Below, piece after piece: positions 1 through 64,000 of a DNA stretch of 64,000 nucleotides. Origin of the DNA: Melanopsichium pennsylvanicum (lineage: Eukaryota > Basidiomycota > Ustilaginomycetes > Ustilaginales). The stretch covers positions 248,001-312,000 of the forward strand of contig OAPG01000015.1 in assembly GCA_900208305.1 (NCBI GenBank), written 5' to 3'. Both the position numbers and the translations under genes were made by a program. A model generated the notes under the pieces. That model did no database searches and was not told the origin of the DNA. It was given only the letters and a program-made list of their open reading frames with translations. Numbering within the stretch: the stretch's first letter is position 1; each line of letters starts with the position of its first letter.

Positions 1-943
1 GAGCTGCCAAATTGGCATATGTTCCCCATTCAGGGTCCAGCTGCATGCCGCAGGTTGGTAATGCTCCGGACAGTTTCTGCATTCGCGCTCTGTACGGTTA
101 TTACAGTCACTCGACCACTAGCGTTGCTGTTGCAGTCGAGTATGAGGGCTCACTTTCATGCCCAATCTCAATCCGTTAGCTGGCTGATTTTGACGTGTGA
201 TTTGCGTGCTTTGCATGGTCGCAGCGAGCTCGTGAGAACGGATGTGAGAAATGGCGGATTCATAACAAGGGAAAGAGCTCTACAAAATTTGATCACGAAC
301 AGCTCTCTCTCTCTCTCCTGTAATGTGACTTCACAGCGCATCTCGAGCTAAGTTAAAAAAGATCGGCGGGACGAGATCCGATTACGGCCCTGGCGAACAA
401 GTCAACTGGAAGTTGGATTCCTGAATTTACGAAAATGGAGTCGAAAGCTGTTCAATTTTCGCAGGGCACGAGCCATCTAGCGGCCACTTTGGTGCAGAAA
501 AGATGGCAGTGCAGCCGTGAAGTAGTGGTGAACGCGAGATCTCCAGTCGAATCGAGAGAGATTGAGAAAGAGAGAGGGAGAGTTACAGAGCGGACAGACC
601 GAAATTGGGAGAGAACCCTTTTCGGATGGACCGTGGAGAAAGCCAACACACTGATCTTATGCTGATCCATCCACACACGCACCCATCCGAAGACAGCTCA
701 TCCACTCTGAGCAGCTCTGCTTGGGTCTTCAGCACTCGTCATCCCTCCCTACATACAATCACCTTTTTGACAACTTAGCTTCAGCACCATCCGTAACCTC
801 TTTTCACTTCATAGCTCTCAACTCCCTCCTGCACTCACTCTCGTCTGGAATCATCGCATCATCCACAATTTCACTCGCTGGCTCTGGAATTTCTTCCACC
901 TGCAACCATTTCTGCCTCAGACTAATAATTATAGCAGGCCGAC
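1..943. other. Intergenic region and leader upstream of EDE1
   Basis: I see no supportable gene here. Short open frames exist on both strands but have low-complexity composition and no recognisable domain. A short CT run lies at about 303-318. The last 250 bases before the EDE1 start are pyrimidine-rich, as expected of a fungal promoter and 5' untranslated leader. Confidence 0.6.
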
Positions 944-3900
944 ATGCAGAGTCCAGCACCATCGGCTTCAGGAGGTGCTTCACCTCCCATCGCCCTCTCG
1001 CCAGTAGAGAGAAGCGCTTTTGCACATCTTTTCAACCTCGCAGACCCTGAACGCACCGGTATCGTCACCGGTGATGCCGCCGTCTCCTTCTTTGCCAAGT
1101 CAAAACTTCCACCTGCCACTCTTGGTCAGATCTGGGCCATGGCAGACAGTGCCAATAATGGATTCCTCACTCCCCCTTCCTTCAGTATTGCACTGCGTCT
1201 CATTGGCCATGCCCAACGCGGCGAAACCATCACCGAAGCTTCCATCAAGCGTCCAGGCCCTCCTCCCACCATGGAAGGAGTCAACCTTCCACTCACCGCT
1301 CAGCTTACTGGCGGCCAATCTGGAGGGGCTGCCACCAACAACATGCCCGGGGTCATCGAGATCAAGCCCGAGGATCGCGCACGCTACACGCGTATCTTTG
1401 CCAACTCTGGTCCTGCAGGCGGCCTCATCGATGGGGACCACGCCAAGGAGATCTTTGTCAAGTCCAAGCTTCCTTTTGACAAGCTCGGTGCCATCTGGAA
1501 CCTGGCCGATACCCAGGCTCGCGGTGCTCTTGATCTGACCGACTTTATCATCGCCATGCATTTTATCCAGAACACCATGAATGGCACGCTCAACTCGATC
1601 CCTGCTGCCCTCCCTCCTGGTCTCTACGAACAAGCAAAAGGTTCAGGAGGTGTCGGGTCGCGCGTTCTTCCCGGGTCGCCTCTTGCATCTCAAAACACGG
1701 GCGGTTCCGCCTCTGGCTTCGGTTCATCGGGCATCCCGCGTCAGGTGACCGGCTCCAACTTTCCCGCCGCATCCGCCTTCCAGTCTCCACAACAGAGCAC
1801 TCCAGCTCGTGCTGCAAGCACAGCTGCTTGGGATGTCACACCCGAGGAAAAGCAACGTGCCGACCAATTCTTTGATGGTCTCGATGCTTCAAAACAGGGC
1901 AGACTCGACGGTGCGGCCGTGGTACCCTTCTTTATGCAGAGCAAGCTCACCGAGTCTGTTCTTGCCCACGTCTGGGATCTTTCCGACATCACACAAAGCG
2001 GAACTCTCTCTAAAGATGAATTCGCCGTCGCGATGCACCTCATCAACGCTCAGCTCGCCGGAAAGCCCCTTCCACAAGAGCTTCCTTCTAGCCTCGTTCC
2101 TCCTTCCATGCGCAGCATGGATCTGCCTGCAGCCGTCAACCCGCAACAATCCGATACCCAGAAGGATCTCTTCTCTCTGATGGATGACGACCCGCCCCCT
2201 CCTACCATATTGGCATCTTCTGCTTTCATCACACCGTCTCCCGCGGCTCCGGTCGTAGGCGGTGCCCAGAGCACTTTCTTTGGCACAAGCAGTCCAGCTC
2301 AAACAGCAACAGCATCCGCTGCGTCGACGTCTGTACAGCGCTCAGCACCCGGTCCGTTTGACGATGACTTCTTTGGCGACAGTACTCCTGCAGCTGCGCA
2401 GCGCCAACAGCCCGTCGCAGCTGCACTGTCGCCCGCTCCTACCGGTGGGAGTTTCGGTAGCGCTGCAGCCTTCAGGTCGCCCGGCGTAACATCGCCCACC
2501 GGTGCTGTTTCACCTTCTGCTTCCACGTCGCGACTCGGAACTGCGTTCGCTGCGGCTGCTCCGGCTGCCGCCGCTGGTGCTGCGGCCGGTGCTGCTTTCA
2601 ATAGCGGTAATGACCAAAACGCCGAATTCGGTAACAAATCAATTCAGCTCCAGAGCACCGAGAAGGTCGTCTCCGATCTGCAGTCTAAGCGCGGCACCCT
2701 CGAGTCTTCTGTCGCTACCAACGCGTCCACTATTGCCGAACTGGAGTCGCGTCTTGCCACTGTTCGAAGCCAGCACGAGACCGAGTCCAAGCTGGTCAAG
2801 GACCTGGAAGAGCGCCAGCAAAAGCAGAACGACGAGCTCAAGACGCTGCGTGAGGATGTCATTCGCGAGGAAAGCGAGCTCAGCGCACTCAAGGCAGAGA
2901 AGGACGAGCTCGAGCAGGCACTCATGCGCGATCGTGAGGATGTTCGCGACATGAAGAAGCGGATGAACGACGTTCAGACCGAAACTGAGTCGCTCAAGGA
3001 GCAGCTCGAGAAACTTCGTAAGCATGCCAGGCAGCAAAAGGGTCTCGTTGCGATTAGCAAGAAGCAGCTTGCCACTGCTGAGGGCGAGCAAGACAAAGTT
3101 GCTAGCGAGATCGAGGCAGTTCGGCGAGGTGAACTCGGTGAGGAAGAGGTCGACGGACATCCAGCTGGTGCCACATCTGCTGCTGCGGCCGCTCCTACTG
3201 CTGCTGCCGAGTCAGTCACGAGCCCGGCAGCCAGCGTTCGTAGCTACAACCCCTTTGACCGTTTTGGTACCGGTGCCACTGCATCGCCTCAGCCTGGCAC
3301 ACCCGCTTCGAGTCACCAACCTTCGGTTGGCACTTCGCTCGTTGCCGGGATAGGTGCTGGTGCCGTCCTAGGAGGTGTTGCAGCAGCAGCTACTGCCCAT
3401 CATGAACACGGCACGCATGCAGCAACTCAGGTCACCGAATCTGCCCACCAAGACTCCCGTGAAGCTGATTCCTTCGGGGGACAGCAGCCCGATCAGCAAC
3501 AGCACCACGGCGTGTCCAGCCTCGGATTCGATGATGCTTTTGCTATCCCCGGAGAAGCTGCCACAAGCTCAGCTTCTCAACAGCAACACGCACAGGCTGT
3601 CTCGACAGATTTTGATGACAACTTTGGGGACGACTTTGGTGCGTCTGCCACTGCAGTTCCGACCACTGAATCCAGTGGCCCCGTGGCTTCTGGCACGGAG
3701 ACCGCTGTTGATAGACACGCCTCTGAGCTGGCCGCAGCTGGTGGACTTGGTACCGGTGCTCTCCCCGCAGCCGAGCGTTCGTATGGTACTCAACCGGCTA
3801 CCGAGGGCAACGCTGATTCTAGCCTTGACGGTCCTTTCGGTGGTGACGGCACCGTTGACGATCTGAGGCGTCCTGATCACCCAGACGCGGATGAAGACAG

Positions 3901-5620
3901 CTCGGATGACGACGAGGAGGGACCGGAGGATCTGGATGGCTACAGGGACAAAAGCTCTGCGACTCCCGTTGCAGGCGCTGCTGGCCGCTTCCCTGACCTC
4001 GACGCCTCGAACAACGATGCCACTGCTGCTGCGACTTCGACTTCTGGACATCTCCACACTAAGACTGCGGCTACCGTGCCAGGTGGTCTCGAGGATGTCA
4101 CAAGCACCGATGCTCCTGCCTTGTCTGCCCCTGTCGACCCGACTGCTATCGGAGCCGTTGGCGCACCTACTGCCTCGACCACGTCGATCGCTCCTGTTAG
4201 TCGCCGGGACACGACCTCGAGTGAGATCGACGCTTCTGCGACCTCCGGACAGGTGCAAACTGTGGAGGCTGACGAGAGCCACGCTGGTGCAGGAACCGCC
4301 GCTGCTGGCGGCATCGGTATTGCCGCCCTTGCTGCCGGTGCGGGTGCCTTGACTCTCGGCGAACTGGGTCAGGGCGACAGTACACCCAGCATAGCCTCTC
4401 CTACCGATGACAACGTACCTCTAAGCCAGCTCATTGGCTCAAAGAGCGCCACAAGTGAGACGGCTGCTGCCAATGACCCTGCTTCTAGCCCGACACTCTC
4501 GACCAAGACCCGTCGCGCGCCTCCTCCGGCTCCCGTGCGCAGCGCTACGACTCTGTCCACCACCTCGGCTATTCAAGCAGCGGCGGCGCCTACGGTGCTT
4601 GCAGCTGAACCCACGAGCGCTGCTAGCACCGTCGCCCCCATTCAGCCCGTGGCCGACTGGAACGCGTCCACCAACCCCTTTGGCATGGATGACTTTGGTG
4701 CAGTACCCAAGACCACTACGAACACCACAACGCGGCACGCTAGGGCGACGAACGACAGTGGCAGCGGAAGCAATTTCGACGATTTCGATTCGGCGTTTGA
4801 AGATCTGGGTCGCTCTGAAGCTGTGCCTGCTTCAGCCGCTGCAGATACTTCAGCAGCAGCAGCAGCACCGGCAGCTGGATTTGATGATACGTTTGATAAC
4901 GATTTTGATTTTGTTCCTAGCTTCAACGCCGCCGGTGCCAATGAGGGTGTTTCTCGGGCTATGCCGACTACCACTGCTGCACCTGGTGGTAACAATGCTG
5001 CGTTTGACGATTTCGATGCTGTTTTTGACAGCAATCCGTCTGCAAATGCTGGCACTACTACCACCACCACTATAAGTTCTTCTTCTGGTAGCGTTGCTCT
5101 TCCAGCACTCGGTGCTGCGGCTGGGAACGGGGGGGGTCGTGCTACGCGAGGAACAGCCAAGAACACTACGTCTGGATTTTCGTTTGAAGATGCATTTGAT
5201 GCTTCTTCTATCACCACCACGTCTGCTGCTGCTCCTGCTCTCAACACCAATCCCACCACCGCCGATATGGCTGATTCGGCTTTTTCGGCTGGTGACACAT
5301 TGTCATCAACTTTAACTTCGCCCACTGCACCCGTTGGAACGTATGCTCCACCACCTGGTCCACCGCCTGGATTCAGTTCGTCGTCGTCGACGTCACCACC
5401 TGCGGTTGCAGCCCGTTCGGGCGTACGTGGGAATGGTGGTGAAGTGGGCAGTAGCGCGATCGAGCAAGCTGAAGAATATACTGGACCTTTACCTGATGAT
5501 GCGGGACCGGTTAAGCAATTATGTGGTATGGGATTTAGTAGGAAGAATGTGATTCAGGCTTTGGAAAAGAGCAATTATCGAACAGAAAAGGCTTTGGAAC
5601 GTTTACTTGCTTCACAGTAA
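944..5620 (+). CDS. EDE1: EDE1-like endocytic scaffold with three EH domains and a C-terminal UBA
   Basis: The 1,558-residue protein has three EH domains, at about residues 18-110, 140-235 and 297-390, each with an EF-hand-like pair around an 'IW.(L/M)AD' or 'VWDLSD' core. A Ser/Ala/Pro-rich linker follows, then a coiled coil at about 560-720 rich in Glu, Lys and Leu heptads. A very long disordered region comes next, and a UBA domain closes the protein at about 1515-1556 (GMGF core). This order is that of fungal Ede1 and animal Eps15. Ede1 acts early in clathrin-mediated endocytosis: EH domains bind NPF peptides, the coiled coil oligomerises, and the UBA binds ubiquitinated cargo. NPF tripeptides occur within the protein itself (YNPFDRFG, TNPFGMDDFG), and FDD-x-F acidic motifs recur in the disordered part. 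The first in-frame ATG directly precedes EH1. No intron is needed. Identification is firm; details of the disordered part are descriptive only. Confidence 0.92.
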   Translation: MQSPAPSASGGASPPIALSPVERSAFAHLFNLADPERTGIVTGDAAVSFFAKSKLPPATLGQIWAMADSANNGFLTPPSFSIALRLIGHAQRGETITEASIKRPGPPPTMEGVNLPLTAQLTGGQSGGAATNNMPGVIEIKPEDRARYTRIFANSGPAGGLIDGDHAKEIFVKSKLPFDKLGAIWNLADTQARGALDLTDFIIAMHFIQNTMNGTLNSIPAALPPGLYEQAKGSGGVGSRVLPGSPLASQNTGGSASGFGSSGIPRQVTGSNFPAASAFQSPQQSTPARAASTAAWDVTPEEKQRADQFFDGLDASKQGRLDGAAVVPFFMQSKLTESVLAHVWDLSDITQSGTLSKDEFAVAMHLINAQLAGKPLPQELPSSLVPPSMRSMDLPAAVNPQQSDTQKDLFSLMDDDPPPPTILASSAFITPSPAAPVVGGAQSTFFGTSSPAQTATASAASTSVQRSAPGPFDDDFFGDSTPAAAQRQQPVAAALSPAPTGGSFGSAAAFRSPGVTSPTGAVSPSASTSRLGTAFAAAAPAAAAGAAAGAAFNSGNDQNAEFGNKSIQLQSTEKVVSDLQSKRGTLESSVATNASTIAELESRLATVRSQHETESKLVKDLEERQQKQNDELKTLREDVIREESELSALKAEKDELEQALMRDREDVRDMKKRMNDVQTETESLKEQLEKLRKHARQQKGLVAISKKQLATAEGEQDKVASEIEAVRRGELGEEEVDGHPAGATSAAAAAPTAAAESVTSPAASVRSYNPFDRFGTGATASPQPGTPASSHQPSVGTSLVAGIGAGAVLGGVAAAATAHHEHGTHAATQVTESAHQDSREADSFGGQQPDQQQHHGVSSLGFDDAFAIPGEAATSSASQQQHAQAVSTDFDDNFGDDFGASATAVPTTESSGPVASGTETAVDRHASELAAAGGLGTGALPAAERSYGTQPATEGNADSSLDGPFGGDGTVDDLRRPDHPDADEDSSDDDEEGPEDLDGYRDKSSATPVAGAAGRFPDLDASNNDATAAATSTSGHLHTKTAATVPGGLEDVTSTDAPALSAPVDPTAIGAVGAPTASTTSIAPVSRRDTTSSEIDASATSGQVQTVEADESHAGAGTAAAGGIGIAALAAGAGALTLGELGQGDSTPSIASPTDDNVPLSQLIGSKSATSETAAANDPASSPTLSTKTRRAPPPAPVRSATTLSTTSAIQAAAAPTVLAAEPTSAASTVAPIQPVADWNASTNPFGMDDFGAVPKTTTNTTTRHARATNDSGSGSNFDDFDSAFEDLGRSEAVPASAAADTSAAAAAPAAGFDDTFDNDFDFVPSFNAAGANEGVSRAMPTTTAAPGGNNAAFDDFDAVFDSNPSANAGTTTTTTISSSSGSVALPALGAAAGNGGGRATRGTAKNTTSGFSFEDAFDASSITTTSAAAPALNTNPTTADMADSAFSAGDTLSSTLTSPTAPVGTYAPPPGPPPGFSSSSSTSPPAVAARSGVRGNGGEVGSSAIEQAEEYTGPLPDDAGPVKQLCGMGFSRKNVIQALEKSNYRTEKALERLLASQ

Positions 5621-5842
5621 TTGAAAGACTATTCTCCTAGTGAGCCAAATGATAAAGTTTCAACGAAGCGTTGAAAGACGGTGTGGGGGTTGGGGGAAGA
5701 GTTGTGTTTGAATATGTCGAGTGCGGTCAAAATTCACGTTGTGTACAGTAAGTTGATATTTTGTCAACCAAAAGGGTGGCCAAGGAGTGTTGTGCAAAGG
5801 AATGTGGAATTTGGGTACAGGCCATGTGAGAGTGTAAAGTGT

Positions 5843-6908
5843 TTAGGCATACAAAGAGGATTCTGCCATTTTACCGAAGAGGGCTGACCAAGAGTTGGGT
5901 TGTTGAAGAGGAGGTTGATTTTCAAGTAGCCATTGTTTTTGGATGTGTGAGGAATGATTGTAAGTAGATGTGGTGTTGGTTGTGGTGAAGAGGAGGTTTA
6001 GAATGAGGTTTGCCAAAAAATGGGCGTCTTGTCTTGTATCACCTTCTGCTGCAAAGTACAACAATGCAACTAGGTTGATCGTGTTGCTATCCTGGTTTTT
6101 GTTATTGTGTTGTTTGATGTGGTATAAGAGTTTTCGAGTCAAAAGTGAACCGGGAATATGTGGGATGTGTTCGAAACTGTCACCGTTTGTTTGTGGCACG
6201 GGATTGAAGGTTGGAAAAGAGTTTACGATGGAGGAGAGCAATGGCGTTGCACGACCACCTGAAGGAAGGGGGGATGGCGAGAGAGATAGAATGGGTGTGG
6301 AGAATTCTGGGTCGATTCTTGCGGCAGCGTCGATGGAAGTTAGCCACAAAATTTGTTTAAATTGTGAAGTAAGGATCCAGTTGGTCAATGCTGAGATGTA
6401 GTCGATTTCACGAGATTTGAATACAGGACTTCTTTGTTGGATCACAGTCAGGGTGCCGTTGGAATATACTATTTCGAGAGAAAGAGAGAGAGAGAGAACA
6501 AGATATGACGAATGTAAGTTGGCGTGCAAAAGAAAAATTCCTCCCTCGTCGAGAGTGGGGAACACAGAGACAGGAAAACAAGTAAAGGAAGGGAAAGGAT
6601 GTGAATGTGTGAATGTGTGAATGTGTGAATGTGTGTGTGTGCGTTTGTGGTTGCGTACCTTCGAGAGGTGTGGTGAGATCATGATCGTGATGGTGCGAGG
6701 TGGAGTCGGAAGGACCAACAAAAGCAAAGCAGAAGCTAGGATCTAATGTTGCCACCTTTGTGAGTTGTAGCTCTTTATGATGAAGTAAGAGGTCGACAGC
6801 GAGTTGGGGTACTGAGCCGATGGATACAGCGGGAAGTATCAAAGTCTGGTTGTGGAATAAAGGGGATGTGGTGCCCTCGATGGGGTAGTAGAAGGGTGTG
6901 ACCATCAT
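5843..6908 (-). CDS. PSMG2: Proteasome assembly chaperone 2 (PAC2/PSMG2/Add66), two exons
   Basis: Exon 1 is 6659-6908 and exon 2 is 5843-6468 on the minus strand. The intron, 6469-6658, has a GTACGC donor and an AAATAG acceptor; the phase-1 junction gives 'LEVYSNGTL' and a 291-residue protein. Human PSMG2 is about 264 residues. The N-terminal stretch 'LILPAVSIGSVPQLAVDLLL' is the hallmark of PAC2, and the C-terminal exon keeps the family's hydrophobic pattern up to the end. PAC2 pairs with PAC1 and guides assembly of the 20S alpha ring. The intron contains an 8-base tandem repeat (GTGAATGT-type, about 6599-6641) and a CT-rich tract before the acceptor. The gene is divergent from the beta-2 proteasome subunit. 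The acceptor position is my best choice by frame; another AG nearby is possible. Confidence 0.82.
6599..6641. repeat. Octamer tandem repeat (GTGAATGT)n grading into (GT)n
   Basis: Successive GTGAATGT units followed by GTGTGTGTGT lie inside the PSMG2 intron. On the gene's strand this reads as an ACACATTC repeat just after the donor site. Confidence 0.85.
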
Positions 6909-7450
6909 GAATCGACTTTATGTTGGGGTATTAGAGGTAAGGGGATGATGCTGTATAAATTTACCGTATGGTGTACAAGAAAGGTGTGAAATAAGGGAGT
7001 AGTACAGTAAAATGAAGGGTCCTTTTTGACAGGCCGAGTTTGTGGAGGGTTGGCGAAAGCCGAGAAAAATCGATTAACGTGTTAGACCTTTTTAATTGTT
7101 TATGGTTTAGTTTCGGTGTTGTTCTGGATCTGTGTAGTTCAAAGCGACTGCAAAGAGGCTGCGTAATTTATTATTCTTAGCCGCGTTGGCAAAGTCAAAG
7201 TGTGCGGCTGTTGCTTTTTAAAGAGACAAGCCGATCACTCCACATATATACTGTTTGGGTCAAATACAACGCTTTGTCCACTTTGTCCATCACTTGAGCC
7301 AACATCCAACCCTATCTCTTTATCCTCTTACTCTTTTTCATCCCTGATCCGCCACAAACAAATTGGTCATCATCTAACAGCATTCCTAACACGTAATTTC
7401 AAGCCTACAATCACACCGTCTGCAAAAGCGCAGCAACCACCCTTGCAACC
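6909..7450. promoter_or_regulatory. Divergent promoter region between PSMG2 and PUP1
   Basis: This 542-base region separates two divergently transcribed proteasome genes. The sequence GTTGGCAAA at 7185-7193 matches 8 of 9 bases of the yeast proteasome-associated control element GGTGGCAAA. Whether smuts use such an element is not known to me, so the match is suggestive only. The 200 bases before the PUP1 start are rich in C, T and A, typical of a leader. Confidence 0.4.
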
Positions 7451-8449
7451 ATGGCTGCTTCTGCCAGTATCTCGTCATCAGGTCCTTCGCCCTCAGGTTT
7501 TGATTTCAGCAACTATTCGCGCAATATTCACCTCGCTCGCTCTGGTCTCGGTGGCTTCACTGCCACTTCTACCGGTACCACCATCGTTGGTCTCATCTTC
7601 AAAGATGGTGTTGTTCTTGGAGCTGATACGCGAGCTACCGAAGGACCCATCGTTGCGGATAAGAATTGTGAAAAGATCCATTACATTTCCGACAACATTC
7701 GATGCTGTGGTGCAGGTACCGCTGCCGATACCGAATTTGTCACCCAACTAATCTCGAGCAACATGCAGCTTCACGAACTCAACACAGGTCGTCAACCTCG
7801 AGTCGTAACCGCCATGACCATGCTCAAACAGCGTCTGTTCCAATACCAGGGTCACGTTGGTGCAGCATTGGTTTTGGGTGGATACGATACCACCGGTCCG
7901 CATCTCTTTACCGTCGCACCGCATGGAAGTACCGACAAATTGCCTTACGTCACCATGGGTTCGGGCAGTTTGGCAGCAATGGCAGTCTTTGAGAGCGGTT
8001 GGACCAAGGATATGGAAAAGGACGACGCGGTACAGTTGGTAGCAGCCGCTATTAGTAGTGGTATCTTTAATGATTTGGGAAGTGGTAGCAACGTAGATGT
8101 TTGCATCATCCAAAAAGGAAACACAGAGTACCTTAGGAATTATCAAACACCAAACGAAAGGGTGAGAAAGGAACAGAGGTACCAATTCCCCAAAGGTACC
8201 ACTGCTTTCACAAAAGAACAGATTTACGATATGATTCGTAAAGAAGGTGAGCACCATCTGAACTGACCCGCCAAAACGAATCTCGTGTGCGAAACTAATG
8301 CCAAATGTTTTTTTTTTTTTTTTTTTTTTTTCCTTTTTTTTTCTAAACTGACCCTGTCCAAACTGCCCTCAGACGTGCTTGAAATCGGAAAGAATACACC
8401 TACGCCAGTGGCAGTTGCAGCTGGAGAAGAGCGCATGGACACTTCATAG
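7451..8449 (+). CDS. PUP1: 20S proteasome subunit beta-2 (Pup1/PSMB7), two exons
   Basis: Exon 1 is 7451-8246 and exon 2 is 8373-8449, giving 290 residues. A 42-residue propeptide precedes the catalytic threonine Thr43 in 'STG-TTIVGL'. The beta-2 signatures 'GADTRATEG' (catalytic Asp), 'VADKNC' (catalytic Lys), '[10 protein letters not shown]' and '[10 protein letters not shown]' follow. This subunit gives the 20S core its trypsin-like activity. Without splicing the frame would run a few codons into the intron and end in EHHLN. Splicing at GTGAGC and at a CTCAG acceptor adds 'DVLEIG...' and ends in MDTS, the same last four residues as human PSMB7, which strongly supports the intron. The intron carries a 24-base T run before the acceptor. 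The start has a good context (CAACCATGG). The gene is divergent from its assembly chaperone PSMG2. Confidence 0.95.
8308..8342. repeat. Poly-T tract inside the PUP1 intron
   Basis: A run of 24 T, then CC, then 9 T lies about 30 bases before the 3' splice site. It forms an unusually long polypyrimidine tract. Confidence 0.9.
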
Positions 8450-8751
8450 ACCTCGTCCGTACCTTTACGGGTAATCCCTACTTAGGTTCCATTGTAATCT
8501 CATTCCCCTTTGTTCAAACAAACCCTTCTTCCTTACACATTGTGATTGTCAGCTTCAGTGGCCTATGCCATGTGTATTCAAACATTCACACTATGGTGAT
8601 ACCATAGATTCCATTCTGGAATTCAAAGCGGTAATCAGGACGACGTGCATTTCTTACTCTTTTCGTTTTTGTTCCTGATGCATGCTATTCAACGGTAGGA
8701 AAAAAAAAAAGAAGAGGGGAGAAATTTGGGGGAAGTTTGTGGCAAGTTGTT
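8450..8751. other. Convergent 3' region between PUP1 and BAT1
   Basis: No gene is seen. It holds AT-rich 3' untranslated sequence of both neighbours and an A run near 8700. Confidence 0.6.
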
Positions 8752-10020
8752 CTAAACATCTTGAACCACCACACTCCAAGGATGGTCTACTTTACCCAAC
8801 TGAATATCAGTGATTCTGTCCAACATAGCCTTTGCAATCGGACCAATTCCACCATCGCCTGCTGGAATGATGATATCTTTACCATTGTATCCAACCCTAT
8901 CCACTGGACTCACAACTGCGGCAGTGCCTGCACCAAACATTTCCATCAATTCGCCACTTTTTCCTGCCTGCATGACTTCGTGAATCGAAATCTCCCTTTG
9001 GCTAACCTTGAGGTTGTTGGGCAAACTGTCGAGTGGATATTTGCCACTGATGTGATCGTTTGCAATGTGCAGGATGGAATCTCTAGTCACACCGGGTAAG
9101 ATCATACCGTTAAGTGGAGGTGTTACGAGTTCGATATGATCGGCTTTCTTGAGCGAAACAAACAGGTTCATGGTTCCAACCTCGGTGAGAAGATGCTCTT
9201 TTCCAAACAACCACAGGTTTTGCTGATATCCACGCTGCGCTGCTTCAAGCTGGGGCAGGATTCCAGGAGCATAGTTTCCTCCAAGTTTGTACTGACCCGT
9301 TCCACCAGGCCATGCGCGAACCTTGTTAGGGTCGGCTTCGAGAGCAACCGGCTTGAACCCAGTCTTGTAGTAAGGACCAACGGGCGAGCAGATGACAAAG
9401 AGAAGTGCGTCCTTTGTTGGGTGAACACCAAGAGCGGCCTCTGTGCCGATGAGTGCGGGACGAATGTAAAGCGAGTGACCTGGTTCACTAGGGATCCAAC
9501 CCTTATCCAAGCCAACCAGCTTTTTGATCAAAGTGATGAGTTGTTCACCTTGAAAAGTGGGCAAAGCAATTCTGGCGGCGCTGGTGTTCATCCTCTTCAT
9601 GTTCATATCCGGTCTGAAGAGACGAACGTTGCCATTCACATCCTTGTACGCCTTCATACCTTCAAAGAGCGAAGGAGCGTAGTGAAAGATGACGGCAGAG
9701 GGATCGAGTTGGAGAGGAGCGTAGGGATGAATTTTGGGAGCGTCCCAACCTGTAGCCGAATTCCAAGGGACGGAGAGCATGTGATCTGAAAAGTTGGCAC
9801 CAAAGACGAGGCTCTGAGATGGGGGAGGTGTTCGTGGTGCATTGCTACGTGTGATGATGAGAGAGGAGGCGTCGAGATGCTTTGATCCGACAGCTTCACC
9901 TGTCATTGGGTCATGAGAGATGGAGTTGGTAGATTGGAATCGCACCAACGGCGTGGTTGCAAGAGGGGTGCGAGTGGAAGCGCGACATACACGCAGTGTG
10001 GATCTTGCAAATGCGATCAT
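8752..10020 (-). CDS. BAT1: Mitochondrial branched-chain amino acid aminotransferase
   Basis: The 422-residue class IV PLP-dependent aminotransferase interconverts leucine, isoleucine or valine with their 2-oxo acids, using glutamate/2-oxoglutarate. The PLP lysine is about Lys245 in 'GQYKLGGNYAPG'; 'FEGMKAYK' and 'GTMNLFV' are other family landmarks. The open frame extends 42 codons upstream of the chosen start. I chose the ATG at 10020 because it begins a typical mitochondrial presequence ('MIAFARSTLRVCRASTRTPL', rich in Arg and Ser with no acids). The upstream part looks like untranslated leader. The gene converges with PUP1 (302-base gap) and is divergent from RPB9. The mitochondrial isoform (Bat1-like) is inferred from the presequence; no cytosolic paralogue is in this window. 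Confidence 0.9.
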   Translation of the reverse strand: MIAFARSTLRVCRASTRTPLATTPLVRFQSTNSISHDPMTGEAVGSKHLDASSLIITRSNAPRTPPPSQSLVFGANFSDHMLSVPWNSATGWDAPKIHPYAPLQLDPSAVIFHYAPSLFEGMKAYKDVNGNVRLFRPDMNMKRMNTSAARIALPTFQGEQLITLIKKLVGLDKGWIPSEPGHSLYIRPALIGTEAALGVHPTKDALLFVICSPVGPYYKTGFKPVALEADPNKVRAWPGGTGQYKLGGNYAPGILPQLEAAQRGYQQNLWLFGKEHLLTEVGTMNLFVSLKKADHIELVTPPLNGMILPGVTRDSILHIANDHISGKYPLDSLPNNLKVSQREISIHEVMQAGKSGELMEMFGAGTAAVVSPVDRVGYNGKDIIIPAGDGGIGPIAKAMLDRITDIQLGKVDHPWSVVVQDV

Positions 10021-10778
10021 GATGAATATGTATAGGATGTATGTGTGACACTGTCTGCCAAAGACTGCGGAAGAATTGGCCGAGGTAGTGATGGGGGCAA
10101 GAAAAAGAGAAGGTGAGCCAAAGGCAAAGGAATGGAAAGAGTACACTCACTACAGTAAATCACTTTGTATTTCAATTGGGTGAGCCGACTCTTGTGACTG
10201 CCATATGTTACTCCGAGATTATTAGTGTGATTCAAATCCTGCACAGACATTAAATTTACAGTAGCTAAATTACTTTAATTTATTTCACAACAATAGCGTG
10301 AGTAGACAGTAGTCGGTCATGACTCCTATTTGGGCAGTTTCTCTTTCCCGATTGGACATTTGATCGGCTTTGGCATATCGGCCGAATTCAACAAGGCGTC
10401 TTGCACAACTTGCAACCGCTCCAACGCACTCGATATGCAAATTGCGCAGTCAAGTCACATTGTTCAATACCACCATTCCATATATCGCATTCTGTGATTC
10501 GCTGACATCACAATAATCAACCATCCTTCCTTGCACACGCGTTCAAAACATAAGCTAACACCATCATCAATCATCACTCTTGCGATCATAAGCTCTTTCG
10601 GCACCCTCGACCGCCCATTCGACGCCAATTTCCCTTTTGATACCCTCATCTTGATTTGCCGACTTATCTGAGCCTAACGTAGCTAAAAAAAAATATATCT
10701 ACAAACGCCACTCTTTACCTCGAGCCAGTCACATAGCGCCCAACGCGCCATCTTATCACTTTGCCCCAGCACACAATC
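10021..10778. promoter_or_regulatory. Divergent promoter region between BAT1 and RPB9
   Basis: No gene is seen in these 758 bases. The recurrent motif TACAGTAAAT occurs at 10151-10160 and AAATTTACAGTA at 10252-10263. The RPB9 side ends in a short A run and an AT-rich stretch followed by a C-rich leader. Confidence 0.45.
10252..10263. repeat. Recurrent intergenic motif AAATTTACAGTA, copy 1
   Basis: This is one of several intergenic copies of AAATTTACAGTA or its complement TACTGTAAATTT in the window. It lies in the BAT1/RPB9 divergent region. Confidence 0.5.
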
Positions 10779-11180
10779 ATGTCCTCCCTGCATTTCTGCG
10801 CTGAATGCAACAACCTTTTATATCCAGAAGTAGATCGAACCAACCATGTTCTACTCTACGCTTGTCGTAATTGTAACTATCAACAGGAATCGCGAGAATC
10901 GCTCGTATACCGAAATGACCTAATGTCGGTCACAAAGGAGCAACCTGGTATTGTGGACAACTTGATGAAGGATCCAACTTTGAGGCGTACACATGATCTC
11001 AATTGTCCGAGTTGTGGTCATGCACAGGCGGTTTTGTTTCAAGATCAGAGCAAAAGGATTATGAATAGGATGATTCTCTTCTATGTATGTTGTAGGTGTA
11101 ATCACCTGTTTAGGGATCCTACACAACCTTCTCCTGCCGTTGGACCGGGTCAGGTTTGGAATGATAGGAAGAAAAAGTAG
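10779..11180 (+). CDS. RPB9: RNA polymerase II subunit Rpb9
   Basis: The 133-residue protein has two zinc ribbons. Ligands for the first are Cys7, Cys10, Cys29 and Cys32; for the second Cys76, Cys79, Cys104 and Cys107. Opening 'FCAECNNLLYP' and the C-terminal 'CPSCGHAQAV...CNHLF' are characteristic of Rpb9/TFIIS-type subunits. Rpb9 sits at the Pol II jaw and affects start-site choice, fidelity and TFIIS-stimulated cleavage. The frame is open six codons upstream, but only from a TTG, so the ATG at 10779 is the start; this also matches the usual Rpb9 N-terminus. Length is close to the yeast protein (122 residues). Confidence 0.95.
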   Translation: MSSLHFCAECNNLLYPEVDRTNHVLLYACRNCNYQQESRESLVYRNDLMSVTKEQPGIVDNLMKDPTLRRTHDLNCPSCGHAQAVLFQDQSKRIMNRMILFYVCCRCNHLFRDPTQPSPAVGPGQVWNDRKKK

Positions 11181-11793
11181 AATACTACCAACCACCAATC
11201 ACTTTTACGGGAATCAAGACAAACCTTTTTAAAAAAAACCATCTATTTCTACATATACTCTCAGCATCTCTACACCCACACAAACAAACAGAGACAATAA
11301 ATTCAGCATCGATGCAAACTAAACATTCCAACCATCCATGTCATTTCTAACCATCCTAACCATCTTCTACCAAACAACATTGTAAAAAAATTCAAAATCC
11401 AGTTGCCATCAGCGCAACGTTGTACTTGTACCCCTCCTCAATACCAAAAATAACATATATATATATATATATATATCCCAACACGCTGCATCGCCATTCA
11501 AAACCACCCATAGTTCCCCCCTTCACGTCCCCGTTTTCCAATCCTCGTGTCACCGATCGAATTGAAACACTTTCAGTCATGAAATTTTAAGTCAGCACAA
11601 ACTTGAACAGACACAATCTGTTGTGAAAAAAAAAATCAAAAAAAAAAATCTGTTGCATGGTCATGATGCATGACGATCACTTCTGTTGATGATCAGACAA
11701 GAACAACAAGCATCCTTCTAGTCAACTGAATCCATCGTGATCTTATCTAGGTTGAGTTCAGCCATGCTCATTTTTTTTCAACTTGATTTTATT
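11181..11793. other. Convergent 3' region between RPB9 and the Sel1-repeat gene
   Basis: No gene is seen. There is an (AT)n microsatellite at about 11454-11476 and A runs near 11624-11648. The region is AT-rich, fitting two facing 3' untranslated regions. Confidence 0.6.
11454..11476. repeat. (AT)n microsatellite
   Basis: About eleven AT dinucleotides occur in the RPB9 3' flank. Confidence 0.9.
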
Positions 11794-14568
11794 TTACTTG
11801 TATTTGTCTTTATGAATCCAACTCAAACCCACAGTATCATAACCTCCTTCTTCAGCCAATCTATAATAGTAAGCTGCCTTCTTCAAATCCTTCTTACACC
11901 CTTTTCCTGCAGCATACAAAGCGGCCGCTTCTGCCTGTGCATCCGCATCACCCAACTTGGCCGCCAATTCAAAATACTCCAAAGCCATATGTTTATCCAT
12001 CTTGACACCCCAACCGTAACAGAAACATTTCCCCAACTCGTATACACTCAGCTTTAATTCGCTCTTGATCGCCTTCAACTCACTATCGCTTTTGGGCGTT
12101 GTAGATGACATAAGTTCACCAGCACGAGCAGCAGCTTTTTGAATCCAAGTGAATCCTTTCTCTGGATCCTTTCGTGCTCCCCACCCTTCCCGAAGTGCCA
12201 TTCCAAACATGCACATCCCCACAACGCATCCTCCGTCAACTTTGGCAGAACGTTCAAAGTAGAACGCAGATCGTGCAAGATCACCCTCTTCGTGATAAGT
12301 GATGCCTTGCGATAGGAAGTCTTCCGCACTGCTTGGACCGGTACGCGTGTCTACGGCTGGAGATGCAGTGCGAGGTTTCGTAGCAAAGCCATTTGATGGG
12401 AGGTCAAGCTGAGCAGGTGGAGCTGAAATCGTGGATTGCATATCCACCGAGCCAGTAGGTCCATCGCTTGAGATGGCCGTTGATGATCTTGCGTTGCGCA
12501 ACATCTGCGGTCTGGAATTCGGATCGAATGCGGATTGTTCCGGTTGCATCGATCTGAACGATGCTTGAGAGGCTTTTGCCTGAAGCACAGACTGCTTGTT
12601 GTTGTTGGACAGTAACGATTTAGACTGGGGTACAACAGAGCTTCCATTATGCCATGTCCCCGCAGACTGCAATGCGGTAGGATCATGGACCATACTCCCA
12701 ATGCTCATGCGCGATGTCATGATACTTGCAATCGTACTCGAACTATCTCTTCTGCTGCTCCCATCCAAACGCAGAGTTTCGACGTCAAGGTCAGACACCA
12801 TGCTCTCGCGACCGTCGGCGCGAGCTATGGCCTCGGCGCGTTTGCGCCCAATGATGGGTCTGTCTACGCCTTGGAAGTGTGCATTTGGATCAGAGTAGCC
12901 CATTCCGTTAGGCTGTGAAGTGATGGGATCGGCAGAAGTCGGTGGAGGCGGTGGCGGCGCTCGCCCGGCTGGATGGCCGGATGATTTCGGTCGAACGGCC
13001 CCGGCTGAGACGCTGCGAGGGTTCGAGAGCAGGCTTGAAGGAGCCAACGGAGTACGCTTCTTTTCGTCGGCCACAGCGACGGATTGCTGGGGCGAGTTGA
13101 TCATGGTCTCGACTTGAGCCGAGTTGGGATGCGGCATGGAAGTATAGCGCTGTTGTGTTGTAGAATGAGTTGAAATGGAGTTGCGGTGTTCGTCAGCGCC
13201 ACTGACACGAGACACTTCCGATCCGGCTGGGCTGGGCGGATACACATAGACGCGTGCAGTGGGCGGGCTGTCAGTTGTAGTCTTGCCGTCATGATGCGTG
13301 ATGGTAGATGTGGATGAAGTGCTGTGATGGCCGAGATACCGATCCGCCGAAGCCATTGGTGTACGGTCATAGAGCACTTGCTGTGACTCGGCGTTAGAAA
13401 TGGGAACGAGGCTGTGACGAGGATCAGCTTGGCTGTAGGATATAGTTGGCTGCAGTCGCGCTGTGCTAGTCGGCTGTGGGACTGAGCGGGTGAGGCTGAC
13501 AATCTTTTCCTTGTTGGCTACTTGACGCATGGCAGGTTGGTTCGCATCTGAGCTTCGGCCAAGAGTGCTTGAGCCGCTCTGAGGCGCATGTTCGAGTCTC
13601 CATTGTTTTGCGACCGATGCAAGACTGCCGCTCGCCATCGGGCCGCGAGTGGGATCGAGTTCGATGCTGTAGTCGACGATACCGCTGCGCACCTCGTCCT
13701 CATCTAGGTCATCGCCATACGCACTGTCCTCGTACGCACTTTCCTCATCATGTGCCCTCGACGCCCAGGCCCTTCCCCACCTTCCATCCTCACCAAACTC
13801 TGAACTCCTTACAGTATCTATGGAGGCCCTTCTGGATAGCGATACGTCCAAGGCGTGACCTGTGATGGAATTGAACGAAATGTCGGATGCGACAGAATTG
13901 CGGAAAGCATTGCTGAGGAGATGCGCCGACTGCCTCTGCCAGGCTGAATCAGGTTGTGTGGAAGCTGGCACATACGTGTCGCTGGTATCGTCATACGAAG
14001 CTTTGTAGCCGCGCTCGACGGAGAAGGAAGACTCCGGATTGGGCGAAGTGGAGGCTGATGAGGGGATGGAGCGCTGAGCGCGAGTAAAGGCCAAGCCGGA
14101 GTTGGAGAGAAGATTGACGCTACGAATGCTTTGCGAATCATCAAAGTCGTCAGGGTCGGGGGAAGGTTGAATGGGTAGTTCGCGCACGAAAGATTTACGG
14201 GAGAGCGTCGAAGCTCTTTCGTAGATGCGATGGGAAGAAGCGTCCAATGTGGCACTATCAGTGATGTCGTGCTGAACTTGCTTGCCTCGTTTGACGAGAA
14301 GTTCGAGTGGTGAGAGGCCCGAGGAAGGGCCAGCTGCGGGTTGGTGAAGTGATGGTTCGTGTGCGTGAGGCATCCTGGTCCAAGCTGAGTGATCTGCCGA
14401 TGACAACGATGATGATGCACTACGTTCAGAGAGAGATGGGCTGTCGAAAGGGTCATGAGCGTTATCTTGAGCGGAGGAAGAGGAGGAGCCGTCGGAAGAG
14501 CCATAGAAGCCTGCGGAGAAGGAGCGCACAGCCGAGGTGCCGTACGTTGCTGGCTGAAGATGGCCCAT
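11794..14568 (-). CDS. Sel1-repeat protein with long disordered N-terminus (Dsf2-like)
   Basis: The protein has 924 residues from the ATG at 14568 (MGHLQPATYG). The frame stays open 85 codons upstream, but that part resembles untranslated leader. The first 700 residues or so are Ser/Pro/Thr-rich and low in order. The C-terminal 200 residues carry Sel1-like repeats: 'AEDFLSQGITYHEEGDLARS', 'GMCMFGMALREGWG.RKDPEKG', 'YELGKCFCYGWGVKMDKHMA' and 'AALYAAGKGCKKDLKKAAYY', ending in 'SWIHKDKYK'. Sel1 repeats are alpha-solenoid adaptors, as in Hrd3 and the chitin synthase activator Chs4. A disordered N-terminus with C-terminal Sel1 repeats is closest to yeast Dsf2-type proteins, whose function is poorly defined. 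I do not assign a function beyond a protein-binding adaptor. Confidence 0.75.
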   Translation of the reverse strand: MGHLQPATYGTSAVRSFSAGFYGSSDGSSSSSAQDNAHDPFDSPSLSERSASSSLSSADHSAWTRMPHAHEPSLHQPAAGPSSGLSPLELLVKRGKQVQHDITDSATLDASSHRIYERASTLSRKSFVRELPIQPSPDPDDFDDSQSIRSVNLLSNSGLAFTRAQRSIPSSASTSPNPESSFSVERGYKASYDDTSDTYVPASTQPDSAWQRQSAHLLSNAFRNSVASDISFNSITGHALDVSLSRRASIDTVRSSEFGEDGRWGRAWASRAHDEESAYEDSAYGDDLDEDEVRSGIVDYSIELDPTRGPMASGSLASVAKQWRLEHAPQSGSSTLGRSSDANQPAMRQVANKEKIVSLTRSVPQPTSTARLQPTISYSQADPRHSLVPISNAESQQVLYDRTPMASADRYLGHHSTSSTSTITHHDGKTTTDSPPTARVYVYPPSPAGSEVSRVSGADEHRNSISTHSTTQQRYTSMPHPNSAQVETMINSPQQSVAVADEKKRTPLAPSSLLSNPRSVSAGAVRPKSSGHPAGRAPPPPPPTSADPITSQPNGMGYSDPNAHFQGVDRPIIGRKRAEAIARADGRESMVSDLDVETLRLDGSSRRDSSSTIASIMTSRMSIGSMVHDPTALQSAGTWHNGSSVVPQSKSLLSNNNKQSVLQAKASQASFRSMQPEQSAFDPNSRPQMLRNARSSTAISSDGPTGSVDMQSTISAPPAQLDLPSNGFATKPRTASPAVDTRTGPSSAEDFLSQGITYHEEGDLARSAFYFERSAKVDGGCVVGMCMFGMALREGWGARKDPEKGFTWIQKAAARAGELMSSTTPKSDSELKAIKSELKLSVYELGKCFCYGWGVKMDKHMALEYFELAAKLGDADAQAEAAALYAAGKGCKKDLKKAAYYYRLAEEGGYDTVGLSWIHKDKYK

Positions 14569-14990
14569 GATGGAAGTGAGTGTTGGTCGAAGTGTGAAAG
14601 CGAGTAAGAAGCAGCGTACACGAGGGCCTTTCAACTTTGATATTGATGAATAAGAGATGAAGTCGCGCGTCAAATGCGTAGGTTGGTGCAAGGAAGCGTT
14701 GCGTGTACCATCAGGTGTGAGGCGGTTGCTTGGATGCGCAGCGGTTGGATCAAAGGGAAGACGAGGGCGGCACGGGATGTCTCGATTCGGCTTGATCGGA
14801 AGAGGGGTAGGTCTGATGAGCAACGTCCACTGTCGGTGTGCTGAGCGAGAGAGAGAGAGAGAGATGATGATGATGATAATGTACGCGTGACAATTGAGAA
14901 CTTTTCCTAGAATCGCCAGCTTGGCGCAAATTAGCAGTGGGGTGTTGGTTGTGTGGGATCAAGTGTAGGCTGTGAGGTTCGAGTTGAGCA

Positions 14991-15040
14991 GCAGTGCAGT
15001 GCAGTGCAGTGCAGTACAGTACAGTACAGTACAGCACAGT
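14991..15040. repeat. Pentanucleotide repeat (GCAGT)n(ACAGT)n
   Basis: Ten consecutive five-base units are mainly GCAGT in the first half and ACAGT in the second, with a terminal variant. The unit shares ACAGTA with the recurrent intergenic motif found elsewhere in the window. Confidence 0.9.
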
Positions 15041-15181
15041 GCGACATCGGACAAAGTGATGAAGAAGAAAGTGGGCAAAGTTGATCAAATGTGCTTTGTG
15101 AGAGGAGAGCCCCGTGCGATATGCCCACAGTGTGCTACAGTGTGAGTGGCCACACGCGGCGGAATGCTCCCGATAAATTTA

Positions 15182-15194
15182 AAATTTACTGTAC
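15182..15194. repeat. Recurrent intergenic motif AAATTTACTGTAC, copy 2
   Basis: This belongs to the same family as the motif at 10252-10263, with TACTGTA following AAATT. Confidence 0.5.
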
Positions 15195-15606
15195 TTTGGG
15201 ATTCTTCTTATGCACCCGCTTCTTTTGTTCTAGCTTTATTTTTGGTTTTTGAGTTTGGGCCTTTTACAGTGAGTTAGTCTCGGTGTCACTCTGTTGCGTG
15301 TGTGGACCCTGGATTTGCAGCCCATCTCACAGCAGTGCAACCAGCCAGCCACTTTGCTTTGGGAAAACAACTAACTATCTTTTGTTGCGCCGAATCCTCG
15401 CCCACTCGCACAACGTCTGCGTTCAAGCACAGCGAACGCGGCTCAAACTATTCTCGAGTATTGTCAAACAGCTTTATAAGTCGAGCTAGAGCGTGCTTAT
15501 GCACCGTATACGAATGAATTCTCAAGCCAAGCCAGCGCGAACAGCACACTAAATTGACGTGCATGCTTGAACACAGACTCGGCTTAGCCGAGCTCCGCGC
15601 CAACAT

Positions 15607-15622
15607 AAATTTACTGTAAATT
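15607..15622. repeat. Recurrent intergenic motif AAATTTACTGTAAATT, copy 3
   Basis: AAATTTACTGTAAATT is nearly palindromic and is followed by TTGTAAATTAC. It lies 3' of MED7. Confidence 0.5.
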
Positions 15623-15870
15623 ATTTGTAAATTACAATCCCTTGTTGAATCTACGCAGTCGGCGCTGCGATCCAACATTTCCCCAACAAGCCGCCAAGCA
15701 CTCTATACCGCAGCGTTTTGGATCAAGCCCTCCCCAGAATTGATAGCCCTAGAATTGATAGGCAATTGCCATGTTTCTTTGAAAAAGTACGCATTAAGCC
15801 TGGATATAGCTTACGGGATCGTCAACATGCGACCTTTTGTCATGGCTCCACCCGAATGACTCGATGCAAT

Positions 15871-16890
15871 TCAGTTCGCAGACCTACTGGCGAGCATAGC
15901 TTTGAGCTCCTCAACACGTGAGCGCATGCTTGCACATCGTCTAGAGTCGAAATATGCAAAGTCCCAAGGTGTTAGTCGCCTGCCACATGGTCATTCACAA
16001 AAGGTGGGCGCAATATGTACTTACTCTCGTATTAACGCAGTCTCTTGCCGTCGTCTCTCCAATTGCATCCGCATGATCAACTTCAACGTCTCTTTTGCCT
16101 GTACTGGTCTCAACTCGTTGACCAAGAATTGCATGTTCACCACCACATTCTGCATATGTTTCAGTCGATCTTTGGCTTCGGTACTCTGCGTCCAGAAGCC
16201 TGGATTCGTTGCCATTTGTTGTTGTTGCTCTTCCGGAGTCAAGTTTGCATCTGGAACCGCCGCCACCCATACATCGTACGGCTGAGCTGGCTTCATCAAA
16301 TCTTCGCTGATTTCTCGATACGTTTCAAGTAGCGTTTGAAGTAAAGTCAGCAGCAACTGTTTGCGATCGGTACCTTCAAGAGCGTACAGCACCGGAATCC
16401 CAAGCTGTTCTAAGGTTGGCGCCACGTCGGGTATGGGCCACAGTTGACCAAACACTGTATATCCTCCGTCTTGCTCGATCCAGTCTACGTTTGGGTGGGT
16501 CAGCTCCTTCTGTACGTCAAAGTCGGGCAGGCTCACTGGAGCTGCTTTTGTGCGCTCTTCATCCATCGGTACCATTTCAACATCGTCTCCTCCCTGATCC
16601 ACCTTTCCCCCTGATGTCAAAGTAGACACATGTTGTGTGAGAATCGCGTTCTGCCTCTCCATCCGTTGCGCTGAAGTGAGTTCTTCCCATGGTGCTTCAC
16701 CAACCGCTAACTTGTGTGAGTCGAGCACCTCCAGATACCTAAGATTACGTTTTGTGAACTTCTTATAGATCTGCGGGGGTGGTGGAAAGAAGGATGTGCT
16801 GATCTGATTCGAGTTTGATGGACCGGCAGCAAGAGCATCGTTCGAGTCATCTTGCTGCATCGCGATCGCATCGTCGTGCTCAACATTCAT
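15871..16890 (-). CDS. MED7: Mediator subunit Med7, two exons
   Basis: Exon 1 is 16025-16890 and exon 2 is 15871-15940, giving 311 residues. The N-terminal '[20 protein letters not shown]' is the classic Med7 opening. The later stretch with leucine-rich helices pairs with Med21 in the Mediator middle module. An unspliced frame would stop at 'LIRE' exactly where a perfect GTAAGT donor begins. Splicing 84 bases to a CTCTAG acceptor continues the coiled coil as '[20 protein letters not shown]' before the stop. This keeps the helix heptads, which supports the short terminal exon. The gene is divergent from phosphoserine aminotransferase (293-base gap). Confidence 0.9.
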
Positions 16891-17183
16891 CTTGCCTTGT
16901 TTGGTGCTTGTATGAGCAGATAAAAGCGACTCTTCAAGGTGAAACCTCGAAAGTGGTTGCTCACAGCATGGCCGTGCGCCAAAAAACCGAGATCCGAATT
17001 TAATAATTTATTGTACAATCAACTGTTATCGCGCCGATACAGTCGACCCACGAATCTTCTCAAAACGCGCAAATCTCTCGAGTCACGCAGCCAAGAATGT
17101 GAATGCGTTTCAGCCACAGCATGCTCACATACAACCTTCATTCTGTACTACCAGTTGCCAATCACACCATAATCTATTTCGCC

Positions 17184-18455
17184 ATGAGCAAGACATTGGA
17201 CACCTCAAATCGCGATCAGACCATCAACCTCGGTGCTGGTCCCAGCTCCCTTCCAACTTCGGTCCTCCTCGAAGCCGCACAGGGCATCCTCGACTATGAG
17301 AACACCGGCATGGGTCTCGTCGAGCTGTCGCACCGCTCCAAGACTTTTCAAAAGCTCATGGACAAGACCGAAGCCGATCTTCGTGCTCTAATAAACGTCC
17401 CTGACACTCACGCTGTGCTTTTTCTACAGGGCGGTGGTACCGAGCAGTTCTCCGCCACTGCTCTCAACCTCTTGGCTGCTCATGCGGTCAAGAATCCAGA
17501 CTACTTTAAGAACAACGGCAACAAGGGTCCTCCTTGCGATTATGCGGTCACAGGATCTTGGACTGCAAAGGCGGTTAAGGAGGCATCTCGATTGGCGGCT
17601 ACGACCAACGTCGCTGTCGATTCTCGCAAGGTCGAAGGAGCAAATGGCAAGTTCGGCTCAATCCCTCCCATTAGCGAATGGAAGCTTAGCCCGGTGGAGA
17701 GCAAGCCTGCCATGCTCTACTACTGCGACAATGAAACCGTTGATGGTGTAGAATTTCCTTCGCCTGGATTCCCCATCCAAGACCTTCCCGAAGAGTACCG
17801 CAAGACTGTCCCCTTGGTAGCCGATTGCTCCAGCAACATCCTCTCGCGCCCCATCGATGTTGCGAGTCACGCCATTGTCTTCTTCGGTGCTCAGAAGAAT
17901 GTAGGACCCTCGGGAACTACTGTAGCTATTGTTCGTAAGGATCTCATTGTCGATCCCGACCAAGGTGTACCCAACGGAGGTCCTCGTATCCCCACCACAT
18001 TGGTATACAAGAACATGCTGGACAATGGAAGCTTGTACAATACCCCTCCTATGTTCGCCATCTACGCCTCAGGTCTCGTGTTCAACGACTTGCTACTCAA
18101 CAAAGGTGGCGTAGCGGGCGCAACTGAGAGGAGTGAGACCAAGGCAAAGTTGATTTACGGCTTGATCGACGGTAGTCAAGGAGTGTATCTGCCAACGGTG
18201 AAGCAGTCCAGTGCGAGAAGTAGGATGAATGTGACTTTCCGCATCTCGAAACCAGGCGAGAATAAGCCAGATGAGGCACTGGAAGAAGCCTTTGTAAAAA
18301 GGTGTGCACAGCACAACATTGTACAGGTCAAAGGTCACAGGAGTGTTGGTGGCATCAGGACAAGCTTGTATAATGCAGTCACTGTGGAGCAGACGCAGAA
18401 ATTGGCTCAGGTCATGCAGTCTTTTATGGACGATGTCAAGGCTGGCAAAGTCTGA
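17184..18455 (+). CDS. SER1: Phosphoserine aminotransferase (serine biosynthesis)
   Basis: The 423-residue class V PLP enzyme converts 3-phosphohydroxypyruvate and glutamate to phosphoserine and 2-oxoglutarate in the cytosol. The opening 'INLGAGPSSLPTSVL', 'GMGLVELSHRSK' and 'LFLQGGGTEQF' are PSAT signatures. The PLP lysine is Lys238 in 'GAQKNVGPSG', and 'SVGGIRTSLYNAV' near the end binds substrate. I chose the ATG at 17184, which sits just before the conserved region. An upstream in-frame ATG at 17103 would add 27 residues with no family match. No intron is visible. Confidence 0.95.
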   Translation: MSKTLDTSNRDQTINLGAGPSSLPTSVLLEAAQGILDYENTGMGLVELSHRSKTFQKLMDKTEADLRALINVPDTHAVLFLQGGGTEQFSATALNLLAAHAVKNPDYFKNNGNKGPPCDYAVTGSWTAKAVKEASRLAATTNVAVDSRKVEGANGKFGSIPPISEWKLSPVESKPAMLYYCDNETVDGVEFPSPGFPIQDLPEEYRKTVPLVADCSSNILSRPIDVASHAIVFFGAQKNVGPSGTTVAIVRKDLIVDPDQGVPNGGPRIPTTLVYKNMLDNGSLYNTPPMFAIYASGLVFNDLLLNKGGVAGATERSETKAKLIYGLIDGSQGVYLPTVKQSSARSRMNVTFRISKPGENKPDEALEEAFVKRCAQHNIVQVKGHRSVGGIRTSLYNAVTVEQTQKLAQVMQSFMDDVKAGKV

Positions 18456-18615
18456 AACTAGTCCCATCACGACTCAAAACTTTGTGTCTTCATACGCAAA
18501 CGGTGGATGTTGTTATTCACCACCCGCTTTCACAATAACGACTTATCACAGACGTGCAGCTCGTCCCAATTGCCATGTTTGAAAGCTTCTTGCATTGAGA
18601 CGTGATGAAATGGGT

Positions 18616-19998
18616 CTATGGTGAGGAGTCATGTTTATCTGGCGTTGCTGCTTCCTCAGCCTTGTCTCTGAGCCGTTTCTTCTGCTTCTTCTTCTTGTTC
18701 ATCTTTTTCTTCCTCTCCTTCTCTATCTTCCTATCAATCCGACTTCCCCCAGCTTCGCCCCTCACCAACTTCTCCAGCGTCAAACTCATCCTCCTTCTCG
18801 CAAGCTCCCTGTTGCGATCTCTCGATCTGGTCTCCTGGCACGTCAGCTTGATCCCGGTCGGAAGATGGGTCAGCTGAACATTGGTGGAGAGTTTATTGAT
18901 CGCCTGTCCTCCGGGACCGGAACCACGAATGAATTTTTCTGCCAGGTCTTGTTCGTCAAGCGTAAGTGGATATTTTCGAGAGCCTGGCTGAAGCGTATAG
19001 GTACCTGCTGTGAACCACTCTGGCAGTTTGAGCTCGCCTTTGGTCACTTGCGTGGAGGAAGTTTCCGAAGATCGAGTTGAAAGAGAGGAAGAAAGAGGAT
19101 CCTCTGGCTCGGCATGCGCGTCATAATCGCCGTCTTCTTCGCTTTCGTCCAGTACTTCGAACAACTCGACGCTGTCCGAAACGGCACTATTTTCTAGTCT
19201 ATCTGTTGTTGAGCGGATTGGTTCCTTGTGTTAGCAAATGTTCGAGCCATCAGTATCTTCTCATATCAATAGTACTTACACACCAACCTCGCGCTCAAGC
19301 CATTCCTGAGTTTCCCTGGCCCCCTCCTCTTCGGTCACGAAAGTATATCGATCCAAGCTCTCATCTGCCTCCTCTTCCCTCTCATGCTCGATCCTATGCA
19401 CATCATACCAAGGTACACTCACATCCTGCTGCCTTTGCAGCTCCTTCCGGCTCCATACAACTCTTACAGGAAACGTGGCCTCAAAGTCGAACTCGCCCAA
19501 CGGTGTTGACAGCAACTCGGGCCTATCTTTCTTGAGATATGTGTTGTTAATAGGTGGATCAATGAGCTGCAACGCCGTCAGAGGCCTTGAAGAGACGTAT
19601 GTCTGAGCAATAAGTGCTGCGGGACCCTTTGAGATCATGATCGGAGGGAATGGCGGGACTTGACCGGCATCGCGGAGAGTGTTGATTGCTTCCTTCTCGA
19701 ATAGCTCCATGAGTTTTGATGATTCCGAAGGCAAGGGTTGGGTGGGGTCAAGGTCGAGCAGGAGCGATTGATAGCCTTGTGCGGAGAAGTGAGAGATCCA
19801 GGTCGAAAACACCTCTAACGGCGGAGGTGAGGAGGTCCATTTTGATGCGGTCAGAAACAGCAGCGGTGTGGGCACTTCACGAGGTGCGGTAGGCGACGGA
19901 GGGACGATGGATAGCGTTGATGTGAGACGAAGGTTGATATGGCTCAGGGCTGTGAGCCGACGAAGACCATGTGATGATACTGAGGTCAGCCGCAGCAT
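18616..19998 (-). CDS. Mitochondrial GGQ (RF-1 domain) protein fused to an alpha/beta-hydrolase-like N-terminus
   Basis: Exon 1 is 19280-19998; exon 2 ends at 18616 and starts at about 19198 or 19186. The donor is GTAAGT at 19279, and a GCTAAC branch-like site lies in the intron, whose 5' and 3' ends are otherwise unremarkable. The product is about 429-433 residues. Exon 1 opens with a mitochondrial-type presequence (MLRLTSVSSHGLRRL) and then a region with the beta-strand and helix rhythm of an alpha/beta hydrolase, with a degenerate elbow 'MISKGPAAL'. Exon 2 carries a class I release factor domain, 'RGSGPGGQAINK' with Gln near 334-338, and a Lys-rich tail like MTRFR/C12orf65 and yeast Rso55. 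These hydrolyse peptidyl-tRNA on stalled mitoribosomes. Exon 2 has no ATG before the GGQ, so it cannot be a separate gene as it stands. The exact acceptor is uncertain. Confidence 0.75.
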
Positions 19999-20358
19999 TC
20001 CGATATGGTTACAACAGCTGGAATGCAACCGAGACGAACAGTTAAGCGTGGGAAGATATACAGTAATGTCCAGTACAGTAAATTTACAGTTATGGATGAG
20101 AGTAAAAGAAGGAATGATCAGTCGGAAGAAAGCCGACGCTAAGTACATAAGACTCAGAACATGAAGTCAGGGTCCAAGCGAAAGGAAAATCGGTGGGTCT
20201 TGAGCCATGCAGCACTGGCCACCTTCACCGCGCTTGGCTTCCAACTTTCCAACTACTGTAGCTATTCACTCCATCATGTGTGCTTTCATCTCTACCACCA
20301 ACATGCACTCTCATCTCCTCATTCCTCGCTCGTATCATCTTCCAGAAAAATCATAGCT
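19999..20358. promoter_or_regulatory. Divergent region between the GGQ gene and the HMUDK-chromodomain gene
   Basis: Contains the motif copy ACAGTAAATTTACAGT at 20075-20090. An in-frame ATG at 20161 could extend the HMUDK-chromodomain protein into this region, but the encoded stretch looks like a C/T-rich leader. Confidence 0.4.
20075..20090. repeat. Recurrent intergenic motif ACAGTAAATTTACAGT, copy 4
   Basis: This copy lies 77 bases upstream of the GGQ gene's ATG and combines TACAGTAAAT with AAATTTACAGT head to tail. Confidence 0.55.
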
Positions 20359-22125
20359 ATGATTGTTTCGATATTGACGGCGGCTACCACAACCAATACC
20401 CCTGAATCCATCAAACGCGAACGCGACTCGCCCTCAATTTTTGAGTCCAACTCGTCCCTCACAGATTCCGGAAACGAAGCAAAGAGACCACGTATCGGTG
20501 CTGGAGCTTTTGAAGATCTATCGGCGGCTCCATCCGCATCATCAAGATCCTCAGCTGCACGACCAGGCCAAGTCACTATCTTGCCCGACCTCCATCTTCC
20601 TCTCAACGAACAAGTCTTTCGCACATTCTTTCAATACGCGCACGATCGCCACTCTGTCTTTCTACAGCGCAAAGCAGGCGTGCGACAAGAAGAATGGACC
20701 ACTGATCCTATATTGCGCTCTACAAAGTTCGCGAATGTTTACCGTGTGCTTGACCGGTCCACGCAATACGTGCTCACAAACGTCGTCCAGGATGGGCCGC
20801 AAGACCTCGAGGAGGTCTGTTTCAGGGTGCTATTATTCAGAAGCTTTGCTAGAATCAGCACCTACGAAGTCATCAGAAGCGCTCTCGGTGGTCCTCCGAC
20901 TTTGAAAACTTTCAGCCCGGCAGCATACGAGAACATCCTTATGCCCCACATTGGAGCAGGAAACCCAGTGTATGGCAGCTCGTACTTCATCCCCGCCCCA
21001 AAGGAGTTCAGGACGCAGTACCCTTTCCAGTCGACGCTCAGGCTGGTCCAATTGATGATCAGGACAGGGCTGCCCAAGAAGCTGGCTGGTTTGCGTCACA
21101 TGAGGGACGCGCATTCGCTTTTGGCTGTGTACCCCAGCCTGGGGCCGTTCCTGGCCATGCAGCTGTTGCTCGATTTAAATCTTTGCGAACACTTCGACTT
21201 TAGCGAAGAGGAATTTTCAGCTTGCGGTCCAGGTTCTCGCAACTGCCTCGTCGACATCTTTGGCAAATTCGTCAGTGGATTCGAACTCGAAGCCATGCGG
21301 TGGATCCAAGATAATCAAGACCACTACTGGGCCAAGTATGGGATTACCGATGTGCCCCATTTGTGTCCTGCAAGAAAGCCTGGATTGAATGTGGTCGATA
21401 TCGAGCATACCCTGTGCGAGGTGTTCAAGTATCGCAGAGCCAAATCTAAATTGGATGCGACGAATCTTGGTAGGCCGGCGAGGGGGAGGCGGTCGAAAGG
21501 GCGGTTATCAACACCACGCGAACCAAGTGTGGTTGTGATTCCGAGTCCGGTGAGAACTGTGAAGGAAGAAGACGACCAGGAAGGAGCGGATGGGTTGGAT
21601 TTTGAAGCGATTCGATCGAGTGGGTCCAAATTCTTGCCTTCCGAGAAGCCCAAAGTTTTCGCTCCTACTTCAGAAGAATCGTCAGTCACAATTCGTCTGC
21701 CGGCCAAATGGCTCGTGCCGCGTTCCGTCGATAATTACGAACGTCCTGAACCGGTTGATCTTTCAGAAGAGGTATACGAAGTATCGCACATTGTGGCCGT
21801 CATGCCGAATCAGTCTAAATGTTTGGTTAGGTGGAAAGGCTTCGGTCCTCAAGATGATACGTGGGAGTATTATTACGAGCTGGTGAACGGTGGAGCCAAG
21901 GAGGCGGTGGAGGAGTACATGAAGTGGGTCAACAGTGTTAGGGATGAGATCGGGAGGATGTTGGATGAGGAGAAACAGAAGAAGCTGGAATTGGAAAAGA
22001 TGAAGGTGGAGGATTTGGTCGGAGAGTCGCAGCAGAGGGTGAGTAGGAGTGGAAGGCAGATTGGAGGTGATAGTACGGGTTCAGGGTTGCCGTTTGCCAA
22101 TCTGCCGTTGTCTTTGCCTTTTTGA
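20359..22125 (+). CDS. 5-hmdU DNA kinase-like (HMUDK) domain joined to a chromodomain
   Basis: 588 residues from the ATG at 20359; an upstream in-frame ATG at 20161 would give 654. Residues 1-80 are disordered with a basic patch (SIKRERDSP, EAKRPR), a possible nuclear signal. Residues about 83-325 resemble the HMUDK helical family (earlier called alpha-glutamyl/putrescinyl thymine pyrophosphorylase clade 3): 'EEWTTDPILRSTKFANVYRV', 'LDRSTQYVLTNVV', 'FRVLLFRSF' and, late in the domain, 'LVDIFGKFVSGFELEAMRWI'. Phage members phosphorylate 5-hydroxymethyluracil in DNA. A basic/acidic linker follows (GRPARGRRSKGRLS). Residues about 470-525 form a chromodomain: 'VYEVSHIVAVM...CLVRWKGFGPQDDTWEYY', with Tyr, Trp and Phe able to form a methyl-lysine cage. 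Inference: a nuclear enzyme aimed at histone-marked chromatin. The family call is from memory of the motif and needs a profile search. Confidence 0.72.
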   Translation: MIVSILTAATTTNTPESIKRERDSPSIFESNSSLTDSGNEAKRPRIGAGAFEDLSAAPSASSRSSAARPGQVTILPDLHLPLNEQVFRTFFQYAHDRHSVFLQRKAGVRQEEWTTDPILRSTKFANVYRVLDRSTQYVLTNVVQDGPQDLEEVCFRVLLFRSFARISTYEVIRSALGGPPTLKTFSPAAYENILMPHIGAGNPVYGSSYFIPAPKEFRTQYPFQSTLRLVQLMIRTGLPKKLAGLRHMRDAHSLLAVYPSLGPFLAMQLLLDLNLCEHFDFSEEEFSACGPGSRNCLVDIFGKFVSGFELEAMRWIQDNQDHYWAKYGITDVPHLCPARKPGLNVVDIEHTLCEVFKYRRAKSKLDATNLGRPARGRRSKGRLSTPREPSVVVIPSPVRTVKEEDDQEGADGLDFEAIRSSGSKFLPSEKPKVFAPTSEESSVTIRLPAKWLVPRSVDNYERPEPVDLSEEVYEVSHIVAVMPNQSKCLVRWKGFGPQDDTWEYYYELVNGGAKEAVEEYMKWVNSVRDEIGRMLDEEKQKKLELEKMKVEDLVGESQQRVSRSGRQIGGDSTGSGLPFANLPLSLPF

Positions 22126-22317
22126 TATGCCCCATAGGCCGTCTTTGCTTTGACTCTGCAATGTCTTTGATTGTAATTTCATCACTAGAAGGCATACTCT
22201 CAAGACTGTGGACAGTGTGATGGAATGATGGATGATGGTGTGAGGCAGCAATTGCTTGACGGGTATACTTGCTGAGCCCAAAGGTGGTACGATACAGTAG
22301 AATAGCAGAGGTGAGGG
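22126..22317. other. Convergent 3' spacer
   Basis: A 192-base spacer lies between the HMUDK-chromodomain and OCA4-like genes, with no further feature seen. Confidence 0.5.
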
Positions 22318-23286
22318 TTATGAAAATGATTCGATCGTATCCAATTCAGCATCATCGTATTTGAGTTGTTGTTTGAACCAAAAAGGTAGGTTGAGTTGAT
22401 GTGGAAAAGTAATGAGATCTGTATCAAACATTTCGACGAATCTTTCGTTTGTAGCTCTTGCACGATTTCCTGCAAAGTGTCTGTATTCGAGTAGGATGGT
22501 TGCAAAGTTCCATCTTTGTAATTTTCGAAAACATGCTAGTAACACTCCGATTTCGTGAATACCGCTTGTATCTGTTACGAGAATAGGATGATACGTTGTG
22601 TCGAGTAAGATGTTGAGCGAGTCTTTCACAAGTTCTTCAGTTAGAGTTGGTGTAGAGTGAGATGAAGCGAAAGAAAGGGTATGGGAGGAGAAGAATGGAG
22701 TGTGGAGGCTGTGTGATGTGGGAGGGATGGAGTGAAGGAATGATAGATCGAGGTGAGCTGAAGTATCTCCAGATGAAGAGGGGTTGGTGAAAGAAGAGGT
22801 AGCCGAGTTGGTACTGGGATGAGACGAGGGATGGTGGATGAGCGAGGATAGATCGTGTTGCTGATTACCCCATCGTTTCAGTCCGAAATGGAGAAAGTTG
22901 ATAGAGTGTTTGTTGCAGAAAGCAGTCAAGCTGGGACTTGGTAGTTCAGGTGTGAGAGAAAGGATGGTTTTGAGGTGCAAAGTGCGCAAGAAAGGGTGGT
23001 TTGCTGGCGTGGGTGTAGCACTACGATAGATCTGTGGCGCAACACTGGCAAACAGCGATGGTGGTTCGACAAGAGGAGCAAGTGGTATGGTGATTGGATT
23101 TGTAGACTGATGATGGTTGTGATTATGTGAGATGGACTGAGAATGAGACGAACTTGAAGATGAGGAATGATGATGATTATGATGATTATGATGATGGTGG
23201 TGGTGGGAATGAGTCGAAGATAAGTTGGAGGGGGATGTGCTGACTTTGGATGTGGGAATTGTTGGAGCGAGGTTAGCGCTCGACAT
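22318..23286 (-). CDS. OCA4: Siw14/Oca family pseudophosphatase (Oca4-like)
   Basis: 322 residues from the ATG at 23286 (MSSANLAP); the frame is open 29 codons further upstream. After a Ser/His-rich N-terminus there is the Siw14/Oca dual-specificity phosphatase fold: 'SLFASVAPQIYRSATPTPAN', 'LHLKTILSLTPELP', then 'FRKLQRWNFATILLEYRHFA' and 'MFDTDL'. In active members the loop reads HCxxGKxRTG. Here the aligned residues (about 237-246) are TDTSGIHEIG, so the catalytic Cys is Asp and the Arg is Glu. The protein should therefore lack phosphatase chemistry, like yeast Oca4-type members that act in a multi-Oca complex linked to inositol pyrophosphate signalling. A stretch of about 30 residues is nearly all His, Asn and Ser, encoded by trinucleotide repeats. 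Oca4 rather than Oca2/Oca6 is my best guess. Confidence 0.7.
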   Translation of the reverse strand: MSSANLAPTIPTSKVSTSPSNLSSTHSHHHHHHNHHNHHHSSSSSSSHSQSISHNHNHHQSTNPITIPLAPLVEPPSLFASVAPQIYRSATPTPANHPFLRTLHLKTILSLTPELPSPSLTAFCNKHSINFLHFGLKRWGNQQHDLSSLIHHPSSHPSTNSATSSFTNPSSSGDTSAHLDLSFLHSIPPTSHSLHTPFFSSHTLSFASSHSTPTLTEELVKDSLNILLDTTYHPILVTDTSGIHEIGVLLACFRKLQRWNFATILLEYRHFAGNRARATNERFVEMFDTDLITFPHQLNLPFWFKQQLKYDDAELDTIESFS

Positions 23287-23711
23287 GGTTCTCGAAAGTT
23301 TCCTCAAGAGATCTGTAGCAAGAAAATGCGGGATGTGAGGGGATAGAAAGGCGAGAATGATGAAAGGCAGCAAGAAAGCTCACTAAGTTACCATATACTC
23401 TTCCAGGCTGTATATACTCTTCCAGGCTGTGTGAACCCTTAAAAATGTCAAAGTTTCGGAAGTCGGATGCGTCGAGCGGTTACCTCCACTAAAGACTCGT
23501 GATTTGAGCTTTGACATATCTATGTGATTGCTATTCACATTCTGCTTGGTAAACTTCCTTCTAAAAAATCCATGCTTTACCTTACTAGACAAGACACAAA
23601 CTCCTGCAAAATCACTGTTTCATGAGCAACAGATTCATGTCGAAACCCCAACTTTGAACTTGAAAGCAGGACTGGTATGGACGAGCGGCTCCGACTAGTA
23701 TCTCAACGTGC
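23287..23711. other. Divergent region between OCA4-like and SLX4 genes
   Basis: No gene is seen. A short direct duplication of TATACTCTTCCAGGCTGT occurs at about 23395-23428, two copies in tandem. Confidence 0.55.
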
Positions 23712-24995
23712 ATGAACAAGCTACCTACCTCTACCTTGTGCTTGGGTGTCACCCACACCCAGCCCATGGCTCTCCCCCGATCTCGCCGCTTTATCTTCCT
23801 ATATCCGACTTTTAACATGTCTCGTCAATCGAGTAGGCTTTGTCACAGCCACCTCGGCGTTTCTTCCCCTTCGCCGCTTCATAATCCAAATGCTTCTGCT
23901 CGATCTTCTTCTTCTTCTTCTTCTTCTTCTTCTTCTTCTTCATCATCATCAGTGGCAGCTGCTGAATCATCAAGGAAGTCCACAACCGACAGGAGCAAAG
24001 CTTGGAAAACAAGCGTTACTGCATCAGTGGCTGATATGACGTCAACACCGGATTTTGACAGCTGGTCTATCCCTCAGCTTCAAGCACAGGTGAAAAAGTA
24101 CGGCTTCAAGGTTTCTCGGAAGCGCGTTACTCTGATCGATCAGCTACGGGCTGTGTATGAAGCTTTGGGTCGGTCCGGAATTGTTCTCGAACCAACTCCT
24201 ATACAATATCCTGCTTCGCTCTCGGATTCAGCGTTAGAACCAAGCACAGCGATGCAAGTTGGAGAGGTAAACAGGAGGACGACACGGCGTAGGCTCGTGC
24301 TACCTGAACAAAGTGGTGCACCACATATCGTGGGCAAGGAAAGAAAGGGGAAAGGCAAAGGAAGGAAAAGCGACCCTTTCATCGTAGATGATTTGAGCTC
24401 ATCCTCCCCGTCCTCTGTCTCTTCTTCTTCTTCGTCACTTGCTTCAGTTATCATGGATCAAGAAGCAAAAAATGGTGAGCAGGAAGCGGGAGATTTCACA
24501 GCACTGCTCGAGAGGGAGGCAGCTTCCGCCACTTCTGGCTCCCGATCCCCTGCTACTCTCAATTCTCCATCTTCTTCTTCATCCATGGATATTCCTCTCT
24601 CAGCTTCAACATCACCCCACAAACCACATCGTCATCAACGTAGTCCCTTACGCTCCCGTTCAAGATCACAATCATCAGACGACATACCTTTGTCAACCCT
24701 CAATCCAATTCATGCCTTCATCAACACAGCAGATGAAGAAAATTCGGAACCTCCACCAAACCCATCACCAGCCTTGGCAGAAACAATGACTCAAGCTATA
24801 AAGTCAGACTTTTCGGTTTGGACACGCATCCTTCGTTACGAACCCATCTCTTTTGACGAACTGATCTCCATTGCCACACAAAACGGCTTGACTATGGATA
24901 CGGGCAAAACGAAGGAAGAGTTGCGAGCTTGGTTGGATACACAGTGTATTTGTTTCTACTCTGCTCAACTCACCGGCTCCAGATCTAGACACTAA
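23712..24995 (+). CDS. SLX4: Slx4-like structure-specific endonuclease scaffold, short form
   Basis: 427 residues from the first ATG; alternative starts are 23766 (MALPRS) and 23817 (MSRQSS, better context with A at -3). Near residue 114 is 'DFDSWSIPQLQAQVKKYGFK' followed by 'VSRKRVTLIDQLRAVYEAL', a SAP-like helix pair typical of fungal Slx4. The C-terminus ('VWTRILRYEPISFDELISIA', 'EELRAWLDTQCICFYSAQ') matches the Slx4 conserved C-terminal domain that binds Slx1. Slx1-Slx4 cuts branched DNA such as flaps and Holliday junctions. The protein is much shorter than most Slx4 orthologues and lacks a visible UBZ or BTB region. A 17-residue poly-Ser comes from a TCT microsatellite, and several more Ser runs occur between the two domains. 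Confidence 0.72.
   Translation: MNKLPTSTLCLGVTHTQPMALPRSRRFIFLYPTFNMSRQSSRLCHSHLGVSSPSPLHNPNASARSSSSSSSSSSSSSSSSVAAAESSRKSTTDRSKAWKTSVTASVADMTSTPDFDSWSIPQLQAQVKKYGFKVSRKRVTLIDQLRAVYEALGRSGIVLEPTPIQYPASLSDSALEPSTAMQVGEVNRRTTRRRLVLPEQSGAPHIVGKERKGKGKGRKSDPFIVDDLSSSSPSSVSSSSSSLASVIMDQEAKNGEQEAGDFTALLEREAASATSGSRSPATLNSPSSSSSMDIPLSASTSPHKPHRHQRSPLRSRSRSQSSDDIPLSTLNPIHAFINTADEENSEPPPNPSPALAETMTQAIKSDFSVWTRILRYEPISFDELISIATQNGLTMDTGKTKEELRAWLDTQCICFYSAQLTGSRSRH
23904..23941. repeat. (TCT)n trinucleotide repeat coding for poly-Ser in SLX4
   Basis: About twelve TCT/TTC units are followed by ATC/TCA units, inside the SLX4 reading frame. It is likely to vary in length between strains. Confidence 0.9.
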
Positions 24996-25291
24996 TACAG
25001 TAGGCTGTAAATCTCCTCACATCATTTGCAACCCGATACCTCTCAAAAACACCATGAGTTGTGAAAAGTATATGGAAGAAGGAGAGGCATCAAATTGGAA
25101 CCAAGAGCTCAAGTATGAATGCTAGCGCATCAAGCGAAGCTTCCACAAACGGAAGAAGGACGAAGGCAAAAATCGAAACAGTAAAGACCATGTAGCAGAA
25201 GCCGGTTGAGCCTGAGGCAGAATAAGGAGTAGAATAAGCGTCGGTTAAGTTTTTGTGCGCAAGATCAGGCATATGCTTGCTTGTTCTCGTC

Positions 25292-26569
25292 CTAAGAAGC
25301 AGCTTTTGCTTTGACCTTGTGGTTCGCCAGGATGCCAACCTGTTTCAGACAGGTGGCGAGTTTGATCCTTTCGTCCTTTTCGAGCTTGGCTGGGGTAGCG
25401 ACGCAAACCTGCTTGTCGTCCAAATGGACAAAACCGCTCTTCTTGCGATGGTGCTTTTCGATCGAGTTGACTCGCAGCTGACATTTGTAATCGCAGTGTT
25501 CTTCATCGTACTGCTCAAGCTCGGAATTGGGGATCGGTTCGTCGTGAGATTCTCTCTTCTTCTCTTCAAGAAGCTTTTCGGTCTCGTTGGTGGCGTCAAC
25601 GTCACGCTTCGAGATACCATCGAAGGAAAGCACGGCACTACCACCTCCGGAATGAGAAGCCCACACCAGAAGATCACGAGCTGAACCGTCTCCATTAAAG
25701 TACGAGTTGAGAGTAGACGGATAGGGGTCCGGTTTTTGGTTGATCTGGAACCCACCCAGCCAAGCTGAACGCTTGACGTAGCCTTGTTGACGCATCCACT
25801 CAACAGCCTTCATATGGAAGTTCTTGATATCGGCCTGCGAACCACCAGAGGCTTGGGTGATGCCATATTCAGTAAGCCAAATGTCAAGATGAAAAGCTTG
25901 GTGCACCGAAGAAATCCATTTAGTGAATTTGTCAAAGTCTCGCCACGAACCGTACCAGTGGAGAGGGATGAATGAAATGTTGCAGCCTAGTTTCTTACAT
26001 TCTTCCATAAACTGTTGAAGCCACTGCATGTTCCAGCACACCTGTGGCGCACCGACTTGGACGCCTCGATCGGCAAAAGGCTTGAGCTCTTTCATCCATA
26101 GCTTTGCTGCTGCTTTAGGGCCAAGATCAGATTGTCCCTGAACATCGGGCTCATTGAATGCGAGCATATATTTTGGAAGCGGACCTTTTTTGAGCTCATT
26201 CTTTACGGCGTTCCACTTGTCGTACTTTGTTGGACCCCAAAAGGTAGGCACGTATTCCAAGCCGAGCTTGTCAAGTTCGGACACCTTGCCGTCTTGCCAA
26301 TGATGGTAAAAAGTGATGTCGGTTTGGCGAGTGGATTTTAGACCTTTGATGCATGCAGGATCGCAGCCCCAAGGAATCCCCATTTCGTGGCCACTGTCAC
26401 GCTGAATTTGATTATGACTGCGTTCTTGCAAGGCAGGACTGGAGTGCGCGTGGTGTTTATTCTGGTGTTTGTTGTGGTGCTTGTCGTGGCCATGCTTGCG
26501 GTGGTGCTTCTTGGCGGTAGCAAAGGCGGCCAGCGCCAGAGTGAGGAAGGGGGCGATCGAGATCCTCAT
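25292..26569 (-). CDS. Secreted GH128 (Asl1-like) beta-1,3-glucanase family protein
   Basis: 425 residues from the ATG at 26569, chosen because it opens a clean signal peptide (MRISIAPFLTLALAAFATA); the frame is open 22 codons upstream. The signal peptide is followed at once by about 25 residues of mostly His and Lys. The catalytic TIM barrel of the Glyco_hydro_cc/GH128 family follows, with 'LAFNEPDVQGQSD' (acid/base Glu140) and 'IWLTEYGI' (nucleophile Glu234), and 'PLHWYGSWRDF' between them. Family members cut beta-1,3-glucan, so a role in the fungal wall or in handling glucan at the plant interface is plausible. After the barrel a Lys-Arg site ('GISKRDVDA') could be cut by Kex2. The last 80 residues are charged, with cysteines (CDYKC, CVATP, TCLK). 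GH family and secretion are well supported; the substrate is inferred. Confidence 0.85.
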   Translation of the reverse strand: MRISIAPFLTLALAAFATAKKHHRKHGHDKHHNKHQNKHHAHSSPALQERSHNQIQRDSGHEMGIPWGCDPACIKGLKSTRQTDITFYHHWQDGKVSELDKLGLEYVPTFWGPTKYDKWNAVKNELKKGPLPKYMLAFNEPDVQGQSDLGPKAAAKLWMKELKPFADRGVQVGAPQVCWNMQWLQQFMEECKKLGCNISFIPLHWYGSWRDFDKFTKWISSVHQAFHLDIWLTEYGITQASGGSQADIKNFHMKAVEWMRQQGYVKRSAWLGGFQINQKPDPYPSTLNSYFNGDGSARDLLVWASHSGGGSAVLSFDGISKRDVDATNETEKLLEEKKRESHDEPIPNSELEQYDEEHCDYKCQLRVNSIEKHHRKKSGFVHLDDKQVCVATPAKLEKDERIKLATCLKQVGILANHKVKAKAAS

Positions 26570-27710
26570 CTTGGCAAAGTGTATGGAAAAAGAGATGGTG
26601 GGGGGTGAAGAAAGCGAGAAGGCCTTGCACAGCAAAGACAGTGAGTAAGATCCTTAAAGAAAAGATGAGGGATAAAGTGAGGGGAGAACGGGGGGAGGCG
26701 GACAAAACGGGGCGGTGATTATAAGTGGGAGGGAAAGAATGATTTAGGGGCATCCTACCGTGTATGTACTGGAGTAGTTGTACCTTTCCGAAGCTGCGAG
26801 TTGCGCTGCTGCGCCTTTGCCACGTCTGTCATGACGAATGAAATGTAATGCTTTGAGCCACTCTGGCTGCGCAGAAATGGCTGCGCAGAAAGAACCTTGG
26901 CCACAGCGAAAGTCGATCCATGGTAGAAGTGAGGCTGTGGTTTCGGTGAACGTGATCAAGTCAAGGCGCTGAATGTAATGAAATAGAGAGACCAAGGCAT
27001 TCAGATCTCACGCTGGCCTCGAAGAATTTCCCACGCTCCCTTCCAGTCTGTACAAACCCACCTCAGCGTCGTGGGTGTTTTCAAGGACTGCTCAGCATAG
27101 CACGCTTTTTGGTTGAAAGAAGTCATTCTCCGCCCAGCGCCTGTATTGGCTCGGGGTGCATATTAATGCTTTGCCCCCTACCTTAGCCTGAGCAAGTTGC
27201 GAAAGGATTGCCGACGGAAGACCTGATCAAGAAGGTTGTGATCACAAACAATTCCAGGCGATGCGAAGCGATGCAACTTTTAACCTGAACAAAAGGAAAA
27301 AATAAAGAGGAGATGGTGGATCTGAGCGGGCTCGCTTGCGTGCGACCTGGAATGGTCGAGCGTTTTTGTGCCAGTCTAGAAAGGCCCCACACATTTTTAG
27401 GGCGTTTGATTTCGCGTCTGACAGCAATCTTTGCAGGGATTGCATCGGTAAGAACTCGTCGTACCTGAAGTTAAGCCGACTTTCTGTGGCAGGGATCGAG
27501 ATGGCGTCGGTCGTGGTCAAAGCAGTGACCAAGCGCTCTTTGATCCAATCGGTGGAACAGAGGAACATGTTTTCGTTCTGTTCTGTCTCCGCTCTCCTCT
27601 TCTCTCTCTACGAATTTGCGATGCAATCTGAAAGATTGCGTTATAAAAATATTCATATTACATGCGATCGCGTCGATGCTTTTCTGTGCACATGGTATAC
27701 CCGCAAGTGG
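26570..27710. other. Intergenic region upstream of the GH128 gene
   Basis: No supported gene in 1.1 kb. Holds the promoter and leader of the GH128 gene and the 3' flank of the transporter. Short open frames on both strands have no family resemblance. A duplicated GGCTGCGCAGAAA occurs near 26865-26892. Confidence 0.55.
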
Positions 27711-29732
27711 CTAGTGAATCGGCGCGTCTCCTCCCACAAGTACAGCGAAGCCGGCACCAATGAGCGTACAGCCGAGTACGCTGATCCATTTCAACTTGTG
27801 TCCCAACAATACATCCGCAACTTCGACAAGGATCGTCGTCATCAAGCAACTCACCGAAGCTAACACTGGCCCCCACAGGCTCAGCAGAATCATGAAGGCA
27901 GCATTGAAAAAGATCCCGCAGAGCACCACCATCCCAATACTTACGTAGGTGCGCACATTGTGCGGAAGTTCAAATGTCTCCCAACCAAGTTGATGAGCCA
28001 CGATAATGCCGATCCAGAAGGTGGTAAATGTGGTGAGACCGATACCGGCAGTCATGATGTTGGCATGCAATCCAAACGGAAGAGGTGGGGGTATCGAGGC
28101 GTCATGCATTTTGCGGTAAGATGAGGTGCGACGATTACTATATCCAGGTCGAGAGGAGGCCTCGGCTGCATCTTCGGCCAGCTGATGAGTTGAGAGGTGC
28201 GAGCGAGTGCGATGAAGACGAGTCGCACCAGAAAGCACAAGTTCTTCTTCCTCCTCGTCCAGTTCGGATTCCGTCACTTGGCTCTGGTCGTCGTCGTCGT
28301 CCTTGCTGGCGACAGCTTTTGCATGCGCGCGGACCTTTTCCGCTGCAGCTTTAGCCACTTTGACGCTATCTTGCTCTTCAGAAGCGCCAGAGGGATAGGA
28401 GGGCTCGGGCGGTGGAGTGATGCTTTGGTAATCTTGACGGTCCTGGTCGATAAGCTTGTCTACCATCGTCGAGAATCTTCTGCCTTCTCCTGAGCCGCGC
28501 ATATCTTCATTCTCATCGTCTCCAAGAATGTGCTGACTTGGCTCTGTTCCAATGGTACCGAGAACACCATTCCTCGTTTCTGACTGGGAAGTCCGCAGCA
28601 ATCCCTCAGTCTCATGGCCTCGCTGATATCCTTCCCCATCCTCATCCTGATACCGAACATAGCTACGCGAGCGGCGGTTGTGCCCACCAGGAACAGCCGA
28701 GTACATTTCTGCCTGTTTCTGCTCATCTGGTAGCGTGCCGATCAGCTTGAAGGCCATTTCGTACGCTGCCATGGTCACCGCGCCGACAAATGCGAGTAGG
28801 TCACCTAGTACTGGATTGTGGGGGCTACTGACGGGCTCGTCTCTTTCTCCATCTCGCTTTCCAGGCAAGCTTGTGAAAATAGCTTTGATGGCTCGACGGA
28901 TGACTTGTTGAGTTGGGTCATCAGATTTCGGCGGTTTACCGTGCACAGGGTCGATTGGTTTGGGCACCTTGCGATGATCCGCACCGCCGTACGCGACAAT
29001 AATGACACCGAGACAAGCGAGTAGGACCGAAAATACCTTTCGCTTCTCCCACTTCTCTCCCAGAAACCAGACCGAAAAGACGAGCGCCCAGACGGAGAAA
29101 GTGTTGTAAATGGCGGTGATGTCCGCCATACTCGTCATTGGAACTGCACAGTACCAGCTGAGTGCAGGTACGGTAATACCGATTGTAAGCACGAAGAAAA
29201 GACCGGCCAGACGGAACACATTGAATCCGAATTTTTGCTCCAAGAAGGACACTGGCTTTCGCCTACAGCTTTTCGCCTCATGTGCAGCCACGTCGGTAGG
29301 CATCACCCTCCCCGAAGCTTGACTCAATCTGTGCCTCACAACATCTGCCCTGGGATCTGGCAGCTCGCTTGCTGGTGTTTCGAGCTGCCATCTTAGGTTC
29401 TTAGCTATAAGGTGTATATAATGTGTGATGGGCCTTCCTGTTGTACACTTGAGAAAGTAGAGATGCATGGGAAAGAGCAATACGAATCCACTATGACCTA
29501 GGTAAAGCGAAAGGAACGGTTTGCGATAGTTGAGGGCCTGTTGGACATGTTGTGCGAATTCGGTCTGGAGTGTGTATGCGAAGAGAGAGAGGACGAAGGC
29601 GAAAATGGCTTTGCCTCCGCCTGGGAGATTGGTGAAACTCATTTTGTTTGGTCGGGTAGGCGTGGTGGAGTTATCAGGATGGTGAGATGTGGAATCTTCC
29701 GCGTAGCTATCACGGAAGATGTTTGCCGACAT
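27711..29732 (-). CDS. DMT-superfamily membrane transporter (SLC35F/YML018C-like)
   Basis: 673 residues; a second ATG 30 codons in (MSFTNLPGGGK) is also a possible start. Around ten hydrophobic segments are split into blocks. The opening 'IFAFVLSLFAYTLQTEFAQH' and 'FLSLYLGHSGFVLLFPMHLY' match the SLC35F5/YML018C/Thi74 group, and 'YNTFSVWALVFSVWFLGEKW' is the EamA-type helix pair. The last block ('FFNAAFMILLSLWGPVLASV', 'LGHKLKWISVLGCTLIGAGF') is the second EamA half. About 200 hydrophilic residues rich in Glu, Asp and Ser interrupt the domain, probably a cytosolic loop. Substrate is unknown for this group; yeast members are vacuolar or mitochondrial by report. I infer only a drug/metabolite-type carrier. 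Confidence 0.8.
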   Translation of the reverse strand: MSANIFRDSYAEDSTSHHPDNSTTPTRPNKMSFTNLPGGGKAIFAFVLSLFAYTLQTEFAQHVQQALNYRKPFLSLYLGHSGFVLLFPMHLYFLKCTTGRPITHYIHLIAKNLRWQLETPASELPDPRADVVRHRLSQASGRVMPTDVAAHEAKSCRRKPVSFLEQKFGFNVFRLAGLFFVLTIGITVPALSWYCAVPMTSMADITAIYNTFSVWALVFSVWFLGEKWEKRKVFSVLLACLGVIIVAYGGADHRKVPKPIDPVHGKPPKSDDPTQQVIRRAIKAIFTSLPGKRDGERDEPVSSPHNPVLGDLLAFVGAVTMAAYEMAFKLIGTLPDEQKQAEMYSAVPGGHNRRSRSYVRYQDEDGEGYQRGHETEGLLRTSQSETRNGVLGTIGTEPSQHILGDDENEDMRGSGEGRRFSTMVDKLIDQDRQDYQSITPPPEPSYPSGASEEQDSVKVAKAAAEKVRAHAKAVASKDDDDDQSQVTESELDEEEEELVLSGATRLHRTRSHLSTHQLAEDAAEASSRPGYSNRRTSSYRKMHDASIPPPLPFGLHANIMTAGIGLTTFTTFWIGIIVAHQLGWETFELPHNVRTYVSIGMVVLCGIFFNAAFMILLSLWGPVLASVSCLMTTILVEVADVLLGHKLKWISVLGCTLIGAGFAVLVGGDAPIH

Positions 29733-30420
29733 GTTGAGGCAAAGGTGATCTTTGATTGTGTCGTGAAGATGAGTGGGATCGACTATGTTGCGGTATCCTG
29801 GAAAAACATTCGTGCTGTCGTTGGTGTGAAGCGGCTAAAGTGAGTGATGGGAAGTAGATCAAGGACAGCAGTGGTTTAGCACCTGAGACACCGAGAAGAC
29901 CCTATCTACCGTTAGTCAAACGATTGGGATGATAATCGGGGCGGTGATGCACTAAAGAGCCCTATAGAGGCAGAGAAGGATTTTGATGTTCCGGCGATGC
30001 TAGCATCGAGATTTGGTTGGGAAGCAAGAAAGGAAGGAATAAAGAAGCTGGCCGGAGTTGGTGGTGTTATAGCTGAAAGGTGCTGCATATCCACATGTGT
30101 CATGAACGACAAAGCTTCGTATATAGTAAATTAATGTAATATAACTTTACCGTAAATTTACAGTACAGCAAACAGAGAATAAATATTATAAATAATGTGA
30201 ATCGCGGACGGTGAAATATCCAATACACCACAAAAGGCCACGGACCACATTATTATATTCACTTTTTCATTTCAACTTGCAACATACAAACAGTGAACAC
30301 CGCCCTCATCACCATCTTCTCTCCTGAACCTACTCTGTCACTCGCTCTTTCCACCATTCAGATTACGCTTCACATCAACGCTCATCGTTAAAACCTCCCG
30401 CGCTGCTCAGCGGAACAAAA
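29733..30420. promoter_or_regulatory. Divergent region between the transporter and SEC20
   Basis: No gene is seen. An AT-rich block at about 30118-30200 contains TAGTAAATTAATGTAA and the motif copy CGTAAATTTACAGTAC. The SEC20 side has a C/T-rich leader. Confidence 0.45.
30150..30165. repeat. Recurrent intergenic motif CCGTAAATTTACAGTA, copy 5
   Basis: AAATTTACAGTA is preceded by GT, giving the nearly palindromic GTAAATTTAC core. Confidence 0.55.
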
Positions 30421-31658
30421 ATGGCTTCACCAATCGCATCCGGCTCTCGCTCCCTCATCTCGCCAGACCTTCGAACAGTCTATGCATCATTCAGCCGCTA
30501 CGCCGGCGATGTGATCAACCATCAGATTCCACGTTTGCAAACGTGCTCCTCCGCTTCCTTGCTCACCGACTACGAGGCCGAGATCCTCTCTTCCATCCAT
30601 GGACTCAAGCGTCAGCTCAACGATCTCAAGTTCGCTGTCGATGAAGCCGAATCAGAAGCTGAGCGCAGAGAGATCGCTTCTTTAGTCCTTGAGGCCACTC
30701 AAAAGCTTGAAGAGTGAGTTGTTTCCAGTCACCCTTCATGCCCTCTGACCTCTCTGAAGTGCTTATTGACCCTGCTTCTCGTTGTCCCTAACTTCCTTCT
30801 GTGCAATGCTGGTGGTGGAGTAGGATCAGACAGAACTCCCGCAAAGCGCTTCTCTCTGCCCGTCGCTCGATTCAAAATGCTCGCACCCTCCAAGATCGTT
30901 CGCACCTCAACCTCGCTGCCGACTCTGCCAAGGAACGTACCGGTGGACGTGGCTCAGCTTCGTCCTCGGGCCAAGACAAGCTGATCACTGCATCTCAAGA
31001 CGTCACCGACGCACTTCGTAGCACAGTCTCCCTCATGGCTTCCGAACTGGAGAAATCCGCAATGTCGTCTCAACTCTTGGACGAATCAACTCAGACCATC
31101 TCGAGTCTATCCTTCCAATACGGAAGCCTCTCGACATTGATGTCGAATTCGGTCAACCTGATCAAGACTATGGAAAGGGAGGATTTGATTGGCAAAGGTA
31201 TGGTTGCATTGAGCTTTGTATTCTTCCTGGGCTGCGTTGGATGGATTGTTTACGCTAGAATTGTAAGCAAAGGCGTTGGTCTGATTGGTTTCTTCTTCAG
31301 ATTATTTGGGCTGGATAAGCTGCTAGGTGGGATGGGAGGTAGAGGAAGTGCAGATTTGGAGGAGAAGGCGAAACTGCTCAAGGCAGCGGCACAGCAGAGT
31401 AGTACAACGCTTGAGTCGGTCGCAGCGGCAGTGTCGACGGCTATGACAAGTGCTGTATCAGCCGCAGCAACTGCAGCAGCGACGCAGGCAGGGCAGGCAA
31501 AAAACAGCAAACTGGAGGAAAAGGTGGTGGATCTGCAAGACGATCTGGAACAGTTGGTGGGGACGGTCTTGCCTGATGGTGAGGACAAGCCAATCGGCCA
31601 TCGCGACCTGCCTCAAACAAGGCAGAATACTCTTCCCATTCAACATGTCGAACTCTGA
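30421..31658 (+). CDS. SEC20: Sec20 (BNIP1) ER SNARE, two exons, with HDEL-like C-terminus
   Basis: Exon 1 is 30421-30713 and exon 2 is 30824-31658, giving 375 residues. The intron has a GTGAGT donor, a CCTAAC branch-like site and a GTAG acceptor; an acceptor three bases earlier would also keep frame. The SNARE helix 'TASQDVTDALRSTVSLMASE...LDESTQTI' is the Sec20 family signature. A transmembrane segment follows at about 225-245 ('VALSFVFFLGCVGWIVYARI'). Sec20 is the Qb SNARE of the Ufe1-Use1-Sec22 complex that receives Golgi-to-ER vesicles. After the membrane anchor comes a second hydrophobic stretch and about 110 Ala/Glu-rich residues, ending in HVEL. Yeast Sec20 ends in HDEL, so this is probably a retrieval signal variant. 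The N-terminal exon is helical and would face the cytosol. Confidence 0.85.
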
Positions 31659-31882
31659 GTATGGCGATGCTTTCCTGCTCCTGGGCTAACATCGTTGAGT
31701 CCTGATACCTTCGAGATGCAATATCAGCCGCATTGCCTTTTGGGCTCAACAGCGACATTTTTGTCACCAATACAAACAGCACACAGCGTGTCAAACAAAA
31801 GACGCATTCGGTGAGCAGCACGTGTATCAAGAGCGCTCTATAAAGTACAGATTCGTGAGATTTTGAATGCCATTGGGTCAGA

Positions 31883-32134
31883 CTACGAAGAAGCCACAGC
31901 ACTAGCCTCATCTGCGACGCTGACACCTCCCACCGTGGCGGAAGTGGCGGCAGTGGGATGTTCGACAATCTTGTTACCGATTCTTGGCTTGGAAGCGGTG
32001 GTGACAAACTCGGTTGGGACAGGCAATTTGGCCGAAGCCAATCGGAGAGCTTCCTTTGCTACTTCGGGACGAATCTCAACTGGTCCACCGATTTCAAAGA
32101 TGACTTTGCCCATATTGGCCCTGAAAACGTGACC

Positions 32135-32166
<32 letters not shown>

Positions 32167-32797
32167 GAAGGGTGCCATCAAAGGTTGAAGCGAACAAAAA
32201 AGTCAGCGATACGTGAACGGGGGGGCGAAGGGAGCTCCGGTTCATCAGAGTATTCGAACAAGTGGTGAGAAAAGATACATACCTGCAAGCCCAGTACTCA
32301 AATGTACCTTTACCTTTTCCCATACGTGTCTCGTTACCCTTGATGCATACTGGGGTATCAGGAAACACTCTGAGGAAGACCTGTGCACCTTTTACCACTT
32401 TGAGCTTCCTCTTGAGTGCAGTCTCGGCAGCAACCAGTTGCTTTGCAGAAAGTCTGGCAGGCGCGAGAAGGCGAATGCCGTAAGCACCTTCTTGGACGGT
32501 GGTGCCTTTGATGGATCCACCAGTGTTGAAGGGGATGGTGATCTTGTGAGCTTTGCGGTACTTTGTTCGTCGAGGGGCAAGGTTTCCTTTGTGTCGGACA
32601 CCACCAAGGGCTGATGAGAGTACATTGGATGGTATGAAAGCGACGGATCGGATAGATGGGCGGACGGAAGAAGCCATATGAAGGGATCGAATCGAGGACG
32701 CTGCCGAGAGTCGGGAAGGACCAGCCGAAGCAGCTGCAGCAGAGGCTGTGGTGTTGAAGCTGAGCTTGCCAAAGGCAGCTGCGAGTGAGGGCAGCAT
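31883..32797 (-). CDS. MRPL16: Mitochondrial ribosomal protein uL16m (MRPL16), two exons
   Basis: Exon 1 is 32283-32797 and exon 2 is 31883-32120, giving 250 residues. A presequence rich in Ala, Ser and Arg precedes the L16 core: 'KGNLAPRRTKYRKAHK', 'FGxYG'-like 'EGAYGIRLLAP', 'RVFPDTPVCIKGNETRMGKG' and 'GTFEYWACR'. Splicing joins this to 'ANMGKVIFEIGGPVEI', the expected continuation of the L16 fold near the peptidyl transferase centre. The intron (162 bases) has a GTATGT donor, a TTTTCAG acceptor and a 28-base homopolymer (T on the gene's strand) close to the acceptor. Unspliced, the frame reads through with poly-Phe, which is clearly intronic. The gene converges with SEC20. Confidence 0.93.
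32135..32162. repeat. Poly-A (poly-T on the gene's strand) tract in the MRPL16 intron
   Basis: A run of about 28 A on the plus strand lies just upstream of the MRPL16 3' splice site. Confidence 0.9.
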
Positions 32798-33238
32798 GGT
32801 GAGTGGATTTTAGTGAGCACTCGAGTCGTGGGCTTGAACGAGATTGGAGTAGGTGCTTGAAATAGATGGAAGGGCAGCTGATGCGATGATGTTGATGATA
32901 TCAAGCAATGAGATGCGTTCGAGTGCAGTGTGAGCTGCTGCTGTAAAAGGATTCTTCCGAAAATCAAGAATCAAAAAAAGCTCATAACATCGGGGCAGTC
33001 GTATCACCGATTCTCCTTACAAGAAAGGCCGTCACGCCTCGCTGGGAATTCCACTCAAACCTCCACACTTCTCTCCTCTGCTGTCGGCTAAGCTGGCTTC
33101 CATCAACCTCGTTTATATTTTGCCAGCTTTCACCCTAAACCTTGTCTTCTGACATTCATCGGACCAAGCCTGATTCTAACAGTGCCATCAACGCTCAAAC
33201 TACACTACCACAACGGATCTGATCACAAGCCGGCTTCC
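32798..33238. promoter_or_regulatory. Divergent region between MRPL16 and BET1
   Basis: No gene is seen. The 60 bases before the BET1 ATG are open in frame but start only from GTG, so they are treated as leader. Confidence 0.45.
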
Positions 33239-33538
33239 ATGTCAACTTCGGCAGATCGAACGTACGAGCAGCAGAACGACTCGGCACTAGACGCTCTATA
33301 CTCAAAAGTCTCTTCTCTCCGCTCAGTCACCATCGACATTCACAACGACTCGGAAAACCAACGTGCAGGCTTACTCTCCCAAACATCGGACCAATTCGAT
33401 AATTTCGGAGCTCAGCTCACAAGGACCTCCAATCACTTTTCGAGGACGATTGTCAACGGGGCTAGGCAGCATAAGTTGACATTGTACATTGTTGGTGGTT
33501 TCATTGGTCTTTGGGTGCTTTACAAACTTTTTCTCTGA
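33239..33538 (+). CDS. BET1: Bet1/Sft1-type Qc-SNARE
   Basis: 99 residues from the ATG at 33239 (MSTSADRTYEQQND). The SNARE motif runs from about residue 15 to 75: 'ALDALYSKVSSLRSVTIDIH' and 'NDSENQRAGLLSQTSDQFDN', with Gln in 'SENQ' likely to be the zero-layer residue. A C-terminal anchor follows ('KLTLYIVGGFIGLWVLYKLF') with only one residue after it, as expected of a tail-anchored SNARE. Bet1 works in ER-to-Golgi fusion and Sft1 within the Golgi; this short form could be either, and Bet1 is my working name. Only 26 bases separate its stop from the next gene's ATG on the same strand. Confidence 0.8.
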   Translation: MSTSADRTYEQQNDSALDALYSKVSSLRSVTIDIHNDSENQRAGLLSQTSDQFDNFGAQLTRTSNHFSRTIVNGARQHKLTLYIVGGFIGLWVLYKLFL

Positions 33539-33564
33539 TCGCTTCTCGTTCCAGGATAGTGAAC

Positions 33565-34419
33565 ATGGTTGCTGGTATCAACGGTCGCACAATGAGGCTG
33601 CTGGTCTCGGGCCTCGGTAGGTCAGCGTCCCGACAAGCAGGAACTTTTCGTACTCTAGCCTCTTCAACACGGTACTACCGATCTCAAGGCTCATTTGGTC
33701 CCTTTGCGACATCACCAAACTTGGTCACTCGGCACAATCAGCTAATGTTGACACGCCTTTCGCACAGCACTCCTACAAGGGCAACACCACTCAAATCCTG
33801 CCCCAACTGCAGCGAAGCGCAACCGCTCGAATCGCTCTCGTGTCCCAAATGCAAGACGCTCCAACCCTTGCCTCAGGACATCGACTTTTTTAAAGCCATG
33901 GATCTCGATTTTGCCACTGTTCCCAACGGCGGCTGGCAAATTGACACGAATATGCTAAAGCGAGCATGGCGACTCAAGATGGCCGTGACTCATCCTGATC
34001 GCATGGGAGGACGTAGTGAAAAGGAACAACAGATCGGTGCACAGCAGAGCGCCTTGATCAATCGAGCGTACGAGACGTTGCTTACCCCTCTTGCACGGGC
34101 CAACTACCTCTTGGAGAGGCACAATGCACCCGAAGTGTCGGAATCGGATTCATTGGAGGATGCAGAGCTGCTCATGGAGGTTATGGAGCTAAGGGAGAGT
34201 TTGGAAGGGGCCGAAAACGAAGAGGAAGCTGCAGAGGTGAGGGCACAGAATGCCAAACTGATGGCAGAGACAGAGGAGACATTGGCCAAAGCATTTGGAG
34301 CGTCGCCACCCGATCTGGTAACGGCAAGGGAGGCGGCAGTGCAATTGAGGTATTGGGCCAATATCGAAAAAGCGGCGAGAGAGTGGTCGCCTGGGAAAAG
34401 GGTCGAGCTGCAACATTAG
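33565..34419 (+). CDS. JAC1: Mitochondrial iron-sulfur cochaperone HscB/Jac1 with CxxC zinc motif
   Basis: 284 residues from the ATG at 33565; a second ATG at 33592 (MRLLVSGLG) is possible. An Arg/Ser-rich mitochondrial presequence comes first, then two CxxC pairs (Cys79, Cys82, Cys93, Cys96; 'CPNCSEAQPLESLSCPKC') as in animal HSC20. The J domain has HPD at 143-145 ('TVTHPDRMGG'-type region), and the C-terminal helical HSCB domain binds the scaffold Isu. Jac1 directs Isu to the Hsp70 Ssq1 for Fe-S cluster release. Yeast Jac1 lacks the zinc motif; its presence here makes this an HSC20-like form. The start lies 26 bases after the BET1 stop, and the spacer ends in a pyrimidine-rich CCAG, so transcription with BET1 or use of a leader intron is possible. 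Confidence 0.9.
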   Translation: MVAGINGRTMRLLVSGLGRSASRQAGTFRTLASSTRYYRSQGSFGPFATSPNLVTRHNQLMLTRLSHSTPTRATPLKSCPNCSEAQPLESLSCPKCKTLQPLPQDIDFFKAMDLDFATVPNGGWQIDTNMLKRAWRLKMAVTHPDRMGGRSEKEQQIGAQQSALINRAYETLLTPLARANYLLERHNAPEVSESDSLEDAELLMEVMELRESLEGAENEEEAAEVRAQNAKLMAETEETLAKAFGASPPDLVTAREAAVQLRYWANIEKAAREWSPGKRVELQH

Positions 34420-35287
34420 GGACTTCTCTGACCTGTTTCTCTGCGCCAACCTTGATATGAAAACTTGTTTATTGCCACTAACTTAGGCGTCGAATTTACG
34501 TATAGAGCCCTCGTGTTGCCTTTTTCGACCATGGTGAGTTTCGAGACAAGGGGGTATTTTGTGATGACTTCGTGTGAGTTTGGACGACAGTAAGCAAAAG
34601 CGTGCATGCTAAAGGAAATTAAGTTAGAGCGCATCCAAAGACAAAGACCAAAACGGATCAGGGGCACGTTTGAGAGTTTTTCGGGAAACTGTACTGTACA
34701 ATACAGTTTTGGCGGTACAAATTTTTGATGTCAGGAAGCAGCGCCACTTTAAGCTGAAAAGCTTGAAACCTACGGAAAAAGGGTTCCAACACGGACCAGC
34801 AGCTGTTTTCGCATCTTGTCAAGAGGCATATTTTAGGATGTCCCGAGCGCTGCGTGCGGAATTCTAGGCTTACGTGCTCATGTGATTGCTTCGGAAGCGG
34901 GTCGTCTTGTGCTATAACTTGAACTCGCTTGTTTTGAGAGTTTTTTTTTTCGGGAAGTGATATGAAAGATTGTGCATGCAGAATCGAACAACAACAAGGG
35001 GGGAAAGATCATAGTTAGTTATGTTTGAGCAAGACTTGGGTTAGATCAGTGGTGGAGCTTGTATCTCGCTCATGGCGAGGCTTGAATTGACACGGTACAT
35101 GTTTCCTAATTATCGGAAGGCCGGCCACGAAGCGGTACAATATGGTCCCAATAATTCAAGAACAGAGCCTCGATAGAGTAAGGGAACATCTGGACGGTGC
35201 GGTAGAAAAGAGCATTCGGATCAAGGCCTTTTGATGCGCTGAAATACAAGTCTCAGATAAGTTTATTTCGTGACTGACGACAAAGAG

Positions 35288-35289
35288 GT

Positions 35290-35329
<40 letters not shown>
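35288..35329. repeat. (GT)n dinucleotide microsatellite
   Basis: About twenty GT units in the long gene-free region. Confidence 0.95.
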
Positions 35330-35332
<3 letters not shown>

Positions 35333-36610
35333 TGCTTTGGTCCCGCGTTCGACCCGAGTCCGTGACAATATGCCAAGGACGTCCGTGTTGCACTAGCCCA
35401 GCCCAACCATCACGGGAAAAATAAAGATAAACACTCGCAATGACCCAATTCCAATCTCATATCACCTCGATATTATCTGCCACCAAAACTTGATTCCGTC
35501 TTTACCTTGTTATTTTTGTCATGCCTGATTGGAACGTCTCTCGAACATACGTCCGTGTCATGCAAATGGTTGCAGCTTGCATTTTACCTTTCCACAAATC
35601 TTTGCCTTAGCCACATTTCTTAAAGCAAAGGTGTTTGCTAGTTCAATGTTTTTTTTTTCCATCTACGTACTTGCTAACGGACCAATCTTTGTGTCGCAGC
35701 CCAATCGATATGCTAAATTGATTTCCTGTATATTTCGTAATCGAGTGTGATTTTGTGCCTCATTGGACGTTTAGCGTGTGAATTGTGCTGGGTGTCGCAA
35801 AGAGACCCAAATCGAAAAGCAAATCTCAGAGCCAGTGAGAACTTAGGTTGCGTAAAAACAAACCCAAGAGAAGCCAAAATAAATATTATGAAAAAGAAAG
35901 AAATTAATTGACAAATTCAGTAAATAAAACAACAAAACTAAGCGCTTTGATTTTTTTTTTGATTTTTTTTTTTAGCTCAAGACTGTTCGAGTGCCTGTTT
36001 GTCTGGGTTGCTTTACCGCCCGAGTTGTGGCTCCGACAGCCGTGTCATCCCATTCAAGGCCCCACAGTACAACAGCCAACCGAGACTCTACAGTTCAGGA
36101 TTGAGCCTCCGATCCGGCAGTTGTGCATCAGGCATGAACTCTTGGTTTATGTTTGTAAATTACAGCAACAATTTTTGCAAGATGATCAAACACAGAACAT
36201 CCTAGACAAGTGGATGGTAGTGACTAGTAGGACAAGGCTACGTCGTATACTGAGTAGACTGTCCCATCCAAAAGGCCTGATCTGAGATTTTCCAAAGCGG
36301 CGGTGAGGTCGGCGTCGGCTGCTGCTGCAACACGCATCATCAGGAAGCGAACAGCAGCACAGTTGCAGCAATTAAAGACAGCAATAGAAGCGCTTAAAAT
36401 GCAAGATGCCACTTGGACACTCTTCCCCCAGATTTTGAAACCCTCTTCTTGTACTGTAGTGACAAAATAAAAAAGAATCTATAAAATCAAATAAAAACGT
36501 CAGACCCTCGAATCCGGGGCTGTATGCTCGCTTGCTGCACAATGCAATCTGTCAGTCATTCAAGGATGACTTGGGCCGCGTGAGCAAACGCCCGCTCAGC
36601 TCGACTAACT

Positions 36611-36629
36611 TACAGTATAATTTACTGTA
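36611..36629. repeat. Inverted repeat TACAGTA-N5-TACTGTA
   Basis: The perfect seven-base inverted repeat TACAGTA (36611-36617) and TACTGTA (36623-36629) has a TAATT spacer. It is the cleanest dyad of the recurrent intergenic motif in this window. Confidence 0.6.
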
Positions 36630-39600
36630 CCGTGTGGCTCAACTTCATATGTGCGCCGCTTCGTGATTCATATTCACATACTGTATAAGCGTCCTGGTCA
36701 TTTCTAGACTTCCTACTGTATCCCCTTCACGTCCTTCCCTTATCGCACCCCATCTCGCCCCTCGTCCTCCATCCCTCTCACATTTCGTGGAGCTTTGTAA
36801 CACCTTATTGCGCGACTAGTCATCACCATCAATAACCAGCAAGTTCGTCGTTCCCATCTTCAATCTTGTGCCTCTCTCTCTCTCTCCCTCTCTCTTTCTC
36901 CCATCGACTCTCCGCCTCTAGCGTCTTTGCATCGCCTACCGTCATCATAGAAATCATTTCGTTGATCGGCAGACTCTCGCATCCTTCTCACCTTCGTCAC
37001 GCGCCGCTCGCCAACATCGCTTTACTGTCTCTTACAAGAGCGGAACGATCTCTATCTTCCTTGTCAGCCGGTACGGCAAACCTTCACGATCCCAGTGGCC
37101 TTTCCGTATCGCTCGCAATCATCAAGGACGGTGACCCATCTGCTCGGTGGCTCGTCTCTCTTTTTAGTCAGGCTCTCGGTCATCCCTCTCGACATCAAGC
37201 TCCTTATTTCCACGTTGCCTTCATACAAATTTCTGCTAGACCTTCTAGCAACCAAGTCCCCTTTCTGCAAGTTCCACAAGATACAGTCAATCGTGTTCGC
37301 TGGTGATTCCGCGAATGATAGCTTCGTCCGTAATATATACTCCCTGTCTGCAAGATACCCCCAATAGATAAAGATACAACCAAGAGGTTTCAAAAACCTG
37401 TAATAGTCGAGGGTGGCAAGAACCAAAAAAAAACCTCTTTGCACTGATACACAAAGATCTTAATAATAAACCAAGATCAGTAGACAAGAGAGATAGCGAA
37501 CAGCAGCAACAACGTTCGCAACGCGTTGCAAGTCCCCGCGCATCCATCGATCGATCGTTTTAACAGTAAGTCAAACAGACTCGCACATTCAGAGCCCGGC
37601 GACAGGCGTATCGAAAGCGGTCCAGTTCCTCGACAGTCATAGAGATCAAAAGGTAAGTTTGTGGACATGGCATTTCGGCAAGATTGCGCAGAGACCTTTG
37701 TACAGTTTGAATCGAGTTGGGCTGCGAATTTCAAAGGAGATTGGCGGAGGATGAGGCAGAAGCGACGTGCCAAAGGTCTACCCAATCGAGTCGAGAAGAG
37801 GCTTAGAAATCGAGACGACACGCGGTCTGTGATCAGCGTTCTGACAGTCGCCTGATCTGTGCTGCTAGCATGCCTTTCGGACAAGACCAAATGCACAGCT
37901 CGGAGAAGCGGAGAAGCCGCTTTGGTGGCCGCTTTGGTCTTGATTTCTCAGGCCGGCAATGCCCGGCAATGCCGATCTTGACTTGACACTGTTCTTTGCC
38001 GCAATATTCTGGCAAAAGCTGTGGTTCTGCACACACATTCTTCGTGTGACTAGACTTGCACAATCTCGTGCTAGTCATTCACGAGCTTGTCCAACCTTCA
38101 GCGGGCCACAGCCATCTGTGTCCGCATTTGCGTACGTAGCCACGACGGTGTTGGATCAAGGCGATGAGGTTGTCATCCGATGTCGTGTGACTGCCGCGCT
38201 GATCCCTTTCGCAAACGACCCAAATTGGAGATGCTCGGGTGCTGCGATGCGGTTGGCGGTTGGCGCGCAGGCTGGCCGGCCGGCTGGCTAGCGGCTGGAA
38301 GATCACCAAACAGCTGACTCAGTCGCAGACACGGGACCGCTTTTTTTGATCCGATGGCCTTGACTGTGATATCTCGGTCCAAGAGACGAGCCGCGACTCA
38401 CTCTGGCTAAATATCGGGCCTGTCACCCAGCTTTTTCTTCGGTGAAGATTCACAGCCGCTTTCTTCGTGTTTTGGGCTGAGTTAAGTTAGCTGCTGGTCT
38501 CTCGCATGGCTGCAGCCCAAACCCGAGGCATCCCTGGCGAAGGCTCTGTTGCTTCCATGCAGGGTTTCGAATGAAAGCCACTGGTGTCCCTCTTACTGCA
38601 GTCTCCTCTTCCCTTCGACCGGGTTTCGGTGCTGCGTTGCTAAGAGTCTTGCTCGCGCTAGATAGCGACTTGGTGCCTCGGCCTCTTTGTTCAATAGCCA
38701 AAGCGACGGGATTGCTTAGCTGGAGTCACACTGCTCAGTCAAGGCCTCGCCACTTCAAATGGCTAGATTTGCGCTGAGTCCAGTGCAGCTGGTCCCAAGA
38801 AGCGTCGCCTCGTCTCACTTTAGCGTCTAGCCATTCAGATGTGCGCGCGCTCCGGGAAATCCACGCTGGATACCGACCAAAAAAAGCTGGAGCATCCGAT
38901 CGAGCTGGCCTTTGCATCAAAATTCGCCTAAGTTATTCAACCTGTCGACACCGCTCATCTTCGACCTTGCCTCTCCTATCTCGTAAAATCACACGCCGTA
39001 CCGCGTCCGGCGCTGTCCTGGGAAGCACGGTGAACAGATGTGATAGGATGCGCGCTTACTTTGCTGACCGGCAGTCTCGATGTCTTTCAGCAAAAAGTCG
39101 GACGCTCGGTCAGATGCAGCAAAAAAAACCGAGAATCGAGGCAGAGGTACGGAGGTGTTTGCTTTCTTCATTATTGATCCCACAAGAACCAAGCTTATCA
39201 CTGCCCTGCAGAGCTTTGGCTGATTTGGATCGACTGATCAAGCGCCCTGCGAATTTCGCGGGTCGCCCGCCAAGCTCTGCCCTTTGAGATCCCGTGTCGA
39301 GGCACCAGAACGGAGGCTGCTCGAGTTGCATACGATGCTCGGGGGCGCACGACCAAGTGAATCTGCTTGGCTTCGACCTTCGTACTTAAAGGTCCCAGTC
39401 GGGCGTCAACTCTGATTTCGGTTCGTCTTTAGCTCCCGTCTTCCTCCTTTCCCTCCCCTATCGACGTTCCCAGACTCTACTTCCAGCTCCTAACATCATC
39501 GCAACTGCGTTTCAAAGGTTTCCGACCTTTTACGTCGCCATTCGTCGCCGCAGTGCACACCCTTCCTCTTCTGCATCTGTCTCGTTCCGCCTATTTCCGT

Positions 39601-40265
39601 ACAAGGATTGTTTTGACTCATAACTTCTTTGCCGTATCAACGCTGATTACTGACAACAACAACTACCCACCACCTTCTTGCCACGGTCATCTTGGTCTCC
39701 CTTTGAAACACGAACTCAGCCTCACTTGCCAGCACCAGGATCTGACGGGGCGAAGTAGAACCGGCAAGACTCTCGCCCATCCTCGCCGCTCGAGCAACAC
39801 GCGCGCTCCCACTGACCACGTCAATTGGGAGACCTCCTCCTTAGGCGAATTATTGTCATCGGCAAGGACCGACCGTCGGTAGTCCGTGATCACTGCGTTC
39901 CGCGCAAATCGACGCTCTCGTCTTCGTCGAGTCAATCCAGCTCGTCTCTCCGACCCGGTTCGACAAATTTTCGGTGACGCGGTAGCCACATTCGAAACGT
40001 AGGGTAAGCGAATGACAGCCATTGTCGCGATCGCAGCCATCAATCCGACTTGAAGTATACGCCTGGCCGGCCCTAGAACTAGAAGTTTGATAGCAGGGAC
40101 AAAGCACGCGTCGACACGGAACGCGACAGCTAAGCGAAAGCTATCTCGTTCAGCAGCCATAGCTTACGGGCTTTTATCGCGTTTCCACGCTCTGTACACA
40201 ACTGTAGACCCGGGATCGATCCACATAGTCATCGTTGATCTTTACAGTCTTTGAAGCGAATCGTT

Positions 40266-43076
40266 ATGGTGGAGGTCCAAGAATCTGGTCACGTACAGGC
40301 CGTGCGCACCAATCCCTCGGCCTCCTCAAGCTCTTCAACGTCGCCCTCAGTCTCAAACGTGGGTCGACGCCACACGAATTCTAGCTCTCCCGACTCTTCT
40401 CCTACGCCGTCCAACCCTTCGCATCCAGCTTCGCTCAACGGCGACGATGCCAGGCATGGAACGTCGCCTGCCACTTCGGTCGATGGGCCCTCTGTGCCGC
40501 CTTCAGGTCTGAAGCTCGACATGAGTTCAACCACCGCACAGAGTCGCTACGAGCAGCAAGCCTCGCTCAGTCGCGCTGGAGTTGCTCGATCACCTCATCC
40601 GCTCGATTCATCGCAGGAGATGCGCGCATCAATCGCAGCGCGTTCTGGCGGCATCCTCGCAACGATGCAGGAAGAGGGTCCTGCTTTTTCCGAAAGTCGA
40701 GGCGGTTCGACGCTTGGCTTTGAGCCCAATCCGTCTTTTTCGCAGATGGAGCAGGCCATGCGCGCTTCGCGCAATCGATCCGCTTCCAGTGCGGCTGCTC
40801 TGGCTCTTCACGGCAACAGCGCTTCGTTCGTCGATCGATGGGCCAGCAACGCCTCAGGGCGAATCGCCCCAGCGACCGGTGTTGCGTCAAGGAGCATCTG
40901 GGACGGCTCGAATACCGAGGCACTGCCTAGTGGTGGCTTGGGAGATGGCGTGCAGCAGCGGCCACTCCAACACCTCCAACGCGGCTATTCAGCTTCCTTC
41001 GTTCGCAACAAGCCCGAGCCGCCCTCACCCTCGCCATTCCTCAGCTCGCCAGCCGGGTTCCACGACTTGGGTCTTGACTTCGACACGTCTTCGGTACGAA
41101 GCTCGCGCGTCAGCATCCATGCCAACTCATCTCCTTTCGGCGCGGCGTCAGATCTTCCAGAGCTGTCGTCGTATCCCGACACTCCTGGGGCGGACGGGTT
41201 GCAGCATTCGGCTGCTGGCAGCGAGTCGAGGCGCCACTCCGTAGCTGGCACTGGACCGAATCGCGATTCCGCCGGCGTCATTGGAGGCCATCGTCGCGCG
41301 ATCGGCTTCGACACGGCCGGTTCCTATGCTCACAACGGCGGAAGCCGTGATGGCAATGCGGCAGCTGACGGAGGATGGCCTCGCCATGGAAGAGACCGCA
41401 GTGTCAGCAGTGTGACGCCTGGCTTCAACCCTTTTGCTGGAGGCAGTCTCGCACTGTCGATGGATGATCTTGCCGATGACATCGATTTCGAGCCTTCTTC
41501 GCAGAACCGTGGTCACGGGGCCACTTCGAGACCTTCTATAGAACGCACTCGTAGCGGTGCTACAGCCGATTCCGGCGCCCATGCAGCATCCATGCCATCC
41601 GCATTCGACGAAAGAGGAATCAACGGATTGCGTTCTGGATCCAGTAGCTTTGTAGACCAACCTCGTACCAACCGCACCGGCGTGGAGAGTCTGTCGGCCA
41701 CTTGGGACATGGCTGCTCGCTCACCTGTCGAAGGCCAGCAAACGTTTGCTGAGATTTCTAGACAACTGCGAGAGATGTCCATTGGACCAGGCGATATGCG
41801 AGGCCAACCTCGCCCTTCTGGTGTTGCGTCGATCTTTGACAGCCAGGCAGAAGGGATGCGCACGGTGCGTGGCAGTCCTGGAACCTCCCCTTCCGGCATT
41901 CGTGGCTCTTCGGGTACCAGCACGGGCACGGGACACGGTCTTTCAGCCCAGGCCAGATCGTTCACAGCATTTCAACCGGTCTCGTCGCTTTCTCGAGACC
42001 AGCTGGGCGGCATCGCCAGCGTGGGACCCAGTGGTCAAGCTGGCTTTGGCTTCTTCCCCACCATGGGCCAGCACAGCCGCCTTGGACCGCAGATGCCAAC
42101 TTTGCCTCCCTATGCTAATCCACAGCAGCTTGCTTTCGGCACACACCTTGCTGGTCCGCCTGGACCGGGCGCTCTCTCAGCACTATCCTCGAACGACTTG
42201 ACCTTCTCGAGTCTGGCCGCTCTCGGACCTATGCCTCCTTGCTCGATGGGACCACCACGTGGCCTGGGCGGTCTCGGCGGATCTTTCATTGGGCCAGGCA
42301 CTGGGGCAGGCACGACGGATGGACTGCAGGATCTGGGCAAGGGAGTGCCGCTCTCTGCGCTGTCGAAAGATACGCCGCTGTACATTGTCGAGTTCAAGCA
42401 AGGACGCACCGACTTGTTCTTCCGATCCACCGATCCGTCGCAGTCTCCCTCGAATCGCGACGGTGAACCTATACGACGTGGCGATCTGGTGATTGTTGAG
42501 GCAGACCGGGGCAAGGATCTGGGCACGATGGTCAATGACAGCATTACGGTGGAGCAGGTGCAGGCCTTCCTTGCTCACCAGTCGGATCTGACGCTCGGCG
42601 CGGCTGCTGTGGGCGCGGCGGGTGTGCACAGCCAAGGTGGCATGCTCGGAGCTTGTGGTAGTGGCGATGAGACGTCTTCGGATGCGTCGGGCCTCAGCGG
42701 GTCGAATTCGACGACGATGGGACCAAGTCAGGGATCGGCGGGGGGCCCGAGCGGCATGGGGTCTCGACCGATGCGCACGATCAATCCGAAGCGCCTGTTC
42801 AACAAGGCAACGGCGGCCGACGCGACGACGCTCTTTTCGAAAGCACAAGATGAGGAGCGCGCTCTGCAGCTGTGTCAGACCAAGGTGATGCAGCGAGGCT
42901 TGCCGATGAGCGTGGTTGCCGCCGAAATGCAATGGGACAGGCGCAAGCTCACATTTTACTATACGGCCAGCATGCGTGTCGACTTCCGCGACCTGGTCAA
43001 GGAGCTCTTCCGCCTGTACAAGACGAGGATCTGGATGTGTCACCTCGGTCACCCCAGCGGCGCTGGCATGGGTTGA
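40266..43076 (+). CDS. PSP1: PSP1 C-terminal domain protein
   Basis: 936 residues from the ATG at 40266 (MVEVQESGHV); the frame is open five codons earlier but only from TTG. The first 690 residues or so are Ser/Gly/Arg-rich and disordered, with SSS runs. The C-terminal PSP1 domain starts at about 700: 'TPLYIVEFKQGRTDLFFRST', 'IRRGDLVIVEADRGKDLGTM', and after an insert 'CQTKVMQRGLPMSVVAAEMQ' and 'DRRKLTFYYTASMRVDFRDL', ending with 'FRLYKTRIWMCHL'. The same domain occurs in bacterial RicT/YaaT, which promote RNA cleavage and phosphorelay. Yeast Psp1 is a dosage suppressor of DNA polymerase alpha mutations and is linked to mRNA decay factors. An acceptor-like CTTTACAG sits 18 bases before the ATG, so a leader intron may exist. 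Confidence 0.82.
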   Translation: MVEVQESGHVQAVRTNPSASSSSSTSPSVSNVGRRHTNSSSPDSSPTPSNPSHPASLNGDDARHGTSPATSVDGPSVPPSGLKLDMSSTTAQSRYEQQASLSRAGVARSPHPLDSSQEMRASIAARSGGILATMQEEGPAFSESRGGSTLGFEPNPSFSQMEQAMRASRNRSASSAAALALHGNSASFVDRWASNASGRIAPATGVASRSIWDGSNTEALPSGGLGDGVQQRPLQHLQRGYSASFVRNKPEPPSPSPFLSSPAGFHDLGLDFDTSSVRSSRVSIHANSSPFGAASDLPELSSYPDTPGADGLQHSAAGSESRRHSVAGTGPNRDSAGVIGGHRRAIGFDTAGSYAHNGGSRDGNAAADGGWPRHGRDRSVSSVTPGFNPFAGGSLALSMDDLADDIDFEPSSQNRGHGATSRPSIERTRSGATADSGAHAASMPSAFDERGINGLRSGSSSFVDQPRTNRTGVESLSATWDMAARSPVEGQQTFAEISRQLREMSIGPGDMRGQPRPSGVASIFDSQAEGMRTVRGSPGTSPSGIRGSSGTSTGTGHGLSAQARSFTAFQPVSSLSRDQLGGIASVGPSGQAGFGFFPTMGQHSRLGPQMPTLPPYANPQQLAFGTHLAGPPGPGALSALSSNDLTFSSLAALGPMPPCSMGPPRGLGGLGGSFIGPGTGAGTTDGLQDLGKGVPLSALSKDTPLYIVEFKQGRTDLFFRSTDPSQSPSNRDGEPIRRGDLVIVEADRGKDLGTMVNDSITVEQVQAFLAHQSDLTLGAAAVGAAGVHSQGGMLGACGSGDETSSDASGLSGSNSTTMGPSQGSAGGPSGMGSRPMRTINPKRLFNKATAADATTLFSKAQDEERALQLCQTKVMQRGLPMSVVAAEMQWDRRKLTFYYTASMRVDFRDLVKELFRLYKTRIWMCHLGHPSGAGMG

Positions 43077-44061
43077 CGATCAGTTGACTGCTTCGAGCCA
43101 GTTACGAGTCATGGTGTTTTAGCCATGCGACGGACTGTGTTCGCGGTGGACTGCCTTGGCCTTTTGGGACGTGTAGTTCGACGAGGAAAAAGCAGATTTG
43201 ATTTCGACGCAGCATTGTACATACTGGATTCTTTATTATTCTGCGTTGTATGTATGGGAAACGGTGCAAGACAGCGATTATACTAAGTGGTGTGTATGTG
43301 TATTATTTTTTCCGATTTGCGTTTGAAGAACTTGAGGCATCTCTGTGAGAAGTCAGACTTGGCGTCGTAGGATACATACAAGGAGAAAAATGTGAGAAAT
43401 ACAGATCCAACTCGATATCTGTTAGTGGCATCGCTTGTGCTGTAGTTAAATACGTAAGAAAAATAACGATCCAAATCGGGGCCACTTTAATCGGCAAGAA
43501 TCGACAAGAGGTAGCGCAAGCACATTGAGATGTTAGAGCGACAGTTTTTAAAAAACACCGTTTTGGTGAAACAAGGACCTTGCTGGAGAATCCAGAAGAA
43601 ATACACATGCCGAGGAAGAGGCTGGCAAGCCGGGCGAAGGACAAGAAGAGAGAGATGCCTTGTTTTCAATTTGGCTGAGAGGATGGGCCGAAGTGGCCGA
43701 TGAGAGGCCACGTAAAGTGTGCAGCACCTTTTTTGGGCATTTTTGGCATTTGTTACTTTGGGACACATGTGACCCTGCACGAGCCAAAGCTGCTGCTCCA
43801 CTTTTTCGTGCTTTTTTGCCTCCTTGTCATGCATACAAAAAGAGACATTCTCGTTCGACCCACTCAGGCCTCAAATTGACCAGACAATCAATCAAGCCGC
43901 TTTACCTCTCCTCTTTTCCACGACATACACACCTTTGGCTTCTTCATCATCATCCTAATTTTTTTTGACAGCTCAACAGCATAGACGTCGGTTCATCCAG
44001 CACCTGCACCCTATCAACTTCCTCCCTTCGCCAGCGTCCCGCTAACGTCCACACACACAAG
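43077..44061. other. Intergenic region between PSP1 and the DUF89 gene
   Basis: No gene is seen in about 1 kb. The last 250 bases are C/T-rich, consistent with the promoter and leader of the DUF89 gene. Confidence 0.55.
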
Positions 44062-46000
44062 ATGGTTTGGTCTCCTCCCGTTGCACCATGCTCTGCCAAG
44101 GACAAGTCGAGGTACGTATCACAAATCATCTGCCCAAATTGCCAGCTCCTTCACCTTGCTGAATATTAATCCGTTCGTACCTGCGCCCTGCTCCTTATGC
44201 AGCTTTGCCTACGAGTCGACCGTTCACCGCTGGCCCGCCATTCTCACCCAGGTCATCGATGGCATTTACAGCGCAAACTATGCTCTCTCCTACTCACGAA
44301 CCAACCAGTCTGCAAAGATTGAAGAGGGTAAGGCCATCATAGAAAAGGTCGCTGCACTCAAGCACGACATGAGCCGAGACCGCCAACTCGAGCCCATCAA
44401 CGTCGTTCCTGGCAATGACGCTGATCAAGGCCCTTCCACTGAACTTTTTGACATCACCATCGACAAGCAAAAGTGGACCTGGTTCTCAGCTCCTTGGCTC
44501 TTTGCTGAGTGCTATCTCTACCGTTTGCTACGAAGCTTCTTCGCTCGCAGCGAGCACTGGAAGCAGTATGACCCTTTCTCCAAGTCAAAGCTCGACACTT
44601 TCAAGAGCTCCGGCACCGCCATCAGCGCTCTTGCTGTCACCATCGAGGATCTCGTTGCCAAGTCGCTTTCGTCTCACCAAGGTCCCGAGTCGACGCCTGA
44701 GGGTCGCCAAGTGCTCTTCTACGAGATGGCTCAGATGTCACTTTGGGGCAATGCCACCGATCTCAGCCTGCTCACCAGTCTCTCTTACTCGGACCTTCAG
44801 GCTCTCCAGACTACAGGCCGCGAGCAGCAGGAGGCCCGCAGCAAGTTTATCCTCGCAAACCACCTCGATCAGGCTTGGAACAAGATCTCATCCCTCAAAG
44901 CCGGTCGCGTCGACATTGTCCTTGACAACGCTGGCTTTGAGTTGGTCACCGACATGATCTTCGCCGATTGGCTCCTGACCACGCCCCACGTTGCCGAGGT
45001 TGTCTTTCACCCCAAGAACATGCCTTGGTTCGTCTCGGATGTCACTCCACCCGACTTCCGCCACACCATCGAGTCGCTCCTCGAACCCAGCTTTTTCGCT
45101 CGTCAGGACGCTGGGCAGGATCGACACCGAAGTGTCAGCCGTAGCCGAGACCTTCAAGCTGATCCCGCAAAGTACTCTTTCAACGCTTCCGGTGGTGGTC
45201 AAAACGCCCAACCTGCTGGTTCCCGCTCTCTCCAGATGGCTGACTCCAAGGAGCGAGGTCGATCTCCTCATCCTTCTGGAAGTCTACACCTTCAGGCAAG
45301 GGACGGCAGTGTAGATTCAACCGCAAGGGGTCGCGCACCCACGGGTAGCAGGAATTTCCAAATGGACCCAGCATACTTTAAGAATGCTCGCTCGCAGACC
45401 ATCTCTCCTACCAGATCGTACGTCATGGACAGCGCCAGGTTCTCGTCCCTCTCGATTCACGATGAAGAGCCCGGTGCAGGTGGCGGAAATGACGCAAGGC
45501 ACGGGCGTGGTAGGAGTTCCACGGTCAAAGATGAGACGCCTTCGTCGCAGACCCAGGTACAAGCTATGGTGCGAAGGTGGATGGCCCACATGGAATCTGG
45601 TCGCTTCAAACTGTCTGTGCCTCTCGACACACCCCTCGGAGCCGACACTGGAGCGGGCAACAACTTTTGGACTGAGCCCGTTGGATATGCCAATATGGCC
45701 ATCTATGCTCCTGACTTGCACAAAGAGTTGAGCGAGAAGAGTGATCTGGTCATCTTCAAAGGCGACTTGAACTACAGGAAATTGACCAGCGATGCAATGT
45801 GGAAGAGCACCACCAGTTTCAGGGAGGCTTTGGGTCCGTTGGCGGGTACCGTCGAGATTTTGGCTTTGAGGACTAACAAGGCTGATGTGTGTGTGGGCTT
45901 GAACCAAGGTCAGGAGGAAGAAGTCAAGGCCAAGGATGAGAAGTGGAGGGTTGATGGTAAATGGGCTGTTGTTCAGTACTGCTCTAAAGACAAAAAATAG
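44062..46000 (+). CDS. DUF89/ARMT1 family metal-dependent phosphatase-like protein, two exons
   Basis: Exon 1 is 44062-44111 and exon 2 is 44203-46000, giving 615 residues. The intron has a GTACGT donor and a TATGCAG acceptor, and joins 'MVWSPPVAPCSAKDKS' to 'SFAYESTVHRWPAILTQVID'. The fold is DUF89 subfamily III (human ARMT1, yeast YMR027W). Metal-binding residues are visible at Asp258-Asn259 ('LDNAGFELVTDMIFADWLL') and Asp538 ('IFKGDLNYRKL'), and 'NNFWTEPVGYANM' lies between. Family members remove phosphate from sugar phosphates such as fructose-1-phosphate as damage control, and human ARMT1 was also reported to methylate PCNA. Between about residues 320 and 470 an inserted Ser/Arg-rich segment with repeats of 'SR-x-LQ-x-D-PA' interrupts the domain. 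The start is fixed by the short first exon, which has a good AAGATGG context. Confidence 0.85.
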
Positions 46001-46163
46001 ATGTAAATTTCACTGTTGAGCGTGGTTTGCAATATAGCATGTACATGTTAAGATGGGATGTCGTAGGAGGGAAACAAAAGTTGCAAGAATCGTTTTTGTC
46101 GTTTGCTTGTGTGCAGTAAATTAATGTACATTCGCAGTACTCGTACGTGTGTATCGGTGTGCA

Positions 46164-47210
46164 TTATGAAGATTGCTTGAGCGATAATGAGGCTGGAGAT
46201 GTGATTGTCAGCTTTGCTGAACTTGAAGTTAACTGAAGCGGCCTGAACTCGAACTCTTCGCTTCCTCTTCCGGTGTTCTTTACATCGGAACCAGTCATCC
46301 TTTTCTCTCGAATCTTTCTACTCTCCCGAACATAGACACTATACCGATTATACAGAACTACTTCAGCCACAGCCGTGACAATGGCAACCATCATACTGAT
46401 TAGAACTTTGTGACTGACATTCGCATTTCCCGATGCCCACCAAGCTGCGGTAGCTGTAGCCAAAGTGGACAGAAAGATGTTGAGAATAACAGATAGAGTT
46501 TGTTGGACTTCTTTCCACGCCTGGTCCTCCCCCTCTCGATTTTGGGATGGGTGATCGAGATAGGAGGAGGTTTGTGGAAAGCGGGAGTGCGTCTGGAATT
46601 GAGAATTGATGCGTGCTGTGAGGGGTAAGCTTGGATCGACGCCAGAGATGTTGGCGTAAGAGCTTGGAATTTTGTACGAGGAAGGATTGTAAGTGGAAGA
46701 GGTCGATATGCGCGAATATTCGGCTTGTTCTTGCGCTCTTCGGATGGCTACGAGAGACTCTTCCAACTCTTTTGACTGCAAAAGTTGACAGACATGGAGC
46801 GAATGGTTCCAAGCTGATAGGTCAGCATAAGCTTTGTAATGTACTTCTGCGGGTAATTGGGTGTCACTTACCCTGTGAAAGGCTGGTTTAGGCGCAATGT
46901 AAACGTGAGACCCTGAAACAAGCGAAGATAGCTTGAGTTGAGTCGAATCGACATTGATCGGTGGGGTATTGCTCTGTGCCCAGCTTGCGATGCCAAGAAG
47001 CACCTGATGATCTAATACGATTGACAGCTCGGTATTTGATGAGTTGGTGTTCGGTATCGCTGGGCTTGATGCTGTCATCTTGGGCGTTTCGGGCTGATCC
47101 TCTTTGAGTGCTCTTCTGAGTGATTGTAGGGCACCGTAGTCCGCATCGCTTTGCTGTGCTAAGCGTCTCAGCACTTGTGAGTTTGCTTGGGATAGCACGA
47201 GTTTCGTCAT
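46164..47210 (-). CDS. VMA12: V-ATPase assembly factor Vma12/Vph2, two exons
   Basis: Exon 1 is 46872-47210 and exon 2 is 46164-46775, giving 316 residues. The 96-base intron 46776-46871 is open in frame, so the gene looks like a single 348-residue frame. But a perfect GTAAGT donor, a branch-like GCTGAC and a TTTTGCAG acceptor mark it. Removing it joins 'YIAPKPAFHR' to 'SKELEESLVAIRRAQEQAEY', the usual Vma12 pattern. Two transmembrane segments follow ('LSVILNIFLSTLATATAAWW' and 'VLISMMVAIVTAVAEVVLYN'). Vma12 with Vma22 and Vma21 assembles the V0 sector in the ER. Intron retention would give an in-frame insertion of 32 residues. The gene is divergent from UPA2. Confidence 0.85.
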   Translation of the reverse strand: MTKLVLSQANSQVLRRLAQQSDADYGALQSLRRALKEDQPETPKMTASSPAIPNTNSSNTELSIVLDHQVLLGIASWAQSNTPPINVDSTQLKLSSLVSGSHVYIAPKPAFHRVSDTQLPAEVHYKAYADLSAWNHSLHVCQLLQSKELEESLVAIRRAQEQAEYSRISTSSTYNPSSYKIPSSYANISGVDPSLPLTARINSQFQTHSRFPQTSSYLDHPSQNREGEDQAWKEVQQTLSVILNIFLSTLATATAAWWASGNANVSHKVLISMMVAIVTAVAEVVLYNRYSVYVRESRKIREKRMTGSDVKNTGRGSEEFEFRPLQLTSSSAKLTITSPASLSLKQSS

Positions 47211-48518
47211 TTTTTGGAGAAATCGCTGTCAGTGCGCTCCAATGGTGTTGCGAGAAAGGTTGAGGAACGGAAGTTCAGAGGAAAGAAGGAGGAGCAGAAG
47301 AGCTGAAGCCAAAGGTGCACATACACGCATGTGAGTACGGGATTCGGAAGACAACTTCCTCCACTAAGTTATGGGGATCTAACAGATTAAAAATTCGGCC
47401 GAATCAAGTCAAGTGTTGGTCTCTGGTGGACGCGCCGCCTCTTTGCTTTCCTGTGCGTGGGCGGATGCGGGTGAAACATGCACTTTGCCGATCCCTTTGC
47501 ACAAATAATTCCTTCAACGTTAAGGCCTTCTTGGACTGCCTCTTTTCGTGCAGCACTTACATAATTCCTGCCAATCAAGTGATCAGTACAGAGAAAAAGC
47601 ATAATGCTTGTGGTACTGAGATATTTTGCCGGTGATATCTGAAAAGAGAAGATGTGGGGAAAGAGTTTCAGCACAGCAATCGCACTGTAGTGTCCAGTGC
47701 GGTATTCGTCGAGTGTGTGATTTTAGCAAAAGGGTTCAGTTCGGAGTCGATTAATTTCCGCATATCTTACGTCTACCGTACGCCTCTTCAAAGAAACACA
47801 CGACAAGGCTTCTCAGGATTATAGCAAAGCTGCAGCTGCGTTGCATGCGAGAGCGGAGTGTAACTTTTGGAGAGAACGGTGTGCTGCGTGGTACTTTGTG
47901 CAAGGTGTGTGTAACTGATCTGTGTGTGCCTTGTTTCATTCTTTAAAGTCACGCGCATGCACGCACTTTCTCTCATACACTCACACGCCTACACTTGGAC
48001 CCACACACAATCACTCGTGTACCTTCCCCTTGATTGTGATTTGTGGCTGCGAAGCGGCACACAAGCATGACGTGCGCTGGAGAAGCTTCCCGCTGCGTGT
48101 TCTGTCACTTGCTTGCTTTACCCTGAACACTCGAGACTTGGCTATCCACCTCATCATAGCTCTCTATGCTTCGCCAGCCTTTCAAGAACCTCTTCATCAA
48201 TCGACGAATCTCGTCGATAAACGCCAAAGTCCCAATCGCATCTTGCGAGTATACACCTACGCTACAATCTTCGCGGACAAGCCGCTTAGCCGCATCGTTC
48301 GTCTTCTCTGCTTCTTCATCATCGTTAGCACCGCCGTTCGAAGCTTCGCAACTGTCGCCAATCTGAATGGCTTTTCTCTGATTCGGCTGGCAACACCTCT
48401 GTCACTCTCGGAGCAGCTCCATTCTCATCGGCATCCCTGTCAATAGACGTCAGCGTACCCCCTCAGCATTCGTCTCTGCTTCTAGTGCTAGGCTCTAGCC
48501 AGAACACGGCGCTCCAAC
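47211..48518. promoter_or_regulatory. Divergent region between VMA12 and UPA2
   Basis: No gene is supported in 1.3 kb. The 500 bases before the UPA2 ATG are C/T-rich and likely to be its leader. Confidence 0.45.
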
Positions 48519-51500
48519 ATGGATGGCACCACACTCAACGTTTCGGCGCCAGTCTTTCAACCGGGCGGCAGTAAGACCAACAGCACTCCAACAGCACGGC
48601 AGCCCTCATCATTGAATATGCTACCGTCTGCTTCGGGCCTAGGTACACCCTTGTCAGATCGCAATGGTGGTCAGAGCCAGCCATTTCAATCGACAACGGT
48701 GAGTTTTTCTACATTTTGTCGTCGACTTACTTTCGCCTGGTATTCTGACCTTTTTCTCATCTCCCTTGCAGCTCTCGCAAATACAGAATCAGATGACACC
48801 AGGCGGCGGCATCCCAGGTGGCATGGTTCACATGAGCGCCAGTTCTCGCCCTTTCGTGCCGGGTGGAGCTGCACCTTCCAACCTCAAGCCTCAAACACCA
48901 ATTGCACCCTATCAGCATGCTCCACAACCCTCCTACTCAAATCTATCTCGCTCGCCTATACCCGGCCACCGTCTAGGCCATGGTATGACACCTGGTAGTG
49001 TCCAGCTTACAGGGCCCCCAGCCTTTCTCGCCACTCCTCCAATCATAACCAACATGCCACCAACACCGGGTTTTACGGGTCCACCGTCGCCTCTCTCACC
49101 CAATGTCTCTGTACCAGCAAGCCCATTCATCATGCCACACGGCCAAGCCAACCTCGGCTTGCCTTACCCTGGAGCAGTCATGAATGCCAACGTGATGAAG
49201 CTTCGAAAGGGCAAAGGTCCTCAGCCTGTCACTCCGCTCAAGTCCAACGGTCACAACTCGACCCCGTCCATTTCGATGAATCCCGCTGCATTTGCGGCGA
49301 GCTTAGCTGCGTTGAAGGTCAAGAAGAAGGTCGTTGTCTCGATTCCGCATGAAAAGCCTCTATCGGGGGACGAAGCTCTGCTTGCACAATCAGAGGACGA
49401 GCCCAAGGATGATGGCGACGCTGAAGTCACAGACCTCAGCAAGGCAGAAAACACAAAACGGCGTCATGCTCGCGCAGCGGCGTCGACACGTCAGAAGTGG
49501 GCTCAAAGGCAGCCGTTAGATCTCGATCAGCACGACCTCATATCCTCCATCCAAGTGCCCGAGGATGCCATCGTCACTTGCGAGGTACACCCCGAACCTT
49601 GGCCACACTCTCTCGGCCTGCCAGACACCATCGAGATTTACCTTCCAGGTATGAGTGCGTGGGACGAATATCTCGAGATGCGCGCCGAGGAACAGCAGAT
49701 GGAAGCTGATGCCGAAACTGCTGCGGAGCAAGACGATCTCTCGTCGCTAGCTCGCTCTAAGCAGGTGCTATCTTCGAAACCCGCTGCCTTCAAGGGAGAC
49801 GACAAAGGTCGAAGCCTTTCCATCTCCACTCCAGCCGACCCGAACATGGTCTCTTTCAAGCTTAATCGCTTCTTGCAGTCGCAGCGGCTTTCCATAGTCG
49901 ATCCCAACGAGCCGAATGACGACGATGAAAACAACACGCCAAGTCTCGAGGACCAAGATAAATCGTTCGGCCGCTTCCCTTTAAGGGATCTTCCGAATCG
50001 CCTGCGAGAAGCATTCGCTCGCCGCCGCGGAGAAAGCACCCATCTTCACTTCCTTCCAAACTCCAAGCATAGCCACACCATGTCGCTCGGCTTGCCAAAC
50101 TCGGGAGGTGCATTCGGCCCAGAGGTGTTCAGCGCTTTGAACATGATCCGCGCCAATTCTGATGAAGGGCCAAGCAAGCCTCCTTCCGAAGCTCAGGATT
50201 TGCCGGATAAGCCGCTGTCGGACTCGGATGCCATGCCTGGCAAAGACTGTCCTTTCTTGGCAAACATCGCTGAAGACGATGCCGAGATCGATGAGGCTGA
50301 GGTTCGAACTGCTGGAGCATCGCATGACCCGAAAAGTAACAGCAGCGATAATTGGCAGGATCTCGGTCGGGGCTTCGGGTACGAGCCCGAACCGCAAGCG
50401 AGTGTCAAGTCCGGCAGAAGGCACGCAAGGCAGGCATCGAGGATCTCTGTCAGCACCTCTCGTCGTGGCGACGACGAAGGTGACGAGCTTCTCTCGGATC
50501 GCGAAGATGTCGAAGTTCGCACCAATCCAAGCGAGGATGCGGATGCTTCTGACTTTGAAGAAGAGCTTCACGATTACGGGCCTGAGCACTGGCATGATCG
50601 CCATACCAGCGTTCACGTGTCTGCGTTTGGCGATGCTCACGATCGGAGCGATTTTGAGGTTCTGTCAAATGATGAGGATAGTCTGAGGGACTCGCTCACA
50701 CCGTCTGACGAGCAGTTTAGCAATCCATCCGATGAAGAAGCTGCGAGGGAAGAGCGCATACTGCGTCGGCAGCATCGTGCGGCCGAAAGAGCCGCTCGTC
50801 GAGAGCGAATTAACCGCCAGCGTGGTCGGGCCAACACCAATAATACGCTGCCAAGCAGCAGCATCGGCGAAGCCGACGTCCATCAACACGGTAGATACGA
50901 CTATGCGCATGAATATCATCCAAGGCAGAGACGACAATCTTTGTACCAAGATGAGATCGTCAGCAACCCTTCTGATGAAGTGCAGTCTGACTTGGATGAC
51001 AGTCAGACATTTGGTCATTTGGACCAACACGCATGTCTCAAGGATGATCCCCATCTCAGTCAGGACTTCCGCTTTCCTCCTCCACAGCCACCTACAGGAA
51101 AGAATTCACAAGCTCGCCATGGTGAGAGCAACGGCCCGGCCATGTCTGGCACTCTCAGTCGTGCTTCTGGTATCTCCTTACTGAATCCAGACGCAAAGGA
51201 GTTCAAGTTTGGCGGCGCAAGTGCAGCGACTCGTGCGGTCTCTGCTCCGTTGCCGAGCACACAATATACCCACGAGGACACGCCTGCACACTTCCGCTTG
51301 CCGAGCATCAAGACGTCAAGTTTTGGCTCGGCTTTTGGCGATGTAGCTGCCACCGCTCCACACCTCAACGTTGCAGCGCCATCCTTTACACCTGGCATAT
51401 TCAATTTTAAAGCTCCTGTGCGTCTTCAGGTGCCAGAAATGGCCATGTCTTCTTCGCCGAACGGCGCTCCTTCCGCGGAAGCTGGCAACCGGGAGGCAGA

Positions 51501-54500
51501 GAACCGCGCGATGCAGGGGCGAGAAAAACGAACCCGTTACGGACCCATTGACTACAACAGCGAAGATGAGCGATATGCTGCGTACAACACTAGTCCCCCC
51601 CGACCCAAGGCTTCAGCGGCAAGTATCGAGGGCCCGCTGCGCAGCTTTAGCTCACTCGCTAGGCAAGTTCCACCGCCATTCCTCACTCCGGGCTTTGGGC
51701 AACAGCAGAAGGCTATATCGCACGACTCGAGGTTCACTGCTGAAGCCCCGTCGTTTGTGCCCACCTGGGCCAAGGGCGCTGCAGGGTTCGGTGGGTCGAC
51801 CAGCTTCAAGCGCCCGAGCTTGCCTGACTGGAGTAAGCCAACGGAAGGAGATGCGGAGCAAAAATTGGCGCCTTCTATCCGCGACCCTCAGCTTTCCACG
51901 ATGGAGACTCGCAGCAAGGCGATTCCTATTCGAAGACCATCCGAAAACATCGAGTCGGCGAGCATGTCACGCAGCAACTCGTCCAAGCAAGACCTGGCAC
52001 CTGGACAGAGCTCTGGGTCGATGGACAAGCTCTCAGCAGCGAATGCGAATACTTTTTTGGTCGCTTCGCCGGATGGCAGAGCGCACGGTGGAGCGAGTGT
52101 GGATATCGGTCAGACTTCAACAGAGACCCTGATGGGTCCTGCAGAATGGGCCGGACCCAAAGGAACCGAATCCACCTGGCCCGAAGAAAGGGCTCGACCG
52201 ATAAACATCCCTCTCGGACCACACAGCTATCAGTCCTCCGTGGCTTCACCTGGCTCTGATGCTGGTGCGGGCCCATCTGTTCGATGGAATGAGCGCCATT
52301 CTTCGTCGAGCATCGGCGTGTCCTCCATCGACCGTCGAGTTCAACGAGACCGCAGCGGCCACCACCATCATCACCTCATTAGGGTCAGCGACGAAGGCGC
52401 CGAAGAAGATGACGAATCTCTTACCGACTTTGTCGAGGAGATCGTGGAGCGGGTCGACAAGGTCCTCGAGGGTTGGGCCGGAAAGATCCTTGACGAGGTC
52501 ACTATCATGGGTCAAGTTCGACCCCATCCTCGCACCGGTGTTGCGGCTGCCGAATTGGACCAGGACAAAATCGTGTTGGAGATCTCTAAGCGCATGGAGG
52601 AGGCGCTGGATACGCATTTGGTCACTACCTTCTCGGCGCATGTGAGAAAAGCATCGGACGAGACTCAGACCACAATCAGGCCGACAGGAAACAGACATTC
52701 TTCTCCGGATCAAAAGATGAGCTCTTCGGCACTGGTGGATGCCCCCGGAGAGTGGGACTTTGACTACGTGCAAGATATTTTCGAAGTCAAGCTGGGTGAG
52801 ATTCGGGAGCAGATCGAAACAGCAATGGCTCAAGTGATAGGCAAGCTCGATTCATCCGCACTTCCTTCCATCGAGCCATCGGAAGGTAACAGTGGCTCAG
52901 CTTTGTCATCTGAATTTGTCGAAACTATCACCGCACGCCTTGTCGATCAGGTAAGATCGCTCTTCGAGACGCACAATTACACAGCGAAAGAGGCACAGAC
53001 CGCTTCTGAGGACAAGTTGCAACAAGCTCTGCAAGCGAAACTTGACGAAAACCTCTTCCTTCTTTCCGAGAAGAGTGCTGCCGATCGTTCCAATATCCAA
53101 CACATGCTCGAGTCTGAAATACACTCTCTTGAACGATCTCTCTCGTCCATGGGAGCATCGGTCCAAGCCCATCTTTCAACTGCTCTGAAGGAGACTCTGC
53201 CTTCCTTGCTCGAAGACAGAGCTTCTGGCGACGCAGGGTTGGCCGATAGATTGACCAACCAGCTTGGCGCAGCTCTAGGCCCAGTCTTTTCAGAGGAAAG
53301 GCGTTGCTTGTTGGAAGACAATCAGCGAAGCCGGGATCTATTTCTTCAAGCACTACCTTCTCCAGCTTCTATCGCGGTGTCCACGGTCAAAGCAGTGGAG
53401 CCCCTGATCAAGTCTTTGAAGAAGGATCCAATCGACTCTGACTCGCTAGTGACCCGCCTAGCTGAAGTGATTGGAAAGCAATCTATAGAACACATGGTAG
53501 ATCTCAATCCCGTCCTGGCGCTGTTGGAACCGCTAATCGCGAAACAGGAAGATGCACGATCTTTCAGTAAGCGAATTCTTCAACGCCAAGAGGATGCCGA
53601 GAGGACACTCGGCGAGCTGCCTGCTGCGATCAATGCTAAAGTCGACATCTTTCTTTCGTCTTCAAATGAGTCGAATGAGAGGCAAGGGATGGTGTTAGAG
53701 AAAGTCACAGAGATCAAAGCAGAGCTCGAACGAAAGGCGAATCTCAGTGCGGTGGTTACTTCAATCGATACAGAGAGGATCAAGGAGAGATTAGACGATT
53801 TGTCCCAAGACAAGGAATTGACAAGGAAGACGGCAGAAAAGACTTTGACAGAATTGGCGCAAGTGTATCAGGTGCTGAACAGCTCTTACGAGGCTTTATC
53901 TCGTCTCGAAGCTCAGCATACTCTTACTGAAGGGACGCATCGAGAGATCACAGAAGCGCTCGCATCTCAGGCCAAGGCCAGCGAGAAGTTAGCTGGGGAG
54001 CTTAGAGCTGCTGAAGCCAAGGCCGTTGCCGCTGAAGCGTCGCGAGCTGGCCTTTCATCCCAGCTCGACTCCAAGGATAAAGAAAACGAACTCCTCGCCA
54101 ATCAACTTGCACAGCTCAAGGCCGAGCTAGCGGCGACGAAGACTCAAGCTTCGTCTGAACGCGAATCATCCACCAAAGCCGTCACTGAGGCCAACACTCG
54201 AGCAGATCGCGCAGAGTCAACTCTAAGCGAGACTACAGCTCGCCTCAGCACCCTCCTGGGGGCCGCCAACACAGCTGAGCGTGAGGCGTACGAGTCTGCT
54301 AAATCGGTGCTTGAGCGCGCTTCCAAGGCTGAGGGTCAAGTGTCATCACTGGAGAAGCGCATTTCTGAGCAAGATGTCAAGATTGCCAATTTACAAAGCT
54401 TGACAGCTGCGCAGAAGCAGAAAGCTGCGATCAGCCATCAAAAGCTGGCTGAAGGGGAGAAGCGGATCAAAGAGTCTGAGGCCAAGTTGGGCGAGCTGGA

Positions 54501-54984
54501 GGAACTGAGGGCGAAGGTACACGTTTTAGATGGGAGAGAAACGGAACTCGAACAAGCAAAGCGGCATCTGAGGGAGAGTGAGGAGCGAGAGACGCGGTTG
54601 AGGGCAGAACTGAAGGAATATGGCGAAAGGTTTGGCGAGCTGGAGAAAGATCTCTTGCTGATGAAAGAGAACTTGGTCGAGAAAGCTGTACACGAGATGA
54701 CCGTATCTCAGCTTACCGAAAGCCAAGAGCTGGTCGAGAAGCTCGAGGCGCAACTTCAAGCACGAGATGCCGACGGATGGGAAGCTGTAGAGAAGCCAAG
54801 GACGGGTGCATGGGCTTCCATGCATGCCCCAAAGGTAAAGGTTACTGAAGATGAGGGAGAGAGTTCCGGAGAGTTGGCGATGGAAGGTGGCAGGAGTATG
54901 AGGTCGGTCAGCTTTGCATCTTCTGCTGGGGAAAGTAGTAGAGGCAAAGAGGTTCAGGCGGACCAAGATGGCTGGTGGTCCTAA
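48519..54984 (+). CDS. UPA2: Upa2-like multi-PAM2 scaffold of endosomal mRNA transport, two exons
   Basis: Exon 1 is 48519-48698 and exon 2 is 48772-54984, giving 2,130 residues (U. maydis Upa2 is of about this length). The intron has a GTGAGT donor and a CTTGCAG acceptor. PAM2-like motifs, which bind the MLLE domain of poly(A)-binding protein, are visible four times: 'LNVSAPVFQP' (about 6-15), 'MSASSRPFVP' (about 81-90), 'LNVAAPSFTP' (about 923-932) and 'FTAEAPSFVP' (about 1045-1055). The middle is disordered and acidic/Ser-rich. From about 1,280 to 2,050 helices become frequent, with a long coiled coil near the end. The last residues are GWWS, the GWW motif reported to be needed for Upa2 localisation. 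Upa2 is a dimeric core scaffold with Rrm4-containing mRNPs that ride on endosomes along microtubules. This gene is the best evidence for a smut origin. Confidence 0.9.
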
Positions 54985-55519
54985 CTCAAATGGGCACGAA
55001 GAGATGGGAGGAGCAGATGATACCCTAAACACGAAAACACACACACCCGCAGTAACGTCTTAGCATTGTGCATACACACTTTCCTTATACCGGCTTGTTC
55101 CAGCAATCAACTACGTCCCAACTGTTCACTGCTCTGTGCGGCTCTTGCGACAGACTGTGCGTAGACGATGTTTGATGACGAGATGAGGCGAAATGTAGGA
55201 TGAGTGGTAATGTCGAAGAGAGAGCATCGCGTGTGTGGAAGCGAATTAGAGCTCAGGGTCCAGAGGTGGAGGCTAATAATACAAGAAGCCCGGATTTCGG
55301 AAGACGACTCTTTCACAGTTTCTCTGTGTGCTTTGACCCTCGACTGTTCTTAAGCGCCTTCCCCCCACACTCTCTTGGCCTTCGCTTCTTCCAAGCTTCA
55401 CAGCTTATCCTATCGCCATCGGAACCATCCAAGCAAGAGTATTCTTCACTTTCAGCCTATTTGAGCAGAGGATTAAGGGCGCAGTCAAGTGCATTTGGCT
55501 GCAAACAGCGCTGGGAGTC
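54985..55519. other. Intergenic region between UPA2 and the SMN-like gene
   Basis: No gene is seen. Holds the UPA2 3' region and the SMN-like leader. Confidence 0.55.
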
Positions 55520-57154
55520 ATGTCCAGACGGGTCGTCTCGTATGATGACATCTCGGAGGAAGCGCCGCCATTGCCACCCCCAATAGAAGCTGAAGCAAGC
55601 CCGTCAAACCCACGCAACTCTACTCATTTGCTTATCAATGGAAATGCGAAGAGGAAACGTCAAACAGGGACGGCTGATGGAGCAAAGGGAAAGAAAAGGC
55701 AGAAGAAAGCACAGCAGTCAAAAGTAACACTTCACTGGGATGATCCAGACTTTCAGCCACATTCTCTTGTCCATCGCAATGGTCATATAGAGAACAAGGA
55801 AGGAGAGAGCTATCGGAATGTCTCACTTGGGATAGACCTGACTGCAGATGGTGATGTAGAAAGAGAAGATGATGAGGATGAGGGGGAGGAGGAGCGCTTC
55901 TACGACGCAATGGACGGACAGCACGAGACGCATTCTTGTGGCAAAGCCACGAGCTCTGAAGGTGAAGGGCACATCTACAATCAGTGGAAGTATGATGAGT
56001 GGGGGGAACTTATTGATCGATCTCAAACTCGTGTCCACGGTCTAGACGCTGATCAGAACCTTGGCAACGACGCAGAGCCAGAGTACGATGATGTTGGAGA
56101 ACACGATTACGAGGTAGACGACGAAAACGGCGGCGAAGATCGAGGGTTTCTGGCCGCCGACTATGGATCCGCACAGTATGATCACAATGGCGAGTACCCC
56201 GAGAACGAAGAAGATTGGGACGAGGACTTGGAGGAGGATGACGAAGAGGTGTTACCTTTTGCCATCCCAGACGTGAACGAGTTCCATCGAATCCACGACA
56301 CTGAACACCTTACCTCCACTCTATCTCATCTCACCGCCACCGAATCCAGTTCAGCCCATCATCGACCCCCAATAGAGGTAGGTGGAGGAGGGCGAGTCCT
56401 GACGCATCAAGAAGTTTGGTCTGACAAGGTCATCATTGACGCTTTTCGTGCTGCGATGAACCAGTACGACACCATGCACGGCCTCACCACCCAACCAAAA
56501 GGAGCAGATGATGGCAATCAGGACACCGTGACAGGGAAAATGTACGAGAGTGCGCTTTGGAATGACGCACCTGGATGGGATAGTTTGCTCGCCCAACAAG
56601 TCAAGGCTGATACTGAGCAGATTCTGGCTCAAAATCAAACAGCCAATAAAGGCAAACATCGCGCTGTTGCTCTCACTGTTGCTGAAGGCAATGTGGATGC
56701 AAAAGCGGATCATGATGGTACTCACGGAAATGGCAAGGACGAGAATGCTGCGAGCAAGTCTATCAGCGATACATCAGCAAAGGCAGCAGCACTTCATCAA
56801 CCCAACGGCAGAGGAAAGCCAATTGTAACGATGGTTCCACATGCCCATTTACCTGGTAATAAAGCATGGCAACGTGCGGTGAAAACAGTTCAAACCACTC
56901 CCAACTCTATCGGCGGATTTGCTTCCTTTGATACAATTCCAAAGAAAGGTTTGGATACAAGCGACACTAATAATGCTGATGCCGGAGACGAAAAAGGGGT
57001 TGGAGGAAAGATTAACGCGCAAGTTGAAAAGGTGGAACGAGAGGACAGGGGTACGATGCTTGGTGAGTATTGGTATGCTGGATACTATGCCGGGTTGAAA
57101 GCAAACAGCAATAATGACGATACTGCACACTCCAGCATATTAACCGGTGTTTAA
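55520..57154 (+). CDS. SMN-like protein (survival motor neuron family), long form
   Basis: 544 residues. A Gemin2-binding-type helix 'VWSDKVIIDAFRAAMNQYDT' lies at about 298-320 (human SMN: aromatic/DD-x-ALI-x-AYD pattern), and a YG-box-like end 'YWYAGYYAGL' lies at about 516-526. The family oligomerises through the YG box and helps load Sm proteins on snRNA. Fungal SMN (S. pombe Smn1, about 150 residues) lacks the Tudor domain, and I see none here. The remaining sequence is long and acidic: residues 90-270 are dominated by Asp, Glu and Gly, with runs such as 'DVEREDDEDEGEEERFYDAM'. An N-terminal Lys-rich stretch (KRKRQ, KGKKRQKKA) could be a nuclear signal. The two motifs are short, so family membership is probable, not proven. 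Confidence 0.6.
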   Translation: MSRRVVSYDDISEEAPPLPPPIEAEASPSNPRNSTHLLINGNAKRKRQTGTADGAKGKKRQKKAQQSKVTLHWDDPDFQPHSLVHRNGHIENKEGESYRNVSLGIDLTADGDVEREDDEDEGEEERFYDAMDGQHETHSCGKATSSEGEGHIYNQWKYDEWGELIDRSQTRVHGLDADQNLGNDAEPEYDDVGEHDYEVDDENGGEDRGFLAADYGSAQYDHNGEYPENEEDWDEDLEEDDEEVLPFAIPDVNEFHRIHDTEHLTSTLSHLTATESSSAHHRPPIEVGGGGRVLTHQEVWSDKVIIDAFRAAMNQYDTMHGLTTQPKGADDGNQDTVTGKMYESALWNDAPGWDSLLAQQVKADTEQILAQNQTANKGKHRAVALTVAEGNVDAKADHDGTHGNGKDENAASKSISDTSAKAAALHQPNGRGKPIVTMVPHAHLPGNKAWQRAVKTVQTTPNSIGGFASFDTIPKKGLDTSDTNNADAGDEKGVGGKINAQVEKVEREDRGTMLGEYWYAGYYAGLKANSNNDDTAHSSILTGV

Positions 57155-58346
57155 TGTGGTCTCCTTTCCCCTGAACCCTTCATCGTATAAACTAATTGAA
57201 AACTTCCTCCATGTGTATGTCAGTGGATAATGGCAACATTTTACATACATATCCTTTCTCACAATTCGTAGTAGAACCAAATCATTACGTGATTACATGC
57301 TATCGACGCAGATGTGTGAATTTTTTTTTTTTTAATCCGGAATAAAGGATCAGTCTCTTGTGAAAAATGGATAAGCATGCTGTAATTTGCCAAGGAATCA
57401 CTGTGAGCAATTGTCTAGGATGCAACAATGTACTGGTCAAGCAAGCATTTGATTGATCCGTAACGATTAGTTGTCCGAGCATGTTGCAATTGTGGGGAAA
57501 GCGAAAATCCACCTCAATTCAGCTGTATTTAGACATGCTTCCGTTGCGCATCTCCTTAAAAATCCACCACCATCCCCCTTAGACCTAAGCTTGCACAACA
57601 ATACAGGCAGGCACCTGACCGATCAAACACATTTTTTTTTAATATATGATTTTGCCGTACTGCTTCAGATTGTTTGATGATTGCTTAACACCTCTTGAGA
57701 ACATGACTGTATGTTTGATCTCACAACATGATAACTTATGATTGAAATACATGATGGATGATGGTGGTGGTGGTCAGTAATGGTGAGCAGCAAGAAGGTT
57801 GAAACTGACCTGCTGTGCCAAAAAAAAAAACATTTCAACAAAACTTTCAAATTACGTTTTATGCAACCACTTATTTACCATGACACACTTGCCCTATAAT
57901 TTAAACCTTGACAGATCAACCACACAAACACACGTTTCTCCAGAACACACATGATCGTAATTCGATTCACCATTTTTTCATACTTTCTGTGCTGAGAAGA
58001 ATACAACTTGCATCATGGGACTTCCGCCCAAATCAAAAAGAAAACAAGAAGAAAATTGCTGGTGATGGTCTAGGAGAAAAAGTAGTCTATTTGGGTGGAT
58101 CGAGCAAGATATGGTACAACTTTTTATCATGAGATGGATGAAATGGAATAGTATAACGAAATAAAGAGAGAGGGGAGAGAGATAGTGACCAGAATTCTAC
58201 CTTTCTTATAGGTTTAATTGATTACAGAGATACATTTATCTCCTTCTCGGGAAAAAACTTTTCGTGATCTTGTTGTGGCAGAGGGGTGATAGGCATTACA
58301 GCTCTAGAGCATTTTCGAGCAAATCTTCCTGGTCTTCTGACGGCGT
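57155..58346. other. Convergent region between the SMN-like and GATA genes
   Basis: No gene is supported in 1.2 kb. The sequence is AT-rich with several T or A runs of 9-12 bases (57319, 57631, 57819). It probably holds both 3' untranslated regions and spacer. Confidence 0.6.
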
Positions 58347-60080
58347 TCAGTCGTCAATAAGCTGATCTACCGATGCGCTCCTCTCACGATCCCTCTGAGC
58401 CTTATCTTGAGCTTGTGCACCATCCTCCGCTGCAGCCATTCCGCCCAGCGGGCTGATCATCGCCGACGCACGCCCATACCTCTCCTCACTTTCAGGAGCC
58501 AACGGAGCCTCACTAGCTCCACCATTCCCAGCCGAGTGACCAACACCCGCGGTTTCCATTGGAGACTGACTACTGGCACTCGCACTGCTGAGTCTCGCAT
58601 GCGCTGCAGCACCGGCAATTGCACTGGCCGAGTTTCCTACACCCCTTTCTCCGGAATGGTTCTCCTGCTGCTCCCGTTTGTTGGCGGACTCTTGCTCACG
58701 GAACTTCTTCCATCGCGAACCGCATCGATCACACAGTGTACCCGGTCCATTTGGCCCACGCCGGAACTTGGCGTCGTGAGGCGCAGCGCAGTTGGAACAC
58801 GTGCGATTCTTGGTCGAAGCCAATTTGCGGACCGGATAGTTGTTGTCCGAGGCAGAGTTGGGGGTCATGATGTAGGAATTGGGTCCAGATATGGGTGGAC
58901 GAGAGAGCGAGGCGTGGTGATCCATGGGACCGCGTGGCATTTTGCGCGTTCGTTCAAAGTCGTCCATATCGTGGTCGTAAGGATGAACGCTCGAGTACGG
59001 GGTTGCGGAAAACGAAGAGGAACTCGAAGTAGAGGGATAGGTGGTAAGGGTTGGCATGCTGGAGCGCTCCGAGGATGGGGTGAGGTACGCGGACGAGCTT
59101 GGGGGAGAGCGGCCGGCGAAGCGGGATAGCGGTGGCCTTGAAAGACCATGACGGTCGTCGAAGGAGTAGCCGTACTCGGGTTCTCTGAGGGGCATGCGAG
59201 GAGTAAGGTGACGGGGTTCGGGATCGTGAACATCGTGATGGATATCCGAAGGGTAAGGGTAAGGGCGATGGCGAGGAGCAGGAGGGTGAGTAGAGTAGGA
59301 CATGGGGGGAGAGTTGTGTTCAGTGCCAGGAAGCCCACCGTGATGTACTGGAAGGGGGCGGGAGACCATGCTCATGGGTGCGCTTGGTGGAGCTTCAGTG
59401 GTGACGGTGATAGATGCTCCGGGACCGTCACCGTGGGCAACGTTGACGGAAACTGCGTTAGAGCCAGGAGCAGACGGATGATGATCGTAATTGGCTCGAA
59501 GCGATTCGGTGTCGCTCGGTCGAGGTCGTTTGATGCCACCCAAGGTGGGACCAGTGAGCGATGGTTGCTGACTTCGAGAGGATGCTAAAACGTGGTCATT
59601 GGGGCCCATGTGATCGGAATGACGTTCGGCGCGATCTCTCGCGGCATCAGGAAGGCCAGCGAGGTCGAGACGACGCGCGAGATCATCTCGTTCCTGCTCG
59701 GCATGACGTGCACGCTGTGCCGATCTTTCGAGCTCCCTGCGAAGCTTGTCGAGGTCAGCATACGCTTGAGAGCTTTCTGCGACACCTTGGCCATTCATAC
59801 CGTAGGTCATGCGGGCTTTGACAAGGGCTCGAACCAAAGGGCGCACGACGTCGTCGAGATAAGTGCGTTCGAGGAGGTGCTCGCCTAGGGACGTGGGGAT
59901 GAAAGTGAGTTCTTCGTTGATCTCGTGCATTCTTGCAGTTCCAGTGTCGAACAGTCCGCGCGGGACGGGGGGCTCGACATGAGCCGAGTCGGACCGCTTG
60001 GGACGGGCCGAATAGGGCATATCGGAATGACGACCGAAAGAGGGATGCGGTGAATTTATGAGGGGATTAGAAGCTGCCAT
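58347..60080 (-). CDS. GATA-type zinc finger protein
   Basis: 577 residues. One GATA finger lies at Cys428, Cys431, Cys450 and Cys453 (C-x2-C-x18-C-x2-C; 'CSNCAAPHDAKFRRGPNGPG'), with the basic tail 'SRWKKFREQES' after it. An 18-residue loop and the 'T(L)C(D)RCG' end are typical of fungal GATA factors. Residues 40-150 form a conserved-looking helical region ('NEELTFIPTSLGEHLLERTY', 'LVRALVKARMTYGM') ending in a short coiled coil ('RELERSAQRARHAEQERDDL'). The centre is Pro/Ser/His-rich and disordered. It is probably a DNA-binding regulator; the target and physiological role are not visible. The start at 60080 gives MAASNPLINS. The upstream region is long and gene-free. Confidence 0.8.
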   Translation of the reverse strand: MAASNPLINSPHPSFGRHSDMPYSARPKRSDSAHVEPPVPRGLFDTGTARMHEINEELTFIPTSLGEHLLERTYLDDVVRPLVRALVKARMTYGMNGQGVAESSQAYADLDKLRRELERSAQRARHAEQERDDLARRLDLAGLPDAARDRAERHSDHMGPNDHVLASSRSQQPSLTGPTLGGIKRPRPSDTESLRANYDHHPSAPGSNAVSVNVAHGDGPGASITVTTEAPPSAPMSMVSRPLPVHHGGLPGTEHNSPPMSYSTHPPAPRHRPYPYPSDIHHDVHDPEPRHLTPRMPLREPEYGYSFDDRHGLSRPPLSRFAGRSPPSSSAYLTPSSERSSMPTLTTYPSTSSSSSFSATPYSSVHPYDHDMDDFERTRKMPRGPMDHHASLSRPPISGPNSYIMTPNSASDNNYPVRKLASTKNRTCSNCAAPHDAKFRRGPNGPGTLCDRCGSRWKKFREQESANKREQQENHSGERGVGNSASAIAGAAAHARLSSASASSQSPMETAGVGHSAGNGGASEAPLAPESEERYGRASAMISPLGGMAAAEDGAQAQDKAQRDRERSASVDQLIDD

Positions 60081-60850
60081 GGCGGTGACAGCGAGGAGGG
60101 AGTAGAGAGAGGCGAGGAGAAATTGGATCTGCTTGGTGTCTCTTTAGTCGATTCGTGTATTTTCGTCTAAAGAGATAGTTGGCTGACCACTGACGGTATG
60201 TACACAGAAAAATATGCAATAGGATGACAGGAGAGACGAGGGAGGTGTACTAAAGATTCAAGTGGCTGCAGAAAATCCTCCGATTGATTGGGTTTTTTCT
60301 GACCGTATGAGACACCTGGCTTATCTATCAAAAAACTTTATCGGATCCTGTATACCGATCTCAAGGGAACGTGAAAAGGGGAGGGGGGATGAGGGTGAGG
60401 AACGACGATGTTTGCTTGCGGACTGGCGATGTCAGGCGCGCATGTGATGGTGTGGAGATGGGCGCGGTTCCAAGACAAGCCACTATCACAGTTGGTCAAC
60501 TCTTGTAATGTCGCAAGTCAGAGTCAATTTTGCGTGAGCTGATTGACGATCAGACCCGGAGGTAGTGGCTGGTAAGGTCAAGTGCAACAGACCGTGGGGA
60601 GTAGAGTGTAGTAGGTGGTGATAGGCGTACCCACACAGCGGTGAAACGTTGGGGATGGTGCTCAGCGCGCAATCAAGTCGTTGGTGAAAGGAAAAGATGA
60701 AGGGAGGTGTTCAAGGAGGAAGACGTGCAGGCGGCGTTGCTGGCAAAGGAAGGGGAATGGCGCCGCCTAGCAAAGGCCGAAGAGGAGAAAGATGAGCACC
60801 CAGAAATTCAGAGATGGTCAAGTCGAGAGAGCAAGAAAGGGACAACAGGA

Positions 60851-60899
60851 TGGGAGGGGGAGAGGGGAAGAGGGGGAGAGGGGAAGAGGGGAAGAGGGT
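60851..60899. repeat. Purine minisatellite (GGGGAAGAGG-like)
   Basis: Imperfect copies of GGGGGAGAGGGGAAGA in tandem on the plus strand. Confidence 0.75.
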
Positions 60900-61660
60900 G
60901 AACAGCTTGACCGGACACGAGGGAGCGTACAGAAATGTAATTGATAGTAGAGAGCAAGGGTGGGTGAAAAGTGTGGTACACGATTAGGAGAGATCTGTCA
61001 AACGGGCAGCAAGTATTAGCTAGGTCTTCGGGTGCAGGGGCTGAGCTAGAGTTAGAGTATGAGTGTTAGTGTTTGAATTAGGCAACACGGAAGAGAAAGG
61101 TTACCAGAAGAGAAGGGGATGGAAACCCGGGGTCGACAGGCTCAGCTTGCTTGACAGCGGTGAGACAAGCGAGGTCGAAAAGTGATTGCAGTAGTGTAGG
61201 GGGTTGAAGAAGAGCAGGCAGAACTGAGAGAGGCGGAAGGGGCAATCAAGGCTCAAAGAGAGAGGGGGTGCAAGTGCAAAGATGCAATAATTTTATGGAT
61301 GCGCTGGTAGATGACTTTGATGCTTTCTGAAGCCAAGCCACAATCGTGATGCGCTTCGTACCAATCAATCCGAATTAACACCTGCAACTGTCTTAGATTA
61401 TAATACCAAAGCAATATCACATTACGACAACACACAGCAGCAATGTAGCAGCAATCTTGTAGAGCCGAGTCATAGGCGGCATCAGAGAGCATGAAAGCAC
61501 GTATAGGAAGCGCCGAACAGCGGAACAGCGGAACGGCGGAACGACGGAGCAGAAAAGCAGGAGAAAACGCGAGTCTTGAAGCAGGAGCAGACAGTAACAG
61601 CAGCGCCAATCACAGAATGTAGTCACGCCAGCGGTAGACACCCGAAAACTAAGGTGTGGA

Positions 61661-61681
61661 TCTCTCTCTCTCTCTCTCTCA
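61661..61681. repeat. (TC)n dinucleotide repeat
   Basis: About ten TC units in the right-end gene-poor region. Confidence 0.9.
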
Positions 61682-64000
61682 TCATGCATAGCCAGAAGCG
61701 GTCTCGAATTTTGCCCTGGTTGGTTGTGCAGGCAATCGGATCACGCGGGAGCAACCTTACTAACTACTCTCCGCCTCTGCCGAATCCGACGAAAGCTCAT
61801 CAAGAGAAGCAGAAGCCCAACTTGATCTTGGTATCATTGCTGTTCCTACTTGATTCCAATCGTGAATCATGTTTGCACGTTTGGCTCTTTTCAGATTTCA
61901 TATACCAAGTGCACAAGTCTGAATGAAGCACAGAAGCGGCTGCCTTTCCAATTTGGATTTCTTCCTTTCAAGCCGGTTTTTACTTATTCTTGTTTTGATT
62001 TTCGACTTTGATCCTTCTCCTTTCACTGTGGGCATGTGAAAATGCGGGTGTCGAGGATAGCATATGCAATTGTGTGCTATTCTTGACTCTCCAATTCATT
62101 TCGCTCACTCTGACACCAGAGTCGCAGCAAAGCCGAGCTCGGCTGTGCCAAACGCAGTTTTGGACCAGCTTGATGCTGCTTGCTTTTGGTACGCCATGTT
62201 GTGCCAACCTCGGACCGGTTGCAATCATGGTTGAGCACTACCTTGAAAAACAGGCACTGCCAGGTTTTGACTGAAACATGCACCTATCTTTCACCAACAA
62301 ATAAACCAACACGGACAACCGTCAACCGAAAAAAACTCGGCCAACGGACCGGAGGAAGGAGGAATACAAATTTTTATTATTTAAATACTGTATCAACTAG
62401 AAAAAATTTAAAGTCAAGCTGGAAACACGGTCTCGGCCCTCTGTCAATGTGTCTCTTTTTCATTTGAGCGCTTAGACCATTATAACCGAAGGTTTTAAAT
62501 TTTTACTGTTCAAAAGCACGGCTCAACATGCCGGCAAGCGAGCAAGCGAACGTTGCTCATCTGACATGTGGCAGCAGGTAAGTTAAGTATTACTTACTGT
62601 TTTATCAATTATCGAAAGCTTGAAATTGTACGTGCGAGCGAGACAGACAAGCCAAGCTTGATTTGATTCCCTTGCCCGACAACACCGACCTTACCTGTGT
62701 GTTTGCCTGCCAACTCGGTAGCAGTCTAAGCACGCTTTCCCTGCTGTCAGCAGAATCGGACTTCATGGCGGGAATTCCGCTGTGCTAATCACAAATCCCA
62801 GCAATGATAATTTGGTCGTGATGCTCATTGCGTGCACTGGCGAGTGAAATCATTTGAGCAGGCCCAGCCGATCATCGCTGTTGCAGCGCGACAGTTTATT
62901 AGTTTGTGGCCTTGCACTCGTCAAGCGACTAAGTCTGTCTGGTTGCGACACATAACCCTCGAATGCGTGATTACCATCACCACCATCACTCCCATTTGTG
63001 ACCATGTCAACATACCAATACACGCAAATTTTCAACCCATCACTAAAGAGCAGTGATCAAGACGGACCTGGGCAATGTCTTCGGATAGGGGGCCGAAACC
63101 GACCATTCGAACAAGGAACGCACATTGTTCTCGACTGCAGCGGGTCCAGAAAGACACCAAATCGGAGCATCAAATTTCTCTGCAGGCAGAGTACTTTAGC
63201 TTCACAAAGCACAACGTGCAAGCTCATGCTGCACCGCAACACATCGTTCCGATCAGCCGCTACAGTCGTCCACGTTGTCTCCATCATTCACCCTCTTGCG
63301 TGATTTCGATTGCCGACTGATTTTGGTCCAGCTTATCAGCAGATCTCTTCATTCCTGTGCTATGATGCGCTGGGCTTTAGCATCAGCCTCATTGTGTCAG
63401 AGTTCAAATTACACTTGAAGTATCTCCAGGTAGGTCAACATGATCGATCTTGTGCTTAACCCCTCCTGTAAGTGCGATACAGAGCTTGACCCAACTGCAC
63501 CGAGGAGCCGAGCGTTCAGCGCCTCAACCAGACCTAGTCTTTTCACAAGCAGACTGCCACTAGTGCGGCTGCGTCTGCCCAAGCTGCTTGACGTAACCCG
63601 ATATTCGGTCTTGGCACAGGCGCTCAAGACATTCGCCTTATGTTGTGCAATCTTCTCCTGACGTTCGTCCAGCACATGCTTTACGCATTCTCAAATGATG
63701 CCATACTCTCCTTCTTCAATGGGTGGAGCCTGAATAATCATTTCGAACTGTGCCTCTATGAAACTGAATCTAGCTGCTGAGCACCATCGCTTCTACCGTA
63801 CTCTTGGCAGATTGGTCCGGCAGGCTGAACGATTCTTTGCAGATATCCGTCGATCAACCCACGTTCTATGAATTTGTTCTGGCGCCGTGTCACAAATCAA
63901 ACTTCATTTTCTTACTTTGACGTCTGTGGAGTGGGCTTATGATACGCCTTTCAACCCCTTCTTCCACCTTGCAGCGATGCGGATCCTTAACGATGACCGG

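What the first reader, a model, noticed from the sequence alone, without database searches (positions are those of the whole stretch)
20359..22125. DNA-hypermodification-type kinase domain fused to a chromodomain
Seen: an HMUDK-like N-terminal domain (EEW..DPIL..TKFANVYR..DR pattern) and a C-terminal chromodomain with an aromatic cage (Tyr, Trp in RWKGF, Phe) in one uninterrupted frame. Known: phage HMUDK proteins phosphorylate 5-hydroxymethyluracil in DNA as a step to hypermodified bases, and basidiomycetes have TET/JBP oxygenases that can make oxidised pyrimidines. Inference: this fungus may write, read or remove a modified base at chromatin carrying a histone methyl mark. I know of no characterised fungal member.
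Basis: partly seen in the sequence, partly recalled or inferred. Interest (0 to 1): 0.88.

Follow-up and report, generated by a model that had tools for sequence, protein, structure and literature searches.

The report
Phage DNA-modification domain joined to chromodomain
A smut fungus carries one intact gene that joins a DNA-base-handling domain known from viruses of bacteria to a module that reads histone marks, which hints that some fungi may write, read or remove an unstudied modified DNA base in silenced chromatin.

Summary
Window 20359-22125 (+) encodes 588 aa with PF18723 (HMUDK_hel, residues 85-362, E 6e-96) and a CDY/HP1-type chromodomain with an intact aromatic cage. The pair recurs in other smuts, Polyporales and Agaricales, probably as one clade.

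'Kinase domain' is wrong. PF18723 is the helical companion of phage 5-hmdU DNA kinases; no P-loop is present. Modelled alone, the domain is closest to phage 5-PmdU glycinyltransferase PUGT and HhH-GPD DNA glycosylases, and it keeps the family's conserved polar residues.

Bacterial relatives sit beside TS-like, MazG, IrrE, TIR and Nmad2 genes; a phage subgroup sharing the fungal motif sits beside dUMP-type TS-family, TET-associated glycosyltransferase and 5-hmdU kinase genes.

This genome also has two C5-methyltransferase genes (one DNMT5-type), a Pre-SET/SET gene, HP1-like genes and Argonaute, but no TET/JBP hit (weak negative).

Best reading: a prokaryotic base-flipping domain domesticated and tethered to H3K9-methylated chromatin, acting on or reading a C5-modified pyrimidine. 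Chemistry, substrate and histone mark are unproven. A full-text search found no paper naming PF18723.

The parts
20359..22125 (+). Coding sequence read without an intron, 588 aa, PF18723-chromodomain protein
Evidence: Open frame; near-full-length relatives.
20611..21444 (+). PF18723 HMUDK_hel domain, residues 85-362; all-helical, HhH-GPD-like predicted fold
21130..21180 (+). Helix-hairpin-helix-like segment, residues 258-274 (YPSLGPFLAMQLLLDLN)
   Evidence: Gly262, Phe264, Gln268 in 84 of 84 rows; hhalign pairs it with the HhH of E. coli AlkA, single-sequence template, E 0.0026 but probability only 11.6%
21226..21234 (+). Gly290-Pro291-Gly292 loop at the start of a helix, near where HhH-GPD enzymes hold their catalytic Asp (inferred)
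   Evidence: G290 and G292 84 of 84, P291 83 of 84; helix 291-301 in the model
21397..21438 (+). C-terminal signature D347-x-E349-H350-x-L352-C353-E354-x-x-K357-Y358-x-R360; fungal-type rows have E-H where bacterial rows have Q-N
   Evidence: E349, H350 and L352 in 20 of 20 fungal-type rows; Q349 and N350 in 36 of 36 and F352 in 35 of 36 bacterial rows with letters there
21472..21738 (+). Linker, residues 372-460, partly low confidence and less conserved
   Evidence: pLDDT under 50 at 382-429; 51-62% identity over residues 371-460 in the nine closest rows
21754..21948 (+). Chromodomain, residues 466-530, cage Tyr473 (21775), Trp492 (21832), Phe495 (21841)
21949..22122 (+). C-terminal helices and tail, residues 531-588
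   Evidence: model; no family hit

Best explanation
A domesticated prokaryotic (bacterial or phage) DNA-base-handling domain, tethered to chromatin. SHOWN: PF18723 plus a chromodomain with a complete aromatic cage in one protein; no P-loop kinase in it; a predicted fold like phage 5-phosphomethyl-dU glycinyltransferase (PUGT) and HhH-GPD DNA glycosylases; the family's conserved polar residues retained. INFERRED: the chromodomain docks the protein on H3K9-methylated nucleosomes (a Pre-SET/SET gene and HP1-like genes are present; no PRC2 CXC hit, with no ringing control). The HhH-like domain then grips DNA, flips out a pyrimidine and acts on its C5 substituent, most likely by a transferase-type step like PUGT rather than as a kinase, within the pathway that silences transposons. 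The substrate (5hmU, another C5-modified T/U, or a 5mC product) is not known.
For: Family and fold. No P-loop. The conserved polar set is kept: R129, D132, Q136, R156, T168, Q268 in 84 of 84 rows; C353, E354, K357, Y358, R360 in 83 of 84, the other a gap. A thymidylate-kinase-type gene was found in only 18 of 80 bacterial loci. Phage relatives with the fungal E-H motif sit with TS-family genes in 68 of 107 loci, TET-associated glycosyltransferase in 32 and a P-loop gene in 19 (one representative of each named); 61 of 64 TS-family proteins there carry the dUMP-type Asn. Chromatin partners in the same genome: DNMT5-type and a second C5-methyltransferase gene, Pre-SET/SET, two chromoshadow genes, Piwi.
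Confidence: 0.4

Rival explanations
1. Non-catalytic reader: the HhH-like domain only recognises DNA or a modified base and, with the chromodomain, gives a bivalent chromatin-DNA anchor.
For: In phage and bacterial systems PF18723 is a companion of a P-loop domain, fused or nearby, which fits a DNA-recognition subunit; the fungal protein has no kinase.
Against: A large set of charged and polar residues is conserved whether or not a kinase is fused or found nearby.
Confidence: 0.25
2. Eraser: a DNA glycosylase-like protein that excises a modified or damaged pyrimidine in heterochromatin.
Against: No PF00730 hit. The place of the catalytic Asp holds either near-invariant Glu283 (ungapped reading; 81 of 84) or the invariant Gly-Pro-Gly loop (helix-anchored reading), not an invariant Asp. 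Relatives sit beside base- and nucleotide-modification genes, although one phage neighbour family is a pyrimidine-dimer glycosylase (14 of 107 loci).
Confidence: 0.14
3. Half of a split 5-hmdU DNA kinase: the fungal protein targets, and a separate P-loop nucleotide kinase in trans phosphorylates, 5hmU.
For: Kinase and PF18723 are separate adjacent genes in a Microbacterium phage, and a PF18748 gene lies two frames upstream of PF18723 in viral locus L165. MazG_C, a predicted nucleotide kinase (PMC13092281, passage), is in 58 of 80 bacterial loci.
Confidence: 0.12
4. The domain was repurposed away from DNA bases (for example nucleotide or RNA binding) and only the fold and core residues persist.
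For: Bacterial neighbours include nucleotide-pool enzymes such as MazG and TS-like genes.
Against: Fusion to a chromodomain points to chromatin; core motif and DNA-glycosylase-like fold are kept.
Confidence: 0.09

Closest known systems
Phage and bacterial PF18723 proteins (5-hmdU DNA kinase helical domain; some annotated alpha-glutamyl/putrescinyl thymine pyrophosphorylase clade 1)
   Same: Same family and, in most rows, the same conserved residues; phage members match the predicted fold
   Different: Fungal proteins add a C-terminal chromodomain, lack any fused kinase, and carry E-H-L instead of the bacterial Q-N-F in the C-terminal signature (a phage subgroup shares E-H-L)
Bacillus phage SP10 5-hmdU DNA kinase (F8WQ30, 637 aa)
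   Same: Matches the domain model, Foldseek E 5e-10, TM 0.79 by query length
   Different: About 340 residues longer than the domain modelled; its own P-loop was not examined here; the fungal protein has none
Phage PaMx11 gp46 PUGT, 5-phosphomethyl-dU glycinyltransferase (8z2n, 8z2m)
   Different: 6% identity; not among the 60 shown of 69 hits of the PDB profile search
HhH-GPD DNA glycosylases (MjOgg, AlkA, Nth, OGG1, ROS1)
   Same: Fold and, weakly, the HhH segment
   Different: No PF00730 match; no invariant catalytic Asp
Plant chromomethylases (chromodomain inside a DNA C5-methyltransferase; recalled; the maize entry 7ubu appears)
   Same: Same logic: a histone-mark reader joined to a DNA-base-acting domain
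   Different: Unrelated catalytic fold and chemistry (recalled)

Membership tests
PF18723 HMUDK_hel | Whole-domain profile match above the curated cut-off | tested here: met
   321.5 bits against 25, positions 2-275 of 281
PF18723 HMUDK_hel | Family-conserved residues | tested here: met
   The window protein carries the majority residue at all 38 positions conserved in at least 95% of 84 rows
5-hmdU DNA kinase (enzyme) | P-loop kinase domain (PF18748 or PF02223) in the protein | tested here: not met
   No such hit at E up to 1; no [AG]x4GK[ST] in P0001; residues 1-53 of low confidence
5-hmdU DNA kinase (enzyme) | Phosphorylation of 5hmU in DNA | not testable with these tools
   Needs a biochemical assay
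Amino acid:DNA transferase (PUGT-like) | Fold | tested here: met
Amino acid:DNA transferase (PUGT-like) | Sequence-family match and catalytic residues | tested here: inconclusive
   Only PF18723 and Chromo listed; 8z2n not among the 60 shown of 69 PDB sequence hits; no superposition of residues possible
HhH-GPD glycosylase (PF00730) | Profile match | tested here: not met
   No PF00730 hit at E up to 1
HhH-GPD glycosylase (PF00730) | Catalytic Asp after the HhH | tested here: inconclusive
   Glu283 or the Gly-Pro-Gly loop, depending on the alignment
Chromodomain, methyl-lysine reader | Profile match | tested here: met
   27.8 bits, over the cut-off; 23.3 bits against 25.1
Chromodomain, methyl-lysine reader | Aromatic cage | tested here: met
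   Tyr473/Trp492/Phe495; aromatic in 20 of 20 rows at each position
Chromodomain, methyl-lysine reader | Binding to H3K9me or H3K27me | not testable with these tools
   Mark inferred from genome content only
TET/JBP-fed hypermodification pathway | TET/JBP gene in the same genome | tested here: inconclusive
   No PF12851 or PF20515 hit, but no control genome rang; PF12851 also found nothing in 17 phage and viral records

The most novel reading that the evidence does not exclude
Basidiomycete heterochromatin carries an enzymatically hypermodified pyrimidine, written by this chromodomain-tethered phage-type protein: a eukaryotic DNA hypermodification, besides base J, coupled directly to histone methylation.
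Probability: 0.12. Interest if true: 0.95.

Novelty: new variant of a known kind. Interest (0 to 1): 0.62.

Why it matters
It is a concrete, intact, conserved eukaryotic gene that joins a base-handling domain of phage and bacterial DNA modification to a histone-mark reader, in a fungus that also has DNA methyltransferase and Argonaute genes. If the domain is active, these fungi would hold either a new DNA base or a new way to read or remove one, and the chromodomain would tell where in the genome to look. Recombinant protein, modified oligonucleotides, LC-MS of nucleosides and a deletion strain could settle it. It also corrects a misleading database name: 'DNA kinase' for a domain without a kinase site.

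Tried and rejected
Cytosine switch: fungal-type rows have Glu349-His350 where bacteria have Gln-Asn, which suggested a change from thymine/uracil to cytosine. Viral loci with the same E-H motif were fetched and their TS-family neighbours examined: 61 of 64 carry an Asn at the place that reads dUMP (its meaning is recalled), 1 an Asp, 2 had no motif. This speaks against the switch; the reading was dropped. My first two search patterns for that residue missed most sequences, and the final one was widened after looking at the motifs.

RIP-like mutation: CpG observed/expected in the 16 best chromodomain-matched loci is 0.77-1.00 against 0.91 for the window. No support. I took these for retrotransposon pieces without checking; one (L103, two Chromo matches in a 1733-aa frame) looks like CHD1.

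Origin: one search gives the 20 fungal-type rows as one side of a branch (SH-aLRT 99), but, with E-H phages added, leaves two fungal groups and the bacteria unresolved, and one search has one divergent phage row (L015) inside the fungal clade on a very long branch. Phage or bacterial source is not resolved. P0166, of unknown origin, was wrongly labelled fungal; it was dropped and regrouped. Nine further long-branch rows were left out. Trees and conservation counts used 37 of 80 bacterial loci (even-numbered ones with a called frame), and rows with too little of the domain (P0163, phage Kevin) fell out.

Profile comparison with Nth/MutY gave nothing useful. Foldseek on the full-length model gave no match at E 0.001 or better, mostly weak chromodomain hits at the top. 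PADLOC and NCBIfam gave no hit for P0001. Identity with 'CHP1' of U. bromivora (UBRO_05116 in PMC5106213, passages) was considered: the relative found here is UBRO_14373, another tag; the two sequences were not compared.

Odds changed after checking: best explanation 0.42 to 0.40 and split kinase 0.10 to 0.12, because MazG_C, frequent beside bacterial relatives, is itself called a predicted nucleotide kinase.

Full report
WHAT IS THERE. Window 20359-22125 (+) is one open frame of 588 codons. Residues 85-362 match PF18723 HMUDK_hel at E 6.4e-96 over nearly the whole profile; residues 480-522 match Chromo at 23.3 bits, just under its cut-off, and at 27.8 bits, over it, in the six-frame genome search. 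The best solved sequence relatives are the CDYL, CDYL2 and MPP8 chromodomains. The cage residues are Tyr473, Trp492 and Phe495, aromatic in 20 of 20 aligned relatives. The genome held (21.1 Mb, 61 contigs) has one PF18723 match.

WHO ELSE HAS IT. The protein search listed 40 relatives at E 0.001 or better among 7995 scored candidates. Named fungi among them: Ustilago trichophora, U. bromivora, three Sporisorium, Pseudozyma hubeiensis and P. flocculosa, Kalmanozyma, Thecaphora, Violaceomyces; Amylocystis, Abortiporus, Epithele (Polyporales, recalled); Amanita phalloides and Arthromyces (Agaricales, recalled). For S. scitamineum, P. hubeiensis and Thecaphora the precomputed Pfam list lacks Chromo, but the chromodomain is visible in the alignment. 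Most of the rest are unnamed environmental proteins, several of them fragments with both domains, and P0030 is fused to a thymidylate-kinase domain. Twenty chromodomain-type rows (16 named, the window included, and 4 unnamed) form one side of a branch with SH-aLRT 99 when long-branch phages are left out. In a tree with E-H phages added, two fungal groups and the bacteria meet in an unresolved fork. A single horizontal gain is the simplest reading; it is not shown, and the donor is unresolved.

NOT THE KINASE. PF18723 is the helical part named after phage 5-hmdU DNA kinases. The kinase part is a P-loop domain: fused as PF02223 in the bacterial protein L019, in the adjacent gene as PF18751 in a Microbacterium phage, two frames upstream as PF18748 'HMUDK_HMUD1' in viral locus L165. 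P0001 has none of these, has no P-loop pattern, and its first 53 residues are of low confidence. A phage 5hmdU DNA kinase is reported to phosphorylate 5hmdU in DNA in a sequence-specific manner (PMC7653180, passages); that activity cannot be assigned here.

RESIDUES. Across 84 rows (five named-phage and four long-branch viral rows left out of 93; 37 of 80 bacterial loci used), 38 positions are conserved in at least 95%, and P0001 has the common residue at all of them. Divergent phage rows break some of them. The fungal-type rows differ together at three places of the C-terminal signature: Glu349, His350 and Leu352 in 20 of 20, against Gln 36/36, Asn 36/36 and Phe 35/36 in bacterial rows with letters there.

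CONTEXT OF RELATIVES. With crude gene calling and iterated profiles from single seeds (five loci had no called hit frame), TS-like genes occur in 62, MazG/MazG_C in 58, IrrE-type in 53, thymidylate-kinase-like in 18, TIR in 17, Nmad2 in 16, and genes found with a true thymidylate synthase as seed in 15 (one seed of each named). 'TS-like' is a weak label: its seed scores 17.4 bits against a cut-off of 24.3, and 46 of 68 such bacterial proteins lack the TS active-site motif. There is no background rate for these counts. A machine-learning study lists a 5-hydroxymethyluracil kinase domain among newly validated defence domains, aGPT-Pplase among predicted ones, and calls MazG-C a predicted nucleotide kinase (PMC13092281, passages). 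Around E-H viral genes, within six genes, a TS-family gene was found in 68 of 107 loci, a TET-associated glycosyltransferase in 32, a P-loop gene in 19 and a pyrimidine-dimer-glycosylase-type gene in 14 (one representative of each named). Of 64 TS-family proteins examined there, 61 carry the dUMP-type Asn (the meaning of that residue is recalled). Brevibacterium phage LuckyBarnes has TS, two glycosyltransferases and PF18723 in a row.

CONTEXT IN THIS GENOME. A 2576-codon frame with DNA_methylase, SNF2 and helicase domains (DNMT5-type by architecture) and a second DNA_methylase gene; Pre-SET plus SET in one frame; two chromoshadow matches, each close to a Chromo match; a Piwi domain; no preSET_CXC hit (controls silent). 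No Tet_JBP or PF20515 hit; controls were silent there too, so this is weak. A survey of TET-bearing fungal transposons names Pucciniomycotina, Agaricomycotina and Pezizomycotina, and the word-start 'ustilag' does not occur in its main text (PMC12730594, passages). This is suggestive, not a test.

READING. The protein most likely sits on H3K9-methylated chromatin and flips a pyrimidine into a pocket that the family has kept.

NOVELTY. A full-text search for 'PF18723' and 'HMUDK_hel' found no paper; searches combining hydroxymethyluracil, DNA kinase, hypermodification, pyrophosphorylase, chromodomain and fungi listed none whose title or start of abstract describes this fusion (one search listed 20 of 33). 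The library holds open-licence papers only. The 2013 survey of DNA modification systems by Iyer and colleagues (recalled), which might mention fungal members, is not held and was not read; nor was the PUGT structure paper. Databases already list both domains on these proteins. Hence 'new variant of a known kind'.

Noticed in passing
P0003 (Sporisorium scitamineum relative): Database name 'related to SET2-Histone methyltransferase', although only PF18723 is listed for it; probable misannotation.
   Followed up: partly
L015/L139 (viral contig IMGVR_UViG_3300037070_005649): A phage PF18723 protein, with no Chromo hit, carries the same D-x-E-H-x-L-C-E motif as the fungal clade and falls inside or near it on a very long branch.
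   Followed up: partly
L018-L097 (bacterial loci): A recurrent neighbourhood of IrrE-type protease, TS-like protein, PF18723, MazG/MazG_C, sometimes TIR and Nmad2, looks like a defence or nucleotide-modification system.
   Followed up: partly
phrog_800: PHROG named 'terminase small subunit' matches both a PF18748 P-loop protein and a PF18723 part, so the name is doubtful.
   Followed up: no
G000, 108 Chromo matches: About 40 of the 108 lie in frames of roughly 1200-1310 aa with near-identical scores, as expected of chromodomain retrotransposons; not verified.
   Followed up: no
window 18616-19230 (-), 19276-20166 (-), 22318-23379 (-), 23664-24995 (+): Neighbouring frames: an RF-1 domain protein, one without a Pfam hit, a tyrosine phosphatase-family protein and an Slx4 protein; nothing in these four points to a mobile element.
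   Followed up: yes
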